Source: Hymenobacter armeniacus
GTDB taxonomy: Bacteria; Bacteroidota; Bacteroidia; Cytophagales; Hymenobacteraceae
NCBI RefSeq assembly: GCF_014699055.1
Contig: NZ_JACXAC010000001.1
Span: 806,001-870,000, forward strand
DNA: 64,000 nucleotides
Direction of reading: 5' to 3'
Part shown: positions 1 to 64,000 of the stretch, piece after piece
Layout of the letters: every line of letters starts with the position of its first letter
Position numbering within the stretch: the stretch's first letter is position 1
Translations under genes and position numbers: made by a program
Notes under the pieces: model-generated
Told to the model about the DNA's origin: nothing
The model's database searches: none
Seen by the model: the letters and a program-made list of their open reading frames with translations, nothing else

Positions 1-402
1 GCTCACGTTCAGCGCGTAGTTTTCGCGGATGTCATAGAGGAATTTGCGGCCCGTGCCCAGCGCCTGCCAGAGCAGCGTGAGCGGCAGCAGCTCCGGCGCG
101 TGCACGATGACCAGGTCCGGCTTCAGCACCCGCAGCAGACGCCAGTAATGGCCCTGTGCCCGCAGCCGGGCCATACTGAGGCGTGAGCCCCAGAAGATGC
201 CGTGCGCCGCTAGGCGAGGAAAGTAGTTTTGTACCCAGTCATGCTCCAGGCCATCGAAGCTGCTGCGTCCGGCCACGAAAACCTGGGAAGTGGGCCGCTC
301 CAACAGCGTGTGCGCAAATTTGCCCAGCATGCGCGTGTCGTCTACCGGTTTCAGCACGGAGGCCAGCAACACCACGAAAGAAGACGGAAAAGAAGCGGAC
401 AC
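1..402 (-). CDS. Glycosyltransferase, N-terminal part (runs off the window)
   Basis: The first 134 residues of a protein read leftward off the window edge. The reading frame gives a hydrophobic strand (SSFVVLLASVLKP), then VDDTRMLGKFAHTL, a VFVAGRSSF strand, LRVLKPDLVIVHAPELLP and KFLYDIRENYALNV. This is the pattern of the N-terminal Rossmann half of GT-B glycosyltransferases (GT4-like), where the H-x-P-E-L strand and the D-x-R-E-N segment line the acceptor side. I chose a GTG at 402 because the frame is open to a stop at 475-477 but has no ATG near the conserved part. The donor-binding C-terminal half is outside the window, so substrate and pathway (lipopolysaccharide, exopolysaccharide or protein glycosylation) cannot be judged. 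Confidence 0.6.
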   Translation of the reverse strand, partial: MSASFPSSFVVLLASVLKPVDDTRMLGKFAHTLLERPTSQVFVAGRSSFDGLEHDWVQNYFPRLAAHGIFWGSRLSMARLRAQGHYWRLLRVLKPDLVIVHAPELLPLTLLWQALGTGRKFLYDIRENYALNVS

Positions 403-576
403 GGCCCAAAGATGCTGGTTTTGCCAGGAGCATACAAACGGCCATGCGTAGCGCTGAAACCAAGGAGCCGTGTTTTAAGGGCCGGTCAATTTGGTAGAAG
501 CGGCCCGGGTCGTTGATAGCATCCAATGCGCGATTGGCAGCTGGATGACATTTACTGGCTTGGCTCAACAAAATCC

Positions 577-1485
577 CTATTTGAGCACCACCGAGCGCTG
601 GTCGCTCACGAGTATTGTGAACACGCCCAGGCCGCCCTGCACGGTGCTGCGAATGCGGGCCGGCTGCGCAAACGGGTTGCCGTTGGCCGAGATGGCGCCG
701 CGCACGCTCTGCTGGAAGTTGTAGTAGTCGGGCTCCATGTGGAAGAGCGTGGCCGTCATGGTGTCGCCGGGCGTGAAGCGGTAGGTGGTGGGAAAGGTGT
801 ACGACTGGCCGTCGAACACCTGGTCGCTCACCAGGTAGTCGCCTTCCGAGTCGTTGAGGTCGCGCTGGTTGGTGAGCAGCAGGCGGTAGTAGTCGGCGGT
901 GCCGGCCGGGTCAGTGAAGCGGGTGACGAAGTTGAAGCGCTGTTCAGGGCCGTTCACGCCGTTGGAGGCGTAGCGCACCGTGTCGATGGGCACGAACGTG
1001 GGCACGCCGGTGCTGCCCGTCACATGGTGGCCGCGCGTGTCGCGCACATCCAGCCCAAAACGCTGCCCCGGCTGCATGGCCAGCGGCGCCGTGCCAATGT
1101 GCGTGAACACTTTGCGCGTCAGCGGGTCGATGCCCGGCGCGAACTGCAGTGGCACCGACTGCCCGCCCGGCAGCGTGAGCCGCACCGTCACATCAACCGG
1201 CACCTGGATGGTGATGCCGTTGATGCCCAGCCCCAGCGTGGGCACGGCCGCCGTGGGCAGCGTGATGACGGGCTGCCCGGTGCCGTCGGCCTTCGAGGGC
1301 AGGTAGGTGCCCGACTCCACCACCGTGAGGCGCGGCACCTCGCCGGCGCGTAGGTAGCACTCCACCACCAGCTCGGGCGTGTAGGCGGGCAGCACCACGT
1401 CCACCTCGTTTTCGAGGTTGCAGCCCGCGGCCGTCAGCAGCAGGCCCCCGAGGCTCATTTGGATAAATAAACGCTTGCTAAACAT
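577..1485 (-). CDS. DUF4249 domain-containing lipoprotein
   Basis: A 302-residue exported lipoprotein. The N-terminus is a short basic stretch, a hydrophobic core (LGGLLLTAAGC) and a lipobox cysteine, followed by LENEVDVVLPAYTPELVVECYL, the typical opening of DUF4249 proteins. The rest is predicted beta-rich with repeated LRLTLPGG and FNFVTRFTDPAGTADYYRL segments. It follows the TonB-dependent receptor by only a few bases on the same strand, so the two should be co-transcribed. DUF4249 proteins are habitually encoded next to such receptors in Bacteroidota and may be an outer-membrane partner; their molecular role is not established. The frame also offers a GTG at 1491, but the ATG at 1485 gives a cleaner signal peptide. 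Confidence 0.85.
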   Translation of the reverse strand: MFSKRLFIQMSLGGLLLTAAGCNLENEVDVVLPAYTPELVVECYLRAGEVPRLTVVESGTYLPSKADGTGQPVITLPTAAVPTLGLGINGITIQVPVDVTVRLTLPGGQSVPLQFAPGIDPLTRKVFTHIGTAPLAMQPGQRFGLDVRDTRGHHVTGSTGVPTFVPIDTVRYASNGVNGPEQRFNFVTRFTDPAGTADYYRLLLTNQRDLNDSEGDYLVSDQVFDGQSYTFPTTYRFTPGDTMTATLFHMEPDYYNFQQSVRGAISANGNPFAQPARIRSTVQGGLGVFTILVSDQRSVVLK

Positions 1486-1494
1486 CGCCACGGC

Positions 1495-3867
1495 TTAAAA
1501 TTTAAAATTGTAGGTGACCGACGGGATGATGGGAAACAGCGACACCTGCTGCGCCGTGAAGCCGTCGATGAGGTCGGTGTTGGGGTTGCGCGAGATTTCG
1601 AAGTACACGAAATAGGCGTTGCGCCGGTCATAGGCGTTGTAGATGCTGAAGGTGAGGTCGCGCTCGGTGCCAAAGCGCACGGGGCGCAGCTTCCACACCA
1701 CGCCCAGGTCGAGGCGGTGGTAGGGGATGAGGCGGTAGGTGTTGCGGTCGGGGTACACGGGCACCGCCAGGATGTCGCCGCCCGGCACGTTTTGCAGCGG
1801 GAAGCGGCCGGCCGGCAGCGTGGTGGGCGCGCTGCTCGTGTACACGAAGCTGGCCGTGAGGCTCAGCCGCGTGTTGAACTGGTGCAGCACCACCACGTTC
1901 AGGTTGTGGCGGCGGTCGTAGCTGGGGTAGTAGTCTCGCCCGTCGTTAATGCCCGGCGTGCCCCGCTGCGGCCCGAACCGGCGCCAGCTCCAGGCCAGCG
2001 TGTAGCCTATCCAGCCGGTGGTTTTGCCCTTTTGCTTTTCCAGGTACAGCTCGTTGCCGTAGCTCCAGCCCTTGCCAAACAGGAACTCCTGGTCGAGGTT
2101 GGGGTTGGCAAAAATCTGGGCGCCGTCGCGAAAATCGACCTGGTTCTGCGCCCACTTGTAATACACCTCATCCGTGAGCAAAAACTTGCCGCCGAACAGC
2201 AGCCAGCTGAAACCTGTGCTCACCTGCTGCGAGCGTTGGGGCTTCACGCTCAGCCGCGAGGGGTACCAGATGTCCGTCGGCAGCGAGGCGCCCGTGTTGC
2301 TGGCCAGGTGGGCGTACTGGTACATCAGGGCATAGTTGGCTTTCAGCGAGAGCTTGTTGCTGAGGGCGTAGCGCGCGGCCAGGCGCGGCTCCAGCCCGCC
2401 GTATACCTGCCCCGCGTCGTTGCCGAAGCCGCTCAGCCGCAGCCCCAGCTCGGCCTGCAGCTTGTCGCTCACCTTCCAGTTGTCGCTGGCGTAGAGGCCG
2501 CCCTCCAGCGCGGTGTAGCTGATGTTGTTGTCCACGTTCAGCGAGTTGTCGGCCGTTTCGACCTGCAGCCGGCCCACCCCGAAGGTGTGGTGCGTAAAGC
2601 TGGCCCCAAAGCGCACATTGTGGGCCGGGTTCAGGTCGTAGTCGAAATCGACACGGGCGTTGTAATCCCGAATGGTCGAAGTCAGCCCGAACGAGGCTAC
2701 GTCGACCTGGCTGCCCAGCGAGTAGCGGTAGCTGGTCAGGCCCACTTGCGTGTTGGCCGTGAGGCGGGGCGAAAACGTGTGCTGCCAGCGCAGCGTGCCC
2801 AACGTGTTGCCCCACGCAAAGTCGGCCTGCAGGTTGCCGAATGAGTTGAAACCGAACACGTCGCGCCCCAGGTAGCCGGTGGCAAACACCTGGTCTTTCT
2901 CGCCCAGCGTGTAATTGGCCTTGGCGTTGAAATCCTGGAAGTAATAATCCGGAATGGGCCGGTAGCCTTCCGTGCCTGCGTTGGCCCGGTTGATGGCACG
3001 CGTGAACACGTCGAAGTAGGTGCGCCGCGCGCTCACGATGAACGAGCCCTTAGCGGCTTGGCCGTCGGCGCGCTTGCCCAGCGGCCCTTCCAGGCTCAGG
3101 CGCGAGGCAATGAGCCCGATGCCGCCCGTCACGGTGAATTTCTCGCGGCTGCCCTCGCGCAGCTTCACGTCAATCACCGACGAGAGCCGCCCGCCAAACT
3201 GTGCTGGGAAGCCCGACTTGTACAAGTCCACGCTCTGCACCGCGTCGGAGTTGAACACCGAGAACAGCCCGAACAAGTGGTTGGGATTATAGATAAGCGC
3301 GTTGTCGAGCAGCACTAGGTTCTGGTCCGAGGAGCCGCCGCGCACGAACAAGCCGCTGCTGCCCTCGCCGCCGCTTTGCACGCCGGGCTTAAGCTGCAGG
3401 GTTTTGAGAATGTCGACCTCGCCAAACAGCGCCGGCAGCAGCTTGGCCTCGCGGATGCTGAGGCGCTCCACGCCCATTTGCGTGGTCACGAGCTTTTCCT
3501 CCAAGGTTTGCTGGCCTTGCACCACAACTTCGGTCAGCTCGTTGGCATTGGGCGCCAGCGTGAGGTCGCGCTGCTGGCTACGGCTTAGGTTCACGCGGAA
3601 GGTCTGGGGCAGGTAGCCCACGAAGGACACCGTTACGTTTTGCGGCCCCGCGGGCACGTCGAGGCGGTAGCGGCCGTTTTCGTCGGTGGCCGTGCCCAGG
3701 CCCAGGGATGGCACCGCCACGGTAGCGCCCGGCAGGGCCGTGCCATCGGTGCCGCGCACCTGCCCGCTGAGCACGTGCCGCGCCTGCGCCCAGCCCAGCT
3801 GCGGCGCCAGCAGCCCAATAGCTAATACAGTGGCAGCCCGGTAGCTGGTGCGTGTCATGGTTGGCAT
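1495..3867 (-). CDS. TonB-dependent receptor with carboxypeptidase-like regulatory domain
   Basis: A 790-residue outer-membrane receptor. Residues 1-28 are a signal peptide ending near GWAQA. Residues about 30-112 form a carboxypeptidase-D regulatory-like beta-sandwich (VLSGQVRGTDGTALPGATV, then VSFVGYLPQTFRV). The plug follows at about 125-235 (LLPALFGEVDILKTLQLKPG, then GLFVRGGSSDQNLVLLDN). The remainder is a 22-strand-type barrel rich in aromatic ends, finishing with VTYNFKF and the usual terminal Phe. The receptor is TonB-driven, but nothing here identifies the ligand: it lacks the usual SusD neighbour and is paired with a DUF4249 gene, as is common for this receptor class. Start ATG at 3867; an alternative ATG lies at 3858. 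Confidence 0.92.
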   Translation of the reverse strand: MPTMTRTSYRAATVLAIGLLAPQLGWAQARHVLSGQVRGTDGTALPGATVAVPSLGLGTATDENGRYRLDVPAGPQNVTVSFVGYLPQTFRVNLSRSQQRDLTLAPNANELTEVVVQGQQTLEEKLVTTQMGVERLSIREAKLLPALFGEVDILKTLQLKPGVQSGGEGSSGLFVRGGSSDQNLVLLDNALIYNPNHLFGLFSVFNSDAVQSVDLYKSGFPAQFGGRLSSVIDVKLREGSREKFTVTGGIGLIASRLSLEGPLGKRADGQAAKGSFIVSARRTYFDVFTRAINRANAGTEGYRPIPDYYFQDFNAKANYTLGEKDQVFATGYLGRDVFGFNSFGNLQADFAWGNTLGTLRWQHTFSPRLTANTQVGLTSYRYSLGSQVDVASFGLTSTIRDYNARVDFDYDLNPAHNVRFGASFTHHTFGVGRLQVETADNSLNVDNNISYTALEGGLYASDNWKVSDKLQAELGLRLSGFGNDAGQVYGGLEPRLAARYALSNKLSLKANYALMYQYAHLASNTGASLPTDIWYPSRLSVKPQRSQQVSTGFSWLLFGGKFLLTDEVYYKWAQNQVDFRDGAQIFANPNLDQEFLFGKGWSYGNELYLEKQKGKTTGWIGYTLAWSWRRFGPQRGTPGINDGRDYYPSYDRRHNLNVVVLHQFNTRLSLTASFVYTSSAPTTLPAGRFPLQNVPGGDILAVPVYPDRNTYRLIPYHRLDLGVVWKLRPVRFGTERDLTFSIYNAYDRRNAYFVYFEISRNPNTDLIDGFTAQQVSLFPIIPSVTYNFKF

Positions 3868-4043
3868 CTGCTTATTCTACTGCTAATTATTTGTCCCGAC
3901 TAGCGGCTAGTTCTCGTGTGCTGCCCCGCCGCCTATGCTTACCCCGCCCTGTTTCTTCATGCATTCTTCATGTTGCTAAACGCGTAACCAGCCCGAATGT
4001 TGAGCGACGTTTTGTGGTAGGAGCGGAGCCCGCCCCCCGCCCC

Positions 4044-4077
4044 TCATTGAACGATTAGGCCGTCAACCGCTCAATGA
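4044..4077. repeat. Imperfect inverted repeat upstream of dapD
   Basis: Arms TCATTGAACG and CGCTCAATGA pair with one mismatch around a 14-base centre. It lies in the divergent intergenic region and could be an operator or an RNA hairpin; there is no T-tract, so a simple terminator is less likely. Confidence 0.4.
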
Positions 4078-4168
4078 CCGGGCGGGGACAAGCCGCGTCC
4101 CTATATCGTTCTATCTTGCCCGCCGCGCCCGATGCCGGTACTGGCACCGCCGATAGCCCCCGCAATGC

Positions 4169-4176
4169 TAATTTTG
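4169..4176 (+). promoter_or_regulatory. Putative -7 element (TAnnTTTG) for dapD
   Basis: TAATTTTG matches the Bacteroidota primary sigma factor -7 consensus TAnnTTTG. It lies 48 bases before the dapD ATG, giving an expected leader of about 40 bases. No convincing -33 TTG was seen at the usual spacing. Confidence 0.4.
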
Positions 4177-4224
4177 CAGCCTCTAAAACGGCACGCACAT
4201 CATCCGGCCAATCCATCCCTTGTA

Positions 4225-5049
4225 ATGTCCGACCTCCAAACCCAAATTGAAGCCGCCTGGGCCGACCGCGCCCTGCTTCAAACCCCCGAAACCAAAGCCG
4301 CCATCGAGCACGTCATCGAAGAGCTCGACAAAGGCCGCCTGCGCGTGGCCGAGCCGCCGCAGGACCGCACCAACGAGTGGCAAGTGAACGACTGGGTGAA
4401 GAAGGCCGTGATTCTGTATTTCCCCATCCGCCAGATGAGCACCCAGGAAGTGGGCCCCTTCGAGTACCACGACAAGATGCTGCTCAAAACCGACTACGCC
4501 GGCCAGCAGGTGCGCGTGGTGCCGCCCGCCGTGGCCCGCTACGGCGCCTACCTGGCCCCCGGCGTCATCCTCATGCCCAGCTACACCAACATCGGCGCCT
4601 ACGTGGGCGAAGGCACCATGGTCGACACTTGGGCCACCGTAGGCAGCTGCGCCCAGATTGGCAAAGGCGTGCACCTGAGCGGCGGCGTGGGCATCGGCGG
4701 CGTGCTGGAGCCTGTGCAGGCGGCCCCCGTCATCATCGAAGACGGCGCCTTCATCGGCTCGCGCAGCATCCTGGTCGAAGGCTGCCGCATCGGTGCAGAG
4801 GCCGTGATTGGCGCGGGCGTCACCATCACCGGCAGCACCAAAATCATCGACGTGACGGGCGCTGAGCCCAAGGAGTACAAAGGCTACGTGCCGCCGCGCT
4901 CGGTGGTCATTCCCGGCTCCATTACCAAAAAATTCCCGGCCGGCGAATATCAGGTGCCTTGCGCTTTGATTATTGGCCAGCGCAAGCCGAGTACGGATTT
5001 AAAAACGAGCCTGAACGACGCGCTGCGTGATTTTGGCGTGAGTGTATAA
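4225..5049 (+). CDS. dapD: 2,3,4,5-tetrahydropyridine-2,6-dicarboxylate N-succinyltransferase
   Basis: DapD transfers succinate from succinyl-CoA to tetrahydrodipicolinate in the succinylase branch of lysine and diaminopimelate synthesis, so it feeds peptidoglycan. The 274-residue length equals that of the E. coli enzyme. An N-terminal helical domain (MSDLQTQIEAAW) leads to a left-handed beta-helix built of hexapeptide turns, with GVILMPSYTNIGAYVGEGTM, GGVGIGGVLEPVQAAPVIIEDGAFIGSRSILVEG and PRSVVIPGSITKKFP as typical signatures. The start was set at the ATG of MSDLQTQ; the extra upstream open frame has no homology-like content and lies before the promoter-like element. A small unrelated gene follows 10 bases later. 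Confidence 0.96.
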   Translation: MSDLQTQIEAAWADRALLQTPETKAAIEHVIEELDKGRLRVAEPPQDRTNEWQVNDWVKKAVILYFPIRQMSTQEVGPFEYHDKMLLKTDYAGQQVRVVPPAVARYGAYLAPGVILMPSYTNIGAYVGEGTMVDTWATVGSCAQIGKGVHLSGGVGIGGVLEPVQAAPVIIEDGAFIGSRSILVEGCRIGAEAVIGAGVTITGSTKIIDVTGAEPKEYKGYVPPRSVVIPGSITKKFPAGEYQVPCALIIGQRKPSTDLKTSLNDALRDFGVSV

Positions 5050-5059
5050 TTAAGCACAA

Positions 5060-5503
5060 ATGACATTCAGAATAGATTACGGGCAACTGCTTCGGAATTG
5101 GGTGCTGTTGAATTTGTTTGCCGTGGCTATTGCTGTTGGGGGCATATTCTACAAGGAACCCCATCACCACTTCGCCTATTCTGACTTTTACAGCGCGGCA
5201 GGCTACTCCAATTTTGCTTTTCTGGTGCTTCTGGTGTTCGAAGCCCCGCTGCTGTTCATCCTGATTGATGAGGCGGCAGGCGAGGTGAAATACCAACGGC
5301 TATTTCGCAACATCTCGGCAGTAACCCTTAATTATGGTCATGTGACTGCTGAATTTACTACCCGATACATAAGCCGTAATAATTCAGCAAAGGTTTGGGC
5401 ATTGTACTACAATGGTGATGAGCAATTCTATGTGCACATACACAATGGCTGGACCGAAAGGAAACTAACCGCTATTCATAATTTGGTTAAGCATGTGGTT
5501 TGA
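5060..5503 (+). CDS. Small membrane protein of unknown function
   Basis: I do not recognise this 147-residue protein. It has two likely membrane segments: residues about 12-30 (WVLLNLFAVAIAVGGIFY) and 48-68 (NFAFLVLLVFEAPLLFILI). A soluble beta-rich tail follows (VTAEFTTRYI, KVWALYYNGDEQFYVHIHNG). Base composition is clearly more AT-rich than dapD 10 bases upstream, and codon use is less biased, which suggests a recently acquired or weakly expressed gene. It ends just before a strong bidirectional terminator, so it is probably transcribed with dapD. No pathway can be assigned. Confidence 0.7.
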   Translation: MTFRIDYGQLLRNWVLLNLFAVAIAVGGIFYKEPHHHFAYSDFYSAAGYSNFAFLVLLVFEAPLLFILIDEAAGEVKYQRLFRNISAVTLNYGHVTAEFTTRYISRNNSAKVWALYYNGDEQFYVHIHNGWTERKLTAIHNLVKHVV

Positions 5504-5508
5504 CTAAT

Positions 5509-5538
5509 AAAAAAGCCCGCTCATAGGCGGGCTTTTTT
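5509..5538. terminator. Bidirectional intrinsic terminator
   Basis: A perfect hairpin with AAAAAAGCCCGC and GCGGGCTTTTTT arms and a six-base loop. It lies between the plus-strand gene ending at 5503 and msrA ending at 5561 on the minus strand, so it can serve both. Confidence 0.85.
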
Positions 5539-5560
5539 ATTGTTGGCACAGCGCAATTAA

Positions 5561-6097
5561 TTATACACCTGCCTTCAGTTTCTCCCCAAACAGCGCCTTC
5601 ACTTTTTCCACCTTGGGGCGGGCCACAAACTGGCAGTAAGGCTCGTGGCCGTGCAGGTTGAAATAGTTCTGGTGGTAGTCCTCGGCCGGGTAAAAGGCCG
5701 GGGCAGGCAGAATCTCCGTCACCACGGGGTTGGGGAAGGCTTGGTTGTCGTTGAGTTTCTTCTTGTACTCCTCAGCGAGCTGTTTCTGCTCCTCGTTGTG
5801 GTAGTAGATGCCCGAGCGGTACTGCGTGCCCACGTCGTTGCCCTGGCGGTTGAGGGTGGTCGGGTCGTGGGTTTTCCAGAAGATTTCAAGCAGCTCCTTG
5901 TAGCTGATAACGCTGGGGTCGAAGGTGATATCGATGACCTCATTGTGGCCCGTGAGGCCGCTGCACACTTCTTTATACGTCGGGTTGGCAATGCGGCCGC
6001 CGGTGTAGCCCGATACCACTTTCTCGACCCCTTTCAGGTTTTGAAAAACGGCCTCGACGCACCAGAAGCAGCCGGCGCCAAATGTTGCATGTTGCAT
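5561..6097 (-). CDS. msrA: Peptide-methionine (S)-S-oxide reductase
   Basis: MsrA reduces the S-epimer of methionine sulfoxide in oxidised proteins, using thioredoxin. The 178-residue protein opens with FGAGCFWCVEAVF, whose first cysteine (Cys10) is the catalytic nucleophile, and contains VVSGYTGG, the GHNEVIDITFDP strand, FWKTHDPTTLNRQGNDVGTQYRS and YHQNYF, all diagnostic of the family. No MsrB domain is fused. There is no signal peptide, so it acts in the cytoplasm. It is a single-gene unit bounded by a terminator downstream and a long palindrome upstream. Confidence 0.96.
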   Translation of the reverse strand: MQHATFGAGCFWCVEAVFQNLKGVEKVVSGYTGGRIANPTYKEVCSGLTGHNEVIDITFDPSVISYKELLEIFWKTHDPTTLNRQGNDVGTQYRSGIYYHNEEQKQLAEEYKKKLNDNQAFPNPVVTEILPAPAFYPAEDYHQNYFNLHGHEPYCQFVARPKVEKVKALFGEKLKAGV

Positions 6098-6190
6098 GGG
6101 GAGGAATTTATGTCGTTGGTGTTGGTAACAACGCGGTAGACGCGGCCCAGGTTATTTCCTTACAGGTTTTTGAGCGGAAAAGCACAAGTT

Positions 6191-6295
6191 TAAAAGCCCG
6201 TCATGCTGAGCTGGTCGAAGCATCTCTACCGAGGAAGTAAATGAATACTCTTCGCGGTAGAGATGCTTCGACCAGCGCAGCATGACGGGCTTTTA
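6191..6295. repeat. 41-bp inverted repeat (REP-like palindrome)
   Basis: Arms 6191-6231 and 6255-6295 pair over 41 bases with one mismatch around a 23-base centre. The core CATGCTG/GGTCGAAGCATCTCTACCG looks like a dispersed palindromic element rather than a gene. It sits between two minus-strand genes, so a folded transcript would end or stabilise the upstream gene's message. Confidence 0.8.
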
Positions 6296-6308
6296 CCAAA
6301 CCAGTTGC

Positions 6309-7196
6309 CTACTTCCGGAACCGCTCGGCCACCACCAGTTCTTTGGAGCCTGCCGTGTATTGGTAGAAGCCCTCGCCCGACTTCACGCCCAGGCGGCCGG
6401 CCATCACCATGTTTACCAGCAAGGGGCAGGGGGCGTATTTCGGATTGCCCAGGCCCTCGTGCAGCACCCGCAGAATGGCCAGGCACACGTCCAGGCCAAT
6501 AAAATCGGCCAGCTGCAGGGGGCCCATGGGGTGCGCCATGCCCAACTTCATCACCGTGTCAATTTCTTCCACGCCGGCCACGCCCTCAAACAGCGTGATG
6601 ATGGCCTCGTTTATCATCGGCATCAGAATGCGGTTGGCCACGAAGCCGGGGTAGTCGTTTACCTCGGTGGGCGTTTTGCCCAGCTGGCGCGCCAGGTCCA
6701 TCACGCGCGCCGTCACGTCGTCGGAGGTGGCGTAGCCGCGAATCACCTCCACCAGCTTCATCACCGGCACGGGGTTCATGAAGTGCATGCCAATCACCTG
6801 CTGCGGGCGCTTGGTCACGGCGGCAATTTTAGTGATGGAAATCGACGACGTGTTCGAGGCCAGGATGGCTTCGGCGGGCGCGTGCTGGTCGAGGTCGCGG
6901 AAGATTTGCAGCTTGAGGTCGACGTTTTCGGTGGCAGCTTCCACCACGAGCTCGGCGGTGGCCACGCCCTCGGCCAGCGAGGTGTAGGTGCGCAGGCGGC
7001 CCAGGGTAGCGGTTTTGTCGTCTTCGCTCAGGGTGGCCTTGGCCACCTGGCGGTCGAGGTTTTTGGTGATGGTGCCCAGGGCCCGGTCGAGGGCCGGCTG
7101 GCTGATGTCGATGAGCGAAACAGCAAAGCCGTGCTGCGCAAAAACGTGGGCAATGCCATTGCCCATGGTGCCGGAGCCAATAACGGCGACGTTCAT
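6309..7196 (-). CDS. 3-hydroxyacyl-CoA (3-hydroxybutyryl-CoA) dehydrogenase
   Basis: An NAD(P)-dependent dehydrogenase of the 3-hydroxyacyl-CoA family, 295 residues, the usual size for the single-function (Hbd/PaaH) type. The N-terminus MNVAVIGSGTMGNGIAHVFA holds the G-x-G-x-x-G dinucleotide motif. ASNTSSISITKIAA and GMHFMNPVPVMKLVEVI carry the substrate-binding Ser and catalytic His, and NDYPGFVANRILMPMINEA begins the helical C-terminal dimer domain. It interconverts acetoacetyl-CoA and 3-hydroxybutyryl-CoA, or acts in beta-oxidation; chain-length preference cannot be read. The start is the ATG at 7196; the frame extends upstream past a promoter-like element and has no conserved content there. 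Confidence 0.93.
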   Translation of the reverse strand: MNVAVIGSGTMGNGIAHVFAQHGFAVSLIDISQPALDRALGTITKNLDRQVAKATLSEDDKTATLGRLRTYTSLAEGVATAELVVEAATENVDLKLQIFRDLDQHAPAEAILASNTSSISITKIAAVTKRPQQVIGMHFMNPVPVMKLVEVIRGYATSDDVTARVMDLARQLGKTPTEVNDYPGFVANRILMPMINEAIITLFEGVAGVEEIDTVMKLGMAHPMGPLQLADFIGLDVCLAILRVLHEGLGNPKYAPCPLLVNMVMAGRLGVKSGEGFYQYTAGSKELVVAERFRK

Positions 7197-7253
7197 AAGA
7201 AGCGGAAAAAGAGTGGGTGGGAGTGCTAAAACCGGGCAAATGCCCGATGGTTG

Positions 7254-7261
7254 CAAAGCTA
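7254..7261 (-). promoter_or_regulatory. Putative -7 element (TAnnTTTG) for the dehydrogenase gene
   Basis: On the minus strand this reads TAGCTTTG, an exact match to TAnnTTTG, 57 bases before the chosen ATG. Its position inside the upstream extension of the open frame supports the shorter start. Confidence 0.4.
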
Positions 7262-7391
7262 CGCTGCCGTTAGCAACTGCCATTTTTGTTTGCATCCAGC
7301 TAAATATTTTTTCAATTATTATATCTTTTTCAAAACACCCCCGTACAAGGCCACATAGTTGTTTCTTTCACCTCCTTCACACACTCTAGCC

Positions 7392-7550
7392 ATGGGCAAC
7401 CTCCTGTATATCATCGCCGTCATTCTCATCATCATCTGGGCTATTAGCTACTTTGGTGGCTACTACACCGGCGGCATCATCCACACGTTGCTGGTCATTG
7501 CGATTATCGCCGTACTGCTGCGTGTCATCAGCGGACGAAGCGCAGTCTAA
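7392..7550 (+). CDS. Lmo0937-type small membrane protein
   Basis: A 52-residue, almost wholly hydrophobic protein with two membrane segments: LLYIIAVILIIIWAISYFGG and HTLLVIAIIAVLLRVI, joined by a short YYTGGII turn and ending in a basic SGRSAV tail. This is the pattern of the lmo0937 family, tiny inner-membrane proteins of unknown role that are common in Bacteroidota and often stress-induced. The ATG at 7392 was preferred over the longer frame at 7359, because the extension is not hydrophobic or conserved. A strong terminator follows 25 bases later. Confidence 0.75.
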   Translation: MGNLLYIIAVILIIIWAISYFGGYYTGGIIHTLLVIAIIAVLLRVISGRSAV

Positions 7551-7574
7551 CGCGCCCCGTTGGGTCAAACTTAA

Positions 7575-7620
7575 AAACACAAAAAGGCCGTGCTGGCAAC
7601 AGCACGGCCTTTTTGTGTTT
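7575..7620. terminator. Bidirectional intrinsic terminator
   Basis: A perfect hairpin with about 21 paired bases (core AGGCCGTGCTG/CAGCACGGCCT) flanked by A- and T-runs. It lies between convergent genes ending at 7550 (plus) and 7641 (minus). Confidence 0.85.
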
Positions 7621-7640
7621 GATGCTTTACGAAATGGCAG

Positions 7641-8429
7641 TTACTTGCCGATGTTGAAAAGCAAGCTGAAGCGCACCACCAGGCCGGGGTAAAGCGAATA
7701 AATGCTGTTGTCGAAATTGTAGAGGCCCACAATGTCGAACGCGGCCTTGTCGCCAATCTGGGAGCGGTAGCCCACGCCGGCCAGGGGCGTGCTCACCGTT
7801 TTGTTAATCTTCGACAAGAAGCCCTGGCCGTCTTCGCCCAGCAGTTGCGCGTTGGTTACTTCGTACTCGGCGTGCAAGAAGAATTCTCTGTACACGATGA
7901 ACTGGGCAAATGCTTTCACGCCCACGCTGCTGGTCGAAATGCTGGACGCGCCCGCCGCGGTAATGGCGTAGCCATCGGGCACGGAGTAGCTGCTGTAAGC
8001 GTACGAAATGCCCGGACCCACCGCCAAGCGGTTGTTGAGGCGGAAACCTAGCGCCGGGGCCGCGCTGATGTTGAATTGCGAGAGCTGGTTGTAGGACGAA
8101 AAGCCCAGGCCGAAATTGGTGTAAATGAACTTGCGCGTCGGGGGCTCATCTTCGGCACCGCCCGCCTTGGTGGCCTTGCGGTTGGGGAAATCGAGGCCCG
8201 AGGGCGCGTCGGGCGAGGGTTGCGGCGCGGGGTAGGTGCTGGCGGGCTCCGGGGCAGGAGCGGGCTGGGCCGTGGGCGCCGGGGCCGGCTCCGCGGGCCG
8301 GGGCTGGGTGGCCGGCGGGCCGGGAGGCGCCGAGTTCAGCACGGGCTTGTCCTGCGCCTGGGCGCGGTGGGCGGGCAGCAGGCCGGCAACCCCGGCAAGC
8401 AACAGCAACGGAAGCAGATGGCGTTTCAT
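7641..8429 (-). CDS. Outer-membrane beta-barrel protein with Pro/Ala-rich linker
   Basis: A 262-residue exported protein. Residues 1-26 are a signal peptide ending in AHRAQAQ. Residues about 30-80 are a low-complexity Pro/Ala/Gln linker (PAPAPEPASTYPAPQPSP). From about 98 the sequence alternates in short amphipathic strands (KFIYTNFGLGFSSYNQL, ALGFRLNNRLAVGPGISYAYSSY, FFLHAEYEVTNAQLL, LYPGLVVRFSLLFNIGK), as in small eight-strand outer-membrane barrels. The linker could cross the periplasm or touch peptidoglycan. No specific function is recognisable. The ATG at 8429 was chosen over a TTG two codons upstream. Confidence 0.75.
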   Translation of the reverse strand: MKRHLLPLLLLAGVAGLLPAHRAQAQDKPVLNSAPPGPPATQPRPAEPAPAPTAQPAPAPEPASTYPAPQPSPDAPSGLDFPNRKATKAGGAEDEPPTRKFIYTNFGLGFSSYNQLSQFNISAAPALGFRLNNRLAVGPGISYAYSSYSVPDGYAITAAGASSISTSSVGVKAFAQFIVYREFFLHAEYEVTNAQLLGEDGQGFLSKINKTVSTPLAGVGYRSQIGDKAAFDIVGLYNFDNSIYSLYPGLVVRFSLLFNIGK

Positions 8430-8441
8430 GCTCAAAGGAAC

Positions 8442-8502
8442 GAAAAATGAGGAATAAAAAGTGAGGAATTACGGCCTGGGAATTCTCGATTCCTCATTTT
8501 TC
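8442..8502. repeat. Inverted repeat between outer-membrane and ABC-F genes
   Basis: GAAAAATGAGGAAT at 8442-8455 pairs with ATTCCTCATTTTTC at 8489-8502 around a 33-base centre. It lies just downstream of the minus-strand ABC-F gene and could fold in its message; it lacks the GC-rich stem of the other terminators here. Confidence 0.5.
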
Positions 8503-8526
8503 ATTCCTCAGAACAACCCGTCGGCG

Positions 8527-10158
8527 CTAGGCCAGCTGGTACATCTTCTGGCGCTGGGCTTTCAGGGTCTCATCGGCCAGGTACTCTTCGTAGTTCATGC
8601 GGCGGTCGATGATGCCGTCCGGCGTCAATTCAATGATGCGGTTGGCCACGGTGTCGATGAACTGCAAGTCGTGCGAGGCGAAGATGAGCGAGCCGGTGAA
8701 ATCCTTCAAGCCGTTGTTCAGGGCCTGAATGCTTTCCAAATCCAAATGGTTCGTGGGGTCGTCCAGCACCAGCACGTTGCCGCTTTCCAGCATCATTTTC
8801 GAGAGCATGCAGCGCACTTTCTCGCCCCCGCTCAGCACGTTGGGCTTCTTCTGGCTTTCCTCGCCCGAAAACAGCATGCGGCCCAGCCAGCCGCGCACAA
8901 AGCTCTCGTCTTTCTCCACCGAGTACTGACGCAGCCAGTCCACCAGGTTCATGTTGTCGGCCTGGAAGAAGGCGCTGTTTTCCTTGGGAAAGTAGCTAGG
9001 CGTGATGGTGGTGCCCCACTTGTACTCGCCTTTGTCGGGCTTGGCCTCGCCAAAGATGATGTCGAACAGGAGGGAAGCGGCGCGGTCGTCGCGGCCCACA
9101 ATGGCCACTTTATCGCCCTTATCAAGCGTGAACGACACATTCTTGAGCACCGACTGCCCATCTACCGTTTTGCTCACGCCTTCCACGGTCAGGAGCTGGT
9201 TGCCAGCTTCGCGCTCGGGCTTGAAGGCGATGTAGGGGTAGCGGCGCGACGACGGCTTGATTTCTTCCAGGGTCAGCTTTTGCAACAGCTTCTGGCGACT
9301 GGTGGCCTGCTTCGATTTCGAAGCGTTGGCCGAGAAGCGACGCACAAACTCTTCGAGTTCCTTGCGCTTGTCTTCGGTTTTCTTGTTCACGTCCTGGCGC
9401 TGACGCAGGGCCAGCTGGCTGCTCTCGTACCAGAACGAGTAGTTGCCGGGATACATGGTGATTTTTGAGAAGTCGAGGTCGGCCATGTAATTACACACGG
9501 CGTCGAGGAAGTGGCGGTCGTGGCTCACCACAATCACCGTGTTCTCGAAGTTGTCGAGGAAGTTTTCGAGCCAGAGCACGCTCTCGGCGTCGAGGTTGTT
9601 GGTCGGTTCGTCGAGCAGCAGCACGTCGGGGTTGCCAAACAGGGCCTGGGCGAGCAGCACACGCACTTTTTCGCTGGCGCCGAGGTCGGCCATCAGGCTG
9701 TAGTGCTTGTCTTCGGTGATGCCCAGGCCGGAGAGCAATTCGGCGGCCTGGTAGTCGGCGTCCCAGCCGTTCATGTCGGCAAACTCGCCTTCGAGCACGC
9801 CGAGGCGCTCGCCGTCGGCGTCGGTGGCCGTGCCGGCGTCATACTTGGCGTAGAGGGCGTCCTTTTCCTTCATCACCTCGGCCAGGCGCTGGTGGCCCTG
9901 AATCACGGTTTGCAGCACCACCTGGTCGTCGTAGGCAAACTGGTTCTGCTTCAGCACGGCGAGGCGCTGCCCGGCGGGCATTTCCACCGAGCCGGTGTTG
10001 GGCTCAATCTCGCCCGAAAGAATTTTCAGAAACGTCGACTTGCCCGCGCCGTTGGCCCCGATGAGGCCGTACACGTTGCCCGGCAGAAATTTGACGGTGA
10101 CATCTTCAAACAGCACGCGCTTCCCGTAGCGCAGGCTCACATTGGTGGTGGAAATCAT
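8527..10158 (-). CDS. ABC-F family ATPase, YbiT-like
   Basis: A soluble 543-residue twin-ATPase of the ABC-F class, which act on the ribosome in translation. NBD1 has Walker A GANGAGKST (residues 34-42) and Walker B LLLDEPTNNLD. The interdomain linker is helical and charged, with the YbiT-type FVRRFSANASKSKQATSRQK. NBD2 has signature LSGGEKVR and LVLDDPTNHLD. Oddities: the NBD2 Walker A position reads VGRDDRAAS without the lysine, its Walker B has Asp in place of the catalytic Glu, and the NBD1 signature is LGASEK. All three changes fall in the same composite ATP site, so one site should be active and the other degenerate. No membrane segments. Not one of the resistance types I would recognise. 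Confidence 0.92.
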   Translation of the reverse strand: MISTTNVSLRYGKRVLFEDVTVKFLPGNVYGLIGANGAGKSTFLKILSGEIEPNTGSVEMPAGQRLAVLKQNQFAYDDQVVLQTVIQGHQRLAEVMKEKDALYAKYDAGTATDADGERLGVLEGEFADMNGWDADYQAAELLSGLGITEDKHYSLMADLGASEKVRVLLAQALFGNPDVLLLDEPTNNLDAESVLWLENFLDNFENTVIVVSHDRHFLDAVCNYMADLDFSKITMYPGNYSFWYESSQLALRQRQDVNKKTEDKRKELEEFVRRFSANASKSKQATSRQKLLQKLTLEEIKPSSRRYPYIAFKPEREAGNQLLTVEGVSKTVDGQSVLKNVSFTLDKGDKVAIVGRDDRAASLLFDIIFGEAKPDKGEYKWGTTITPSYFPKENSAFFQADNMNLVDWLRQYSVEKDESFVRGWLGRMLFSGEESQKKPNVLSGGEKVRCMLSKMMLESGNVLVLDDPTNHLDLESIQALNNGLKDFTGSLIFASHDLQFIDTVANRIIELTPDGIIDRRMNYEEYLADETLKAQRQKMYQLA

Positions 10159-10429
10159 TCAATCAGAAAATAGTAGCTCACAAAATCGGCGGCGCAACGC
10201 GCAGCAGGCCTCAAAATTACGCAACAGGACGCGGGCCCGAATCGGGGGCCCGCAAGTAGTTGGCGGCCTTCGCGAAAATAACTCCCCAGCCAGGCAATTA
10301 GTGCCCTCGCCATGCCTTGGCTACCGGAGGGCCGAGACCAGGCAAAACCTCTTGGGCACCGAGCTAGTATAAAATACCAGCGAACCGGCGCAACCGGCGT
10401 TTTCTCACCCTTAAAAGTACCAACTGGCC

Positions 10430-10900
10430 ATGGCTGACAACCAATTGACTTCCGAATCTAATGGCCTGCGCATGGGCATTCTCACGGCTGTGGTGCTGGT
10501 GGCCTACACCGGCATTGCTGCGCTGGCAGGCTTCCTCGACAAAATTGAAGCGGGCACGCTCGACATCCTTATTCTCGCCGCCGGCGTGGTGATGGCCATT
10601 AAGCGCCTGAAGCGCAGCTGCGGCAACCGTCTTTCTTATTTTTCGGGCTTCAGCACTGGCATCATCACGGCTCTGGTGGCATCGGTGATACTGGGGGCGT
10701 TTTTCTGGCTGCTGGGCGGCATCAGCCAAGCGGCCATTGAGCGCATTCATGCCCGCGACCTGTTTGGGGCTGACCTCGGCGTGCTCATCGGAGGCCTCGG
10801 TATTATTCTGCTAGGCACCATGACGGGCGTTATTACGTCGCTGGTTGCCATGCAGTACTACAAAAGCCCTGACCATCAGCCGATAGCAAGCCTGGATTAA
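10430..10900 (+). CDS. DUF4199-like membrane protein
   Basis: A 156-residue protein with four predicted membrane helices: residues about 14-35, 43-58, 72-95 and 118-141 (GVLIGGLGIILLGTMTGVITSLVAMQYY). The paired-helix layout with a polar KRLKRSCGNRLSYFSGF stretch between helices 2 and 3 and a glycine-rich last helix matches the DUF4199 family of Bacteroidota, which has no assigned function. It is a single-gene unit with a strong terminator 27 bases downstream. The family call rests on pattern rather than alignment. Confidence 0.65.
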   Translation: MADNQLTSESNGLRMGILTAVVLVAYTGIAALAGFLDKIEAGTLDILILAAGVVMAIKRLKRSCGNRLSYFSGFSTGIITALVASVILGAFFWLLGGISQAAIERIHARDLFGADLGVLIGGLGIILLGTMTGVITSLVAMQYYKSPDHQPIASLD

Positions 10901-10927
10901 AGCTGGTATTTTTCGAATAACATTCTG

Positions 10928-10956
10928 AAAAGGGTCCCGAAAGGGACCCTTTTTTT
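10928..10956 (+). terminator. Intrinsic terminator
   Basis: Stem AAAAGGGTCCC/GGGACCCTTTT with a GAAA tetraloop and a run of seven T, 27 bases after the DUF4199-like gene. Confidence 0.85.
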
Positions 10957-11079
10957 GGTACAATTCCAATAGATTGAAAAAGTCCTTATAATAAAAGTTA
11001 GATAAAACAGAAACTAAACATTATCTTTCGGACGTTGTCGGAAAAGCCTACCCTTTTTCAGGTCAAAAGATTGTTTGTT

Positions 11080-11484
11080 ATGTCTAAGTCCTTCCTTTTT
11101 GCTCTGGCCTTTTTGCTTGCTTGCTCGACGTTTTCGGCACATGCGCAAATGGCAGACCGTTTGAGTGAACACCCGTCATTCGGCAAAGCCGTGACCAAGG
11201 ATGCCGAGGCCATCACCCGCGAGATGGCCAACCGCCTGCGCCTCAACGAAGGCCAGGTGCTGCGTCTGCTCCCCATCAACCGCACCAAGCTCGTGGGCCT
11301 CAACAGCATCAACCGCGAGTATAAAAACGACGAGACCACCCGCGCCGCCAAGGCAGCGGAGCTCGAAGCCCAGTACGAACAGGAATGCAGCCGCATTCTC
11401 ACGCCTTCGCAGCTGAGCCAGTTGCAGCAGAGCAACAGCCAGCCTGCCCAAGCGCCCGCAAACTCGGGCAATGGCCTGGGATAG
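11080..11484 (+). CDS. Small periplasmic helical protein, unknown function
   Basis: A 134-residue secreted protein. Residues 1-22 form a signal peptide (SFLFALAFLLACSTFSAHAQ). The mature part is mostly helical and charged (DAEAITREMANRLRLNEGQVLRLLPINRTK, then AAKAAELEAQYEQECSRILTPSQLSQL), ending in a Pro/Gln-rich tail. The periodic helices with a LTPSQLSQL element resemble periplasmic chaperone-like proteins of the Spy/CpxP type in outline, but the hallmark motifs are absent, so I leave the function open. The ATG at 11080 gives a proper signal peptide; the frame opens 15 codons earlier without one. Confidence 0.7.
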   Translation: MSKSFLFALAFLLACSTFSAHAQMADRLSEHPSFGKAVTKDAEAITREMANRLRLNEGQVLRLLPINRTKLVGLNSINREYKNDETTRAAKAAELEAQYEQECSRILTPSQLSQLQQSNSQPAQAPANSGNGLG

Positions 11485-11505
11485 TCAGCTTACTAACGTC
11501 TCATG

Positions 11506-11541
11506 AAAAAAAGCCCTCAGCACTCGCTGAGGGCTTTTTTT
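11506..11541. terminator. Bidirectional intrinsic terminator
   Basis: AAAAAAAGCCCTCAG pairs with CTGAGGGCTTTTTTT across a six-base loop, between convergent genes ending at 11484 (plus) and 11552 (minus). Confidence 0.85.
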
Positions 11542-11551
11542 ATGGCCTGCG

Positions 11552-11974
11552 TTACGGCGTGGGGGGCGAAAGTGGGTCGGCCAGGACTTCGGTGACGGTG
11601 CCTAGGGGGCCAAAGCGTAGGCTAAGGCAGGGCGCGCCCGAGCGCTCGTGGCGCGCTTCGCATTGGGTACCGGGCTCCAGGTAGTAGTAATACACTTTCT
11701 CGGTGCCGGCCCGCAGCTCCTCTTCGTCGGGCTGGCCCAGCAGGGCGGTTACGTCGTTGGCGCGGGCTTCGTAGAGCTGCTCCTTCTGGCGCAGCAGCAC
11801 CGGCACGGCGGCGCGCCGCTGGTTGCGGCAGGCGTAGGGGTCGGCGCGCCAGGCAGCGCCGTCGAAGCCGGGCAGTTCCAGCAGGGCGTGGCCGCACCCG
11901 CTAAGCCCCAGCGTCCCCAGACTCAACAAAATTGCACCGCGTCGATATACTCTCGCCCACATAAACTTTAACAT
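11552..11974 (-). CDS. Small lipoprotein with BamE/SmpA-like layout
   Basis: A 140-residue lipoprotein. The hydrophobic stretch GAILLSLGTLGLSGC ends in a lipobox cysteine. The mature part has RAAVPVLLRQKEQLYEARANDVTALLGQPDEEELRAGTEKVYYYYLEPG, in which a helix leading to LLGQPD followed by a tyrosine-rich strand is the arrangement of the small alpha/beta BamE (SmpA/OmlA) fold. Two cysteines (in TQCEARHERSGAPC) could form a disulfide. Function is inferred only from layout: an outer-membrane-tethered scaffold. The start is uncertain between ATG at 11974 and 11962; both keep the signal peptide. Confidence 0.6.
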   Translation of the reverse strand: MLKFMWARVYRRGAILLSLGTLGLSGCGHALLELPGFDGAAWRADPYACRNQRRAAVPVLLRQKEQLYEARANDVTALLGQPDEEELRAGTEKVYYYYLEPGTQCEARHERSGAPCLSLRFGPLGTVTEVLADPLSPPTP

Positions 11975-12100
11975 TACCAGGAATAGCGGCGTAAATGTTG
12001 CGTTCAAATCAGAAAACAGCCCAAACTAAGCACTAAATTTGGCACGAATGTGTACTAGGCTTCCGGTAAAGTAATTGAACAATCAATAGGTTTAGTGTCG

Positions 12101-12886
12101 ATGCGTTTTCGTGCAGTCATTTTTGGTTTGTTGGCGGGGGCCCTGTTGCCGGCCTTTGGTGGGGAAGCGCAAACCGTGCCGGCCGCAGCCCTGTCCAGGT
12201 TGCCTGCTCCCGCACAGCGCGCCTATTACCAAACCGCATTTGAACAGCAAACGGCGCAACTGTACGCCAAGCTGGGCCTGGGCAGCTCGGGCCTGCCGCT
12301 CACGGTGTTTCGCGAAGGGCTGGTGGGCTATTACAACCTGCGGCCCGCGGGCAAACGCGCCAGCGCCCCGCCGGTGCTCACCCTCATCGATTTCAGCCGG
12401 CCCAGCCAGCAAAAGCGCCTGTGGGTTATCGACGTGGAGAAAGCCAAAGTGCTGTTTCATACGCTGGTGGCACACGGCAAAGCCAGCGGCGCCGATGTGC
12501 CGCTGGCGTTTTCGGACCGCAACGGCTCCGAGATGAGCAGCCTCGGCTTCTACCGCACGGCGCCCACCACCTACACGGGCAAGCACGGGCTGTCGCTTAA
12601 AATCAAGGGGCTGGACCCCGGCTTCAACACCAATGCCGAAAGCCGGGCGGTGGTGGTGCACGGCGCCGAATACGTGTGCGAGGACTTTGTGAAAACGCAC
12701 GGCCGCCTGGGCCGCAGCCAGGGCTGCCCGGCCCTGCCCGTGGCCGAAACGGCCGCCATTGTGAAGACCATCAAGGGTGGGAGCGTGCTGTACCTGCACG
12801 GCCCGGCCCGCGCCGGCTACCGCTCGCGCTGGCTCAACCTCGACACGGCCGTGGCGGCTTTTGCGGGCATTCATAAGGTGGGCTAA
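12101..12886 (+). CDS. Secreted murein L,D-transpeptidase (YkuD_2 type)
   Basis: A 261-residue exported enzyme. Residues 1-25 are a signal peptide. The catalytic region carries VVVHGAEYVC (His188) and GRLGRSQGCPALP with the nucleophile Cys209, matching the H-x-x-...-G-R-S-x-G-C-P signature of L,D-transpeptidases of the YkuD_2 group. The upstream LWVIDVEKAKVLFHTLVAHGK and FSDRNGSEMSSLGFYRT segments are also typical. Such enzymes form 3-3 peptidoglycan cross-links or attach proteins to peptidoglycan in the periplasm. It sits near mtgA and other envelope genes but is its own unit. The ATG at 12101 is preferred over GTG 12095. Confidence 0.88.
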   Translation: MRFRAVIFGLLAGALLPAFGGEAQTVPAAALSRLPAPAQRAYYQTAFEQQTAQLYAKLGLGSSGLPLTVFREGLVGYYNLRPAGKRASAPPVLTLIDFSRPSQQKRLWVIDVEKAKVLFHTLVAHGKASGADVPLAFSDRNGSEMSSLGFYRTAPTTYTGKHGLSLKIKGLDPGFNTNAESRAVVVHGAEYVCEDFVKTHGRLGRSQGCPALPVAETAAIVKTIKGGSVLYLHGPARAGYRSRWLNLDTAVAAFAGIHKVG

Positions 12887-13010
12887 GGCCCCCAGCCGCT
12901 GCGGCAGAATAACCAGAACGAAAAGGGTGCGTTAAAAGCGCATCGGGCCGGGCCCGATGCCGGCTGCCTGTGGCCGGACTCCACTTTTACCCACCCTTTT
13001 CTTCTCATCC

Positions 13011-13823
13011 ATGCGACTCAATCTCCGCTTTATCATTGCCATCATCGTGGCGGCGGTTTCCCTCTTTGGCTACTACTTCAACACCTCGAAAAACGAGGTG
13101 ACCGGCGAAACCCAGCACGTGAACATGAGCGCCGAGCAGGAAATTGCCCTGGGCCTGCAGGCCGCCCCCGAAATGGCCGCCCAGTACGGCGGCGAAAGCC
13201 CCGACGCCCGCGCCACGGCCGCCGTGCAGCAGGTGGGCCAGAAAATCATTGCCAGCACCAAGGCCGGCAAGACGCCCTACAAATTCCAGTTTCACTTGCT
13301 GGCCGACGACCAGACCATCAACGCGTTTGCGCTGCCCGGTGGGCAGGTGTTCATCACCCAAGGGCTGCTAAAAAACCTGACTTCGGAAGCGCAGCTGGCC
13401 GGCGTGCTGGCCCACGAAATCGGCCACGTGGTGGGCCGTCACTCGGCGGCCCAGGTGGCCAAGTCGAACCTGACCCAGGGCCTGGCCGGCGCGGCCACCA
13501 TTGCTTCTTACGACCCCAATAGCCCCGGCAGCTCGGTGGCCAAAGCCGCCGTGGCCGCGGCCATTGCCAAGGTCATCAGCCTGCGCTTTGGGCGCAACGA
13601 CGAGCTGGAGGCTGACAAGCTGGCCGTGGACTTTACGCCCCAGGCCGGCTACGACCCCCGCGCCATGATTCAGGTGATGAAAATGCTGGAACAGCAGGGC
13701 GGCCGCAGCTCCACGCCGGAATTTCTTAGCACCCACCCCGACCCGGGCAACCGCATTGGCGAGTTGCAGAAGGAAATTGCGGCGGAGTTTCCGCAAGGGG
13801 TGCCGGCTGGGCTGAAGGAGTAG
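13011..13823 (+). CDS. M48 family metalloprotease, membrane-anchored
   Basis: A 270-residue zinc protease. Residues 4-22 are a single membrane or signal segment (NLRFIIAIIVAAVSLFGYY). The catalytic helix is LAHEIGHVVGRHS with HEIGH at 135-139; the third ligand lies in NDELEADKLAVDF (Glu200), followed by GYDPRAMIQVMKMLEQ and a STHPDPGNRI motif usual in the M48C (BepA/LoiP-like) group. These periplasmic proteases trim misfolded outer-membrane proteins. No TPR domain follows, so it is the short form. The start was set at ATG 13011, because the open frame upstream lacks hydrophobic character. Confidence 0.9.
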   Translation: MRLNLRFIIAIIVAAVSLFGYYFNTSKNEVTGETQHVNMSAEQEIALGLQAAPEMAAQYGGESPDARATAAVQQVGQKIIASTKAGKTPYKFQFHLLADDQTINAFALPGGQVFITQGLLKNLTSEAQLAGVLAHEIGHVVGRHSAAQVAKSNLTQGLAGAATIASYDPNSPGSSVAKAAVAAAIAKVISLRFGRNDELEADKLAVDFTPQAGYDPRAMIQVMKMLEQQGGRSSTPEFLSTHPDPGNRIGELQKEIAAEFPQGVPAGLKE

Positions 13824-13826
13824 TCC

Positions 13827-14001
13827 GAACCACGGATTCGTGCGGATTTTTCGGATTTCGCGGATTTTGTGGACGGCACATATGCCGGCAACCAATAAGT
13901 AAAAAGGCCGCTCATTGAGCGGCCTTTTTGTTGCATGCTATTCCGAGATAATCGTCTGCAAAATCCGCGAAATCCGAAAAATCCGCACGAATCCGTGGTT
14001 C
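13827..14001. repeat. Perfect 43-bp inverted repeat framing a terminator
   Basis: Arm 13827-13869 is the exact reverse complement of arm 13959-14001. The pair fills the convergent gap from four bases after the M48 stop to the stop codon of the LON-domain gene, and a separate terminator hairpin sits in its centre. The arms contain short repeats of a CGGATTT unit. Confidence 0.9.
13901..13929. terminator. Bidirectional intrinsic terminator
   Basis: A near-perfect hairpin (AAAAAGGCCGCTCA/TGAGCGGCCTTTTT) lying between the convergent M48 and LON-domain genes, in the middle of the 43-bp inverted repeat. Confidence 0.85.
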
Positions 14002-14635
14002 AGAAATTAGGCGGGGTTAAGTTTTTGAAGTGGCCGTTCAGGCGCACCCGTTCTTTGAGGCGCTCGGTTTCCAGCACAATGGGCAGGATGGTGTCGAGGT
14101 GTTCGCGCACCATCTCCTGGCGTTCCAGTTCGCTGGTGGTGGCTAGCAACTGGTATTCCTGCTCGGTGCTGAAGCCAATGTGGTGAGCCACGTCGAAGAT
14201 GCTGTAGTCGGGGGAGAGCTCCAGCAGCAGCTTGCGCAGGCCCAGGGCCTCGTAGAGCTGGCGCACCTGCACCGTGATGATGTCGCGCAGCACGGGGTCG
14301 GCCTCATTGTCCTGCATCACGTCTTCGACCAAGCCGCCGGCGTAGAGCTTGCCCGGCGCCTGGCGGTAGAACTTGTTGATGCGGAACACGCCTTCGGCTT
14401 TGGTGCGGATGTCGAGCTCGCCGCTGGAATAGGTCTGTTCCACGCTCACGAGGCGCATTTCGGTGCCCAGCTCGCTGAGCGAATTGTCGAGGTAGGGCGG
14501 AATGCCGAAGGTGGTGTTTTGCTCGATGCACTCGCGCACTAGCTGGCGGTAGCGGGGCTCGAAGATGTGCAGGTTGAGTTTCTCACCCGGAAAAACCACC
14601 AGATTGAGCGGGAAAAGCGGCAGCAGGCGGGCCAT
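14000..14635 (-). CDS. LON N-terminal (substrate-binding) domain protein
   Basis: A 211-residue protein that is only the Lon protease N-terminal domain. It begins MARLLPLFPLNLVVFPGEKLNLHIFEPRYRQLVREC, the family signature, followed by IPPYLDNSLSELGTEMRLVSVEQTYSSGELDIRTKAEGVFRI, and ends in a helical part (QLYEALGLRKLLLELS, then STEQEYQLLATTSELERQEMVREHL). No AAA or protease domain is present. Stand-alone LON-domain proteins may act as substrate adaptors; the target is unknown. The ATG at 14635 was chosen because the open frame upstream is not conserved. Its stop codon overlaps the end of the inverted-repeat arm. Confidence 0.87.
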   Translation of the reverse strand: MARLLPLFPLNLVVFPGEKLNLHIFEPRYRQLVRECIEQNTTFGIPPYLDNSLSELGTEMRLVSVEQTYSSGELDIRTKAEGVFRINKFYRQAPGKLYAGGLVEDVMQDNEADPVLRDIITVQVRQLYEALGLRKLLLELSPDYSIFDVAHHIGFSTEQEYQLLATTSELERQEMVREHLDTILPIVLETERLKERVRLNGHFKNLTPPNF

Positions 14636-14772
14636 GAGCGAAGGGCGGGTAAGAAGAAACGTGAGCAGTAGCGTAACAGCCAATGCCCGGGGTTGGGTTT
14701 GGCCCGTCGGCCAAAGCAGGGCCCGGATTGCCCGAAAGGTAGGCGGCAAAGCCGAAACCACGATTGAGACGC

Positions 14773-14780
14773 TACTTTTG
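14773..14780 (+). promoter_or_regulatory. Putative -7 element (TAnnTTTG) at the mtgA start
   Basis: TACTTTTG ends only five bases before the mtgA ATG. If used, transcription would begin at or very near the start codon, giving a leaderless or nearly leaderless message. Confidence 0.3.
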
Positions 14781-14785
14781 CGCCG

Positions 14786-15550
14786 ATGTCGTCAGAAGCG
14801 TTGATTCCCGATTTGTCGTTGTTGTTGAAAAAAGCCGGGCGCCTGCTGCTGCAGGTAGTGGCCGCGCTGTTTCTGGCCTCGGTGGCCTGGGTGCTGATGT
14901 ACCGTTGGGTGGCCCCGCCCGCCACCTGGCTCATGCTCGACCGCCGGGCGCACGCCCCCATCGGGCTGGGCTACTACGGCATTCAGCCCGAGCCGCGCCA
15001 CATCAACTACCAGTTTCGCACCCTCGACGAAGTTGCCCCGGCCGTGCCGCTGGCCCTGGTGGCGGCCGAAGACCAGCGCTTTCTTATTCATCACGGCTTC
15101 GATTTCGACGCGCTGACCAAAGCCGCCAAACGCAACTGGAACGGCGACGGCACCCACATTGTGGGCGGCAGCACCATCTCGCAGCAGGTGGCCAAAAACG
15201 TGTTTTTGTGGCACGGGCGCAGCTACGTGCGCAAGGCCGCCGAGGCCTATTTCACGGTGCTGATTGAGTTTTTGTGGAACAAGCGGCGCATCATGGAGAT
15301 GTACCTGAGCGTGGCCGAGATGGGCGACTGCACCTTTGGGGTGGAGGCCGCCAGCCAGCGCTATTTTGGCAAGTCGGCCAGCCGCGTGACGCCCGCCGAA
15401 GCCGCCCTGCTGGCCGGCGTGCTGCCCAACCCGCTGCGCTTCCGGGCGTCGAACCCGGGGCCGGTGGCCCGCGCCAAGCAGCAGCGCGTGATGCGCAACA
15501 TGCGCCGCCTGGGCGGCGTCACCTACGTCAACACCCTTCTCAACAAATAG
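14786..15550 (+). CDS. mtgA: Monofunctional biosynthetic peptidoglycan transglycosylase
   Basis: A GT51 glycosyltransferase of 254 residues that polymerises lipid II into glycan strands at the periplasmic face of the inner membrane. Residues about 20-41 form a single membrane anchor (LLLQVVAALFLASVAWVLMYRW). The catalytic region has ALVAAEDQRFLIHHGFDFDAL, with the first catalytic Glu, then GGSTISQQVAKNVFLW, RKAAEAYFTVLIEFLWNKRRIMEMYLSVAEMG with the second Glu, and AALLAGVLPNPLRF. No transpeptidase domain follows, which distinguishes it from bifunctional PBPs. The next gene begins two bases after the stop, so the two are co-transcribed. Confidence 0.96.
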   Translation: MSSEALIPDLSLLLKKAGRLLLQVVAALFLASVAWVLMYRWVAPPATWLMLDRRAHAPIGLGYYGIQPEPRHINYQFRTLDEVAPAVPLALVAAEDQRFLIHHGFDFDALTKAAKRNWNGDGTHIVGGSTISQQVAKNVFLWHGRSYVRKAAEAYFTVLIEFLWNKRRIMEMYLSVAEMGDCTFGVEAASQRYFGKSASRVTPAEAALLAGVLPNPLRFRASNPGPVARAKQQRVMRNMRRLGGVTYVNTLLNK

Positions 15551-15552
15551 CC

Positions 15553-16038
15553 ATGATGCCGTTGTCGTCTGCTTCTAACTGGCTGCTCCGGGCCGGCGTG
15601 GTCTTCGGCCTCAGCGGCTGTGCGGCCACGGCGCCCGCGGCCCTCACGCCGCAACGCGCCGCTGAGGCGCAGCAGGCCATCCGCCAGGTGCTCACCACGC
15701 AGGCCGCGGCTTGGAACCGGGGGGACATTCCGGCCTTTATGGAAGGCTATTGGAAATCGGACTCACTCGTCTTCATTGGCCGCAAGGGGCCCACGTATGG
15801 CTGGCAGCCCACGCTCGACAACTACGTGAAAAACTACCCCACTGCCGCTGCGATGGGGCAGCTCGATTTCAGCGATTTGCGTATCACCATGCTGGCGCCC
15901 ATGGCAGCGCAGGTGGTGGGGCAGTGGCACCTGGCCCGGCCGGCGGCCGGCGACGTGGGCGGGTACTTCCTGCTGGTGCTGCGGCAGGTGGACGGGCAAT
16001 GGAAGGTGGTGGCCGACCACACGAACAGCGCGCAGTAG
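15553..16038 (+). CDS. DUF4440/SnoaL-like lipoprotein
   Basis: A 161-residue protein with a signal peptide and lipobox (VVFGLSGC). The mature domain shows the NTF2-like cone fold of the DUF4440 family: an N-terminal helix EAQQAIRQVLTTQAAAWNRGDIPAFMEGYW, then SDSLVFIGRKGPTYGW, a LDNYVKNYP helix, and strands MLAPMAAQVVGQWHLAR, YFLLVLRQVDGQWKVVADHTN. Related proteins bind small ligands or act as polyketide cyclase-like enzymes, but most are of unknown activity. It begins two bases after mtgA, which implies a shared message, though a functional link to peptidoglycan synthesis is not shown. Confidence 0.82.
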   Translation: MMPLSSASNWLLRAGVVFGLSGCAATAPAALTPQRAAEAQQAIRQVLTTQAAAWNRGDIPAFMEGYWKSDSLVFIGRKGPTYGWQPTLDNYVKNYPTAAAMGQLDFSDLRITMLAPMAAQVVGQWHLARPAAGDVGGYFLLVLRQVDGQWKVVADHTNSAQ

Positions 16039-16051
16039 GTGCGATTATAAA

Positions 16052-16077
16052 AACGCGACACCGAGTGTCTCAGCGTT
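16052..16077. repeat. Short palindrome of the GCGACAC/GTGTC type
   Basis: ACGCGACAC and GTGTCTCAGCGT form a weak hairpin just after the DUF4440 gene. It resembles the palindromes at 25595, 28102 and 38730 and may be a degraded member of that family. Confidence 0.35.
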
Positions 16078-16116
16078 AGCGTCGTTTACGCGTTTGGTTC
16101 CACGCATAGGCGGACG

Positions 16117-17220
16117 TTACCCCACCAGCCCCAGCCCCGCCGCGTGGGCCGCGGCCGCGGCATAGTCGGCCACCAGCAGCATGGGCACATCCTCACGACC
16201 CAATTCCTCAATAATCGGTCCGACCAGGGCGGCGCGTTCCGGCACCTGCACGTCGCGGATGTAGATGGCGCGAATGCGGCCGGGGTGGCGGCGCACCACT
16301 TCGCGGTAGATGCGGGCGTCTTCCTGGCCGCTGTCACCGCAGAGCACGAAGGGCAGGGCGGGGTAAGTGGTCAGGATGTCGTCGATTTCGTGCAGCTTGT
16401 GGGCGAAGTGAATGGCGGCCGAACCGGAGATGCCCGCCGGCACGGGGGCCTTGGGGCGGGCAATGCTGAGGTCGCGCAGCAGGAGCGGGCCGGTGGGGAT
16501 GTCGTGCAGCTTCAGGAACTCAGCCAGCAGGTCGTAGAGGTTCCAGGGGCTGCTGCTCACGTAGAAAAAGGGGTTGTCGGGACGGCCGGTGCGGCCCTGC
16601 TGGAGCCGGCGGTAGAACTCGGCCACGCCTTCGAAAGGCTGTTTGGATTGGGCGTTGCTGAAGAGCACGCGCCCCAGCATCTTCACGATGTTGGTGGCAC
16701 TGGTTTCAAACACCGTGTCGTCGAGGTCGGAAATCACGCCAAACTCGGCGCTGGGCGGCGGCACCAGCACATGGGCTTTGGTGGCAATGGCCTCGGTGGG
16801 CAGCTTCAGAAACGTGGGCAGCCGGGCCACGCGCACGGGCACGGGGTACCAGAGGTAGTCTTCGGGTGCGGGCAGCGCCTGCGGCTCGATGACGAGCGTG
16901 AAATAGCCTTCGTCGTCGGTGCTCACGAGGTGCTGGCTGCTGTCGGGCAGCTCGGCCACCAGGTCGGCTCCGGCCACTTCGCGGCTGTTGAAGCGGCGCA
17001 CCATGCTGCGGAAATTGCGCCAGGGCGAATCGGTGGCGGTGGCGGCGGTCAGGCCGGGGTCGGCCAGCAGGCGGCCTTTGATGTAGAACTTCCGGGCGGT
17101 GCCGTAGCTGCGGTAGGCGTCGATTTGCAGGGGCCGCAGCCAGCCGCGGCGGGCCGAGAAGCGGGTCAATAAGTGGTCGGACCACTCCGAAATGTTGGAC
17201 AGGGCATTGGGCAGCTTCAT
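16117..17220 (-). CDS. App1-like phosphatidate phosphatase (DUF2183)
   Basis: A 367-residue protein of the App1 family. The N-terminal half is a beta-rich region (ARKFYIKGRLLAD, LVAELPDSSQHLVSTDDEGYFTLVIEP). The C-terminal half is a HAD-like phosphatase with the nucleophile motif GVISDLDDTVFETSATN (DLDDT at 165-169), VSSSPWNLYDLLAEFL, and PFVLCGDSGQEDARIY as motif IV. In yeast, App1 dephosphorylates phosphatidic acid; bacterial members are usually assumed to act on phospholipids or phosphoproteins. No signal peptide is visible, so it is probably cytoplasmic. It stands alone on the minus strand, divergent from topoisomerase IB. Confidence 0.88.
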   Translation of the reverse strand: MKLPNALSNISEWSDHLLTRFSARRGWLRPLQIDAYRSYGTARKFYIKGRLLADPGLTAATATDSPWRNFRSMVRRFNSREVAGADLVAELPDSSQHLVSTDDEGYFTLVIEPQALPAPEDYLWYPVPVRVARLPTFLKLPTEAIATKAHVLVPPPSAEFGVISDLDDTVFETSATNIVKMLGRVLFSNAQSKQPFEGVAEFYRRLQQGRTGRPDNPFFYVSSSPWNLYDLLAEFLKLHDIPTGPLLLRDLSIARPKAPVPAGISGSAAIHFAHKLHEIDDILTTYPALPFVLCGDSGQEDARIYREVVRRHPGRIRAIYIRDVQVPERAALVGPIIEELGREDVPMLLVADYAAAAAHAAGLGLVG

Positions 17221-17397
17221 GGGGCAAACCTACGGCCGGCAAGCCGTAGCGTGTATTCTGCGAGTCGGCGCAATCCGAAGCGGTGAAGAAAATTCGACCA
17301 GGCGCGGGCTCGCAGAATCCGTGCCTGGGCTGGTCGGCCATGCAGCGGGCTTTTGCGTAGAAGCTCAACCTTGAATTCCCGTTCCCTTCGCTGTTCC

Positions 17398-18519
17398 ATG
17401 TCCACCGCCACCGCTGCCCAACCCAAAACCCGCAAGAAAACCCTGCTGCCGCAAGACGAGGCGCACATCGTGTACAAAGACCCCGCGCGGCAGGCCCAGA
17501 TGGCCGGCCTGCGCTACGCCACCGACCAGGGCAAGGGCATCAGCCGCAAAGCCACGCGCACGGGCAATTTCGTGTACCACGACGCCCAGGGCCAGAAAAT
17601 CACCGACCCCAACACGCTGGAGCGCATCAACAGCTTTGTGATTCCGCCGGCCTGGACCGACGTCTGGATTTCGCCCTCGGCCAACACCCACCTGCAAGTG
17701 ACCGGGCACGACACCCTGGGCCGCAAACAGTACCGCTACCACGCCGCCTGGGACGAAATGCGCAGCCTCACCAAGTTTTCGCGGCTGCGCACCTTTGGCG
17801 AGAAGCTGGCGCCCCTGCGCGAGCAGTTCAACAAAGACCTGAAGCGCCCCGGGCTCGACCGCGAAAAAGTGGTGGCCTTGGTCCTGACGCTCATGGACCA
17901 GTCGTTCATCCGGGTGGGCAACAAAGAATACGCCAAGAAAAACGGCAAATCGAAGCCCAGCTACGGCCTCACCACCCTGCGCGACCAGCACGTGGCCATT
18001 GACGGGGCCGACGTCAACTTTGCGTTTGTGGGCAAGAAAGGGGTGCCGCACGACGTGACCCTGCATGATGCCCGCCTAGCGCGGCTGGTGCGCAAGTGCA
18101 AGGAAATTCCCGGCCAACACCTGTTTCAGTACTACTCGGCCGATGGGCAGCGGCACGCGCTGGAGTCGGGCGACGTGAACGAATACCTGCACCGCCACAC
18201 CGGCCTGGCGCTTTCTGCCAAAGACTTCCGCACCTGGGGCGGCACCGTGAAAATGGTGGAATGCCTCGAAGCCGTGCTGCGCGAAGAACCCGAGCTGGCC
18301 CCCGAAAAGGTGATAAAAAAGGCCGTGAAAGACGTGGCCGCCGGCCTGGGCAACACGCCCACGGTGTGCTCCAAATACTACATTCACCCGCAGGTGGTGG
18401 AGCTGTTTAAGTCGGGCCAGCTCATCGAATACCTGCGCAAGCACGACGCCGAAGCCAAGGCCGGCGACCTGCTTTCGCCCATTGAGCGCCTGGTGCTGAA
18501 AATGCTGGAACAGGCCTAA
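17398..18519 (+). CDS. DNA topoisomerase IB
   Basis: A 373-residue eukaryote/poxvirus-type topoisomerase that relaxes supercoils by nicking one strand. The N-terminal part binds DNA (AHIVYKDPARQAQMAGLRYATDQGKGISRK, then SFVIPPAWTDVWISP and GRKQYRYH). The catalytic core has LTLMDQSFIRVGNKEYAKKN, SYGLTTLR with an active-site Arg, DFRTWGGT, and NTPTVCSKYYIHPQV with the likely catalytic Tyr328. The family carries Arg/Lys/Arg/His around this Tyr, which is consistent here. The ATG at 17398 was preferred over the open frame starting at 17353. It ends 11 bases before the convergent end of the first kinase-like lipoprotein gene. Confidence 0.94.
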   Translation: MSTATAAQPKTRKKTLLPQDEAHIVYKDPARQAQMAGLRYATDQGKGISRKATRTGNFVYHDAQGQKITDPNTLERINSFVIPPAWTDVWISPSANTHLQVTGHDTLGRKQYRYHAAWDEMRSLTKFSRLRTFGEKLAPLREQFNKDLKRPGLDREKVVALVLTLMDQSFIRVGNKEYAKKNGKSKPSYGLTTLRDQHVAIDGADVNFAFVGKKGVPHDVTLHDARLARLVRKCKEIPGQHLFQYYSADGQRHALESGDVNEYLHRHTGLALSAKDFRTWGGTVKMVECLEAVLREEPELAPEKVIKKAVKDVAAGLGNTPTVCSKYYIHPQVVELFKSGQLIEYLRKHDAEAKAGDLLSPIERLVLKMLEQA

Positions 18520-18530
18520 CCGGCGACCGG

Positions 18531-20066
18531 CTACTCCTCGGCGGGCAGGTCGTAGGCGTGCTTGGCCGGGGCGCTGCCCTGCTCGAAGCGCAGGCCACGG
18601 GCGCCTGTGGGCCCGCGCAGCTCGTCGGTGCCCGGGCCGCCGTATACGCGAATGCGGGGCCGGGAAACCGCAGATGCGCCGTGCTCCTCCACCACAAAAA
18701 CGTCGTCGCCTCCCAGCCCTTCGAGCTGAATCTGCTGCGTTTCGGCGGGCAGAAAAGTGCGCTGATACAGCCGGCTGGCCGACTGGGCGGCAGGGCCGGC
18801 CCCGTACACGGCCACCACGGTAGAATCGGCGTAGCGGTGTATCTCGAACCGCTCGGCCCGAGCCGTGCCGCCGATGTACGGGCGGCGTGCCAGGCGCAGG
18901 TACCAGCGGTCGGCCAGAGCCGGCAGCTGGGCCCGCCGGCTTTGGAGCGCGGCCGTGAGGCGTGGGCCTTCCAGCGCGTAGGCCGAGGCGGGTAGGCGGC
19001 GTAGGGCCCGTGCCACCAGGGTATCGGGCAGGCGCTGCTGCAAAGCCTGGGCCGCCGCCCGAAACTGCGCCCGCGTCAGTTGGTTCAGGCCCCGCTCATC
19101 GAGGTATTCGCCGTTGGAAAGCAGGTTTTCCTCGTTGGGAAAGTGCGCCGAAAACGTGGTCCAATGGCGCACGGCAACGTGCCCGATGAGCCACCCCAGC
19201 ACCCCGTCGTCGAGGCGGTAAAACACCATGTCGCGGTCCTTGGGCAAGGGCGCAATGGTGGTGGCCCCGCCGCCCGAAGTGGCCAGCCAGTTCCACTGGC
19301 CGGGGTGCCGGTCCCAGTCGCCCAGCCAGGCATCGAGCAAGCGCGCCCGAAGTAGGGCCGGCTGGTCGAGGCGTTGGGCGGGGGTTGAAAAGACTTTTTC
19401 GAACGCCTCTTTGCTGCCCAGAATGTCAACTTTTTTCCCTTCGGACACCGGCGAAGACGTTTTTTCTTCTAGGTACGCGAGCTGGCCCCGGAACAGCCGC
19501 AGCGAGTCGCCCTGGAAGGCCGGGTCGTCGGGCCGCACGTAAAACAGGCGCGGCGAGGTGTGCGGCACGCCGGCCGCCGCCGCCAAGGGCGGCACCACGA
19601 GCGCGGCATACGGGTTGGTCGACGACACATTGTCGCGCAGCACGTTCACCAGGAACGTGTTGCGCAATAACTCGGGCGTGGCCCGAATGGGGTCTTTGTC
19701 GACGGTGCGCAGCACGTAAGCCCGGCCATCGGGCGCCAGCAGGTTCAGGCTGGTGCTATTGAAGCCACCGCCCACCTTGCCCGGCCGCAGCCGGCTCGGG
19801 GAGAGCTGCAGCACCGGCACCGTGACGGGGGCCGCCCAGGTGGCCCGGTGGTGGCGGCCCACCAGAGCACCGTAGAGGCGGCCGTGGCGGGCGTATTGGC
19901 GGCCCGCCGTGACGCCCCGCACGCTGTCGGCGGTGGCGGGCAGGGGCTGGGCCCGCGCGGCATCGGGGCGGGCGTCGGGCTGAAAGAAGTTCTGGCGGGC
20001 GCAGCCGCCAAGCAAGCCGCTCAGCGTTCCAAAAGCCAACAGGTATACGGGTAAGCGGGGCGGCAT
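18531..20066 (-). CDS. Kinase-like lipoprotein, paralogue 1
   Basis: A 511-residue lipoprotein, one of three paralogues here, with no family name I can assign with confidence. The signal peptide ends at lipobox Cys22 (LLGGC). Conserved motifs in order are YVLRTVDKDP (Lys124), LAYLEEK, RARLLDAWLGDWDRHPGQW (Asp252, His254), PLPKDRDMVFYRLDDG (DRD 277-279), YLDERGLNQLT, then a Gly/Asp region LEGLGGDDVFVVEE and RVYGGPGTDEL. The Lys, D-R-H loop and D-R-D series resembles the active site of atypical kinases (HipA, CotH, FAM20). From memory, similar segments occur between metallophosphatase and BamA-like domains in large Bacteroidota proteins. The start at 20066 is chosen for the signal peptide; the frame extends to 20153 over the end of paralogue 2. 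Confidence 0.8.
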   Translation of the reverse strand: MPPRLPVYLLAFGTLSGLLGGCARQNFFQPDARPDAARAQPLPATADSVRGVTAGRQYARHGRLYGALVGRHHRATWAAPVTVPVLQLSPSRLRPGKVGGGFNSTSLNLLAPDGRAYVLRTVDKDPIRATPELLRNTFLVNVLRDNVSSTNPYAALVVPPLAAAAGVPHTSPRLFYVRPDDPAFQGDSLRLFRGQLAYLEEKTSSPVSEGKKVDILGSKEAFEKVFSTPAQRLDQPALLRARLLDAWLGDWDRHPGQWNWLATSGGGATTIAPLPKDRDMVFYRLDDGVLGWLIGHVAVRHWTTFSAHFPNEENLLSNGEYLDERGLNQLTRAQFRAAAQALQQRLPDTLVARALRRLPASAYALEGPRLTAALQSRRAQLPALADRWYLRLARRPYIGGTARAERFEIHRYADSTVVAVYGAGPAAQSASRLYQRTFLPAETQQIQLEGLGGDDVFVVEEHGASAVSRPRIRVYGGPGTDELRGPTGARGLRFEQGSAPAKHAYDLPAEE

Positions 20067-20142
20067 CAAGGGCAAGTTCAACAAAACGGTCGAGCCTTGA
20101 ACGAAGGCCGCCCGAAAATGGCTGGTGGGAAAGCGCGCGGGG

Positions 20143-21753
20143 CTAGTCGTCATTCAGACGCTCGTAAGCGCGGTAGCTTTTGCGGGGCAGGCTGGGCCGG
20201 CGGGCATTGGCGGCCGTCATGTCGGAAGCTTCGTCATAGAGACGCAGGCGCCGGGCGCTGCCGCTCAGCTGCAGGCGGTCGTGCCCGGCCCCGCCGTAGA
20301 GGCGCAGCGGCATGGGCCGTGCCGTGCCCACGGTGGAAATTTCGAACACGTCGTCGCCGCCCAGGGCGTCGAGGCTCAGCTCGTGGGTTTCGGACGCGAA
20401 ATAGGTGCGCTGGAAGCGCAGGGAGTCGCCCGCGCTGTGCCGGGCCAGGGCGGCCGAAAACACACGCACGGTGGTGGAATCCGGGTAGCGCTTCACCACA
20501 AACCGCTCGGCCTGGGCCGTGCCGCCCAGCGTGGGCGCATGGGCCAGGGTGAGGTAAAAGTCATCGGCGGCGGCGGGCAGGGCGTTGCGGCGCGTCTGCA
20601 GGTAGGACGTCAGCCTCGGCCCTTCGAGGGCATACACGGCCGGCGGCAGCCGGTGCATGGCCCGCTGAATGAGCGTGTCGGGCAGGCGCCGCTGCAAATC
20701 GGCCGCCATGCGCCGGAAATCGGCCCGGGTGAGGGCGGAAAGGCCGCGCTCGTCGATGAACCGCGACTGCTTCACGAGGCCGGGCACGTAGCCGTAGCTG
20801 GCTTTGAACGTATGGAACTGCGGCGCGATGAACCGGCGCGAGGCCAACCACGGCACGAGGCCGTCGTCAAAGCGGAAATATACCTGGTCACGGTCTTTCG
20901 GAATGGCCTGATAGCGCACCCGGCCGCCGCGCTCCCGAAAGGCGGCCCATTGCCACTGGCCTTCGTGCCGGTCCCAGTCGCCAATCAGGAGGTCGAGCAG
21001 GCGTGCACGCAGAAACGCGGGCTGGTCGATGCTGTGCGAAGGGTGGGTGTACACTTGCTTCAGCATGGCCTCGCCGCCCAGGAAGTCGCCGGCGCCGGCC
21101 AGGTCGGGGGTGCGCGACGCCAGGGCGTCGTACTTCTCTTCGAGCAGGGCCAGCTTGCCCCGAAACCGCTCCGAACCTTCGCCCAGGCCAGTTTCGTCGG
21201 GCCGCACGTACACCAGGCGGGGGCAGGCGTGGGGCACCCCGGCGGCGGCGGCCAGCGGCGGCACCGTGAGGGCGCCGTAGGGGATGGCGGCAGAGGTGGC
21301 GTCGCGCACGGCATTCAGCAAGAACGTGTTGCGCAGCACCTTGGGCAGGGTTTTGCTGGGCTCCTTGTCGAGGGCGCGGAGGGCAAACTCGCGTTTTTGC
21401 GGCCCTTCCAGCGTCATGCTGATGCTTTGGTAGCCGCCGCCCATCTTGCTGGGCTGCAGGCCGCCGGGCACGGCCGTGGCCAGCCGCAGTACCGGGGCCG
21501 TGACGGGCGCGGCCCACACGTCGCGGTAGTGGCGGCCCCAAAACCAATAGTAGGTGGGCCAGTGGCGGCTGTAGTGCCGGCCCGCGGCGGCCTGTACGGA
21601 GTCGGCCCCCGGGGGCAGCGGGGCCGTGCTGCCCACGCCCACGCGGGCATCGGGCTGGAAATAATCGCGCCGGGCGCAGCCGGCGTCGCCCAGGCCCAGC
21701 AGGGCCAGCAGGCAGGCAGCGGCGGGGGAGAGGCGCAAGGAAAAAAAAGGCAT
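20143..21753 (-). CDS. Kinase-like lipoprotein, paralogue 2
   Basis: A 536-residue paralogue of the downstream gene. Lipobox Cys26 (LGDAGC) is followed by YFQPDAR, close to FFQPDAR of paralogue 1. Motifs: FALRALDKEP (Lys130), LALLEEK (205-207), LLDLLIGDWDRHEGQW (Asp261, His263, Gln266), AIPKDRDQVYFRFDDG (DRD 287-289), FIDERGLSALT, LDALGGDDVFEI and RLYGGAGHDRL. All proposed active-site residues are present. It should sit on an envelope membrane facing the periplasm or outside, and its mature domain would need nucleotide from there if it is a real kinase. Paralogue 1 follows on the same strand after 76 bases, so the two are probably one operon transcribed away from paralogue 3. Confidence 0.82.
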   Translation of the reverse strand: MPFFSLRLSPAAACLLALLGLGDAGCARRDYFQPDARVGVGSTAPLPPGADSVQAAAGRHYSRHWPTYYWFWGRHYRDVWAAPVTAPVLRLATAVPGGLQPSKMGGGYQSISMTLEGPQKREFALRALDKEPSKTLPKVLRNTFLLNAVRDATSAAIPYGALTVPPLAAAAGVPHACPRLVYVRPDETGLGEGSERFRGKLALLEEKYDALASRTPDLAGAGDFLGGEAMLKQVYTHPSHSIDQPAFLRARLLDLLIGDWDRHEGQWQWAAFRERGGRVRYQAIPKDRDQVYFRFDDGLVPWLASRRFIAPQFHTFKASYGYVPGLVKQSRFIDERGLSALTRADFRRMAADLQRRLPDTLIQRAMHRLPPAVYALEGPRLTSYLQTRRNALPAAADDFYLTLAHAPTLGGTAQAERFVVKRYPDSTTVRVFSAALARHSAGDSLRFQRTYFASETHELSLDALGGDDVFEISTVGTARPMPLRLYGGAGHDRLQLSGSARRLRLYDEASDMTAANARRPSLPRKSYRAYERLNDD

Positions 21754-21913
21754 CCAGGAAAAAAAGGCAGGAAGTATGTGCCTTTAACGCAACAGCGCGG
21801 CAAAAGTCGGCCCGTGATGGTCAGTGGCATAACCGTAGCGCCGGGGTTTGCAGTATACACGGGCTCACACCTGGTCATCTGACCCGCCCAGCGGCGCACC
21901 GGCCCTGAAAAAA

Positions 21914-23545
21914 ATGCCACGTTTGTTTCGGATGTCTCGCGGAGGGTTGCTACGGGTATGGGGCACGGTGGCGGGCGCCGCCGCGGCCGTGGGCCTGGGG
22001 CTGGCCGGCTGCTCGCACACCGCGCCGCCCGGCAGCGCCCTGGCCCAGTGGGCGCCCGATTCGGCCACCGTGAAGCTGGCCGCAGGGCCCCAATACGCCC
22101 GCGGGCCGGTGTGGCGGTTTTTCTGGGGGGAGCACTACCGCAGCTTGTGGGCCACGCCCGTCACGGTGCCCGTCATTCGGCTGGCCCGGGCCGAGCTCGA
22201 TAGCCTGACGCCCATGCGGGCCGGAGGCAGCTACCAGAGCCGCACCCTGCGCCTGCGCACCGCCGCCGGCCACCAGCTGGTGCTGCGCTCCGTGGACAAA
22301 GACATGAGCCGGGCCCTGCCCGCCGGCTGGATGCGCAACTGGCTCAGCGGCCTCATGCGCGACCAAACCAGCGTGTCGCAGCCCTACGGTGCGTACATCG
22401 CCGCACCGCTGGCCGAAGCCGCCGGCGTGTACCACGCCAACCCGCGCCTGGTGTACCTCGCCAACGACCCCGCGCTGGGCAAGTTTCAGCCCGGCTACGC
22501 CAACGCCCTGTACCTGCTGGAAGAGCGGGCCGAGGGCGACCAGGAACATCAAGCCAGCTTCGGCGGCTCGCGGGCCATCTTCAACTCGCACCGCATGCTG
22601 GCGGCCCTGCGCCAGAGCCCCAGCTACCAGCCCGACGCCCGGGCCTACCTGCGCGCCCGCCTGCTGGATATGTGGCTCGGCGACTGGAGCCGGCGCGAAG
22701 ACCAGTGGCGCTGGGCGAGCTTTCTGGAAGGGGGCGGGGTAGTGTTCCGGCCCATTCCGCGTGACCGGGACCAAGCCTTTTTTCGGTTCGATGACGGCGT
22801 GCTCACGCGGCTGCTGTCGTGGTTTCTGCCCAAGTTTCAGAGCTTTCACGCCACCATCAAGCCGGGCAGCGTGGAAGGCCTCACCCGCACTGCCCGCGCC
22901 CTTGACCGCACGCTGCTGAGCACCCTGAGCGCCGAAGACTTTCGGCAGGAAGCAGATTCGCTGCAGCGGCGCCTCAGCGATGCCGCCATTGCGCAGGCCC
23001 TCACGGCCGGCCCCAAGGAAACACAGGCGACCATTGCCGAGCAGCTGGGGCCGGCGCTGCAGGCACGACGGGCGCAGCTGCCGGCCGTGGCCCGGCGCTA
23101 TTTTGAGCTGCTGGCCGAAGAAGCCTGGGTGCCCGGCACCGACCGCGCCGAACGGTTTGAGCTGACCGGTGCCGGGCCGGGGCAGCTGCGGCTGCGCGTA
23201 CTGGCCATTCGCCCGGCGCGGCCCGATAGCCTGATTTCAGAGCGGGTGTATGCCCAGCACGATACCAAAAAGCTGAGCCTCTACGGCCTGGCCGGCAACG
23301 ACGTTTTCACGATAGACGCCGCCGCGCCCGGCATTGCCGTGGCCCTGTACCCCGGCGAAGGCCAGGACCGGGTCGTCCTGCCCGCTGCCGCGAAGGCGGA
23401 GGCCGCAAAGCCCCTCATATTGTGGTACGGCCGGCCCGGCAGCCCCGCGCCGACCTTACCGGGCCTCACCGTGGAGCAGGACCCCGAGCCGTGGCTCAGC
23501 GCCACGGCGGCCGGCTGGCTGCGCCGCTACAACCTGCAGGATTAG
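21914..23545 (+). CDS. Kinase-like lipoprotein, paralogue 3 (active-site residues changed)
   Basis: A 543-residue divergent paralogue. Lipobox Cys33 lies in GLGLAGC. Motifs: LVLRSVDKDM (Lys129), LYLLEER, LLDMWLGDWSRREDQW, PIPRDRDQAFFRFDDG (DRD 284-286), ALDRTLLSTLS, LYGLAGNDVFTIDA and LYPGEGQDRV. Where the other two have GDWDRH, this one has GDWSRR: the central Asp is Ser (codon AGC) and the His is Arg. The rest of the protein is intact and free of frameshifts, so it looks like a maintained pseudo-enzyme rather than a decaying gene. It is transcribed divergently from paralogue 2. Its stop overlaps the stop of the convergent CrtA-like gene. Start ATG 21914 chosen over upstream codons for signal-peptide fit. 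Confidence 0.8.
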   Translation: MPRLFRMSRGGLLRVWGTVAGAAAAVGLGLAGCSHTAPPGSALAQWAPDSATVKLAAGPQYARGPVWRFFWGEHYRSLWATPVTVPVIRLARAELDSLTPMRAGGSYQSRTLRLRTAAGHQLVLRSVDKDMSRALPAGWMRNWLSGLMRDQTSVSQPYGAYIAAPLAEAAGVYHANPRLVYLANDPALGKFQPGYANALYLLEERAEGDQEHQASFGGSRAIFNSHRMLAALRQSPSYQPDARAYLRARLLDMWLGDWSRREDQWRWASFLEGGGVVFRPIPRDRDQAFFRFDDGVLTRLLSWFLPKFQSFHATIKPGSVEGLTRTARALDRTLLSTLSAEDFRQEADSLQRRLSDAAIAQALTAGPKETQATIAEQLGPALQARRAQLPAVARRYFELLAEEAWVPGTDRAERFELTGAGPGQLRLRVLAIRPARPDSLISERVYAQHDTKKLSLYGLAGNDVFTIDAAAPGIAVALYPGEGQDRVVLPAAAKAEAAKPLILWYGRPGSPAPTLPGLTVEQDPEPWLSATAAGWLRRYNLQD

Positions 23546-24258
23546 CCCCGGCCCACAAGCCCGGCCATGGGGTCGGCCCCATCCAGCGTGCCCGTGCTGC
23601 TCAGCACCTGAAACCGGGCAAACAACTCCTCGGCGTACCAGTTTTCGCGCCGCGTGAGCTGGATGACCTCGCGGTGGCGCACGTCGCGGTAGGCGTATTC
23701 TTGCATGGCTTGGGCTGATTCCCACACGCTGAACGTGGCCTGCCGCACCACCGGCAGCTCGCCCAGCCCGAGGGCGGCGCGCACGCCTACTGCGCCGGCC
23801 AGGGCCGCGCTGGTGGGCTCCACAAACTGCCAGAACCGCCGCGTTTTCGCCCAGCGAATACTGGCCCGGGTGAGCACGGCCACCGGCGCCGGGGCCGACG
23901 CCGGAAGCGGGGCAGCTTCGTAATCGAACGGGCGCTGGCCGTCCCACAGGCCCTGCGCCTTGAGGGGGGCCAGCTGCAGGGTCCACAGCTCGGCGCTGCG
24001 CTGCTGATAGGTGGCCCAGAGCGGGTGCTGGCCGAAGAAATCCTCGGCCGCCGCTGCGTCATCCCACACGGCCATGAAGCCGTAGCGGTCGAGGTTGGGC
24101 CAAAAACCGAAGCCGTTGCGGGCGCCGCTGCCCAGTAGCTTGAAAAAGCGCAGCCCCGGCACCCGGGCCAGCTTTGCGGGCGACGTGCCCATTTGGGCCA
24201 GGCCCCAACGCCGGCGGCCGGGCTGTAGCGTAAAAACGGTGAGCGTGGTGAGGGGCAT
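23542..24258 (-). CDS. Spheroidene monooxygenase-like protein (CrtA family)
   Basis: A 238-residue protein matching the CrtA family: PLTTLTVFTLQPGRRRWGLAQMG at the start, then KLARVPGLRFFKLLGSG, FMAVWDDAAAAEDFF, PVAVLTRASIRWAKTRRFWQFV, VRQATFSVWESAQAMQEYAY and a final REVIQLTRRENWYAEELFARF. In purple bacteria CrtA introduces a keto group at C-2 of spheroidene. Hymenobacter-type bacteria are red from C-2-oxygenated carotenoids, so a pigment role is plausible but inferred. No phytoene synthase or desaturase gene is nearby. The start was placed at ATG 24258 because the open frame upstream runs through a terminator hairpin. Its stop overlaps that of the convergent lipoprotein gene by four bases. 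Confidence 0.78.
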   Translation of the reverse strand: MPLTTLTVFTLQPGRRRWGLAQMGTSPAKLARVPGLRFFKLLGSGARNGFGFWPNLDRYGFMAVWDDAAAAEDFFGQHPLWATYQQRSAELWTLQLAPLKAQGLWDGQRPFDYEAAPLPASAPAPVAVLTRASIRWAKTRRFWQFVEPTSAALAGAVGVRAALGLGELPVVRQATFSVWESAQAMQEYAYRDVRHREVIQLTRRENWYAEELFARFQVLSSTGTLDGADPMAGLVGRG

Positions 24259-24315
24259 GCAACTGAAAAAACAAAGAAACGCCGCGCGGCATAGCCCCGC
24301 GGCGCTGAAACAACA

Positions 24316-24345
24316 AAAAAAGGCCGGAATTGCTTCCGGCCTTTT
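24316..24345 (-). terminator. Intrinsic terminator
   Basis: AAAAAGGCCGGAA/TTCCGGCCTTTT hairpin just downstream of the minus-strand pyridoxamine-oxidase-like gene; it separates that gene from the CrtA-like gene. Confidence 0.75.
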
Positions 24346-24368
24346 CACGGGCTACGCGCGGGGCGCGG

Positions 24369-24878
24369 TTATTTGGGAATCACCACCGACTGGCGGTCGG
24401 CGCTGGGCTGGTCCCGCTCGCCGGTGATGACGGCTTTGGCGTAGGTGTAGGCCCGCAGCAGCGTCGAATTGGGCGAATCCCAGAACTCGCCCTTGTCGAT
24501 GGTCACTTTCAGCAGGGCAATGTTGGGGTCGTCGGAACCTTTGGGGAACCAGCCGCGCAGGCCTTCGCTCCACAGTTCCTTGATTTTGGCGCGGTCCGTC
24601 ACCACTTGGGCGGTGCCGGTGATGGCCACGTAGAGGTTATCGTCGGGCTTGGAGTAGCCCAGGTTGACGTGACGGTCCTTTTGCAGCTCGCCCACTTTTT
24701 GCGAGTCTTGCTCGGTGAAAAACCAGAGCGTGCCATCTTCCTCCGGCTGCGAGGTATACATGGGCCGCGAGTGCAGCTCCGTGCCGTTTTCGATGGTCGT
24801 CATCATGGCAATCTTGATGTCCTTGATTTTATCGACGAGCTTGGTTACGTCGTGGCTTACGGCAACTTGGTCGGCCAT
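24369..24878 (-). CDS. Pyridoxamine 5'-phosphate oxidase-like general stress protein
   Basis: A 169-residue flavin-binding split-barrel protein. The sequence KLVDKIKDIKIAMMTTIENGTELHSRPMYT, LWFFTEQDSQKVGELQKDRHVNLGYSKPDDNLYVAITGTAQVV and LWSEGLRGWFPKGSDDPNIALLKVTIDKGEFWD follows the general stress protein 26-like branch (pyridoxamine oxidase-like). The branch binds FMN or FAD and is induced by stress; it is not a vitamin B6 enzyme. The start was placed at ATG 24878 (MADQVAVSHD). It is divergent from acpH with 115 bases between, and ends at a clear terminator. Confidence 0.88.
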   Translation of the reverse strand: MADQVAVSHDVTKLVDKIKDIKIAMMTTIENGTELHSRPMYTSQPEEDGTLWFFTEQDSQKVGELQKDRHVNLGYSKPDDNLYVAITGTAQVVTDRAKIKELWSEGLRGWFPKGSDDPNIALLKVTIDKGEFWDSPNSTLLRAYTYAKAVITGERDQPSADRQSVVIPK

Positions 24879-24993
24879 GGGAGTAGGTGTTTTGGAAAGA
24901 AAAATGAGAAAAGAAGTACTGGGCTTACGGCCTGAGCCGCTGACTTGTTTCCTACGGTTGGGACAAACGGGCCGCTTGGTGGTTGTATCGGCC

Positions 24994-25596
24994 ATGAACT
25001 TCCTGGCCCACCTCTTGCTCTCCGGCCCGCCCGCCGCGGCCCACTACGCCGACCTGCTGGTGGGCAATTTCATTGCCGACTCGGTGCCCGGCCGCCAGCT
25101 TGAAAAGTACCCCGCCGCCGTGCAGGCCGGCATCCGCCTGCACCGGGCCATCGACACCTTTACCGACCAGCACCCCGTGGTGCGCCGCAGCACCCGGCGC
25201 CTGCGCCAAGCCGGCTACGGCAAATACGCCGGCGTCATTTCCGACGTGTTTCTGGACCACTTCCTGGCCCGCGCTTTCGAGGATTACTCTGCCGAAGCGC
25301 TGCCCGAATTTTCCCAACGCGTGTACGCGCTGCTCACGGCGCGTCGGGCCGACATGCCGCCCCGCGTGCAGCACTTCCTGCCCTACATGACCGAGCACAA
25401 CTGGCTGCAGGGCTATGCGCAGGTCGAAGGCATCCGGCGCGCCCTCTCTGGCCTGAGCCGCCGGGCCACGGCCGGCTCGGGCATGGAAACAGCCACGGCG
25501 GAGCTGGAGCGGAACTATGCGGCGTATGAGGAGGACTTTGGGGAATTCTTCCCGCAGCTCCGGCAGCACGTGGATGCGTTTATCACCATGGTATAG
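24994..25596 (+). CDS. acpH: Acyl carrier protein phosphodiesterase
   Basis: A 200-residue AcpH (DUF479) protein, which removes the 4'-phosphopantetheine group from holo-acyl carrier protein. Signatures are MNFLAHLLLSGP at the start, LLVGNFIADSVPG, GIRLHRAIDTFTDQHPVVRRS, GVISDVFLDHFLAR and LPYMTEHNWLQGYAQVEGIRRALSGLSRR. The conserved Asp and His residues in HRAIDTFTD and DVFLDHF are the metal-binding positions expected of this HD-like helical fold. It is a single-gene unit; a small palindrome begins within its stop codon and a strong terminator follows 29 bases later. Confidence 0.9.
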   Translation: MNFLAHLLLSGPPAAAHYADLLVGNFIADSVPGRQLEKYPAAVQAGIRLHRAIDTFTDQHPVVRRSTRRLRQAGYGKYAGVISDVFLDHFLARAFEDYSAEALPEFSQRVYALLTARRADMPPRVQHFLPYMTEHNWLQGYAQVEGIRRALSGLSRRATAGSGMETATAELERNYAAYEEDFGEFFPQLRQHVDAFITMV

Positions 25597-25618
25597 AAAC
25601 GCGACACTTCGCGTCTCT
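25595..25618. repeat. Palindrome abutting the acpH stop
   Basis: AGAAACGCGA and TCGCGTCTCT pair with one mismatch around CACT. The same core recurs at 28102-28123 and in related form at 38730-38921. It overlaps the last two bases of the acpH stop codon. Confidence 0.65.
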
Positions 25619-25625
25619 ACACCGC

Positions 25626-25661
25626 AAAAAGCCCCGGCACTGTGCAGTGCCGGGGCTTTTT
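25626..25661. terminator. Bidirectional intrinsic terminator
   Basis: AAAAAGCCCCGGCACT pairs with AGTGCCGGGGCTTTTT across a four-base loop, between convergent acpH and the FKBP gene ending at 25709. Confidence 0.88.
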
Positions 25662-25708
25662 CGTTTAAGGGATGGTCGTTGCGGTCGCAACTACCGCCGG
25701 GGGCTTGC

Positions 25709-26224
25709 CTAGTGGTGGTGGCCGCCTTCGCCGTGTACGTGGCCGTGGGCCAGCTCTTCGGCGGTGGCGTCGCGCACGTCCTGCACTTTGCCGGCGAAGT
25801 GCATCACCATGCCGGCCAGGGGATGGTTGAAGTCCATTTTCACGCCCGTGTCGCCGATGCTGACCACTTTGGCTTGCATGTGGTTGCCTTCGTTGTCGGC
25901 CATGGGCAGGAAGTTGCCGGGCTGCAGCATTTCCTCGTCCAGCTTGCCGTCGATGAGGAACACCTCTTTGGGTATTTCCACCAGGGCCTGCTCGTCGTAG
26001 TCGCCGTAGGCCTGGTCGGGGGTGAGGCTGAACTGGAATTCGTCGCCGGGGTTTTTGCCGTCGAGCTGCGACTCAAATTCCTCGGGCAGGCCGCTGTGGC
26101 CGAAAAGGAACACCATGGGCGAGTCGGCCTCGGCCGATTCCACCAATACTTTTTCCTGGTTTTCGTCGGTCACGCTGAGGTCGTAGGTGATGGTGACGAC
26201 TTTGTTGTCGCTGATTGCGGCCAT
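25709..26224 (-). CDS. FKBP-type peptidyl-prolyl isomerase, SlyD-like
   Basis: A 171-residue cytoplasmic prolyl isomerase. The FKBP core is split by an insert-in-flap domain as in SlyD: VVTITYDLSVTDENQEKVLVES, FLFGHSGLPEEFESQLDGKNPGDEFQFSLTPDQAYGDYDEQALVEIPKEVF, then MQAKVVSIGDTGVKMDFNHPLAGMVMHFAGKVQDVR. The C-terminus HGHVHGEGGHHH is histidine-rich and could bind Ni or Zn, though it is much shorter than the E. coli SlyD tail and has no cysteines. SlyD proteins combine isomerase and chaperone activity. Start ATG 26224 (MAAISDNK) fits the family; the longer frame upstream does not. Confidence 0.9.
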   Translation of the reverse strand: MAAISDNKVVTITYDLSVTDENQEKVLVESAEADSPMVFLFGHSGLPEEFESQLDGKNPGDEFQFSLTPDQAYGDYDEQALVEIPKEVFLIDGKLDEEMLQPGNFLPMADNEGNHMQAKVVSIGDTGVKMDFNHPLAGMVMHFAGKVQDVRDATAEELAHGHVHGEGGHHH

Positions 26225-26458
26225 AAGAGTGCGGGCCGGGCAAGCCGGCCGGGGAGTGGGTGGTAAGAAAAATTTACGGGCAAGATAAGTACGCAAAACC
26301 CGGCGGCGCAGCCACCCCCCGCCCGGGATTTTGTGGGCGGGCCGGGCGAGCGGGCCGTAACCTCGTCCTTCTCGCTGCGTTTAGCCGGCTGGTGGCGGCG
26401 ACTTCGCGTTGAGCGCCACGCCCTTCTTTTCTCTCCTTTCCTATTCTTTCCTGAGTGT

Positions 26459-27601
26459 ATGCGCAACCTGATTCCGGTGCTGCTGAGCGGCGCCCTGCTG
26501 GCCAGCTGCCAGTCGAATGACCCCAAAACCGAACGCGAGGCCGTGAACAAAGAGGCCGTGGTGAAGGCCGATGCCGACAGTGCCGGCGCGTCGGCGCCCG
26601 CGGTGCCCACCATCGGCAGCCCCAAGCTGCTGTTCACCCTCGACGACGCCCACAACACCCCCGACGGCCTGGCCCTGGCGCCCAACGGCCACCTCATCCT
26701 GTCGGTGCCCAACCTGGCCGATAACAGCCAGCCGGCTTCGCTGATGGAGATTGTGAACGACTCGCTGCAGCTCTTTGCCACCAACCTGCCGGTGGAGCCC
26801 ACCACCAAAAAAGCGGCGCCCATGGACTTGGCGTTCGGGCCCGACGGCAACCTGTACTACGCCGAAAACCAGTACGAAAACAGCAAGGATTTCAAATCGC
26901 GCCTGATGAAGGTGCAAATGAAAAATGGCAAGCCCGGCGCCATCACCACCGTGGTCGACAATTTCGCCCTGGCCAACGCGGTGGTGTGGAAAGGCAACAC
27001 GATTTACGTGACCGACAGCCAGTGGGACATGCCCGACAATGACAAGGGCAGCGCCGTGCTGCGCTTCACGCTGGCCGAGCTGAACAAGGGCGTGGTGCAT
27101 CTGAAGCCCAAAACCAAAGACCCGCACGTGCTGGCCACCTTTAGCACCACGGTGAACGAAACCGGCGTGGACAACGGCGCCGACGGCCTGGACTACGACA
27201 GCAAAGGCAACTTCTACACCGGTTCTTTCGGCGACGGGCGCCTCTACAAAATGACGCTGAAAGCCGATGGCAGCCTCGCCAAGCAAGAAATCCTGACGCT
27301 GCAGGGCAAGCAGATTCCCTGCGTCGACGGCCTCATCATCGACCGCAGCACCGACAAGCTCTACCTCTGCAACTCGCGCGAAAACGCCATCGAAGTGGTG
27401 GACCTGCGCAACAACAACGCCGTGACCACCCTGGCCCAAAACGGCGATACCGACGGCACCGGCGGCCTCCTCGACCAGCCGGCCGAAGTCCTGCTGAAAG
27501 GCAAGCGCCTTTACATTTCCGATTTCGACAAGCCGGAAAAGAAGTTTGTCAACTCAAAATCGGACGCGCCGCACACCATGTCGGTGATTGACCTGCCGTA
27601 A
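26459..27601 (+). CDS. Beta-propeller lipoprotein (SMP-30/gluconolactonase-like)
   Basis: A 380-residue lipoprotein with signal peptide and lipobox (LSGALLASC at the end). A short acidic/Ala-rich linker follows. From residue about 50 the sequence runs in propeller blades, each with a strand-turn such as TPDGLALAPNGHLILSVPNL, PMDLAFGPDGNLYYAENQ, ADGLDYDSKGNFYTGSFGDGRLYKM and PCVDGLIIDRSTDKLYLCNS. That is the pattern of SMP-30/gluconolactonase/LRE-like six-blade propellers, which are often Ca-dependent lactonases. Specific catalytic residues cannot be assigned, so a binding rather than enzymatic role is possible. A strong terminator follows. Confidence 0.8.
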   Translation: MRNLIPVLLSGALLASCQSNDPKTEREAVNKEAVVKADADSAGASAPAVPTIGSPKLLFTLDDAHNTPDGLALAPNGHLILSVPNLADNSQPASLMEIVNDSLQLFATNLPVEPTTKKAAPMDLAFGPDGNLYYAENQYENSKDFKSRLMKVQMKNGKPGAITTVVDNFALANAVVWKGNTIYVTDSQWDMPDNDKGSAVLRFTLAELNKGVVHLKPKTKDPHVLATFSTTVNETGVDNGADGLDYDSKGNFYTGSFGDGRLYKMTLKADGSLAKQEILTLQGKQIPCVDGLIIDRSTDKLYLCNSRENAIEVVDLRNNNAVTTLAQNGDTDGTGGLLDQPAEVLLKGKRLYISDFDKPEKKFVNSKSDAPHTMSVIDLP

Positions 27602-27622
27602 GAAAGTAGGGTTGAGACTAGC

Positions 27623-27675
27623 AAAAAGCGGGGCCGCGTCCAAGGTGTTTTTCCTGTGGCGCGGCCCCGCTTTTT
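27623..27675 (+). terminator. Intrinsic terminator
   Basis: AAAAAGCGGGGCCGCG pairs with CGCGGCCCCGCTTTTT around a 21-base centre, 22 bases after the propeller lipoprotein gene. Confidence 0.8.
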
Positions 27676-27828
27676 ATGCTTTCGGTAAGTTCAGCGGATG
27701 AATGTTTTTTTGCAGAGGCGCACCCACTTGCCCTCGTAAGCGCTGCATTTGCTCGGTAAACCCGCCGCAAAAGCCAGCCCCCGGCCCAATGGCCCGCGTA
27801 GAAATGGTAGAACCTTCCGCCATTTCCC

Positions 27829-28086
27829 ATGCCCCTGCACCCCGAGCTAGACAAAAAACTCAGCAAATCCTTCGAGCCCAAAACCAGCATCGACGACGTG
27901 TTTAAAGGCTACGACATCACCTTTCTCACCAACGAACACGGCGAGCCTGTGACGCTGTTTTTCGGCAAGCGGCGGCCCGATGGCCTCATCGTCGGCGAGC
28001 GGTACACCCGCACCATTAAGCGAGAACCGGGCAGTCTGGCCGTGAAGCACAGCCACTGGGACAACCGCGGCAAAATCATGCGCTGA
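27829..28086 (+). CDS. Small conserved-looking protein, unknown function
   Basis: An 85-residue soluble protein with no signal peptide: MPLHPELDKKLSKSF, DDVFKGYDITFLTNEHGEPVTLFFGKRRPDGLIVGERYTRTIKREPG and SLAVKHSHWDNRGKIMR. The alternating strand pattern with G-E-P-V-T-L-F-F-G-K-R and G-x-R-Y-x-R-x-I-K suggests a compact beta fold that may bind nucleic acid or a nucleotide, but I recognise no family. It has clean codon use like its neighbours, so it is likely real. A palindrome of the dispersed family follows. Confidence 0.65.
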   Translation: MPLHPELDKKLSKSFEPKTSIDDVFKGYDITFLTNEHGEPVTLFFGKRRPDGLIVGERYTRTIKREPGSLAVKHSHWDNRGKIMR

Positions 28087-28101
28087 CTAAGAACGAGCGT
28101 T

Positions 28102-28123
28102 GAGATGCGACACTTCGCGTCTC
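28102..28123. repeat. Palindrome of the dispersed GAGACGC family
   Basis: GAGATGCGA and TCGCGTCTC pair with one mismatch around CACT, in the convergent gap between the 85-residue protein gene and the helicase gene. Same core as the palindrome at 25595. Confidence 0.6.
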
Positions 28124-28131
28124 GACACCCG

Positions 28132-30123
28132 CTAATCCTGCAGCTCCCAGGCCGTGCGGTAGCCCCCGATGCGCTCGATGTACTCCAGCATGGCTTTGAA
28201 AAACGGGTGCGCGCTAAGCGTCGACGAGTCGCCCACGAGCAGCAGCTTGCGGCGCGCCCGCGTCATGCCCACGTTCATGCGGCGGATGTCGCTCAGGAAG
28301 CCGATTTCGCCGTGGTTGTTGCTGCGCGTGAGCGTGATGGCGATGATGTCGCGCTCCTGGCCCTGAAACGAGTCCACGGTGCCCACGCTCAGCATGCGGT
28401 GCTCCAGGAGGCCGGCCAGCTCGTCGTTGCCCTCAATGGCGTCCTTCAGGTAGTTGATTTGGGCGCGGTAGGGGGCTATCACGCCGATGGTGAGCAGGTC
28501 TTCCTCGTGGTCGGCGGGGTCGTAGGGTTCGAGCAGCTGCGCCAGGCGCTTGAGCAGCAGGCCGGCTTCTTCGGGGTTGGCGGTGGAGCGGCTTTCTGGG
28601 ATGGTGATTTCCTGGAAGCCGAAGCCGGCCGTGTCCAGAAACTCCACCGGCAGGTCGGGCGCGAAGCTCAGGTCGTACTCGTCCAGGCCGGCGTGGCGCA
28701 CGCTTTCGTGGGCTTCCAGCTTGCCTTCATAAAATTGTTCCGAGCTGAATTCCATAATCTGCTCGTGCATGCGGTACTGCACCGTGAGCATGCGGGCCGT
28801 GGCCGGCTGGCGCTTGATGCACTTCTCGAACAGGGTTTCGCGCAGGCCGTCGCGGGCGGCTTTCTCGCTTTTGACGGTGGGCGGCAGCTGGTGGTGGTCG
28901 CCGGCCAGCACCACGCGGTTGGCCTTGGCGATGGGAATCCAGCAGCCCGGCTCCAGGGCCTGGGCGGCCTCGTCGATGAACACCGTTTCGTAGGTCAGGT
29001 GACGGATGTTGCGGTTGGCGGCGCCCACCAGCGTACAGGTTATCACCTGCACCGATTCCAGCAGGTCTTCGGTGATGTAGCGCTCCAAATCGTCGGCCTG
29101 CTGAAACAGCATGCGCGCCTCTTCCTTCAGCTGGCGGCGGTGCTGCTGCTCCTCGTAGCCGAAGTTGCGCACGTACTTGCTCGCGGTTTCGCGGTACTGC
29201 TCGGCCGTTTGGCGCATCGAGCGCAGCTCGTTGTAGCTTTTGTGGGCCATCACTTGGGCGTCGAGCGTGTGCTCCAGCAGCAGGTCCGACACGCGGCTGG
29301 GGTTGCCCATCCGGATGACGTTGACGCCGCGCTCGGCCAGCTTTTCGGTGAGCAGGTCCACGGCCGTGTTCGAGGGCGCGCACACCAGCACGCGCCGCTC
29401 GCGCCGGATGGTTTCCAGAATGGCCTGCACCAGCGTGGTGGTTTTGCCGGTGCCGGGCGGGCCGTGAATGATGGCCACGTCCTGCGCCGCCAGCACGTGC
29501 CGCACGGCGGCCAGCTGCGAGGCGTTCAGCGGGCTGGGATAAAACAAGTCGGTGGATTTTTCCTCCCGAAAACGGGCTTCCTTGGCGCCCAGCAGCACGT
29601 CGCGCAGGTGGGCGAGGCGGTCGCCGTAGGCGCCCATCACCTTGCCCAGGGCGTAGTCCATCTCGCGGTAGCTCACCTCGTCAAACGTGAGGTCGATGCC
29701 CAGCTTGCCGCCTTCGAGCACCCAGTCGGGCAGGTCTTCCTTGGTGGTGGCCAGCAACAGCTTGTTGCGTCGCACGCTGGTAATCACCCCGCTGAGCGTG
29801 GGCCGGTCGGTGGCCGAGCGGCCGGGAATGTTGCCAAACAGCGAGGCGTTTTTGCCCACCTGAAACAGGTGCAGGCCCTGCTGGCCGGCCGGGCGCTCCA
29901 GCTCGAGCACCACTTTGCCACCAAAGCCAATTTCTTCCTTGGCAATGGTGACGGGGTACCAGGTCAGGCCGCGCTGCTGGCGCTCGGCAATGCTGGCCTT
30001 GGCGTTTTTAATCTTGAATTGCTCCAGGTCTTCCTTTTGCTCCAGCTGCATGAGGGCCTGGGTGTGGCGCAGCTCTTTTTCGAGGGCGTAAGGGTCGGTG
30101 GGGGTGAAGGTGGTATCGGACAA
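28132..30123 (-). CDS. Superfamily 1B DNA/RNA helicase, IGHMBP2/Upf1-like
   Basis: A 663-residue 5'-to-3' type helicase. N-terminal beta-barrel and linker (ERQQRGLTWYPVTIAKEEIGFGGKVVLELE) precede the motor: Walker A IIHGPPGTGKTTTL (221-228), motif Ia VLVCAPSNTAVDLL, Walker B VFIDEAAQALEPGCW, motif III VVLAGDHHQLPPTV, motif IV MLTVQYRMHEQI, motif V VGTVDSFQGQERDII and motif VI NVGMTRARRKLLLVGD. It is close to the IGHMBP2 family in length and motif wording. No ATG fits: the frame lacks one between a GTG at 30333 and residue 24 of this model, so I placed the start at TTG 30123 (LSDTTFTPTDPY). It follows an Imm51-like gene by about 90 bases. Confidence 0.85.
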   Translation of the reverse strand: MSDTTFTPTDPYALEKELRHTQALMQLEQKEDLEQFKIKNAKASIAERQQRGLTWYPVTIAKEEIGFGGKVVLELERPAGQQGLHLFQVGKNASLFGNIPGRSATDRPTLSGVITSVRRNKLLLATTKEDLPDWVLEGGKLGIDLTFDEVSYREMDYALGKVMGAYGDRLAHLRDVLLGAKEARFREEKSTDLFYPSPLNASQLAAVRHVLAAQDVAIIHGPPGTGKTTTLVQAILETIRRERRVLVCAPSNTAVDLLTEKLAERGVNVIRMGNPSRVSDLLLEHTLDAQVMAHKSYNELRSMRQTAEQYRETASKYVRNFGYEEQQHRRQLKEEARMLFQQADDLERYITEDLLESVQVITCTLVGAANRNIRHLTYETVFIDEAAQALEPGCWIPIAKANRVVLAGDHHQLPPTVKSEKAARDGLRETLFEKCIKRQPATARMLTVQYRMHEQIMEFSSEQFYEGKLEAHESVRHAGLDEYDLSFAPDLPVEFLDTAGFGFQEITIPESRSTANPEEAGLLLKRLAQLLEPYDPADHEEDLLTIGVIAPYRAQINYLKDAIEGNDELAGLLEHRMLSVGTVDSFQGQERDIIAITLTRSNNHGEIGFLSDIRRMNVGMTRARRKLLLVGDSSTLSAHPFFKAMLEYIERIGGYRTAWELQD

Positions 30124-30214
30124 AAGAATGCGGGTTGATTTCGTTGGATGAATAACAACGAAAACGGAAAATGAGTGGCCGAAGGTCAGGCGCTTTTTCG
30201 GAAGCCCGGGGGCT

Positions 30215-30574
30215 TTAGGCAAAAAAGTCGTCCGGGTCGGTCTGGCTGAGGTATTTCTGCAGCTTGGGCAGCGAGCCGAAGTAGGGGAGCACGCACGCCA
30301 AAAACTCGTCGGCAATGGCGGCGTTGCTGGCATAGGCCACGAAGGCAGTGCCGCTTTCCGTCAGCTCCAGCTCGTTGAGCAGGGCAGGGGCATGCTCCTC
30401 CACGATGGTTTCGAGGTGCTCGGCCCAGGAAGCCGGCGTGCCTCCGTAGCCGAAGTGTTGAAACAGCCGATAATACTCCTCCAGTCCGCCCACATCGGCA
30501 AAAATGACCATCTCGTACTCGGGCGAGATGGGCGGTGGGGCGGTGGCCAGCTGAAAAGGAAACGTATCGGACAT
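30215..30574 (-). CDS. Imm51-like small protein
   Basis: A 119-residue acidic cytoplasmic protein. EYEMVIFADVGGLEEYYRLFQHFGYGGTPASWAEHLETIVEEHAPALLNELELTESGTAFVAYASNAAIADEFLACVLPYF follows the pattern of Imm51 immunity proteins: an opening strand, a G-Y-G-G-x-x-x-S-W helix, a helix over the E-E-H-A-P region, and a final strand with A-Y-A-S-N. No polymorphic toxin gene is present next to it, so it may be an orphan immunity gene or have a different role in this lineage. The assignment is by sequence pattern from memory; an alternative is a family of unknown function with the same fold. It lies upstream of the helicase on the same strand. Confidence 0.5.
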   Translation of the reverse strand: MSDTFPFQLATAPPPISPEYEMVIFADVGGLEEYYRLFQHFGYGGTPASWAEHLETIVEEHAPALLNELELTESGTAFVAYASNAAIADEFLACVLPYFGSLPKLQKYLSQTDPDDFFA

Positions 30575-30669
30575 GCGGCGAAGGTACGTCCGGCCCGCAG
30601 CGCGGACTTGCCGTTCGCGTGAGAGCTTCGGGGAATAGGGTCGGTTTCGGCGCCGACTAAAAGCCCGCG

Positions 30670-31986
30670 CTACTGGCTCCAGGTGCGCACGTAGCGCTGC
30701 TGCGGGTCGTAGCGCCGGGCCTGTTGGGCCACGTCGAAGGCCGTGTCGCGCACGTCGGTGCCGGTGCCGGCGATGTACTTCCAGTTGCCCCAGTTCGAGG
30801 CCGCGTCGTGGTCGATGAGCTGGTGCTCGAACCAGGCCGCGCCCCAGCGCCAGTCCTGGTGCAGGTCGTGGATGAGGTAGCTGGCCACGTTCTGCCGGCC
30901 GCGGTTGCTCATGAAGCCGGTGGCTTCCAGCTCGCGCATGTTGGCGTCCACAAAGGCATTGCCGGTGCGGCCGGCAGCCCAGTCCTCAAACACCGCCCGG
31001 TCGGGCCGGGTGGGCTTGGGCAGCTGCTCGCGCAAGCCGCGCCAGCGGAAGAAGTCGGGCCCGGTCCGGTAAGCCAGCAGGCGGAAATAGTCGCGCCACA
31101 GCAGCTCCAGTCGCAGCTGCATGGCCCCTTTGCTGCGGGCGCCGTGGGTGGCATCGTAGTCGTCGATGGCCGCCCAAATCTGGCGGGCCGAGAGGCTGCC
31201 GTTGGCCAGCCAGGGCGAAAACTTGGTGCTGAAGGCCTCGCCGAGCATCTGGTTGCGGGTGTCGTCGTAGCGGCCAATGAGGTGGCGCTCCACGGCGTAA
31301 TTGTGCAGGCGGGCCAGGCCGGCGGTTTCGCCCCCGCCCAGCGCGGGCAGGGCCGAGCGGCGGTCGGGGCGAATGCGAATCAGCGAGGGCTGACCAAGCT
31401 TGGCGGCTATCAGCCCAGCAGTGGGCAAGGGCGCGGGCGCGAACCCCTCGGGCAGCGTCGGCAGCCGGCGCGGCGCGGGCAGCGGGGGGCGCACGCTCAT
31501 CTTCGAAAAGACATCAAACCGAAACTTGCTGAACGAGTACGGCAGGTTGCGAAGCGGAATGGGCAGGTCGTTGGGGTGTAGCAGGGTGAGGGTCTCGAAG
31601 CGGCGCAGCGGCACTTGCGGCCCTAAAGCTGTTACCAGGGCGTCTTCGGCTTCGTCTTCTTCAGTGGTGTGCTCGGTGCTGGCATACACAGCCTGCGCGC
31701 CCACCTGCCGGGCCAGGGCGGGCAGCACGTCCTCGGGCCTCCCCACGACGAAGTGAATGCCGGAGCCCAACGCGGCGTAGCGTTGCTGCAAATCGGCCAG
31801 CGTTTCGAGCAGGAAAGCCATCCGGTGCGGGCCGGTGCGCGGCAGGCCCAGGTAGGCATCAGCGCCCAGCTGCACGGGGTCGAAACAGTACACGGGCAGC
31901 AGGGTAGTGGCGGCGGCCGCAGCGGCGGTCAGAGCCTCGTTGTCGTGCAGGCGCAGGTCGTTGCGCAGCCAGTAGAGAACAGTCAT
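30670..31986 (-). CDS. DASH family cryptochrome
   Basis: A 438-residue photolyase-family flavoprotein. The N-terminal Rossmann domain opens VLYWLRNDLRLHDNEAL and contains LLPVYCFDP and LPRTGPHRMAFLLETLADL. The C-terminal FAD domain has FSTKFSPWLANGSLSARQIW, LLWRDYFRLLAYR, GRTGNAFVDANMRELEATGFMSNRGRQNVASYL and WFEHQLIDHDAASNWGNWKYIAGTGTD, the last two being diagnostic of Cry-DASH. Such proteins repair UV lesions in single-stranded DNA and may act in light signalling. It ends about 95 bases upstream of the Imm51-like gene on the same strand. Confidence 0.95.
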   Translation of the reverse strand: MTVLYWLRNDLRLHDNEALTAAAAAATTLLPVYCFDPVQLGADAYLGLPRTGPHRMAFLLETLADLQQRYAALGSGIHFVVGRPEDVLPALARQVGAQAVYASTEHTTEEDEAEDALVTALGPQVPLRRFETLTLLHPNDLPIPLRNLPYSFSKFRFDVFSKMSVRPPLPAPRRLPTLPEGFAPAPLPTAGLIAAKLGQPSLIRIRPDRRSALPALGGGETAGLARLHNYAVERHLIGRYDDTRNQMLGEAFSTKFSPWLANGSLSARQIWAAIDDYDATHGARSKGAMQLRLELLWRDYFRLLAYRTGPDFFRWRGLREQLPKPTRPDRAVFEDWAAGRTGNAFVDANMRELEATGFMSNRGRQNVASYLIHDLHQDWRWGAAWFEHQLIDHDAASNWGNWKYIAGTGTDVRDTAFDVAQQARRYDPQQRYVRTWSQ

Positions 31987-32059
31987 GCGGGAAAACGGAA
32001 CAGTTTGCCAGCCTAACAGGCATCACCGGGTTTCTTCCCGCAAGCCGTCCCGATACCGG

Positions 32060-32692
32060 CTACTTCCGCCGGCGGCGCAGCGCCACCAGCAGGCCCACGC
32101 ACACCACCGACAGCCCGGCAATGAGGGCATCGCGCACGAAGTGGCCCTGCTTGGCCTCGGCCACTTCGGCTTCGAGGTCGCGCTGCTTGGCCGTATGCTG
32201 CCGTTCGCGCTGGCGCAGGTTTTCGGCCTCGTTCTCCAGCTCCGACAGGCGCTGGGACGTCACGTTGCGGTCGCCGCGGCTGGTGTTTTCCAGCTGGGTG
32301 GTGGTGGCCGCCAGGCGCACCGACGTGGTTTTGGCTTCCTGAGCGGTGCGATTGAGCACGTCCACAATCTGCTGGTCTTTGTCGACAATGCCCTGCAGGG
32401 CATCCACCACTTCCTGCAGGTCTTTCTTCGAGGGCTTGTTCCCGAACAGGCTGTGGCGCTGGGCACTGGCTTCGGCGTAGCGGCGCGTGAGCACCGCCCG
32501 CTCGCGCAGCAGGCCGGGCAGAGGGCTGTCGGGGTTGACGGCCGCCGGGGCGGCATCCTGGGCAAAAACGGGGGCAACGGGCGCTGCCGCTAACCCCAGC
32601 AGCAGCGCCAGCGCGGCGGAAAAACGGCGTTTGGCAAGCTGGGGCGTACTTTTGGGCTTTGATAGCAAGGAAAAAGGGAAGGCAACCATCAT
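32060..32692 (-). CDS. Exported coiled-coil protein with C-terminal membrane anchor
   Basis: A 210-residue protein of unknown function. A signal peptide (AALALLLGLAAAPVAPVFAQ) is followed by a long helical region rich in Glu, Gln, Lys and Arg (QEVVDALQGIVDKDQQIVDVL, TTTQLENTSRGDRNVTSQRLSELENEAENLRQRERQHTAKQRDLEAEVAEAKQ) that should form a coiled coil. The end is a membrane segment FVRDALIAGLSVVCVGLLVAL with a basic RRRRK tail, so the bulk would be periplasmic and anchored from the C-terminus. The start is uncertain (ATG at 32707, 32692 or 32689); 32707 would overlap the divergent lipoprotein start. Confidence 0.6.
   Translation of the reverse strand: MMVAFPFSLLSKPKSTPQLAKRRFSAALALLLGLAAAPVAPVFAQDAAPAAVNPDSPLPGLLRERAVLTRRYAEASAQRHSLFGNKPSKKDLQEVVDALQGIVDKDQQIVDVLNRTAQEAKTTSVRLAATTTQLENTSRGDRNVTSQRLSELENEAENLRQRERQHTAKQRDLEAEVAEAKQGHFVRDALIAGLSVVCVGLLVALRRRRK
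32647..32654 (+). promoter_or_regulatory. Putative -7 element (TAnnTTTG) for the lipoprotein gene at 32706
   Basis: TACTTTTG on the plus strand, 52 bases before the ATG at 32706. If used, this promoter lies inside the signal-peptide codons of the divergent coiled-coil gene, so both must share that DNA. Confidence 0.35.
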
Positions 32693-32705
32693 CAATAGAC
32701 TGGGC

Positions 32706-33179
32706 ATGAGAAATAGAACGTGGGTGTGGCTGGGCGTAATGGGAGTGTTGGCCACCGGGTGCAGCAGCGCCCGCAAAGCGCCGCCCTTGTACGGTGGTAC
32801 GACAACCCTGCCCACGGCGGCTAACGAAAGCGGCAGCGCGGTAGTGCTCCCCTTTGTGGTGCGCGACGTGAGCGACGACGAAACCTACGGCTATTCCGAA
32901 AAGAACCCCATTCGCGTGGGCGGCGGCCGCTCGGCCGGGGTGCGCAACCAACTCCGTTACCTCAACGCGCTGAAAGGCCCGCAGGGCCAGGCCGTTACCT
33001 ACGAGCGCAAGGCCAGCTGCTGCCCGTTCCGCACGCGCCGCGGCGTGGTCGACAACTCGGCCCTGCTCGACGTGTACGCCGTGACCTGGACCGGCAACCC
33101 CACGCCCGTCACGCTCTACCTCAACATGTACCGCGGCGGCAAGCTGCTGGCCCCGCGCGGTTTCACCGGCGCCCAATAG
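32706..33179 (+). CDS. Small lipoprotein of unknown function
   Basis: A 157-residue lipoprotein with a clear signal peptide and lipobox (GVLATGCSS). The mature region has YGYSEKNPIRVGGG, RNQLRYLNALKGPQGQAVTYERKASCCPF and LLDVYAVTWTGNPTPVTLYLNMYRGGKLLAPRGFTG. I recall this pattern from Bacteroidota proteins that databases sometimes mislabel as a 2-dehydro-3-deoxyphosphooctonate aldolase; it has no TIM-barrel features, and that label would be wrong here. The CC pair and following conserved strand could be a metal or disulfide site. Its start codon lies only 14 bases from the divergent coiled-coil gene start. Confidence 0.75.
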   Translation: MRNRTWVWLGVMGVLATGCSSARKAPPLYGGTTTLPTAANESGSAVVLPFVVRDVSDDETYGYSEKNPIRVGGGRSAGVRNQLRYLNALKGPQGQAVTYERKASCCPFRTRRGVVDNSALLDVYAVTWTGNPTPVTLYLNMYRGGKLLAPRGFTGAQ

Positions 33180-33251
33180 CAGGCACTCGCTCGCTGGAGA
33201 AGGCTGAAAAAAGCAGTACTTTTAACAGTCTGGCCCTCGTTTCTCGCTTCT

Positions 33252-36200
33252 ATGTCTGCCCCATACTACGCACTTCTGGCGGCACTGGCTGCTGCCCCCG
33301 CGGCCGCACCCGCCGACCAGCTACCCCAGCTGCGCAAGCTGCTGGAAAAAGTGCTGCGCGACGAATGCAAGCACCAGAACACGCCCTTTGTCGACCTGAG
33401 CCAGGCCATCGGGCAGGTGGCTTTTCAGCGGGGGCTGCCCGCCGCCCTGCGCAGTCAGCTGCAGGCCTTGCGCCTCGCCGCCAATCTGGTGCTGCACGAA
33501 AGCTACGCCGGCACGCCCGCCGAGGTAGCTGCGGGTTTCGCCGCCGTGGCCGCGCTGGTGCTGCACCTCACCGGCGAAGTGTACGAGGGCCCGCGCTTGC
33601 CCGAAATCCCGGAAGCGGGCCCGGAAATGCCCGCCTTGCCGCCCGTTGGTCCCGCCGGGTTTGTGCCCGCCGAAAGTGCCCAGCCCGGCGCCACCTGGCG
33701 CGTCATCGTGCTGCACGTAGACGAGCCTCGACAGGAAATGACGGTGGAAATGGCCACCCCGGCCGACGGCTGCCCGGCCGCGCCTTTTCAGCTGCTATTG
33801 CCTGAGGCTTACCACAACCTATTCCCGCTGGCGGCGGCGCTGCATCCTACGCTGCACCTCATCGGGCCGGTGCTGCAGGCCGATGGCCGGGTGTGCCCGC
33901 GTCGGGTGGTGCTGGAGCCCGATTACCTAGTCAGCGTGACTACGATTGCCGAGTGCGCCCAGGCCACGGCCACCATTCCGGAGTGGGCGCTGATGAACGC
34001 CTTTCTGCCCGATGATACTTCCCGCCCGCTGGTGGTCGGAAACCTGGTGAACTTGCTGCTGGATGAAGAAGTGAGCCACGCCGCCCAGCAAGCCGAGATT
34101 GCCACGCTGGCCGATGCCGGCGCGGTAGCTGGCATCGGCCAGCGTGTGGTGGAAGAGTTCGACCTGGAAAAGTTTTTCAAGCAGCGCCTGTTCCGCGCCG
34201 CGCCGCTGGCCATCAGCACGCTGCCCGAGTTTCAGACGCGCACCGGGGTGCCCGAATTGCTCAACGACCTGCGCCGCCACCACCGCACCCTGCGCGAAAC
34301 GCGCGTGCAGGGCTTTGTGGCTCAGAGCCGCACCGGCTACCAGCAGGAGCCCCTGCGCTTGGCCGACTGCTTTCTCGAACCCACCTTTCTCTCGGCTACC
34401 TACGGCCTGCAGGGCCGCCTCGACCTGCTGCACGAAAGCGCCACCGGCTACGACTTGGTAGAGTTGAAAAGCTCCACCAAAGTGCCGCACGCCGAGCCCT
34501 GGAGCAACCACGCCGCCCAGGCCCAGCTCTACCGCCTGCTGCTCGAATCGGTGTTTGGGGCCGACGGCGAAACGGCCGGCCGGGGCCGCACCAGCATCCT
34601 GTACTCCAACGCGGCCAGCGGGCAGCCCGCCGTGCGCCGCGTCGACCAGAATCAGGAGCTGATTGACCGGCTGCTCTCGGCCCGCAACCAGCTGGTAGGC
34701 ATCGAGCTGCAGCTGGCCCGCGCCACCGGCCCCGTGCAGACGGCCCGCCTGCTTGCGCCCGTGCTACACCCCAACCTCACGGCGCTGCCGCCATTTGGCA
34801 AGGCCAAAGCCGAAAAAGTGGCCAACGCCTGGGCCGCCGCCGAACGCGTGGAGCGCGCCTACTGCCTGGAGCTGGCCCGCTTCACCGCCCGCGAAATGCG
34901 CCTCACGCTGCTCGGCGACGAGGCCCGGCCCGGCGATGCGGGAGGCCAGGCCGGCCTCTGGCGCCTGCCGCAGGCCCGCAAATTCCAGAACTTCAGCCTG
35001 CTCGATGACCTGGTGCTGCTGGAAGACAACAGCAACTCCCCCGACGACGCCCGCGACGGCCTGGGGCCGCACCTCATTTTTCAGCGCCCCGCCGAAGGCC
35101 GCGAAGTAAACTTCCGGGCCGGCGACACGCTGATTCTTTATCCTCGTCGGCGCCACCTCCGCGATGGCGCCGCGCTTGACCCCGGCAACAAAACACTTTC
35201 CGTGCTCGATGCCCAAGTGGTGAAGGTGGTGCTGGCCGAGGACCTGAGCGCCGATGGCCGCGTGGTGCTGAGCGTGCGCAACCGCCGCATGGCGCCGCGC
35301 TACCTGCAAGGCCACTCGCATTGGGCCCTCGAGCCCGACACCTACGACACTTTCCGGCGCGAATGGGCGGGATTGTCGGCGTTTCTGAGCCTGGCGCCGG
35401 AGCGCCGCAAGCGCCTGCTGGGCCGCACTGGCCCCCGTGAACCGGAGGAGTGGGGCCCCGGCGCGCCCCCGGCCACCTCGGCCAAAGAAGTGGTGGCCCG
35501 GGCCCTGGCAGCTCCCGATTGGTTTGTGCTGTGCGGCCCGCCCGGCACCGGCAAAACGCGCGCCGTGCTGCGCGAGCTGGCCGTCAATCTGTACCAGGAG
35601 CACAAACAGGTGCTGCTGGCGGCCTATACCAACCGCGCCGTGGACGAAATCTGCGAGCAGCTGGTCGAGGCTAAGTTGCCGTTTATTCGGGTGGGCTCGC
35701 GGCTGGGCACGGCGCCCGCGTACCGCCCTTACCTGCTCGACAACATGCTGCGCGACTGCACCAGCCGCCAGATGGTGCGCGGCCGCCTCACCACCTGCCC
35801 GTTCTATGTGGGCACCGTGGCCAGCCTGCTGGGCAAGCCCGAGTTATTCATGCTCAAGCAGTTCGATTTGGCCGTGGTCGACGAAGCCAGCCAGGTGCTG
35901 GAATCGCCCATGCTGGCCCTGCTGGCCAAAGTGCCCAAGTTCATCCTCATCGGCGACCACCGCCAGCTGCCCGCCGTGGTGGCCCAGGAACCCGAAGCCA
36001 GCGCCGTGGCTCCCGAGGTGGCCAAGCTGCTGCGCGACGAACTGGGCCTCACCAACCTGCGCAACTCTTATTTCGAGCGCCTGTTCCGGCGCGCCGAGGC
36101 CCACTGGCCGCACGCCCACGGCACCCTGGCCGACCAATACCGCATGCACCAGGAGCTGGCCGTGCTGGTGAATGAAGACTTCTACGAAAACCAGCTGCGC

Positions 36201-36770
36201 TGCCCGCAGCCCTGGCAGGCCGCCGCCCTCGACCGCGCCCACTGGCCCGCGCCGGCCGATGCGTTTGCGGCCGCGCTGCGGGCGCAGCGCGTGGTGTTTG
36301 TGCCCACCCAGCGCCTGCCCGAAGATTTGTCGATGAAAGAATCGGCGCAGGAAGCGGAGCTGGCCGGGCAGGCCGCCGCCTACGTGGCCCGGGGCTACGG
36401 GGCCGATTTTAACCCCGAAACCACGCTGGGCATCATCGCCAGCTACCGCAACCAGGCGGCCCGGATTCGGGCGCGGCTGGCGCAGCTGGCGCTGGAGCTT
36501 GACTTACCGGGCCTCACCCAAGTCAGCGTCGACACCGTGGAGCGCTACCAGGGCAGCCAGCGCGAGGTCATCATCGTGAGCTTCTGCTGCCACCACGAGC
36601 ACCAGCTGGAGCTCATGGTGTCGCCCGACGAAAGCGGGCGCGTCGACCGCAAGCTGAACGTGGCCCTCACGCGGGCGCGCCAGCAGCTGGTGCTCCTCGG
36701 CAACGAGGACGTACTGAAACGGGCGCCGCACCACGCGGCCCTGTTGGCCCGGGTGCGGCGCCCGCTCTAG
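33252..36770 (+). CDS. Dna2-like nuclease-helicase (PD-(D/E)XK plus SF1 helicase)
   Basis: An 1172-residue protein with two enzymatic parts. Residues about 386-430 hold a PD-(D/E)XK nuclease core: GRLDLLHE (Asp391), YDLVELKSS (Glu404-x-Lys406) and NHAAQAQLYRLLLES. The C-terminal part is an SF1 helicase: Walker A VLCGPPGTGKTRAVL (762-769), AYTNRAVDEIC, Walker B LAVVDEASQVLESP, FILIGDHRQLPAVV, LADQYRMHQEL, VSVDTVERYQGSQREVIIVSF and NVALTRARQQLVLLG. The order of nuclease before helicase is that of Dna2 and of AAA_12-type repair helicases. Possible roles are recombination, replication repair or defence. The N-terminal 380 residues match nothing I recognise, and no Fe-S cysteine cluster is obvious. 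Confidence 0.82.
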   Translation: MSAPYYALLAALAAAPAAAPADQLPQLRKLLEKVLRDECKHQNTPFVDLSQAIGQVAFQRGLPAALRSQLQALRLAANLVLHESYAGTPAEVAAGFAAVAALVLHLTGEVYEGPRLPEIPEAGPEMPALPPVGPAGFVPAESAQPGATWRVIVLHVDEPRQEMTVEMATPADGCPAAPFQLLLPEAYHNLFPLAAALHPTLHLIGPVLQADGRVCPRRVVLEPDYLVSVTTIAECAQATATIPEWALMNAFLPDDTSRPLVVGNLVNLLLDEEVSHAAQQAEIATLADAGAVAGIGQRVVEEFDLEKFFKQRLFRAAPLAISTLPEFQTRTGVPELLNDLRRHHRTLRETRVQGFVAQSRTGYQQEPLRLADCFLEPTFLSATYGLQGRLDLLHESATGYDLVELKSSTKVPHAEPWSNHAAQAQLYRLLLESVFGADGETAGRGRTSILYSNAASGQPAVRRVDQNQELIDRLLSARNQLVGIELQLARATGPVQTARLLAPVLHPNLTALPPFGKAKAEKVANAWAAAERVERAYCLELARFTAREMRLTLLGDEARPGDAGGQAGLWRLPQARKFQNFSLLDDLVLLEDNSNSPDDARDGLGPHLIFQRPAEGREVNFRAGDTLILYPRRRHLRDGAALDPGNKTLSVLDAQVVKVVLAEDLSADGRVVLSVRNRRMAPRYLQGHSHWALEPDTYDTFRREWAGLSAFLSLAPERRKRLLGRTGPREPEEWGPGAPPATSAKEVVARALAAPDWFVLCGPPGTGKTRAVLRELAVNLYQEHKQVLLAAYTNRAVDEICEQLVEAKLPFIRVGSRLGTAPAYRPYLLDNMLRDCTSRQMVRGRLTTCPFYVGTVASLLGKPELFMLKQFDLAVVDEASQVLESPMLALLAKVPKFILIGDHRQLPAVVAQEPEASAVAPEVAKLLRDELGLTNLRNSYFERLFRRAEAHWPHAHGTLADQYRMHQELAVLVNEDFYENQLRCPQPWQAAALDRAHWPAPADAFAAALRAQRVVFVPTQRLPEDLSMKESAQEAELAGQAAAYVARGYGADFNPETTLGIIASYRNQAARIRARLAQLALELDLPGLTQVSVDTVERYQGSQREVIIVSFCCHHEHQLELMVSPDESGRVDRKLNVALTRARQQLVLLGNEDVLKRAPHHAALLARVRRPL

Positions 36771-36791
36771 GAGTCAGGCCCGAAAGGACGC

Positions 36792-37712
36792 TTATTGCAC
36801 GTCCACCAGCTCCACTTCAAAGCGCAAGACAGAGTTGGACGGAATGGTGGGCGGCACGCCGCGCACCCCGTAGGCCAGCGCCGACGGAATGATGAGCTGG
36901 GCTTTTTCGCCCTTGCGCATCAGCGCGATGCCGGCATCAAAGCCCAAAATCACCTGCCCACTGCCTATCACAAACTGAATCGGAACGTTATTGTGCTGCG
37001 AGGAAGCATCGAAAACGGTGCCCGTCGCGTCCATCAGGTGGCCGGTATAGAGCACCGACACGGTTTTGCCGGTGGCCGCGGGCGTCCCGCCGGGGTTGGC
37101 CAGCACGGGCAGGTAATACAGGCCGGATGCCTGCTTTTGGGCCGTGGTGATGTTATTGTCGGTCAGGTATTTCTTGATGAGGTTGTCTTCCACCACGGCG
37201 TTGTCCACCACTTCCACCTCGAAGCGCAGCACGGAATTGGCCGGGATGCTACCCACGGCGCGGTTGCCGTAGGCCAAGGCCGACGGAATGAGCAGCTCAG
37301 CCTTGTCGCCAATGTGCATCAGGGCCACCCCTTCGTCAAAGCCGGCAAGAATCTGGCCGGCGCCCACGGTGAAGGAGAGGGGCACGTTGTTGTGCTGTGA
37401 GGAGGCGTCGAACACCGTGCCGGCGGCGTCGAGCAGGTGGCCCGTGTAGATGACCGACACCGTAGTGCCGGTCTTCACCTGCACGGCGCTGGAGTTGGTT
37501 TGCACGGGCAGGAAGTACAGGCCCGAGGCTTGGCGCCGGGCGGTGGTGATGTTGTGGTCGGCCAGGTATTTCTTGATGAGGTCGTCATCGATGCCGCTGT
37601 AATCCTTCACTTCCGGTTCGTCTTTCTTGCACGAAGTGGCGAAAAAGCTGGCCGTGGCCAATAGGGCGAGAAGCCACAAACGGGGCAAAACTGCTAAATA
37701 GGGAATTTTCAT
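36792..37712 (-). CDS. Lipoprotein with two tandem FKBP prolyl isomerase domains
   Basis: A 306-residue lipoprotein. Signal peptide and lipobox (FFATSCKKD) precede two near-identical units: first DLIKKYLADHNITTARRQASGLYFLPV, TVSVIYTGHLLDAAGTVFDASSQHNN and LIPSALAYGNRAVGSIPANSVLRFEVEVVD; second NLIKKYLTDNNITTAQKQASGLYYLPV, TVSVLYTGHLMDATGTVFDASSQHNN and LIPSALAYGVRGVPPTIPSNSVLRFEVELVD. Each is an FKBP fold preceded by a helical KKYL linker; Y-T-G-x-L, F-D-A-S and S-A-L-A-Y-G are FKBP signatures. It should catalyse prolyl isomerisation in the periplasm or at the surface. The high identity points to a recent internal duplication. Confidence 0.92.
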   Translation of the reverse strand: MKIPYLAVLPRLWLLALLATASFFATSCKKDEPEVKDYSGIDDDLIKKYLADHNITTARRQASGLYFLPVQTNSSAVQVKTGTTVSVIYTGHLLDAAGTVFDASSQHNNVPLSFTVGAGQILAGFDEGVALMHIGDKAELLIPSALAYGNRAVGSIPANSVLRFEVEVVDNAVVEDNLIKKYLTDNNITTAQKQASGLYYLPVLANPGGTPAATGKTVSVLYTGHLMDATGTVFDASSQHNNVPIQFVIGSGQVILGFDAGIALMRKGEKAQLIIPSALAYGVRGVPPTIPSNSVLRFEVELVDVQ

Positions 37713-37806
37713 GGGCCGTTTTTTACTGGTAAAAATAGTCACGCGCACCGCACTTCCGGTGCCGCGGCACAGCACACAACCCCAAATATTGGTTTAAATT
37801 CCCACC

Positions 37807-38700
37807 CTACGCGGCCCGCCGACGCAAACCGGTAGGCGCGCCCGCTCGGTGAAACGGGCAGCTGCCGCGGCTGGGCGGGGGCGTGACCTCGGCCGGCTGC
37901 GCATCCAAATCCTTGATGCGGTCGCGGTACTCGGCGGGCAGCATGGCGTTTTTGGCCCATTGGCTCAGGGCGAAGCTCCTCGTGGCCCGGTACAGCGCCA
38001 GCGGCGGCCGCAGCCAAGCGCCATCGGGCAGGCCCAGCCACCCGCGCACGCTGGGCGGCACCACCATGCCCTGCACCCCGCGCAGCAGCTGGAAGCGCGC
38101 CCAGCCCAGATGCCGCTCATATTGGCGGTACAAATCCTCGGTGTAGGAGCTCAGCAGAGTGTTCTGCGCCAGGTGCTGCTCCCGGGCCAGCCGCCACGCC
38201 GCGTACCCGGTGGGCAGCTCCGAAATGCCCATGCGCCGGCCCACCCGACCAAACACCTCCACGATTTCTTCGCGCTCAGCGGCCGTGAGCGGGCGTTCCA
38301 GCACTTCAAACGCGCGCATGGAGTAGGCAATGAGCATGAACAGTACGTCGCGGTAGGCCCAGTCCGGAATGGCGTGGCCGCGCTTGGCCTCCACGGCGCC
38401 GTGAATGGCGGCAATGGTGTCGATGGCCTGCTCGGCCGCGGCTTGATCGGCAAACACGATGCGGCGGGCGTAGTCGACGGTAGAGAACAGCCGGCCCAGC
38501 GGGTCGGAGGGAAGCCTTCCGGTGAAGTACAGCCAATCGACCGCCTTATTCAGAGCAAACTCAGCGGCAGCCCCGGCAAAAATGAAGAGTATCGTATCGG
38601 CCGAACCCCAGATACGGCGCACGATGGACGAAGGAGCTACGAAGTGTTGCATGTCTTTAAAAAGAACTTTGTAATTCAAAGTTACAATTCTTTTTGACAT
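37807..38700 (-). CDS. MpaB-like oxygenase (DUF2236)
   Basis: A 297-residue helical protein. SSIVRRIWGSADTILFIFAGAAAEFAL, DPLGRLFSTVDYARRIVFADQAAAEQAIDTIAAIHGAVEA, YRDVLFMLIAYSMRAFEVLERPLTAAEREEIVEVFGRVGRRMGI and YEDLYRQYERHL-type helices match the DUF2236 family (latex-clearing oxygenase Lcp and mycophenolate MpaB relatives), which bind heme b. No signal peptide is seen, so cleavage of an external polymer is unlikely. The C-terminal tail is Pro/Arg rich. Start ATG 38700; Met17 is an alternative. Confidence 0.78.
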   Translation of the reverse strand: MSKRIVTLNYKVLFKDMQHFVAPSSIVRRIWGSADTILFIFAGAAAEFALNKAVDWLYFTGRLPSDPLGRLFSTVDYARRIVFADQAAAEQAIDTIAAIHGAVEAKRGHAIPDWAYRDVLFMLIAYSMRAFEVLERPLTAAEREEIVEVFGRVGRRMGISELPTGYAAWRLAREQHLAQNTLLSSYTEDLYRQYERHLGWARFQLLRGVQGMVVPPSVRGWLGLPDGAWLRPPLALYRATRSFALSQWAKNAMLPAEYRDRIKDLDAQPAEVTPPPSRGSCPFHRAGAPTGLRRRAA

Positions 38701-38988
38701 TTCAGCGACAGGTGCTAAGTGTCTTGGCTGTAGAGACGCAATATTTTGCGTCTCATCGTTTGAGCCTTTTGGAGAAGATAAAACACTATAGAAACGCGTC
38801 TTCGCGTCTCGGCGACAGAACTATGAGGCCTGAATTGGTGAGCAAAAGGTCCAAACACCAGCGTTGCTCACTATTCCTCCTTGCGGCGCGGACGATGAGA
38901 CGCAAAATATTGCGTCTCTACACTGGTTCGAAGGTGTCGTTAAATGCCGAGACGCGAATACGCTTCACTACATCGTTTCAAACCGCAT
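38701..38988. repeat. Intergenic cluster of palindromes (GAGACGC family)
   Basis: This 288-base gap holds several family members: a perfect palindromic unit at 38730-38758, its exact 29-base reverse complement at 38893-38921, a shorter relative at about 38789-38813 and a half-copy near 38946. The two 29-base copies can also pair with each other. No gene is apparent. Confidence 0.75.
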
Positions 38989-41295
38989 TTAGCGGCTGCC
39001 CACGGCCACGTCCTCCGTTGAAATGGCCCGGTCCTTCGGCCGCTTGTAGAAATACAGTATCAGCAGCGGGAGCAGGGTCAGCTCGGCCACCACGCCGAAC
39101 AGCAGCGTGAGGCCGATGAGCAGGCCCACGTAAAAAGTGCCGTCGAACTTGGAAAACAGCAGCGTGCTGAAGCCGCCCACCAGTATCAGCGACGTGGTGA
39201 TGACGGCTTTGCCGGCCAGCAAGTAGGTGCGGCGCACGGCCCGGAAGATGTCGGGCTCTTTGCCCAGCGTGAGGCGCAGCTTGCTGATGAAGTGAATGGT
39301 GTCATCGACGGCAATGCCGAAGGCAATGGTGAAAATGATGCTGGTGCTCACCTTCATGTTCACGCCGGCCAGGCCCATCACGCCGGCCACGATGATGATA
39401 GGCAGCAGGTTCGGAATGAGTACCACCACCGTCATGCGCAACGAGCGGAACAGAAACAGCACGATGAGCGTGACCATCAGCACGTCAATGGCCATGCCCT
39501 GAATCATGTTCAGGGTCAGGTTTTCGTTGTTTTTGTCGATGAGGTTGGACGAGCCCGTGAGGCGGGTGCGCAGCACCGTGCTGTCGACGGTGGCGCGCAG
39601 GTGCCGGCGCAGCGCGTCATTGAGCGCATCGGCCCGGATGCTGCCCACGTCGGACATGCGCCCGGTGAGGCGGCCGGCCGAGCCGTCGGGCAGGGCCAGG
39701 GCGCTGAACTCGGGCTTTTTGCGAAACTGTCGAAGCTTGCCGCGCAGCTGCTGCAGCTCCAGCGTATCGGCGGGCAGGCGGTAAGCCTCCAAGCCGCCGC
39801 CGTTGAGGGCCTTGCGCACCGATTTCACCAGCGTGACCGGCGAGGCCGCGAAACGCAGGCCGTAAGTTTCCTTAAGGTAGGCTTCGATGCGCTCGGTTTG
39901 CCGCAGCACGGCGAGGTCGTAGATGTCGCGGCCGGGCGCCGGCTTCAGCTCGAGCTCGAAAGGCCGCACGCCGGCAAACTGCCGGTCGAAAAAGGCGAAA
40001 TCCTGCCGCACGGGGTCACTTTTCGACAGGTCATCGAGCAGCGAGGAGTTGATGCGCACCCGCGTGCTCAGCCCAATGGCGGCGGCCAGCACCAGCCCGC
40101 TGAGCGTGAAAATGAGGCGGCGGCGCAGCAATACGGTGCGAAACAGGCGTCCCAGCACGCCGTCCCAGCTGTGGCCCTGGCGGCGCGGCTCGCGCAGCTG
40201 GGGCCGGCCCAGCAGCACCAGCATGGCCGGGAGCAGCGTGAAGCTGAGCACAAACGCCAAGATGACGGCAATGCCCGTGAACAGCCCGAAATTGTGAATG
40301 GGCTTGATGGTGCTGGTCATCAGCGTAAAAAAGCCCAGGCTGGTAGTGAGCGCCGACAGCCCCGACCCAAAGCCCGATTCCTTGATGGTGACGCGCAGGG
40401 CATCTTTCTTGCTGGCGCCGTAGCCCAGCTCGCTCACGTAGCGGCTGATGATGTGGATGGTGTCGCTCATGCCCACCACGAAAAGCATGAGCGGCAGCAG
40501 GGCCGTCATCAAATCGATGGTGACGCCGCTGGCGGCCATGATGCCCAGGCCCCACAAAATGGCCCCCAGTACCACCACCAGCGGCAGCACCACGCCCCAC
40601 CACGTTCGAAACGTGAGCCACAGCAGCCCCGTGACCAACAACACCGACAAGGACATAAACACCACCAGCTCCCATTTCAGCCTGTCCACAAACACGGATT
40701 GCGCCACGATGCGGCCCGCAAAGTGCACCCGCTCTTCGGGCAGGTGCAGCCGGGCCATGCCCGCGCGCAGGGCCGCAAAAAGCGAGTCGCCGGGCGGTTT
40801 TTCGAGGTCGGGCGTGAGCTGTAGCACCAGCGTCACGGCCCGGGCATCGGGGCTGAACACGTTGCCCACCAGGCCGGGCGTGCGGTAAATGAGGGTGGAG
40901 TCGTCGGCCCGGCGGGCAGGCTCGTCGGGGTGCAAGTAGGGCAGGTTAAACACGCCCAGGCCTTCCACCACGGTATTGGCCAGGGTGGTGGGGGAGGTGA
41001 CGCTGCGCACTGAGGCCTGGCGCCGGGCCAGTTGGGTGAGGGAGTCGACCTGCCGCAAAAAGCCCGGGTCGAACACGGTGCGGCCGGGGGGCGCTTCCAT
41101 GCCCAGCAGCAGGTAGTCGTTGTCGTTGCCGAAGCGCTGGGTGTAGCCCTGGTAGTAGTCCAGGTCGGGGTCGCCGGCGGGGTAGAAGTCGTTGAAATTG
41201 TAGTTGAAACGCAGCTGGGCGACGAAAAACCCGCTCAACACGGTGAGCAGGCCCAGCACGAGCAGGGTGAGGTGGGCGAGGCGACGAAGGGGCAT
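38989..41295 (-). CDS. RND-family exporter (MMPL/sterol-sensing type)
   Basis: A 768-residue inner-membrane transporter with about 12 helices in two halves. Each half has one helix, a large periplasmic loop and five helices. First-half markers are RLAHLTLLVLGLLTVLSGFFVA, FNDFYPAGDPDLDYYQGYTQRFG, LMLFVVGMSDTIHIISRYVSE and VTIKESGFGSGLSALTTSLGFFTL. Second-half markers are GMAIDVLMVTLIVLFLFRSLRM, IIFTIAFGIAVDDTIHFISKLRL and AVITTSLILVGGFSTLLFSKFDG. The Asp pairs in MSDTIH and VDDTIH are the expected proton-relay positions. Substrates of this MmpL-like subfamily in Bacteroidota are usually lipids or hopanoids; none is indicated here. Start ATG 41295. Confidence 0.9.
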   Translation of the reverse strand: MPLRRLAHLTLLVLGLLTVLSGFFVAQLRFNYNFNDFYPAGDPDLDYYQGYTQRFGNDNDYLLLGMEAPPGRTVFDPGFLRQVDSLTQLARRQASVRSVTSPTTLANTVVEGLGVFNLPYLHPDEPARRADDSTLIYRTPGLVGNVFSPDARAVTLVLQLTPDLEKPPGDSLFAALRAGMARLHLPEERVHFAGRIVAQSVFVDRLKWELVVFMSLSVLLVTGLLWLTFRTWWGVVLPLVVVLGAILWGLGIMAASGVTIDLMTALLPLMLFVVGMSDTIHIISRYVSELGYGASKKDALRVTIKESGFGSGLSALTTSLGFFTLMTSTIKPIHNFGLFTGIAVILAFVLSFTLLPAMLVLLGRPQLREPRRQGHSWDGVLGRLFRTVLLRRRLIFTLSGLVLAAAIGLSTRVRINSSLLDDLSKSDPVRQDFAFFDRQFAGVRPFELELKPAPGRDIYDLAVLRQTERIEAYLKETYGLRFAASPVTLVKSVRKALNGGGLEAYRLPADTLELQQLRGKLRQFRKKPEFSALALPDGSAGRLTGRMSDVGSIRADALNDALRRHLRATVDSTVLRTRLTGSSNLIDKNNENLTLNMIQGMAIDVLMVTLIVLFLFRSLRMTVVVLIPNLLPIIIVAGVMGLAGVNMKVSTSIIFTIAFGIAVDDTIHFISKLRLTLGKEPDIFRAVRRTYLLAGKAVITTSLILVGGFSTLLFSKFDGTFYVGLLIGLTLLFGVVAELTLLPLLILYFYKRPKDRAISTEDVAVGSR

Positions 41296-41591
41296 GGAAG
41301 GACGCGCGCAGGCGCGCAGGCCTGCATGTTTCAAATCAGCAACGCCGCCGCGGCTCTCGGAGCGGTTCGGGGCCGTGGGGTGGCGTAGCTATCAGCAACG
41401 CCCCGATTTCCGCAATTGTTTCGGCGGGCCGGCTGTTTCGGGCGGGGCGGCGAACCAGTCCGGGCAGGCAGCCGGCCGGGCCGTATTACTTTTTTAACAA
41501 GGACTTATAATTATAGCAGCAGAAGGTTTTTGTGCGTGAAAGCGGCGCGGCGGGGGCGCATCTTTGTGGTTGACTTTCCCACTCAGGATTA
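41296..41591. other. Intergenic region between exporter and ankyrin genes
   Basis: About 296 bases with no convincing gene. The left part is very GC-rich with short GCGCGC palindromes; the middle has an AT-rich patch near 41490-41520. A CATCTTTG element at 41559-41566, one base off TAnnTTTG, is a possible -7 site for the ankyrin gene. Confidence 0.45.
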
Positions 41592-42053
41592 ATGTATGCT
41601 ATGAAAAGAGGGTTATTCCTTGCTGCTGCTTTCTACTGCCTCCTAGCTTCGGCCCACGCCCAAACGCCCAGCCACGACTTGGCCAAAGCCATTCTGAAAA
41701 ACAACCCGGCCGCCGCCGAAACCCTGCTCAGCGCCGGGGCCAACCCCAACGCCGCCATCGAAGTAGTGCCCGGCTTCCCCACCACCTACCTCATCACGGC
41801 GGCTTCCAACAACAGCCTCGACTTGGTGAAGCTGCTGCTCAAGCACAAGGCCCAGGTAAACCAGGCCGACGCTTTTAAGGCCACTGCGCTGATGGCGGCC
41901 GCTGGCAAAGGCAACAAGGCCATGGTGGAGCTGCTGCTGGCCAGCGGCGCCGACGCCCGCGCCAAAGACGACGACGGCAAAGACGCTCTGGCAATGGCAC
42001 GGGAAAGCGGCAACGCCGAAGTGGTGGCCCTGCTGGAGCAAAAGCTGAAATAG
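41592..42053 (+). CDS. Secreted ankyrin-repeat protein
   Basis: A 153-residue protein with a signal peptide (KRGLFLAAAFYCLLASAHAQ) and about three ankyrin repeats: HDLAKAILKNNPAAAETLLSAGANPNAA, TTYLITAASNNSLDLVKLLLKHKAQVNQADA and TALMAAAGKGNKAMVELLLASGADARAKDDDGKDALAMARE. The repeats are canonical (T-A-L-M-A-A, V-x-L-L-L). It should act outside the cytoplasm as a protein-binding scaffold; secreted short ankyrin proteins such as AnkB-type factors protect periplasmic enzymes in other bacteria, but no partner gene is nearby. Start could be ATG 41592 or 41601. Confidence 0.85.
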   Translation: MYAMKRGLFLAAAFYCLLASAHAQTPSHDLAKAILKNNPAAAETLLSAGANPNAAIEVVPGFPTTYLITAASNNSLDLVKLLLKHKAQVNQADAFKATALMAAAGKGNKAMVELLLASGADARAKDDDGKDALAMARESGNAEVVALLEQKLK

Positions 42054-42141
42054 CCGGCCGCAAGTAGCGCCGCGCCGGCGTATATTAGGGCCTGAAACCA
42101 CCGCGTTTTTCTTTCCTCACCCCTTCAATTCAACGTTATCC

Positions 42142-42381
42142 ATGAAGAAGTCCCTGCTCGCCCTTGCCCTGTTTGCTTTCGCCGGTTCCACTGCTTTCGC
42201 GCACGACGGCCACGACAAAGACGGCAAAAAAGGCAAGAAAGCCGCCTGCACCACCGAAATGAAAGCCAGCTGCAGCAAAGACATGAAAGGCAGCATGGCC
42301 GGCGGCCATTCGTGCTGCATGAAAGGCGGCAAAACCGCTGCCGCGAAAACCGAAGCCAAAACGACGGTTGCCGCCAAATAG
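42142..42381 (+). CDS. Small secreted Cys/Lys/His-rich protein
   Basis: A 79-residue protein. Residues 1-20 are a signal peptide (KSLLALALFAFAGSTAFAH). The mature part is dominated by Lys with four Cys and several His and Met: HDGHDKDGKK, AACTTEMKASCSKDMKG and GHSCCMKGGK. The His-Asp and Cys-Cys-Met elements suggest metal binding (Cu, Zn or Ni), as in small periplasmic metal buffers, but I know no family for it. A terminator follows. Low-complexity sequence makes homology hard to judge. Confidence 0.65.
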   Translation: MKKSLLALALFAFAGSTAFAHDGHDKDGKKGKKAACTTEMKASCSKDMKGSMAGGHSCCMKGGKTAAAKTEAKTTVAAK

Positions 42382-42417
42382 CCTTCGCCCGCAGCCCAGA
42401 CCGCTGCCTAAGAAACC

Positions 42418-42448
42418 AAAAGCCGCTTCGGAAACGAGGCGGCTTTTT
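42418..42448 (+). terminator. Intrinsic terminator
   Basis: AAAAGCCGCTTCG pairs with CGAGGCGGCTTTT across a GAAA tetraloop, followed by a T-run, 36 bases after the small Cys-rich protein gene. It ends 52 bases before the next gene. Confidence 0.82.
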
Positions 42449-42500
42449 TAATGTCAATAAATTCTTATGTTTACCTAGTTTTCTACTCAAACCAAAATAT

Positions 42501-43604
42501 ATGGAGCTTATTGACCAACTAAGTAACCTGGCATCGCGAGTCCAGAAGCAACTTACACATATTCAAACGGAAGAGGCCACTAAAACCGCCTTAGTGATGC
42601 CGTTCATAAATGCCCTTGGCTATAATGTTTTCGACCCAACCGAAGTGGTTCCAGAGTTCATCTGTGACATTGGCACTAAAAAAGGTGAGAAAATTGATTA
42701 TGCCATAATGCGAGACGGTAAGCCCATTATTCTTATTGAATGCAAGCACGTTGGCGCTGAACTAAATATTAATCATGCCAGCCAATTGTTCAGGTATTTT
42801 CATGTCACAGAAGCCCGAATTGCTGTTCTGACAAATGGACTTGTATATCGTTTGTTTACAGATTTAGAGCAAGCCAATAAAATGGATGAACGTCCATTCT
42901 TAGAGTTTGACCTTGCCAATTTCACTGAAGGCGATGTAGCTGAGATTAAAAAACTCAGTAAAGCGGCATTTAATATTGAGGACATGCTTTTTGCTGCCTA
43001 CAACCTCAAATACATGCGGGCTTTCAAGAAGTATTTTGATGAACAATTCACTCAGCCCTCCGCTGATTTCATCAATTTTGTTTCAAAACAAGTGTATGAG
43101 GGCATTCTAACGCCTAAGCTGAAAGAGCAGTTTAGCATTTTAGTTCACCGCTCATTCCATCAGTTTCTCAATGATAAAATAGCCATGCGCCTGCGTTCGG
43201 CTATGATTGATACCAGTGGGCAAGGGCCTTTGGTAAACGATGTGCCTTCAGCGCCGCCGATTGAGTCTATGGGTGCTTTGGATGCTGAGGGCAAGGACAA
43301 AGACATCGAGACGACTGTTGAAGAAACCGAAGGCTTCATGATTGTGCGGGCCATCTTGCGAAAGACCGTTCCCGTGAACCGGATGGTAATGCGAGACGTG
43401 CAATCGTACTGCGGGATATTGCTGGATGACAATAATCGCAAACCGATATGCCGGTTACACTTTAATAGTGGCAAGAAATACGTCACCCTCTTCGACGTGG
43501 AAGGCGGCGAACGTGTCGATATAACTTCGCTGGATGATTTGTATGGTATGGCTTCTCGAATTCGAGCTGCCGTTCAGAAGCATGAAGCCAAGTTGGCCGT
43601 TTAG
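42501..43604 (+). CDS. Restriction-endonuclease-like protein with HsdR N-terminal domain
   Basis: A 367-residue protein whose first half is a type I restriction HsdR N-terminal-like (HSDR_N_2) nuclease domain: TKTALVMPFINALGYNVFDPTEVVPEF, EKIDYAIMRDGKPIILIECKHVG (Asp66, Glu80-x-Lys82) and FRYFHVTEARIAVLTNGLVYRLFTD. This is a PD-(D/E)XK core. The second half is helical then beta-rich (VQSYCGILLDDNNRKPICRLHFNSGKKYVTLFDV) and would give specificity or regulation. No helicase, methylase or specificity subunit is adjacent. Base composition is far more AT-rich than its neighbours, suggesting recent transfer. It is bounded by terminators on both sides. Known members are of uncertain function, often near restriction systems. 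Confidence 0.82.
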   Translation: MELIDQLSNLASRVQKQLTHIQTEEATKTALVMPFINALGYNVFDPTEVVPEFICDIGTKKGEKIDYAIMRDGKPIILIECKHVGAELNINHASQLFRYFHVTEARIAVLTNGLVYRLFTDLEQANKMDERPFLEFDLANFTEGDVAEIKKLSKAAFNIEDMLFAAYNLKYMRAFKKYFDEQFTQPSADFINFVSKQVYEGILTPKLKEQFSILVHRSFHQFLNDKIAMRLRSAMIDTSGQGPLVNDVPSAPPIESMGALDAEGKDKDIETTVEETEGFMIVRAILRKTVPVNRMVMRDVQSYCGILLDDNNRKPICRLHFNSGKKYVTLFDVEGGERVDITSLDDLYGMASRIRAAVQKHEAKLAV

Positions 43605-43607
43605 CCC

Positions 43608-43647
43608 ACGAAAGTTCTTCACACGAAACGAAAGTTCTTCACACGAA
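43608..43647. repeat. Tandem 20-bp direct repeat
   Basis: Two exact 20-base copies (43608-43627 and 43628-43647) lie between the stop of the nuclease-like gene and its terminator, at the edge of the low-GC segment. Confidence 0.85.
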
Positions 43648-43649
43648 AC

Positions 43650-43687
43650 CGAAAGCTGTCCACCTGGGCAGCTTTCGTTATTTTTGA
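43650..43687 (+). terminator. Intrinsic terminator
   Basis: CGAAAGCTG pairs with CAGCTTTCG across a 10-base loop, followed by a T-rich run. It closes the nuclease-like gene and lies 23 bases before thyA. Confidence 0.7.
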
Positions 43688-43709
43688 TGCTCGTGTTACA
43701 TCATCTTCC

Positions 43710-44504
43710 ATGCGCCAATACCAAGCCCTGCTCCGCCACATCCTCGACACCGGCACCGTGAAAACCGACCGCACCGGCACCGGCACCGTGTCCATCTTCG
43801 GGCCGCAGATGCGGTTCAATCTGGCCGAAGGCTTTCCGCTGGTGACGACCAAGAAGGTGCACCTGAAGAGCATCATCCACGAGCTGTTGTGGTTTCTCCA
43901 GGGCGACACCAACATTGCCTACCTCAAGGAGCACGGCGTGAAAATCTGGGACGAGTGGGCCGATGCCAACGGCGACCTCGGCCCCGTGTACGGCCACCAG
44001 TGGCGCTCCTGGCCCGACGGCCGCGGCGGCCACATCGACCAGATTGCGCAGATTATCCACCAGCTTCGCACGCAGCCCGACTCCCGCCGCATCCTCGTCT
44101 CGGCCTGGAACGTGGCCGAGCTGCCCGACATGAAGCTGCAGCCCTGCCACGCCCTCTTCCAGTTTTACGTGGCCGACGGCAAGCTTTCCTGCCAGCTCTA
44201 CCAGCGCTCGGCCGACGTGTTTCTGGGCGTGCCCTTCAACATTGCCAGCTACGCGCTGCTCACGCTCATGGTGGCGCAGGTGGTGGGCCTGCAGCCCGGC
44301 GAATTTATCTGGACGGGCGGCGACACGCATTTGTACTCCAACCACCTGGAGCAAGCCCGCCTGCAGCTGGAACGCGAGCCGCGGCCGCTGCCGCACATGC
44401 GCATCAACCCCGAAGTGAAGGACATTTTCGGCTTCCGCTACGAGGACTTTGAGCTGGTGAATTATGACCCTTGGCCGGCCATAAAGGCGCCGGTGGCCGT
44501 ATAA
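43710..44504 (+). CDS. thyA: Thymidylate synthase
   Basis: ThyA methylates dUMP to dTMP with methylene-tetrahydrofolate. The 264-residue length equals the E. coli enzyme. Signatures are [65 protein letters not shown] with nucleophile Cys146, [24 protein letters not shown] and [16 protein letters not shown] stretch starting [19 protein letters not shown] ends the protein as in the family. No dihydrofolate reductase gene is next to it. Confidence 0.98.
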
Positions 44505-44564
44505 TGCCACGGGCCCGCGCTACCCAAAGGCTCGGCGGCCAAGCCTCGATATTGCGAAGAGTAG

Positions 44565-45179
44565 ATGAAGCGCTGGGTTTCTGGTCTTATGGTGTTGGCG
44601 ATGGTCATGGGGCTGGCCCGAGCGGCCAGCGCGCAAAAGGGCGGCCGCGCGCTGCCCCGGGCCAACACGGCCCTGCGCACGCAGCCTGTGCCGGCGCCGG
44701 CAGGCTCGCTGCCTTTGCTGCCCCGCTTCTGGCACCTGGCCGATTCGGCTGAACGGACAGACGCGGCGGAGATTTTTCAGCAGTTCCTCCGGCAGTTTAT
44801 TCAGTATCCGGTCCTTGCCCTCAAGGCGGGGGTGGGTGGGGTCATTTACGCCATGCTCACGGTGCTGCCTGACGGGCGCGTGAGCAGTATTTCCGTTACC
44901 CGGCGCGCCTTGACCTCAGGCGCGCCGCCCATCAAAGCCGTGCTGGCGCTCGACGCGGAACTGCTGCGGGTGGCTTGGCAGCTGCGGTTTAAGCCCATGC
45001 TCGTGCGCCCCGATAGCGCGGCCAGCGCGGCTGCTGTCGATGTGACCGACGTGCCGGAGCGAAGTGACAATGCAAACGAGACGGAAAGCGACGACAGCAT
45101 CGACGTGACGGAAGCCCCCGCCGCCACTTCGATACCGGCAGATACCGTTACCATCCATTTTCAGTTTGCGCCGCAGTAA
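44565..45179 (+). CDS. Exported protein with TonB C-terminal-like domain
   Basis: A 204-residue protein with a signal peptide (LMVLAMVMGLARAASAQ) and, after a Pro/Arg-rich linker, a TonB C-terminal-like fold: QFIQYPVLALKAGVGGVIYAMLTVLPDGRVSSISVTRR and LLRVAWQLRFKPMLVRP. The Y-P-x-x-A, G-x-x-Y and D-G-R-V pattern and the spacing to the last helix match TonB_C. It has no N-terminal membrane helix of TonB and no receptor is adjacent, so it may be a periplasmic partner rather than an energy transducer. The tail is acidic and Thr/Val-rich. A second group of TonB_C proteins lies at 52.4-56.2 kb. Confidence 0.7.
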   Translation: MKRWVSGLMVLAMVMGLARAASAQKGGRALPRANTALRTQPVPAPAGSLPLLPRFWHLADSAERTDAAEIFQQFLRQFIQYPVLALKAGVGGVIYAMLTVLPDGRVSSISVTRRALTSGAPPIKAVLALDAELLRVAWQLRFKPMLVRPDSAASAAAVDVTDVPERSDNANETESDDSIDVTEAPAATSIPADTVTIHFQFAPQ

Positions 45180-45265
45180 GGCCGGGAGTGTGGGAGCCGA
45201 GCATTCCTTCATCGGCCTATCCCTGAAGACCGTAGGCTGCCAATGAGGCTGCAAGTGGGTTGACT

Positions 45266-46066
45266 TTACAAACGGTCCGAGTGCAAAAACGTCAGGTTAG
45301 GCGGAGCAAAGACTGCTTGGCCAATGGCCAGCACCGCTCGCACCGAGGCCACATTTGCCGTGAATGCGGCTTCCGCGGCCAGCAGCTCGGCGGGTTTGAA
45401 TAGACCCTCGCGGCACTCCACGCCCGCCGCCCGCGCGGCCCGCAGCACCTGCGCCCGGCGCACGCCCGCCACGCAGCCCGTTTCGAGCGCGGGCGTAAAC
45501 AGCACCCCGTTTTTCAGCCAGAAAATGGCCGCGGCGCCCGCCTCGGCCACGTGCCCGGCGGAATCGCACAGAATGATTTCGTCGAGCCCGCGCTGCTGCC
45601 GCTCGTGGGCGGCGCGCACGTAGAGCCACGCCTGCGGGCCTTTACAAAAACACAGTGGGGAATAAACAGAGCAGGTTTCGAGCGCAAAATCGGCCTTGTC
45701 GATGGGCGTATCGGCGGGCACGAAAGCTTCGGCGGTGGCCAGCCATTCGGCCGCGTCGGTGGGCGGGGTGTAGCGGCCGCCGCCGGCACGCCACAGCTGC
45801 AGGCGCAGGCGGGCGGCGGGCAGCTGGCTGGCCTGGGCGAGGCCGGCCAGGGTCGTTTCCAGGGCTTCGGGCGTGGCCAGGGCGGCGGGTAGCGCGAGGT
45901 AGAGCGCGGCGGCGGCCTGCCGCATCCGGGCGTGGTGGCCGGCCGCCAGGCGCAGGCGGCCGTTGGCGAAAATCAGCGTTTCAAAGAACCCGTCGCCGAA
46001 AGCCAGGCCACGGTTGGGCAGGGGCAGGGCGGCGGCGGGCAGCAGTTCGTTGTTGAGCAAAAGCAT
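45266..46066 (-). CDS. Class IV aminotransferase
   Basis: A 266-residue PLP enzyme of fold type IV. Markers are LPNRGLAFGDGFFETLIFANGRLRLAAGHHARM at the N-terminus, CKGPQAWLYVRAAHERQQRGLDEIILCDSAGHVAEAGAAAIFWLKNGVLFTPALETGCVAGVRR, and ECREGLFKPAELLAAEAAFTANVASVRAVLAIG. The lysine of CKGPQAW is the likely PLP anchor. The short size and lack of branched-chain signatures fit aminodeoxychorismate lyase (PabC) or D-amino-acid aminotransferase as well as branched-chain enzymes; I cannot choose. No pab or ilv gene is nearby. Confidence 0.82.
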   Translation of the reverse strand: MLLLNNELLPAAALPLPNRGLAFGDGFFETLIFANGRLRLAAGHHARMRQAAAALYLALPAALATPEALETTLAGLAQASQLPAARLRLQLWRAGGGRYTPPTDAAEWLATAEAFVPADTPIDKADFALETCSVYSPLCFCKGPQAWLYVRAAHERQQRGLDEIILCDSAGHVAEAGAAAIFWLKNGVLFTPALETGCVAGVRRAQVLRAARAAGVECREGLFKPAELLAAEAAFTANVASVRAVLAIGQAVFAPPNLTFLHSDRL

Positions 46067-46075
46067 GGGCCAAAG

Positions 46076-46969
46076 CTAGCGCCGGACCACGCGGTAGGGC
46101 ACGCGTACTTGAAAGGTGGTGTCGCGGCCCCAAAGGCGTGCGCGAATCGTGCCGTGCCATTCGGCTGGTCCAGTATTAGCCGGGGCCGTAAAACCCACTA
46201 TTCCCGCGCCGTCGCTGTCGATAGGAATGGGCTGCTCATTGCAATACATGCGAATAGATGGGCTTAGAAGGCTTTTAATTAGCAGCAAGCGGGCGCAGTA
46301 CAAGGCGCCCGGTGCCACCTGGTTTGATTGGACCAAGGCCACTGCCACCACTTTCGCCCGCGGTTCCTGCCGCCCTACCTGCTGGGTGAGGTACTGAAGC
46401 GTGCGGGCCTCGGCCGCTAATAAGTCGTTTTCTACTTGAGCAAGCCCGGCCAAGGCCATTGCTGGGGAACCAGTAGAATGAGACGGTACGGCCAACCGAG
46501 TCGGGTCAACCGAATTGAGCCGGTGGAGGCTGTCGCCGTAAATTGCCAATTGCCGACGCAATACATCAAAGGCCGGTTGGTATGTATGACGCGGCTGTTC
46601 AATCCATGTCGTTTCGCCGGGCCGCACCTGAACCAAAGAATCGACGGAGCTAGCGGCACGTAGCACAGCCAGCCGCAACGCATGGATTTTGCGGAGCAGG
46701 GTGATGGTGCGCCAGCGCAGGGCTTCGGTGGCCGCGAGAATCGCGACCTCGTGGTTTTGGTATCGGTTTTTTTCAACGGCGTAACGCATAAATTTAACTG
46801 CGTAATCAGCGCGTTGCGCAGCCTCTGCGTTAGTTTCGTTCAGCTGCTGGCTCAGCAGCGTCAATTCCTGATTCAAGCATGCTTGTTGGGCATGCTGCCA
46901 ATAAAAGCTCAACCCCGTTGCTACTAACGCCAATACGCCAGCCAACAGAACGACAGCACGGCGAATCAT
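46076..46969 (-). CDS. Short GldM-like membrane-anchored protein (downstream copy)
   Basis: A 297-residue protein whose layout resembles the first half of GldM, the type IX secretion motor protein. One membrane helix (RRAVVLLAGVLALVATGLSFYW) is followed by about 180 helical residues (QELTLLSQQLNETNAEAAQRADYAVKFM, TITLLRKIHALRLAVLRAA) and then an Ig-like end, VAPGALYCARLLLIKS to WHGTIRARLWGRDTTFQVRVPYRVVRR. GldM-type P-G-x-x-Y-x-A and G-x-I elements are present. The later GldM domains that reach the outer membrane are missing. Its ATG overlaps the stop of the upstream paralogue by four bases (46966-46969). Confidence 0.6.
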   Translation of the reverse strand: MIRRAVVLLAGVLALVATGLSFYWQHAQQACLNQELTLLSQQLNETNAEAAQRADYAVKFMRYAVEKNRYQNHEVAILAATEALRWRTITLLRKIHALRLAVLRAASSVDSLVQVRPGETTWIEQPRHTYQPAFDVLRRQLAIYGDSLHRLNSVDPTRLAVPSHSTGSPAMALAGLAQVENDLLAAEARTLQYLTQQVGRQEPRAKVVAVALVQSNQVAPGALYCARLLLIKSLLSPSIRMYCNEQPIPIDSDGAGIVGFTAPANTGPAEWHGTIRARLWGRDTTFQVRVPYRVVRR

Positions 46970-47907
46970 GGCGTTGGCGGGTTATTGATGAAGTACGGGA
47001 CCGTCAGTTGCCAGACCGAATCGGCGGCGTAGGGGTGCGCTTCGGGGTAGGCCAAGGCGTGAATGGTGCCCCGCCAATGTGCCCGCCCAGAAGCCCGGCC
47101 GGCTGACTGGGCCGACACCCGCAACGTAAGCAACGACCCTTCGACCAAGGCTGGGGCCAACGCCTTACCGTTCGCGGAAACGCTGGTGTAGTAATAATGC
47201 AGGTTGTTGTCTCTGAGAAACAAGCGCGCGCGGTAAAGTTGGCCCGGCGTTACCGTTTCCGATTCGGGCGCGGCAAACGCCTGAATGGGGTCGTACCAAT
47301 CGACGGTGCGACCGGATTTCTCCGCCACGTAGCCGAGAGCCTTGGCTCCCGTGCGCCACACTTGGGTTTCGAGCCGGTTGAGGCCCGCCAACGTGACTGG
47401 CAAGGGCTGGCGATGACTAAAAACAGCTGCCAACTGACCATCACCGGCGAATGACTGCAGGGTTGCCAGCAGCGGCTTCGCAGTGCCATAGGTTACCTCC
47501 GCGTAGCTCACCAGTTGCTTGCCTAATCGCGCAGCGGTACTGGCCTTAATACCGCTGTTGCTACCAGAGCGTGGGCTTTCGCCGGACGCTAGGCGAATCT
47601 GGTGTTGCAGGTCCCGGAGCGTATCGGCCAGTGATTGGGTGCGCTGCACAATCAGTTGGCTGGCGGCGAGCACTGCCAAATCATATGGCTGGCTAGCATT
47701 GAGATGGGTGTAATAGTTGATGGCGCGCACCGTCGTGGCCATTCCTGCGTCAGTCTGCTGGTTATGCTTTGCCAAGCGCATTTCCAGGTCGGCCAGCTGT
47801 GCCAGTGTGGCCGCTTGCTGCTCTTCTGCTTGATGATAAGCATAGCCGCTGGCCAGCAAAACGCTCCCGAGCAGCAGTATAAACAATAATCGAACGGGTT
47901 TTTTCAT
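46966..47907 (-). CDS. Short GldM-like membrane-anchored protein (upstream copy)
   Basis: A 313-residue paralogue-like protein. Membrane helix (KKPVRLLFILLLGSVLLASGYAY), then helices (EEQQAATLAQLADLEMRLAKH, QRTQSLADTLRDLQHQIRLA, ARLGKQLVSYAEVTY), then an Ig-like part: TVTPGQLYRARLFLRDNNLHYYYTSVSANGKAL, VEGSLLTLRVSAQSAG, HWRGTIHALAY and WQLTVPYFI. It is about 60% of GldM length and lacks the distal domains. Sequence identity to its partner is low outside these elements, so the pair is old. The codon composition is less GC-biased than dprA upstream. ATG 47907 starts the membrane helix; the longer open frame does not. Confidence 0.6.
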   Translation of the reverse strand: MKKPVRLLFILLLGSVLLASGYAYHQAEEQQAATLAQLADLEMRLAKHNQQTDAGMATTVRAINYYTHLNASQPYDLAVLAASQLIVQRTQSLADTLRDLQHQIRLASGESPRSGSNSGIKASTAARLGKQLVSYAEVTYGTAKPLLATLQSFAGDGQLAAVFSHRQPLPVTLAGLNRLETQVWRTGAKALGYVAEKSGRTVDWYDPIQAFAAPESETVTPGQLYRARLFLRDNNLHYYYTSVSANGKALAPALVEGSLLTLRVSAQSAGRASGRAHWRGTIHALAYPEAHPYAADSVWQLTVPYFINNPPTP

Positions 47908-47932
47908 TGCCTTAATGCAAACAAACACTGTC

Positions 47933-49072
47933 CTACACCAACGCAAACTTCTTCCCCGGCATTGCCCGCACCACGCCCCGAAACTCCAGCCCCAGTAGCA
48001 GCGAGGCCACCGCGTAAATGGCCAGCTGGGCTTGCCAGGCAATGTCGTCCATGTGCAGCTCGCGGCCGGGCGCGGCGGCCAGCACCGTGACAATGGCGAA
48101 TTCCTCCGGCGTAAAATCGTCGGCCGAATAGGAAGGAACCGCCCTGAACTTGCCCGACTGGTGCAGGGCCGCGTCCCAGTTCAGGAGCTGCTCCAGGTCC
48201 AGTGGCTCGGTGTACATGGCCGCCTTGTTGCTTTTGATGAGCGCATTGCAACCCGCCGAAGCCTCGGAGCCCAGATTGCCGGGCACGGCCAACACGTCGC
48301 GGTCGTAGCTCAGGGCCAGCTCGGCGGTGATGAGCGCGCCGCCTTTTATGGCCGCTTCCACCACCACCGTGCCGTCGCTCAGGCCGGCGATGATGCGGTT
48401 GCGGGCCGGGAAATTGTAGCGGTCGGGCGGCGTGCCGAAGGGGAATTCGGTGAGCAGGCCGCCTTGCTCGCGCATTTTCTCGGCCGTCTTCTGGTGGGTG
48501 TGCGGGTAGATGCGGTCGAGGCCCGTGGCCATCACGCCCACGGTTTCGAGGCCTTCCTGCAAGGCGGCGCGGTGCGCGATGATGTCGATGCCATAGGCCA
48601 GGCCACTCACTACCAGGGGCCGGTGCGGCACCAGTCCACGCACGATGCGCTCGGTTTGCTCGCGGCCGTAATCGGTGTTTTTGCGGGTGCCCACCAGGGC
48701 CACACTTTTCGGCGCGTTCAAGTCGGCCGTCCCTTTGTAGTAAAGGATGGCCGGCGCGTCCGGAATCAGCTTGAGGCGGCTGGGGAAGCGCTTGCTGGTG
48801 TAAAACAAGATTTCGACGCCGTCTTTTTCGGCTTTTTTTAGGTCGGCTTCAGCTTTGCGAAACGCCTTCTCGCGCTCGGGGCCGGTGAGGGCTTTCACCG
48901 TGGCCTCGCCCACGCCGGGAATGCGGCGGAGCTTACCGGGCGGCATCATGAGCACGTTTTTGGCCGAGCCGCCGTAGCTCATCAATTGGCGCGTGAGCTG
49001 CGGGCCAATGCCGGGTAGCAGCGTGAGGGCCAGCTCGTGGAAGAGGGTGTCGTCGGGGGAAGAATGCAGCAT
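47933..49072 (-). CDS. dprA: DNA-processing protein
   Basis: DprA loads RecA onto incoming single-stranded DNA in natural transformation and recombination. The 379-residue protein has an N-terminal helical (SAM-like) region (LALTLLPGIGPQLTRQLMSYGG, IPGVGEATVKAL), then the Rossmann core KSVALVGTRKNTDYGREQTERIV, VVSGLAYGIDIIAHRAALQ, TVGVMATGLDRIYP and NFPARNRIIAGLSDGTVVVEAAIKGGALITAELAL. A C-terminal winged-helix-like tail (DDFTPEEFAIVTVLAAAPGRELHMDDIAWQ) follows. Its ATG overlaps the stop of the upstream MerR gene by one base, implying translational coupling. Confidence 0.95.
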   Translation of the reverse strand: MLHSSPDDTLFHELALTLLPGIGPQLTRQLMSYGGSAKNVLMMPPGKLRRIPGVGEATVKALTGPEREKAFRKAEADLKKAEKDGVEILFYTSKRFPSRLKLIPDAPAILYYKGTADLNAPKSVALVGTRKNTDYGREQTERIVRGLVPHRPLVVSGLAYGIDIIAHRAALQEGLETVGVMATGLDRIYPHTHQKTAEKMREQGGLLTEFPFGTPPDRYNFPARNRIIAGLSDGTVVVEAAIKGGALITAELALSYDRDVLAVPGNLGSEASAGCNALIKSNKAAMYTEPLDLEQLLNWDAALHQSGKFRAVPSYSADDFTPEEFAIVTVLAAAPGRELHMDDIAWQAQLAIYAVASLLLGLEFRGVVRAMPGKKFALV

Positions 49073-49449
49073 TAGGCCTCAGGCGTGGGGTCTGGGTCGG
49101 CTTTGCCGGCGGCTTCAACTTCCTTTTTCAAGCTTACCAGAAACGCGCGCACCTTCTCCAGGCTCTGCACCACATCAATCTTCTCTTTCAGCTGCGGGCC
49201 CTTCTGCTTGAGCATGTCGCGCGCGCCAGGAATGGTGTAGCCGCGCTCTTTTACCAAGTGATAGATGGTGCGAAACACCTCGATGTCCTGCGGGGTGTAG
49301 AGGCGGTTGCCCTTCTTGCTGCGGCGCGGGCGCAACTCGTCAAACTCCGTTTCCCAGAAGCGCACCAGCGACTCGGCCACCTTGAATTGGGCGGCCACCT
49401 CGCCGATGGTGAAGTACTGTTTCTCGATGCTGCGCTCCTTATACGGCAT
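49072..49449 (-). CDS. MerR family transcriptional regulator
   Basis: A 125-residue regulator. The helix-turn-helix and wing are QYFTIGEVAAQFKVAESLVRFWETEFDELRPRRSKKGNRLYTPQDIEVFRTIYHLVKERGYTIPGARDML, a MerR signature, followed by a short helical dimerisation region (KEKIDVVQSLEKVRAFLVSLKKEVEA). There is no Cys-rich effector-binding domain, so no metal or redox sensing is evident. It is overlapped by one base with dprA and divergent from alaS, so it may control either. The promoter-like element for alaS lies immediately upstream. Confidence 0.9.
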   Translation of the reverse strand: MPYKERSIEKQYFTIGEVAAQFKVAESLVRFWETEFDELRPRRSKKGNRLYTPQDIEVFRTIYHLVKERGYTIPGARDMLKQKGPQLKEKIDVVQSLEKVRAFLVSLKKEVEAAGKADPDPTPEA

Positions 49450-49454
49450 ATGGC

Positions 49455-49462
49455 TACCTTTG
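49455..49462 (+). promoter_or_regulatory. Putative -7 element (TAnnTTTG) for alaS
   Basis: TACCTTTG, a full match to the Bacteroidota -7 consensus, followed by CAAAT. It lies 117 bases before the alaS ATG and just upstream of the divergent MerR start, so the MerR protein could bind here. Confidence 0.4.
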
Positions 49463-49578
49463 CAAATACTCCGAAAAGTAGCCTAAAATTCGCAGCCATG
49501 CGCAGTTGCGGGCTGATTGGGCGGAGATAATCCAACGGTATCTTCTCATTCGTCAACGTTCGGTTGGCGCCTAGCTTC

Positions 49579-52266
49579 ATGTCACTCCCCACCGCTTCCA
49601 CTGTTCGCCAGCAGTTTCTTGATTTCTTCGCCAGCAAAGGCCACCACATCGTGCCCTCGGCCCCGATTGTGGTGAAAGACGACCCCACGCTGCTGTTCAT
49701 CAACAGCGGCATGGCCCCGTTCAAAGACTATTTCCTGGGCAATAAGCCCGCGCCCTACAAGCGCATCGCCGATACCCAGAAGTGCCTGCGCGTGAGTGGC
49801 AAGCACAACGACCTGGAAGAAGTAGGCTACGACACCTACCACCACACCATGTTCGAAATGCTGGGCAACTGGAGCTTTGGCGACTACTTCAAGAAGGACG
49901 CCATTGCCTGGGCCTGGGAGCTGCTCACGGAGGTGTACAAGCTGGAAAAAGACCGGCTCTACGTCACCTATTTCGAAGGCGACCAGGCCGACGGCACCGC
50001 CGCCGACACCGAAACCCAGAACCTGTGGCGCCAATACACCACCGACGACCGGATTTTGCCCGGCAACAAGAAGGACAACTTCTGGGAGATGGGCGACACC
50101 GGCCCCTGCGGCCCGTGCACCGAAATCCACATCGACCTGCGCTCGGAAGATGAGCGGGCCGCCAAGCCCGGCCGCGCGCTGGTGAACGCCGACCACCCGC
50201 AGGTGGTGGAAATCTGGAACAACGTGTTCATGGAATTCCAGCGCCTGGCCGACAAGTCCCTCATCAAGCTGCCTGAGCAGAGCGTGGACACCGGCATGGG
50301 CTTCGAGCGCCTGATGATGGCCGTGTCGGGCGTGAAGTCGAACTACGACACCGACGTGTTCCAGCCGCTCATCCAGTTCATTGCCAAAGAGGTAGGCCTG
50401 GAATACCACGGCACCGCGCCCGCCACGGTGAACGACCAGCCGGCCACCGAAAACGAGAAAACGGACATCGCCATCCGGGTCATCGCCGACCACATTCGCA
50501 CCATCGCCTTCACCATTGCCGACGGCCAGCTGCCGAGCAACGTGAAGGCCGGCTACGTCATTCGCCGCATCCTGCGCCGGGCCGTGCGCTACGCATTTTC
50601 GAGCCTGAACCAGAAGCAGCCCTTCCTCTACAAGCTGGTGCCCGTGCTGGCCGACCAGATGAAAGGGATTTTCCCGGAATTGCACCAGCAGGTGCCCTTC
50701 GTGCAACGCGTGATTGAGGAAGAGGAGATTTCCTTCCTGAAAACGCTGGAAACCGGCCTGCGCCGCCTCGACGCGCTGGAAGAAAGCGCCCGCGCCAACG
50801 GCGGCGTCATCGACGGCAAAACCGCGTTTGAGCTGAGCGACACCTTCGGCTTTCCGCTCGACCTCACCGCCCTCATTGCCCGCGAAAAGGGCCTGACCGT
50901 GGACGAGAACGGCTTTAAAAAGGAGCTGGAGCAGCAGAAAAACCGCAGCCGCAACGCCCAGGAAACCGAGCAGAGCGACTGGGTAACCGTGACCGAAACC
51001 GATGCCCCGAACGTGTTTGTGGGCTACGACCAGGACGAGGCCACGGCCCGCCTGCTGCGCTACCGCAAAATCGACAAAAAGGGCAAAACCGAGTACCAGC
51101 TCGTGTTCGACCAGACCCCGTTCTACGCCGAAAGCGGCGGCCAGATTGGCGACACCGGCTACTTGGAGTCGATGCTGAGCAAGGTGCGCGTGATTGACAC
51201 GAAGAAGGAAAACGACCTCATCATCCACACCACGCTGGATTTGCCGCAGGATTTGGAAGCCGAATTCCTGGCCCAGCCGGACGTGGTGCGCCGCAACCTG
51301 ATTCGCAACAACCACACGGCCACCCACCTGCTGCAGGCCGCCCTGCGCAACGTGCTGGGTAGCCACGTGCAGCAGAAAGGCTCGCTGGTGAACGAGAAGC
51401 TGCTGCGCTTCGACTTCTCGCACTTCACCAAAGTGACCGACGAGCAGCTGCGCGAGATTGAAACCATCGTGAACGAGCGCATCCGCCAGCAAATCCCGCT
51501 CGACGAGCGCCGCAACGTGCCCATTGCCGAAGCCAAAAACCTGGGCGCCATGGCCCTGTTCGGTGAGAAGTACGGCGACTTCGTGCGCGTTATCACCTTC
51601 GACAAGGACTATTCGGTGGAGCTGTGCGGCGGCCTGCACGTGCAGAACACCGGTAGCATCGGCTACTTCAAAATCACGGCGGAAAGCGCTGTAGGCGCCG
51701 GCGTGCGCCGCATCGAGGCCGTGACGGCCGGCGCGGCCGAAGCCTACGTGGACGCGCAGCTCGACCTGCTGGCCCAGGTGCGCGAAAAGCTCGGCAACCC
51801 CCAGCATTTGCTCACCGCCTTGGAAAAGCAAGGCGATGAGATGGCCAGCCTGCGCAAGCAGCTGGACCAGCTCACGCAGCAGCAACTGGCTGCCCAGCGC
51901 CGGACGCTCCTCACCCAAATCAAGCAGTTGCCCAACGGCTTGCACTTCCTGGCTGCTGCCGTGCACGCCGGCTCCGCCGATTCGCTGAAAACGCTGGCTT
52001 TCGAGGTGCGGCAGGCCGCGCCCGCGCCGCTGGCGGTAGTGCTGGGGGCAACCATCGATGGCAAGCCCCAGCTGGCGGTCATTTTGGACGATGAAACTGC
52101 CAAGGCGGGCACGCTCAACGCCAGCACGCTGGTGCGCGAGCTGGCCAAGGAAATTCAGGGCGGCGGCGGCGGGCAGCCGTTCTTCGCCACGGCGGGCGGT
52201 AAGAACGCGGAAGGGCTCAAAGCCGCCATTGCCAAGGCCGAAGAGGCGGTGAGCAAAGCCCTGTAA
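49579..52266 (+). CDS. alaS: Alanine--tRNA ligase
   Basis: AlaRS charges tRNA(Ala). The 895-residue length is near the family norm. The catalytic core has RQQFLDFFASKGHHIVPSAPIVVKDDPTLLFINSGMAPFKDYFLG, GKHNDLEEVGYDTYHHTMFEMLGNWSFGDYFKK and GDTGPCGPCTEIHID; the editing domain has NHTATHLLQAALRNVLG and CGGLHVQNTGSIGYFKI with the zinc-binding His and Cys; a coiled coil and C-Ala domain (AGSADSLKTLAFEVRQ, GGGGGQPFFATAGGKNAEGLKAAI) finish it. ATG 49579 begins the typical MSLPTASTVRQQ start. It is divergent from the MerR gene. Confidence 0.98.
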   Translation: MSLPTASTVRQQFLDFFASKGHHIVPSAPIVVKDDPTLLFINSGMAPFKDYFLGNKPAPYKRIADTQKCLRVSGKHNDLEEVGYDTYHHTMFEMLGNWSFGDYFKKDAIAWAWELLTEVYKLEKDRLYVTYFEGDQADGTAADTETQNLWRQYTTDDRILPGNKKDNFWEMGDTGPCGPCTEIHIDLRSEDERAAKPGRALVNADHPQVVEIWNNVFMEFQRLADKSLIKLPEQSVDTGMGFERLMMAVSGVKSNYDTDVFQPLIQFIAKEVGLEYHGTAPATVNDQPATENEKTDIAIRVIADHIRTIAFTIADGQLPSNVKAGYVIRRILRRAVRYAFSSLNQKQPFLYKLVPVLADQMKGIFPELHQQVPFVQRVIEEEEISFLKTLETGLRRLDALEESARANGGVIDGKTAFELSDTFGFPLDLTALIAREKGLTVDENGFKKELEQQKNRSRNAQETEQSDWVTVTETDAPNVFVGYDQDEATARLLRYRKIDKKGKTEYQLVFDQTPFYAESGGQIGDTGYLESMLSKVRVIDTKKENDLIIHTTLDLPQDLEAEFLAQPDVVRRNLIRNNHTATHLLQAALRNVLGSHVQQKGSLVNEKLLRFDFSHFTKVTDEQLREIETIVNERIRQQIPLDERRNVPIAEAKNLGAMALFGEKYGDFVRVITFDKDYSVELCGGLHVQNTGSIGYFKITAESAVGAGVRRIEAVTAGAAEAYVDAQLDLLAQVREKLGNPQHLLTALEKQGDEMASLRKQLDQLTQQQLAAQRRTLLTQIKQLPNGLHFLAAAVHAGSADSLKTLAFEVRQAAPAPLAVVLGATIDGKPQLAVILDDETAKAGTLNASTLVRELAKEIQGGGGGQPFFATAGGKNAEGLKAAIAKAEEAVSKAL

Positions 52267-52287
52267 GCAGCCAGCAAATCGAATTGG

Positions 52288-52343
52288 GCGGCCGGTTTGG
52301 CGATGGAGCAAGGCGTATGCTTTAGCTTCGTCAAACCGGCCGC
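52288..52343. repeat. Inverted repeat after alaS
   Basis: GCGGCCGGTTTGGCG at 52288-52302 pairs with CGTCAAACCGGCCGC at 52329-52343 (one mismatch) around a 26-base centre, 21 bases after the alaS stop. It could end alaS transcription but lacks a T-run. Confidence 0.6.
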
Positions 52344-52393
52344 TTCGTGTGCAGGCCATAGCGGTTTATCCATTTATTCTACCTACTCCGGCA

Positions 52394-53200
52394 ATGCGCG
52401 CTACTCTACCCGGGCTACTGATTCCCGTTTTCCTGGCTTGTGTTTCTCCAGCTGTGGCCCAAACGGCGGCCCCCGCAGCGGCGGCCTCCGCGGCGGCAGT
52501 TATCCCGCCTATCCACACGGTTTATTTCGACGCCCTGGGCCGGCCCATCAACACCGCAGAAGGGGCCGACCACCGCGAAGACATGATTTACCGCGACAGC
52601 GTGGGCGGCTCCGTGCGGGTATATTATCCGTCGGGGAAGCTGCGGCGGGTGGTGCCCTACCTGCATTTTGCCTACGGCATCAAGTACGGTTCCGAAACGA
52701 GCTTTTATGAAACGGGCGAGCTCAAAAGCCGCTGCGAGTATAAAGTTGACGGCCCCGTGGGCTACTACCAGCAGTTTTATCGCAACGGCAAGGTCCGCTT
52801 CCGCACGCCCATGGGCAACGACTTGCCTAAAGACGCCCAAGGCGAAGGGTTCGGGCCAGACGGCCTGCCTTTTACCGCCGCTTATAACAAGGAGCATTCC
52901 AAAATGCCGGCCATGCGTGGGGGCGGGGGCGACGCCGCCATTGTGCAGGCCGTGCAGCAAGCCGTGCGTTACCCAGCGGAAGCGTTGCGCTCGCAGATTA
53001 CGGGCCGGGTGCTCGTTAGCTTCATGGTCGACGATTGCGGCTTCGTCCGCAACGTGCGCATTGTCAAAACTCCCTCGCCGGTTTTTAATGCCACGGTGCT
53101 GTCGGCGGTGGCGTCCCTTGGCCGGCTGACACCCGGCGAGCACGACGGCGAAACAGTGGACGTTTTCTATACCGTGCCCATCACGTTTTCCATTCGGTAA
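52394..53200 (+). CDS. YwqK-like repeat protein with TonB C-terminal domain, copy 1
   Basis: A 268-residue exported protein, first of three related genes. Signal peptide (LPGLLIPVFLACVSPAVAQ), Ala/Pro linker, then strands of the YwqK/MORN-like type (RDSVGGSVRVYYPSGKLRRVVPY, SFYETGELKSRCEYKVDGPVGYYQQFYRNGKVRF), a Gly/Met-rich linker and a TonB_C-like end (AVRYPAEALRSQITGRVLVSFMVDDCGFVRNVRIVKTP, GRLTPGEHDGETVDVFYTVPITFSI). It has no TonB membrane helix. Start ATG 52394. Role unknown; it may relay contact between envelope proteins. Confidence 0.75.
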   Translation: MRATLPGLLIPVFLACVSPAVAQTAAPAAAASAAAVIPPIHTVYFDALGRPINTAEGADHREDMIYRDSVGGSVRVYYPSGKLRRVVPYLHFAYGIKYGSETSFYETGELKSRCEYKVDGPVGYYQQFYRNGKVRFRTPMGNDLPKDAQGEGFGPDGLPFTAAYNKEHSKMPAMRGGGGDAAIVQAVQQAVRYPAEALRSQITGRVLVSFMVDDCGFVRNVRIVKTPSPVFNATVLSAVASLGRLTPGEHDGETVDVFYTVPITFSIR

Positions 53201-53253
53201 GTCTGTTGCTGCGTAATTATTCAGCTTCTTTACGGGAAATCTACCCGTCTCAA

Positions 53254-54063
53254 ATGTATTTTCGATTGTTGCTGGCCGCCAGCATGGCCTGCGTAACCGC
53301 CGTGGCCCACGCCCAGGCCTCGCCACCTGTTCAAACCCCGACACCGCCCGCCGAAACCAAATATTTCGACGCCGACCATCACCAAGTTCTTACGGAAGCA
53401 GGGGCCGCGGAGAAACGCGTCACTACGTTTCGGGACACCGTTGGCGGCACCGTGCGGGCGTTTTACCTGCCGTCGGGCAAGCTCAAGCTATTTACGCCTT
53501 ACGCCGACCTGCGCCATTCATTGCGCCACGGTACGGCCAGCGAATATTTCGAAAATGGCCAGCTACGCTTTCAGGCCACCTATAAGGCGGGCAAAGTGGT
53601 GGGCGATTTGGTGACGTACTACGCCGACGGGACGCTGAAACGCCGCGACCACCACGCGCCCGACCAGCCGACTTCCGGCGAATGCTTCGGGCCCGACGGC
53701 AAGCCGGTCCCGTACTACCCTTACGAGCAGATGCCGGTGTATTCCGTGGCGCCCGGCGACCAAGCGGCCGTGACGCGGGACGTGCAGCTCAACACCCGCT
53801 ACCCGGCCGTGGCTCTGCGGCAGGGCGTCTATGGCATCGTGAAAGTGAAATTTGTGGTTGGCAAAGACGGGCAGGTGAAGAACATCGCGCCCGTGGAGCC
53901 GGCCAAAGACGCGGTGCCGGCCAAGCTAGCCACTGGCTACCGGGCCCTGCAAGATGCCGCCGTGAGTGCCGTGCAGCAGCTCAAGTCCTTCGCGCCGGGC
54001 CGGCAGGACGGCGAGCCGGTGTCGGTGTCGTTCACGGTGCCGGTCACGTTCCGCATCAAATAG
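53254..54063 (+). CDS. YwqK-like repeat protein with TonB C-terminal domain, copy 2
   Basis: A 269-residue paralogue with the same order: signal peptide (FRLLLAASMACVTAVAHAQ), linker, KYFDADHHQVLTEAG, RDTVGGTVRAFYLPSGKLKLFTPY, EYFENGQLRFQATYKAGKVVGDLVTYYADGTLKRRDHH, a MPVY linker and TonB_C (NTRYPAVALRQGVYGIVKVKFVVGKDGQVKNIAPVEPA, LKSFAPGRQDGEPVSVSFTVPVTFRI). The conserved RDxVGG-x-VR and SGKL segments are shared with copies 1 and 3. It follows copy 1 after 53 bases and is probably on the same message. Start ATG 53254. Confidence 0.76.
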   Translation: MYFRLLLAASMACVTAVAHAQASPPVQTPTPPAETKYFDADHHQVLTEAGAAEKRVTTFRDTVGGTVRAFYLPSGKLKLFTPYADLRHSLRHGTASEYFENGQLRFQATYKAGKVVGDLVTYYADGTLKRRDHHAPDQPTSGECFGPDGKPVPYYPYEQMPVYSVAPGDQAAVTRDVQLNTRYPAVALRQGVYGIVKVKFVVGKDGQVKNIAPVEPAKDAVPAKLATGYRALQDAAVSAVQQLKSFAPGRQDGEPVSVSFTVPVTFRIK

Positions 54064-54093
54064 GAAAAACGGCAAAAAAATAGGGGCGAGGGG

Positions 54094-54123
54094 TTGGAGA
54101 ACTGCCGGCAAGTGGCAACTTTG
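54094..54123 (+). promoter_or_regulatory. Putative promoter (-33 TTG, -7 CAACTTTG) for the gene at 54162
   Basis: TTG at 54094-54096 and CAACTTTG at 54116-54123 are 19 bases apart, the spacing of Bacteroidota -33/-7 promoters; the -7 has one mismatch to TAnnTTTG. It gives a leader of about 30 bases and suggests that this gene is not only read through from copy 2. Confidence 0.4.
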
Positions 54124-54161
54124 TTTTAGTCCAATTCCCACAACTTCAACTCATTTTGCTT

Positions 54162-55133
54162 ATGCGCTTTTTTACCCAACTCGCAGTTGGCTGTGTTTTC
54201 TCGGCCTTAGCGCTGCCCGCTGCGGCCCAAACTTTTTCGGACCCGGCCAGCTACAACAACGCCATCGTGAACGAGCAGGTGGAACTGCTCAAGAAAAACC
54301 TGCGCTACATCAGCAAGGCCGCCCACAGCGAAAACGACCGCAAGATTGAGAACCGCCGCCTCGAAGTGGTGGAGCAAAACAAGGTGGCCGTGGCCAACGT
54401 GCAGCGCATGCCCGCCGCCTACAAAGGCAACACCGAGCTGCGCACCAGCGCCCTCAACGCCTTCAAGACCATGCTGGAGGTGTACTCGGCCGACTACAAG
54501 CAGGTGAACGCGCTGGCCGCCACCCGCACCGAAAGCTTCGAGGCCATGCAGCGCTATTTCGACGCCCAGGAAGTGGCCGAAAAGAAGCTGGCCGTGGTAG
54601 ACGACAGCGTGAACGCCGCCCAGAAGCGCTTCGCCAAGCAATTCGGCATGAGCATCGAGAGCAGCAAAGAGTCGGCGAAGCTGGCCGAGTACACCCGCCA
54701 GGTGTCGGCCGTGAACAAGTACCAGCACCAGGTTTTTCTGCCGTATTTCCGGGTGCAGAAAGCCAGCGCCAAGCTCACCGACGCCCTCAACTCGCAGGAC
54801 GCCGCTGCCTTCGAGGCCGCCCGCGTGACCCTGGCCGCCGAAGCCGAGAAATCGGCCGCGGAGCTGTCGGCGGTGCCGGCGTTTCGGGGCAAGGACGTGG
54901 CCTACCGCAACGCGGCCCGCGACTTGGCCAACTTGTACGTGGTGATGTGCGCCAAGCAGTTTGTGCAGATTGCGGAGCTGTTGAAAAACAAAGACCACCT
55001 CACCAAAGTCGACGCCCAAACCATCAACAACAACATCAACGCCTACAATACGCAGAACCAGAAGTTCAACGAAGCCTACAACAAGACGTCGGCGGCTTTT
55101 ATGGACACCTACGTGCCGGTGATGAACGACTAA
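54162..55133 (+). CDS. Secreted helical protein of unknown function
   Basis: A 323-residue protein with a signal peptide (FTQLAVGCVFSALALPAAAQ). The mature part is almost wholly helical with heptad-like spacing: NNAIVNEQVELLKKNLRYISKAAHS, VEQNKVAVANVQRMPAAYKG, YFDAQEVAEKKLAVVDDSVNAAQKRFAKQFG and VDAQTINNNINAYNTQNQKFNEAYNK. It resembles secreted proteins described as LIC11966-type surface proteins, but I hold that label weakly. It sits between copies 2 and 3 of the TonB_C/YwqK trio on the same strand, with its own promoter-like site and terminator, so it may be an insertion into the group. Confidence 0.7.
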   Translation: MRFFTQLAVGCVFSALALPAAAQTFSDPASYNNAIVNEQVELLKKNLRYISKAAHSENDRKIENRRLEVVEQNKVAVANVQRMPAAYKGNTELRTSALNAFKTMLEVYSADYKQVNALAATRTESFEAMQRYFDAQEVAEKKLAVVDDSVNAAQKRFAKQFGMSIESSKESAKLAEYTRQVSAVNKYQHQVFLPYFRVQKASAKLTDALNSQDAAAFEAARVTLAAEAEKSAAELSAVPAFRGKDVAYRNAARDLANLYVVMCAKQFVQIAELLKNKDHLTKVDAQTINNNINAYNTQNQKFNEAYNKTSAAFMDTYVPVMND

Positions 55134-55159
55134 CCCGCTGCCGGAAGTCACGACTTGAG

Positions 55160-55194
55160 AAGCCAGCCGTTGCCATGCAGCGGCTGGCTTTTTT
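55160..55194 (+). terminator. Intrinsic terminator
   Basis: AAGCCAGCCG pairs with CGGCTGGCTT around a 10-base loop, then a T-run, 26 bases after the helical secreted protein gene. Confidence 0.75.
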
Positions 55195-55323
55195 GGGGTG
55201 ATAAAAATGGGTTGGCGTGCCCCCCGATTTCGATGGCTTTCGTACCTTACAGGTACACTCCGACGCCTCCGCCGTACCGGCGGGAACGCAGGCCGGTAAA
55301 TTGCTGCTCAAATCTGAACTTCT

Positions 55324-56235
55324 GTGAAAACCACTTCCATTTGGTGGGGCTGTTTGCTGGGGCTGCTGCCGCTGGTCGGGCACGCCCAGGTGGCAGAAGG
55401 CGCGCCCGAAGCAGTGCCCGCGCCCGAACCACCGGTGGTGGCGCCCGCACCGCCCCCTGCGCCGCCGCAGCCGCCGGCCGTGTTCTACGCTGCCGACTTT
55501 ACGCCCAGTACTTCGGCCGATTCGCTGGCGTATTGCGCCGAAACTACGTTTCGCGACAGCGTGAGCGGCGTGACCCGGGTGTATTATCCCTCGGGCCGGC
55601 TGATGCAGTACCTGCCGTATGCCGACGTGAACCGCCGCGTGCTGTACGGCACGCTCACCACCTGGTACGAAGACGGCTCGATGAAAACCAAGGAAGACTA
55701 CGTGCGCGGCGTGCGCCACGGCGAGCTGCTCACCTATTACCCCGACGGCGCCCCCAAGCGGCGCGACCAGTACGTGAACGGCAAGTGCGGCGTGGGCTCG
55801 TGCTATGCCCCCAACGGCACGCTGGTGCCCTATTTTGCTTATGAGCAGCTGCCGCTGTACCCCGGCGGGGGCGAGCAGCTGGTGAAGGAGCTCAGCAAAG
55901 CCATCAAGCTCAACAAGGAGGAAACCGCCGCGATGTACCGCCTCAACCAGCGCGTGATGTGGTACCAGGGCAACTTTCGGCGCGAGGTGAAGGTGGAGCT
56001 GGCCGTGGCCCCCAACGGCCGCGTGACCGATGCCCGCGTGGTGCAGGGCACCGACGAATTTCTAAAAACCGCCGCCCTGCGGGCCGTGCCGCAGCTCAAG
56101 CGCCAATTTTTGCCCGGCCGGCGCGACGGCCAGCCCACCGCCAGCCTGCTCACCGTGCCCATCTACTACGATGTGATGATGAACCGGCAATCGCCCTTTC
56201 CCCAGCGCGGCTACCCAATGTACCGCACCCGATAA
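55324..56235 (+). CDS. YwqK-like repeat protein with TonB C-terminal domain, copy 3
   Basis: A 303-residue third paralogue starting at GTG 55324 (no ATG fits). Signal peptide (IWWGCLLGLLPLVGHAQ), a Pro-rich linker (APEPPVVAPAPPPAPPQPP), then FRDSVSGVTRVYYPSGRLMQYLPY, GTLTTWYEDGSMKTKEDYVRGVRHGELLTYYPDGAPKRRDQYVNG, CYAPNGTLVPYFAYEQLPLYPGG, and a TonB_C-like end (FRREVKVELAVAPNGRVTDARVVQGTDEFL, VPQLKRQFLPGRRDGQPTASLLTVPIYYDV). The TonB_C part is longer and more diverged than in copies 1 and 2, and the tail adds a Tyr/Arg-rich piece. A separate unit after the terminator. Confidence 0.75.
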   Translation: MKTTSIWWGCLLGLLPLVGHAQVAEGAPEAVPAPEPPVVAPAPPPAPPQPPAVFYAADFTPSTSADSLAYCAETTFRDSVSGVTRVYYPSGRLMQYLPYADVNRRVLYGTLTTWYEDGSMKTKEDYVRGVRHGELLTYYPDGAPKRRDQYVNGKCGVGSCYAPNGTLVPYFAYEQLPLYPGGGEQLVKELSKAIKLNKEETAAMYRLNQRVMWYQGNFRREVKVELAVAPNGRVTDARVVQGTDEFLKTAALRAVPQLKRQFLPGRRDGQPTASLLTVPIYYDVMMNRQSPFPQRGYPMYRTR

Positions 56236-56356
56236 CCGGCCGGGCTCATCGGAATGGAGCGAGCAGGGGAGCTGCCCGCGCCGGCGGTGGTGCCCGGCGT
56301 TGCCGCAGCCGTTACCTTTAAGGCCTGATAGCCTTTAGTACCCCGCTTTTTTAGAT

Positions 56357-57814
56357 ATGGACGAAGCCACCCTTGCCAAGTACCAACCCGTCATCGGCCT
56401 CGAAGTACACGCTCAGCTGCTCACGCACAGCAAGATGTACTCGTCGGACGAGAATGAGTACGGCGTTGCGCCCAATACCAATTTGTCGGTCATCACCCTT
56501 GGCCACCCCGGCACGTTGCCCAAAGTGAACCGCACGGCCGTGGAATTTGCCATGAAAATGGGCCTGGCCACCAACTGCCAGATTCGGCGCGACAACCTGT
56601 TTGCCCGCAAAAACTACTTTTACCCCGACCTGCCCAAGGGCTACCAGATTACGCAGGACAAAACCCCGATTTGCTACGACGGCCACGTCGACATTCGCCT
56701 GGCCGACGGCAGCACCAAGTCCATCGGCATCACCCGCATCCACATGGAGGAAGACGCGGGCAAGAGCATGCACCTGGCCGGCGAAACCGAAACCCTGGTC
56801 GACCTGAACCGGGCCGGCGTGCCGCTCATCGAGATTGTGAGCGAGCCCGACATCCGCACCGGCGAGGAGGCCTACGCGTATTTGATGGAAATCAAGAAGC
56901 TGGTGGAGTACCTCGGCATTTGCGACGGCAACATGGAAGAGGGCTCGCTGCGCTGCGACGCCAACATTTCGGTGATGCTGAAAGGCGCCGAGAAGTTCGG
57001 CATGAAGGTGGAGGTGAAGAACATGAACTCCTTCCGCAACGTGCAGCGCGCCATCGCCTACGAGGTGGAGCGCCAGATTTCCATCATCGAAGCCGGCGAG
57101 GAAGTGGACAGCGAAACCCGCGGTTTCGACGCCGCCAGCGGCACCACCAACGGCCAGCGCAGCAAGGAAACCCTCAACGACTACCGCTACTTCCCCGAGC
57201 CCGACCTGCCGCCGCTGGTGATTTCGGACGAGTGGCTGCACCGCGTGGCCGCCGAGCTGCCGGCCCTGCCGCAGCAGCTCTACTCGCGCTTCACCGGCGA
57301 GCTGGGCCTGAGCGACTACGATGCCTCCGTGCTCATCGACCAGAAGGACGTGGCCCTGTATTTTGACGAGCTGGCCCGCCTCACGCCCAACGCCAAAGCC
57401 GCCGCCAACTGGGTGATGGGCCCGGTGAAGAGCTACCTCAACGAGCGCGCCCTCACCATGGCCGACTTCCCGCTCGACGCCGCCCAGCTGGCCGGCATCA
57501 TCGAGCTGATTGACGCCGGCAAGCTGAACTACTCGGTGGCCAGCAAGCAGTTGTTTCCGCACCTGTTGGAGCACCCCACCGCCAACGCCACCGGCGCTGC
57601 CGAAAGCCTCGGCCTGCTCCAGAAGGCCGACAGCGGCGAGCTGGAAGGCCTCGTGGCGCAAGTGCTGGCCGCCAACCCGGCCAAAGTGGCCGAGTACCGC
57701 GCCGGCAAGAAGTCGCTCACGGGCATGTTCATGGGCGAGCTCATGAAGCTGACCGGCGGCAAAGCCGACCCCAAGCTGGCCAACCAGCTGCTGCGCACCG
57801 CCCTGGAAGGATAA
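56357..57814 (+). CDS. gatB: Asp-tRNA(Asn)/Glu-tRNA(Gln) amidotransferase subunit B
   Basis: GatB of the GatCAB complex converts mischarged Glu-tRNA(Gln) or Asp-tRNA(Asn) to the amide form. The 485-residue protein has YQPVIGLEVHAQLLTHSKMYSSD, LPKVNRTAVEFAMKMGLATNCQI, GITRIHMEEDAGKSMHLAG, DLNRAGVPLIEIVSEPDIRTGEEAYAYL, GNMEEGSLRCDANISV and EVKNMNSFRNVQRAIAYEVERQ, and ends in the YqeY-like tRNA-binding tail (GKKSLTGMFMGELMKLTGGKADP). No gatA or gatC is adjacent. Start ATG 56357. Confidence 0.97.
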   Translation: MDEATLAKYQPVIGLEVHAQLLTHSKMYSSDENEYGVAPNTNLSVITLGHPGTLPKVNRTAVEFAMKMGLATNCQIRRDNLFARKNYFYPDLPKGYQITQDKTPICYDGHVDIRLADGSTKSIGITRIHMEEDAGKSMHLAGETETLVDLNRAGVPLIEIVSEPDIRTGEEAYAYLMEIKKLVEYLGICDGNMEEGSLRCDANISVMLKGAEKFGMKVEVKNMNSFRNVQRAIAYEVERQISIIEAGEEVDSETRGFDAASGTTNGQRSKETLNDYRYFPEPDLPPLVISDEWLHRVAAELPALPQQLYSRFTGELGLSDYDASVLIDQKDVALYFDELARLTPNAKAAANWVMGPVKSYLNERALTMADFPLDAAQLAGIIELIDAGKLNYSVASKQLFPHLLEHPTANATGAAESLGLLQKADSGELEGLVAQVLAANPAKVAEYRAGKKSLTGMFMGELMKLTGGKADPKLANQLLRTALEG

Positions 57815-57974
57815 ATAACCCCGATTATGTAACGGCAGGCAATAAACATTTTCCGGCAGCTGTTATTGAACGTCAACCCCGAAGAGGTTCGTTAGGAAGC
57901 TGCTGGTTAGTCATGCGCCGCCGCCGAACCCATTGCCCACTGTCAATTGCCCTTTGCTCCAAATGCGCCATCCT

Positions 57975-59108
57975 ATGATTAAATCTGTTTTCCTTGCCGC
58001 CACCGTGCTGGGCATGGCCAACGCCTGCCAGAACGCGCAGGCCGCCGACGGCTACGAGGTGTCGGGCCAGCTCAAAAACGCCCCCGCCGGCACGGTGCTG
58101 CATTTGTCGGAGCTCACCTCCAACCAGTTTGTGGAGAAAGGCCAGGCCAAAACCGACGCTTCGGGCAAGTTTACCCTGAAAGGCACGGCCCTCACGCCCG
58201 GCATTTTCCAGCTCAAGCTCGACGATGCCAACCAGGTGCTGCTGCTGCTCGACAACAAAACGCACGTGCAGCTGAGTGGCGACGCCAAAAGCCTGCCCAT
58301 GTCCTACACCGTGAAGGGCAGCAAGGACGCCGAGCTGCTGCGCCAGCTCACGCAGGTGATGCAGGGCAGCCGCGGCGAGATGGAAAGCCTGGGCCAGCGC
58401 TACAACGCCGCCGGCCAGGCCGGCAAAACCAACGAGATGAAAGCCATCGAAGGGCAGTACATGACGCTGCAGGCTCAGAATTCGGCGAAAATCAAAGGCC
58501 TCATCCGGCGCAATGCCGGTTCCGTGGCCAGCGGGTTCGCGGTGGGCGCCTTCCTCAATCCGGAAGAAGAATTCGCGTTTGCTGACTCCGTGGCCGGCGT
58601 GCAGCGCAAAGCCAACCCGTCGTCGCCGTTCACGAAGGAGCTCACGGCCCGCTTGGAGCCGCTGCGCGCCACCGCCCCCGGCACCCAGGCCCCGGAAATC
58701 AACCTGCCCACGCCCCAGGGCAACAAGCTGGCCCTGAGCAGCCTGCGCGGCAAGTACGTGCTGATTGACTTCTGGGCCAGCTGGTGCGGCCCTTGCCGCC
58801 AGGAAAACCCCAACGTGGTGAAGGCCTACAACCAGTTCAAAGACAAAGGCTTCACCATCTATTCGGTGTCGCTCGACCAGGACAAGGCCAAATGGGAGAA
58901 AGCCATTGCCGCCGACGGCCTGACCTGGAACCACGTATCGGACCTGGCCGGCTGGAACAGCGTGGCGGGCGCCGCCTACGGCGTGAAAGCCATTCCGCAG
59001 TCCTTCCTGATTGACCCGCAGGGTAAAATTATCGCCAAAAACCTGCGCGGCGAAGCCCTGGCCGCCAAGCTGGCCGAGGTGCTGAAAGTGAAGGCCAACG
59101 TAAATTAA
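57975..59108 (+). CDS. TlpA-like thiol-disulfide reductase with N-terminal DUF4369 domain
   Basis: A 377-residue periplasmic thioredoxin-fold protein. Signal peptide (SVFLAATVLGMANAC) and DUF4369-like beta domain (GYEVSGQLKNAPAGTVLHLSEL, FTLKGTALTPGIFQLKLDDANQVLLLLD), then a helical region and the AhpC/TSA-type domain: GTQAPEINLPTPQGNKLALSSLRGKYVLIDFWASWCGPCRQENPNV, with the WCGPC active site, and YGVKAIPQSFLIDPQGKIIAKNLRGE. It reduces disulfides of periplasmic substrates; the lipobox-like Cys at the signal end may make it a lipoprotein. ATG 57975 chosen over 57963 and 57933. Confidence 0.92.
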   Translation: MIKSVFLAATVLGMANACQNAQAADGYEVSGQLKNAPAGTVLHLSELTSNQFVEKGQAKTDASGKFTLKGTALTPGIFQLKLDDANQVLLLLDNKTHVQLSGDAKSLPMSYTVKGSKDAELLRQLTQVMQGSRGEMESLGQRYNAAGQAGKTNEMKAIEGQYMTLQAQNSAKIKGLIRRNAGSVASGFAVGAFLNPEEEFAFADSVAGVQRKANPSSPFTKELTARLEPLRATAPGTQAPEINLPTPQGNKLALSSLRGKYVLIDFWASWCGPCRQENPNVVKAYNQFKDKGFTIYSVSLDQDKAKWEKAIAADGLTWNHVSDLAGWNSVAGAAYGVKAIPQSFLIDPQGKIIAKNLRGEALAAKLAEVLKVKANVN

Positions 59109-59148
59109 GGCCCCGGCTCGATGGCTACATCGTCGGGCCAACAGACCC

Positions 59149-59190
59149 TAATAAAAAAGCCTCTCCAGCAATGGAGAGGCTTTTTTATTA
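59149..59190. terminator. Bidirectional intrinsic terminator
   Basis: A 19-bp perfect stem (core AAAGCCTCTCCA/TGGAGAGGCTTT) with a GCAA loop and flanking A/T runs, between the TlpA-like gene ending at 59108 and the minus-strand gene ending at 59188. Confidence 0.9.
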
Positions 59191-59901
59191 GGCAAACATG
59201 CGCTGCAGACCGGGCCAAAGCCGTTTTTTTAGGCTCACGTCGTACTCCACCAAATCGACGGTGGCCGACGCTAAGTAAGCCAGGTTGAGACTGGGGAAGA
59301 GTACGGGTTCGTAAATCTGAGTGTTGCGAATGGTCGTGTCGAGCAGGTTTTTGCCGAAGGCGATGATGTGCGTGGCGGCCAGCTCGCGGCGCAGGTTGGC
59401 AAGCGCCACCGGCAGGTCCGATTCCACGTTCACCAGCACCACGTCGGCCATTACCATGTTCAGCGCCTGCAGCATCTTGTTGAGGAACACGTTGCGGTGC
59501 AGCTTCACAAACTGCTCTTGCGGCAGGCGGAACAGCAGCACCACGCCCTGCGCGTTGTCGCCCAGCGTGGTGAATGGCGTGAGCATTACGGGCGGCACGT
59601 TGGCGGGCGCGGGTGCCGCGGGCGGTGCGGCCACGGGCGTCGGTTCGGGCAGGGCTGCGCCGGCCAAGCGGCCGGCCAGCTGCACCTGGCTGGCCGTGGG
59701 AATGGATTTGGGCAGGCCGGGGCGGGCCACCGGCTTGTCCAGCGGGTTGGTTGGCTCGGGCCGGTTGGGCGGGGAGGGCGCGGCGTTGACGGGCGCGGCC
59801 ACCGGGGCCGCCGGGGGCGTGGGTGCCGCCGCTTCGGCGGGCACGTAAAGCGTCACGTCGGTGTAGAAATTTTGCAGGAAAGCCAGCTTTTCGGCAGACA
59901 T
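59188..59901 (-). CDS. Cytoplasmic protein with Pro/Ala-rich linker, unknown function
   Basis: A 237-residue protein with no signal peptide. A short N-terminal helix (MSAEKLAFLQNFYTDVTLYV) is followed by about 75 residues of Pro/Ala-rich linker, then a folded domain: GVVLLFRLPQEQFVKLHRNVFLNKMLQALNMVMADVVLVNVES, AATHIIAFGKNLLDTTIRNTQIYEPVLFPSLNLAYLAS. The H-I-I-A-F-G-K and F-P-S-L-N-L-A-Y elements recall uracil-DNA-glycosylase-like folds such as HolD (clamp-loader psi), but catalytic residues of the glycosylases are not seen. This is a weak structural impression. It shares a terminator with the TlpA-like gene; its stop lies within it. Confidence 0.6.
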   Translation of the reverse strand: MSAEKLAFLQNFYTDVTLYVPAEAAAPTPPAAPVAAPVNAAPSPPNRPEPTNPLDKPVARPGLPKSIPTASQVQLAGRLAGAALPEPTPVAAPPAAPAPANVPPVMLTPFTTLGDNAQGVVLLFRLPQEQFVKLHRNVFLNKMLQALNMVMADVVLVNVESDLPVALANLRRELAATHIIAFGKNLLDTTIRNTQIYEPVLFPSLNLAYLASATVDLVEYDVSLKKRLWPGLQRMFA

Positions 59902-59949
59902 GGCAAACGGGCTAAGTGAGGCAGCGAAAATACGCTTCGGCGTCGGGTT

Positions 59950-60468
59950 TTATTCGAGCGCAAACAAGGCTTTCAGCTCTTTGGCTTCGGCGGGCTGCAT
60001 GCGGCCGGCCAGCACCAAGCGCAGCTGGCGGCGGCGCAGGGCGCCGTCATAGAGGCGAATTTCCTCTTCGGTTTCGGGCACGGCTTCGGGCACGTCGATG
60101 GGGCGCCCGGTCTGGTCGACGGCCACGAAGGTGAAGAAGGCCTCGTTGGTTTTCATCTTGGTGCCGCTGGGAATGTCTTCGGCCCACACATCGATGTGCA
60201 CTTCCATGCTGGAGCTGAAGGCGCGCGTGACCTGGGCCTGCAGCGTCACGACGTTGCCGAGGCGGATGCTGTCGCGAAACGACACGTTGTCGACCGACGC
60301 CGTGACCACGATGCGGTTGGAGTGCTTCTGGGCCGAGATGGCGGCGGCGATGTCCATGAGGTGCATCATGCGGCCGCCCATGAGGTTGTTGAGGGTGTTG
60401 GTGTCGTTGGGCAGCACCAGCTCGGTCATGATGACGAAGGAGTCGGCGACGGGTTTTTGCTTGCGCAT
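59950..60468 (-). CDS. Acyl-CoA thioesterase, hotdog fold (YciA-like)
   Basis: A 172-residue thioesterase. SFVIMTELVLPNDTNTLNNLMGGRMMHLMDIAAAISAQKHSNRIVVTASVDNVSFRDSIRLGNVVTLQAQVTRAFSSSMEVHIDVWAE carries the hotdog helix with N-x-L-x-x-x-M-G-G-R-M-M-H-x-M-D, the active-site Asn and Asp region of the acyl-CoA hydrolase (YciA/ACOT7) group, and FFTFVAVDQTGRP is the next conserved strand. It hydrolyses acyl-CoA esters in the cytoplasm. A terminator stands between its start and the protease gene upstream. ATG 60468 chosen. Confidence 0.9.
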   Translation of the reverse strand: MRKQKPVADSFVIMTELVLPNDTNTLNNLMGGRMMHLMDIAAAISAQKHSNRIVVTASVDNVSFRDSIRLGNVVTLQAQVTRAFSSSMEVHIDVWAEDIPSGTKMKTNEAFFTFVAVDQTGRPIDVPEAVPETEEEIRLYDGALRRRQLRLVLAGRMQPAEAKELKALFALE

Positions 60469-60565
60469 AAGGGGCAACGGAACGGATGAAAAGCTGCAAC
60501 ACCGCCAACCGGCGGGCAGCGGCCTCGCAAAGGTACGGCCACCCAAGCGGAGGGCAGCCCAGCAA

Positions 60566-60594
60566 AAAGCCCCGCCGTGTACACGGCAGGGCTT
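60566..60594 (-). terminator. Intrinsic terminator
   Basis: AAAGCCCCGCCGTGT pairs with ACACGGC-AGGGCTTT (one bulge) in the gap between the secreted protease gene, which ends at 60625 on the minus strand, and the thioesterase start at 60468. Confidence 0.65.
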
Positions 60595-60624
60595 TGCGGG
60601 CATTCACCGAGGAGTAGGCCGGCT

Positions 60625-62811
60625 CTATTCCACGGTCAGCTTCGAGGTGTAGAGCTCGCCGTTGAGCGTAATCCGCACCACGTACACACCGGCGCGCAGG
60701 GCGTGGCCAGCCGGGGTAAGGGCGAGGGCGTGCTGGCCCGCCCCGTAGGTTTTGGCGGGCAGCGTGAGCACGTCGCGGCCCAGCACGTCGGTGAGGCGCA
60801 CCTGCACGTCGGTGGCTGCTGCCAGGTTGAAGTGCACGGCGGTTTCGCTGGTGAGCGGGTTCGGGAATACGCCAATGCCGCGGCTGGCCAGCGCGTCGGC
60901 GCGGGTGCTCAGCGGCCCCGACACGCGCAGGTAATCGAAAAAGAAGTTGTTGCCCGCACTCGTACCGTTCACCATCTGAAAGCGGACTTTCACCCCGCCG
61001 CCCTGAAATTGGGCGGGCACGGGCACCGACAGCGTTTGCCAGTCGGTTGCGGCAGCGGGCACAAACCCGTCCACGGGCCCGCGGCCCTGGGTGTTGAGCG
61101 CGGCGGCGTCGAATACCGTGGGCACGGTCCAGGTAGCGCCGCAGTCGCTGCTGAACGATACCCGCAACTGACTGTCGTCGGTGACGGTGCGCAGGGCGTA
61201 GGCCCGCGCAAAGCTCAGCGTGGCGTTGCCGGGCACCCCGGCCAGGTTGATGTTGGGCGTGATGAGCGTGGTGGTGGTGCCGGCCGGGTACGTGCGGTTG
61301 GTGACAACCAAGTAAGCCGTGCCATCGGCGGGCGTGGCAAGGGTCTGGCGGCGCCACACAAACGACGCGGAGGTGGCACCGGCGCTTGTCGTGCCGGAGG
61401 TTTCGTAGTTGCGCAGGCTGGGCGACGGAAACAGCACGGGGAAATTGGGGTCTTCAAACGACTCGGCAAACGGCGCGGTCTCGCCGCCCGTGGGGCCTTC
61501 CACCTTGATGAAGCTGGTGGCGGTGCTGCTGCCCACGGCGTTGCTCACGGTCTCGGTCACGGTGTAGATGCCGGCCGTGGGGTAGGTCACGGTCACGGTG
61601 GGGCCGCTGCCCCGGTTGGGCGTGCCGCCTGGCATGGCCCAGGTGTAAGTCACGGCGCCGCCGGCAGTCGTGAAGTTGGAAGAGTAGTCGCGCAGCACCA
61701 CCGGGGTATTCACGCACACGCTGGTGCCGGAGCCGGGTGCCGGGCCAAACGCGGCAATGGGCGCGCAGCTGGGAGCCACAAAGCCGTCGTTGGTGCCCGT
61801 GGCCGCCAGATTGGCCGCCGAAACCAGCACGGAGCGGTTGGCGGCCAGCACCGCGCGCATCAGCGCGCGCTGGCCTTGCGTAAACATGACGGCGCAGGAG
61901 GCGTAGTCCATGTAGTTCTGCACGTTGGCTATCGGGCCGCAGGGCGCGTAGCTGAGGTTGCAGTTGAAGGTGCCGTCGGTGGGGGGCGTGTCGGCCACGT
62001 TGTCGGTGCCGGTGCAATTGCCGGTGCCGGGGTCGTTGGTGCTGCCCCAGGGGTGGGCCAGGCCAAAGTAGTGGCCGATTTCGTGGGTGGCGCCGCGCAG
62101 CAGGGCCCGCGAGGGGTTGCTGGTGCCCTGGTTGCCGAAGTAGTCGTTTCGGACCACGAAGCCGTCGCGGGGGTTGGTAGGCTGGTTGGGCGGCGACACG
62201 TAGCCGACCGTGAAGCCGCCGGCCGTGGCCACGCCGATGCTGTTCACCACCCAGATGTTGAGGTATTTGCTTTGGTCCCATACCCCCACGGCTTGCACGG
62301 AGCCGTTTTGCGGGTCGTTGGTCAGGTTGGGCAGGTAGTGCCGGGTGATGCCGGTGGTGCAGTTGCCGTTGGGGTCTTTTTTGGCCAGCCGAAACTGAAA
62401 GCCCACCGAAGCCGCAATGGGCCGAAAGAGCGGAATGATGGACGCCGTGTCGGGGTTCAGCTTCTGATAGTCCAGGTTGAGCTGGTCGATAGCGCTTTGC
62501 ACCTGTGCGTCGCTGATGTTGTCGGTGCCGCCGGCGTGAATCACGTGCACCACCACCGGTATGGTCACGTCGGGGGTGGCGGTGGGGCCGGCGGCCGTGC
62601 GCAGCTGCGCCTGGCTCGCGGCTTCGAGGCGGCGGTAGAAGGCCTGCTGGGCCTCGTGGGCGCCGGGGTGCTCCGCAAAATACCGTTCCTGTTCGGCTGT
62701 GGTGCCGCACCAGTTTGCGGGGCGGGGGGCCTGCACGCTTTGCGCGCGAACCCCGGTGGTGAGCAAGGCCAAAGCCATGCCCAGCACCCGGGAGTAACGT
62801 TGCATTGACAT
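60625..62811 (-). CDS. Secreted M43 family zinc metalloprotease with T9SS sorting domain
   Basis: A 728-residue secreted protease. Signal peptide (MALALLTTGVRAQS), then the M43 (pappalysin/cytophagalysin) domain: IPVVVHVIHAGGTDNISDAQVQSAIDQLNLDY, ATHEIGHYFGLAHPWGST with zinc ligands His243, His247 and His253 and Glu244 catalytic, and a Met turn in QNYMDYASC. A PKD domain (YTWAMPGGTPNRGSGPTVTVTYPTAGIYTVTETVS) and a jelly-roll-like domain follow. The end has GVFPNPLTSETAVHFNL, VQVRLTDVLGRDVLTLPA and GVYVVRITLNGELYTSKLTVE, a type A type IX sorting domain. It is exported through the outer membrane and partly anchored or released. Confidence 0.93.
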   Translation of the reverse strand: MSMQRYSRVLGMALALLTTGVRAQSVQAPRPANWCGTTAEQERYFAEHPGAHEAQQAFYRRLEAASQAQLRTAAGPTATPDVTIPVVVHVIHAGGTDNISDAQVQSAIDQLNLDYQKLNPDTASIIPLFRPIAASVGFQFRLAKKDPNGNCTTGITRHYLPNLTNDPQNGSVQAVGVWDQSKYLNIWVVNSIGVATAGGFTVGYVSPPNQPTNPRDGFVVRNDYFGNQGTSNPSRALLRGATHEIGHYFGLAHPWGSTNDPGTGNCTGTDNVADTPPTDGTFNCNLSYAPCGPIANVQNYMDYASCAVMFTQGQRALMRAVLAANRSVLVSAANLAATGTNDGFVAPSCAPIAAFGPAPGSGTSVCVNTPVVLRDYSSNFTTAGGAVTYTWAMPGGTPNRGSGPTVTVTYPTAGIYTVTETVSNAVGSSTATSFIKVEGPTGGETAPFAESFEDPNFPVLFPSPSLRNYETSGTTSAGATSASFVWRRQTLATPADGTAYLVVTNRTYPAGTTTTLITPNINLAGVPGNATLSFARAYALRTVTDDSQLRVSFSSDCGATWTVPTVFDAAALNTQGRGPVDGFVPAAATDWQTLSVPVPAQFQGGGVKVRFQMVNGTSAGNNFFFDYLRVSGPLSTRADALASRGIGVFPNPLTSETAVHFNLAAATDVQVRLTDVLGRDVLTLPAKTYGAGQHALALTPAGHALRAGVYVVRITLNGELYTSKLTVE

Positions 62812-62819
62812 AGAAAAAG

Positions 62820-62890
62820 GGAAAGGGGTGGAAAAGTCAGGTTGCCGTAAACCATGTCAAATGGCAGCCTTGACCTTTCCACCCCTTTCC
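62820..62890. repeat. Long imperfect inverted repeat between protease genes
   Basis: A stem of about 27 pairs with a few mismatches (GGAAAGGGGTGGAAA at 62820-62834 with TTTCCACCCCTTTCC at 62876-62890), centred between the two minus-strand secreted-protein genes. It likely forms an RNA hairpin; its T-poor end makes it a weak terminator. Confidence 0.65.
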
Positions 62891-62942
62891 TCTTTGCCCC
62901 AATGCGGGCTCAGAATTCGGGGCTCAATAACAGTGCGCTAGG

Positions 62943-64000
62943 TCAGGGAATCACCACTTTCGATGTCCAACGTGCTGCGGCAGTGCGCAGTTCAACTACA
63001 TACACACCAGGAGCCGGCCGGGTTGCGCCCGCGGCCAGCAGCGGTAAAGATTGGGCACCCGGGCGGCCGGTGGCCAGCACCACGGGCTGCACCAGGCGGC
63101 CCACCAAGTCGGTGAGGCGCAGCTCCACGGGCCCGCTCGCCGTCAGGTTGAATTCAACGGTGGTTTCGGCCGTGAGCGGGTTGGGGAAAACCCGCAGCGC
63201 GCCCGCCGCCGCCGCGTTGCGGCTGGCCAGGGCGCTGGCCAGGCCAATGCGCACGTTGTCGAGGTACAGGGTGTTGCCGCCGTTGCTCACCATCTGAAAG
63301 CGCAGCTGGAAACGGCTGGTGAGGTAGGCGGCCGGAATGGGCAGGCTCAGGCGCTGCCAGTCGGAGGCGACGGTGGGGGTGAAGCCGAACACGCGCAGCG
63401 TGTCGCGGGTGTTGAGGTCGGTGCCGAAGAAATTGCGCTGGGTTTGCCAGGTCTGGCCGCAGTCGGTGCTGAACTGCACGCTCAAGTACTCGTTCACGAC
63501 GGTGGGGCGCAGGGCGTAGGCCCGGTCAAACGTGAGCACGGGCGGGTTGGCCGCCGTGAAACCGCTCAGGTTGACGTTGGGCGAAACCAAACGCGTTTGG
63601 GTGCCGGCCGGAATCAGCGAGCTGCGCACGGCCACGCAGGCCGTGCCGTCGCTCACTTGCAGGGCGCCGGGGGAGGCGCTCAGGCGCAACCAACGGGCCG
63701 CGCCCGACGTCGACGACGACGAAGTTGACCAGTTGCGCAAGTCGATGCCCGCGAAGTTGGAGGGGAAATTGGCGTTTTCGAACGACTCGGCCACCGGCGC
63801 AATCAGGCCAGCGTTGCCGCCTATCACCTGCATCAGGCCGGTGCGGGTGGTGCTGCCGCTCACGCCGTTGGCCGTGATGGTCAGGGTCACGTTGTAGATG
63901 CCGCCCGTGGGGTAGGTCACGGCCGGGTTGCGCTGGTTGCTCGTGCTGGGCTGGCCGCCCGGAAACTGCCAGGCGTAGGTGGTGCCCGGCGCGGTCAGGT
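62943..64000 (-). CDS. Secreted protein with PKD and T9SS sorting domains (C-terminal part; runs off the window)
   Basis: The C-terminal 350 or so residues of a protein whose start lies beyond the right edge. It opens in a PKD domain (TTYAWQFPGGQPSTSNQRNP, TGGIYNVTLTITANG), then IAPVAESFENANFP, the jelly-roll-like VLTFDRAYALRPTVVNEYLSVQFSTDCGQTWQ, LYLDNVRIGLASALASR and the type A sorting domain RVFPNPLTAETTVEFNLTA, VELRLTDLVGRLVQP, GVYVVELRTAAARWTSKVVIP. The layout matches the 3' half of the M43 protease next door, so it is probably also an M43 protease, but the catalytic part is not visible. Confidence 0.82.
   Translation of the reverse strand, partial: LTAPGTTYAWQFPGGQPSTSNQRNPAVTYPTGGIYNVTLTITANGVSGSTTRTGLMQVIGGNAGLIAPVAESFENANFPSNFAGIDLRNWSTSSSSTSGAARWLRLSASPGALQVSDGTACVAVRSSLIPAGTQTRLVSPNVNLSGFTAANPPVLTFDRAYALRPTVVNEYLSVQFSTDCGQTWQTQRNFFGTDLNTRDTLRVFGFTPTVASDWQRLSLPIPAAYLTSRFQLRFQMVSNGGNTLYLDNVRIGLASALASRNAAAAGALRVFPNPLTAETTVEFNLTASGPVELRLTDLVGRLVQPVVLATGRPGAQSLPLLAAGATRPAPGVYVVELRTAAARWTSKVVIP

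Follow-up and report, generated by a model that had tools for sequence, protein, structure and literature searches.

Three paralogous proteins with a predicted atypical kinase-like fold in Hymenobacter armeniacus, one carrying Ser at the predicted catalytic Asp

Organization of the gene trio

The window, meaning the whole stretch of 64,000 nucleotides of H. armeniacus DNA that was analyzed (contig NZ_JACXAC010000001.1), contains three related open reading frames, P1, P2 and P3. P1 and P2 are in tandem on the minus strand and P3 is divergent on the plus strand, in agreement with the arrangement described in an earlier note on this DNA. The features are as follows.

18531..20153, minus strand: P1, stand-alone kinase-like protein, Asp-type (ORF list, alignment, tree, synteny)
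20143..21753, minus strand: P2, stand-alone kinase-like protein, Asp-type (ORF list, AF2 model, fold matches)
21848..23545, plus strand: P3, stand-alone kinase-like protein, Ser-type, predicted pseudokinase (ORF list, AF2 core model, fold matches, Ser clade)
20545..21501, minus strand: kinase-like core of P2, model residues 60-378, the approximate span of the VIA alignments to PI4KII and CotH
18891..19832, minus strand: kinase-like core of P1, placed by alignment to P2, ends approximate
22163..23116, plus strand: kinase-like core of P3, core-model residues 32-349, the approximate span of the VIA alignments to CotH and PI4KII
22688..22690, plus strand: Ser281 codon of P3, the site of the predicted catalytic Asp (ORF list, alignment)
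20236..20532, minus strand: C-terminal strand-rich region of P2 (model 383-481) with GGDDVF and GGAGHD, from model secondary structure, outside the span of most fold matches
21754..21913, no strand: region between the divergent P2 and P3, with the P3 start taken as 21914 (sequence, motif scan)

P1 has 540 amino acids from its first ATG, or 511 if Met30 is the start, and P2 has 536. The ORF list starts P3 at TTG 21848; ATG 21914, which is likely the start, gives 543 amino acids and a gap of 160 bp to P2. The 511 amino acids given previously correspond to P1 counted from Met30. Residues K124, D252 and D279 of paralogue 1 in the earlier note are K153, D281 and D308 when P1 is counted from the first ATG. 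In the alignment P2 was 49% and P3 37% identical to P1, and a search of this genome with P2 retrieved both of the others, with E 1.5e-140 for P1 and 3.5e-89 for P3. Judged by these sequences the three are true paralogues, as had been claimed. The promoter motif TAnnTTTG had no match between P2 and P3, and 15 matches in the window against 13.9 expected.

All three proteins are predicted to be exported to the cell envelope. Assessment of their signal peptides and lipoboxes by eye gave a clear lipobox in P1 (LGGC) and P3 (LAGC) and an atypical one in P2 (DAGC), and a simple lipobox pattern occurred in 43 of 70 stand-alone-length domains. The previous designation of the trio as lipoproteins is therefore likely but not uniform.

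The P3/P2 pair is located near topoisomerase IB, and often also near an M48 peptidase, an APP1 phosphatase, a DUF4440 protein and a monofunctional transglycosylase (mtgA). Such surroundings are shared by many loci of Hymenobacter, by L050 (Adhaeribacter) and by L054 (Rufibacter). With no S-type (Ser-type) neighbour, a P2-type gene adjoins topoisomerase IB in L057 and L059 (Pontibacter), L062 (Botryobacter) and L065 (Adhaeribacter MAG), and five Pontibacter loci carry a tandem D/S pair with topoisomerase IB absent from the fetched stretch. The synteny, kept in many related loci, is taken as a sign of shared ancestry rather than of a functional link to these neighbours.

Conserved residues and predicted fold

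Residue conservation was determined from 118 aligned rows, which include the trio and some near-identical rows; model numbers are P2 numbers minus 25. Invariant in all rows were G80, G81, R101, K105, E180, R226, D229, D234, R237, W242, P260, D262, R263 and D264, while D126 was present in 117 and replaced by Glu in one. The corresponding key residues are K153, D174, E229, D281, Q286 and D306/D308 in P1, K130, D151, E205, D261, Q266 and D287/D289 in P2, and K151, D172, E225, S281, Q286 and D306/D308 in P3. The motifs named in the earlier note recur far beyond chance across the 118 rows, but P3 departs from them with Ser281 in place of Asp281, Arg283 in place of His283 and imperfect late elements (AGNDVF and PGEGQD versus GGDDVF and GGxGxD). 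An RTX calcium-binding reading of the GGxGxD elements had no Pfam support in P1-P3 or in 34 relative domains.

The AF2 models of P2 (pLDDT 92.4, pTM 0.93) and of the P3 core (pLDDT 95.1) have a two-lobed kinase-like core and agree with the CotH kinase fold; their best matches were solved atypical kinases, and kinase structures ranked top. The absence of a two-lobed core, set beforehand as the result that would speak against a kinase-like fold, did not occur. In Foldseek, P2 had no match at E ≤ 0.001, and its best kinase matches reached a TM-score of 0.22-0.30 of the query (YihE 0.14) with rmsd mostly 8-16 Å; the best values for the P3 core were 0.32-0.44 (YihE 0.16) with rmsd mostly 8-12 Å, and Fam20C was among the matches of both. 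Since these TM-scores are low and P2 had no match at that threshold, the kinship with kinases is distant.

In the P2 model, G80-G81 end strand 75-80, K105 directly follows strand 97-102, D126 lies within helix 119-130 and E180 within strand 176-182, the GDWDRH loop sits between helix 219-231 and strand 242-248, and D262-R263-D264 come after strand 254-260. This matches the kinase order, in which Gly-Gly is followed by Lys after the next-but-one strand, Asp in a helix, Glu at a later strand, a loop Asp after a long helix and D-R-D after a hairpin. Judged from the sequence and from the secondary structure of the model, the beta3 Lys, the alphaC acidic residue, the catalytic-loop Asp and the metal-binding Asp stand in order in P1 and P2. 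Weak alignments to CtkA and CotH agree in register and pair the kinase loop Asp with model position 236 (P1 D281, P2 D261), the predicted catalytic-loop Asp. P1 and P2 retain the full set of residues expected for catalysis; in P3 the predicted loop Asp is replaced by Ser, and D279, two residues upstream, is kept. The predicted fold, the top kinase matches and the residue order support the previous suggestion of extracytoplasmic atypical kinases or fold relatives.

Searches of P1-P3 against Pfam and NCBIfam at E up to 1 returned no family match, Fam20 included. A profile of 34 domains gave nothing significant against PDB sequences, with CtkA fourth at E 0.93 behind three matches that look unrelated, and a Pfam scan of the same 34 relatives gave scattered weak matches, with CotH in two of them at E 0.096 or worse. 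Profile-profile comparison with 25 CotH sequences produced by far the longest alignment (151-154 columns), yet one insignificant by itself. With profile A3 the match to CotH had E 0.048 and score 23.8, an unrelated M48 control scoring slightly higher (24.3); with profile A4 it had E 0.008 and score 29.0, the best of 13 sets (top control 24.4). The same comparison with 20 HipA sequences gave no meaningful alignment, the HipA_C model (PF07804) matched none of P1-P3 and was absent from the families listed for the 34 domains, and no antitoxin partner gene was found among the neighbours scanned.

The Ser clade and the fusion proteins

When approximately 5.8 billion proteins were searched with P2, 7998 candidates were scored and 562 matches obtained; among the 120 matches listed, those with a named source were nearly all from Hymenobacter, with one Microvirga sp. 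and one Bacteroidota bacterium. The domain was present in 142 of 395 sampled genomes of the phylum, and this genome has five copies, the trio and two fusions of 1326 and 1241 amino acids.

Position 236 was Asp in 91 of the 118 rows, Ser in 26 and Gly in one. A tree built without the loop columns divided the rows into three groups: 49 of the P2/P1 type, the 26 with Ser (SH-aLRT 95) and 43 that belong to fusions and their relatives. A single D/S change suffices on this unrooted tree, and the Ser and P2/P1 types may or may not be sister groups. The Ser clade comprises Hymenobacter, Adhaeribacter, Rufibacter and Pontibacter, and this spread across four genera indicates that P3 is an old paralogue rather than a recently decayed copy. 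The D/S difference had been noted before; what had been missed is that it marks a conserved clade accompanying an Asp-bearing gene.

Stand-alone-length domains were found in 41 loci (one of which, L077, groups with fusions in the tree) from the 80 loci most similar to P2 among 585, a selection that favours D-type (Asp-type) genes; a D-type gene was present in 40, an S-type gene in 25 and both in 24. The two were adjacent in most shared loci and approximately 3.5 kb apart in L050. In L069 (H. qilianensis), the lone S-type locus without a D-type gene, a P2-like gene is divided between two frames. Of the 40 D-type loci, 16 had no S-type gene in the fetched stretch, some of these being short contigs, so a nearby S-type partner is not always required by D-type proteins. 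The second Asp-type copy, P1, occurred in five of the 40 related loci, all of Hymenobacter. Pairwise rates were calculated for 21 pairs per type from seven Hymenobacter loci, with several dS values near saturation: dN was 0.055-0.336 against dS 0.325-1.701 for the S-type (highest ratio about 0.5), and 0.073-0.299 against 0.302-2.373 for the D-type. With dN well below dS for both types, the Ser form is evidently maintained by selection.

The larger fusions mentioned in the earlier note do exist in this genome. Both of its fusions have an N-terminal calcineurin-like phosphoesterase domain (PF00149, below the curated cut-off in the second), and a direct scan found an Omp85 barrel in neither; however, P0121, which has the same length and shows no difference across the 466 residues compared, carries PF00149 and PF01103 in its listed annotation. 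PF01103 was found in four of six further proteins scanned. ORF lengths point to three forms, labelled by length except for the scanned proteins: full fusions of ~1100-1380 amino acids, domain-plus-barrel proteins of ~850-960 (Omp85 detected in two of three scanned) and stand-alone proteins of ~500-590.

Neighbours within approximately 6 kb in 40 loci with fusion-type genes were clustered by BLAST and one member per cluster was identified by Pfam. Fifteen of these loci had PPK1, 11 a SixA-like histidine phosphatase, 23 HD-PycTM and 14 a nucleotide-cyclase-containing cluster (some members being short frames). An SdiA-regulated protein was present in 12, each time immediately upstream and in the same orientation. 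In this genome, a Ppx/GppA phosphatase lies 72 bp downstream of the second fusion with PPK1 beyond it, and HD-PycTM is alongside the first. Since PPK1 is present in 355 of the 395 genomes, only nearness to it is informative, and distances were taken for 103 typed domain genes in 80 of the 142 domain genomes. PPK1 was within 10 kb of 10/27 domain-plus-barrel genes (3/9 families), 7/63 full fusions (5/15 families) and 0/13 stand-alone genes, the expectation under uniform placement being about 0.7% per gene, with no correction for kinship between genomes. Within 20 kb it was found for 25/63 full fusions, 18 of them in family f24 and 15 of those 18 at 13-14 kb, and for none of the 13 stand-alone genes (7 genomes, 3 families). 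These counts indicate that nearness to PPK1 recurs in several fusion lineages and is not seen for stand-alone genes, and a polyphosphate link for the latter was rejected.

Proposed function and comparison with known kinases

Few kinases are known outside the bacterial cytoplasm, and how they would obtain phosphate there is an open question. We propose, with slightly better than even confidence, that the trio are exported atypical-kinase-fold proteins, in which P1 and P2 phosphorylate an envelope substrate and P3 is a nucleotide-binding pseudokinase partner. Behind this stand the observed homology and residue conservation, the Ser forms falling into one clade, the pairing of D- and S-type genes, the signs of purifying selection, and a predicted fold that matches kinases. 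Points against it are the lack of a family match by sequence, the low fold-match scores, the weak profile comparison with CotH, the D-type loci with no S-type gene, the choice of loci by similarity to P2, and the fact that the periplasm is not known to contain available ATP. A kinase-pseudokinase partnership in the envelope is likely since P1 and P2 have the full expected catalytic set and P3 belongs to a conserved lineage with Ser at the predicted catalytic Asp. P1 and P2 would hold Mg-ATP, or some other phosphoryl donor, between their lobes by means of the Gly-Gly loop, the beta3 Lys and D-R-D, and phosphate would be transferred by the second Asp of GDWDRH. P3, which keeps the binding residues, would be impaired in transfer and may activate or position P2, as Fam20A does for Fam20C.

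P3 is thus a probable pseudokinase, a label made less certain by D234, which S-type proteins keep two residues upstream as a possible base. If D234 (GDW-S-R) served the S-type as base, all three proteins could be active and the D/S difference would tune substrate choice. All 118 rows keep this residue, the 26 with Ser among them, and the two gene types are under roughly equal constraint; however, the CotH and CtkA alignments, weak as they are, pair the loop Asp with D236 and D234 with Asn, and we regard this reading as unlikely. It also seems improbable that the proteins are fold relatives only, forming a non-catalytic outer-membrane binding scaffold with residues kept for a ligand or metal. 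The family has no known activity and two of the five copies in this genome are without the predicted catalytic Asp (Ser in P3, Gly in fusion L005), whereas most of the 118 rows carry the full expected residue set, 91 of them with Asp at position 236, and Lys, Glu and D-R-D are strictly invariant.

We give a modest chance to the fold serving other chemistry, namely AMPylation, glutamylation or phosphorylation of lipid or glycan rather than protein. No residue or neighbour favours one chemistry, and the neighbouring APP1 has no evident signal peptide by eye and is set among ordinary cell-maintenance genes. A bolder and very unlikely idea is that Bacteroidota have an unrecognised family of envelope phosphotransfer proteins, with a single phosphatase-kinase-Omp85 outer-membrane protein as parent form and the trio as its soluble branch. 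The donor would be polyphosphate instead of ATP, which the envelope would lack, and within the trio the pseudokinase would turn on the kinase.

If the kinase-pseudokinase reading is true, a widespread family (142 of 395 genomes) with a conserved catalytic/degenerate pair would offer a genetic system for envelope phosphorylation. Tests of bacterial pseudokinase control and of the phosphate donor would become possible, the fusions joining phosphatase, kinase and barrel, some of them beside polyphosphate genes.

No description of the trio family or the fusion was found in open-licence literature by title and abstract start; related sources are a review of bacterial pseudokinases (PMC12599244) and KINtaro (PMC10870513). 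The fusions share the kinase-like domain at ~30-40% identity to P2; unlike the stand-alone genes, they have the N-terminal PF00149 domain and, where detected, the C-terminal PF01103 barrel, and some lie near PPK1. CotH (PF08757), whose D228Q mutant is reported inactive (PMC7821199), shows 12-13% identity and has W-D-x-D/N where the trio family has the invariant D-R-D. The family further differs from CotH as predicted Bacteroidota envelope proteins with the extra C-terminal strand-rich region and with fusions to metallophosphatase and Omp85. Unlike HipA, HipT and CtkA (PF07804), the trio is predicted to be exported and a toxin-antitoxin setting was not seen. Type II phosphatidylinositol 4-kinases (9-12% identity) are eukaryotic lipid kinases, and a lipid substrate has no support here. 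The Lani_1194 kinase family (Legionella, reported also in Flavobacteriales) was set apart as another family since it is described as a kinase-methyltransferase (PMC9758233). Fam20A is reported to be a secreted pseudokinase that activates the kinase Fam20C (PMC7948968). The trio differs from that pair in being bacterial, in having linked genes and no Fam20 sequence match, and in that the P2/P3 link is a pairing of genes; by analogy, the trio would likewise combine a non-cytosolic kinase with an activating pseudokinase paralogue.

Gene neighbourhoods of the fusions

Some metallophosphatase-kinase fusions lie close to polyphosphate genes or to genes with a possible cyclic-nucleotide link, as follows:
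L162:4755-12010, PPK1, Ppx/GppA and a fusion, close together, Hymenobacter armeniacus genome
L162:8285-12010, second fusion of this genome (same as L005)
L161:9140-10453, protein combining an HD domain and a PycTM domain (Pycsar effector), near a fusion

PPK1 was also close to fusions in several further families besides that of H. armeniacus. In the neighbourhoods of 40 fusion-type loci (BLAST clusters within about 6 kb), an HD-PycTM protein was present in 23 and a cluster with a nucleotide cyclase among its members in 14, suggesting a possible cyclic-nucleotide link.

In the alignment the second fusion has Gly at the predicted catalytic position (kinase-like loop DFGKHEDNW), and its phosphatase motifs were GDKD and AHDY versus GNHD and GHEH in the first fusion. 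From sequence, both its kinase-like and phosphatase centres look degenerate. This degenerate-looking fusion is retained next to PPK1 and Ppx/GppA.

Stand-alone proteins, their relatives and a nearby gene

Window 23542-24348, gene product similar to spheroidene monooxygenase CrtA (match at E 1.1e-60, under the curated cut-off)
L069:4294-5702, P2-like gene split between two frames, Hymenobacter qilianensis
Window 20236-20532 and equivalents in other copies, strand-rich C-terminal region with GGxDxF and GGxGxD elements

In the H. qilianensis locus the Ser-type neighbour of the broken gene is intact. Among the matches listed, several relatives, such as P0002 from the P2 search, are named 'GWxTD domain-containing protein' in UniRef, a label which looks mistaken; the NCBIfam scan of the trio P1-P3 gave no match. 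GGxDxF and GGxGxD are kept in both fused and stand-alone forms, and the region holding them resembles, judged by eye only, calcium-binding repeats.
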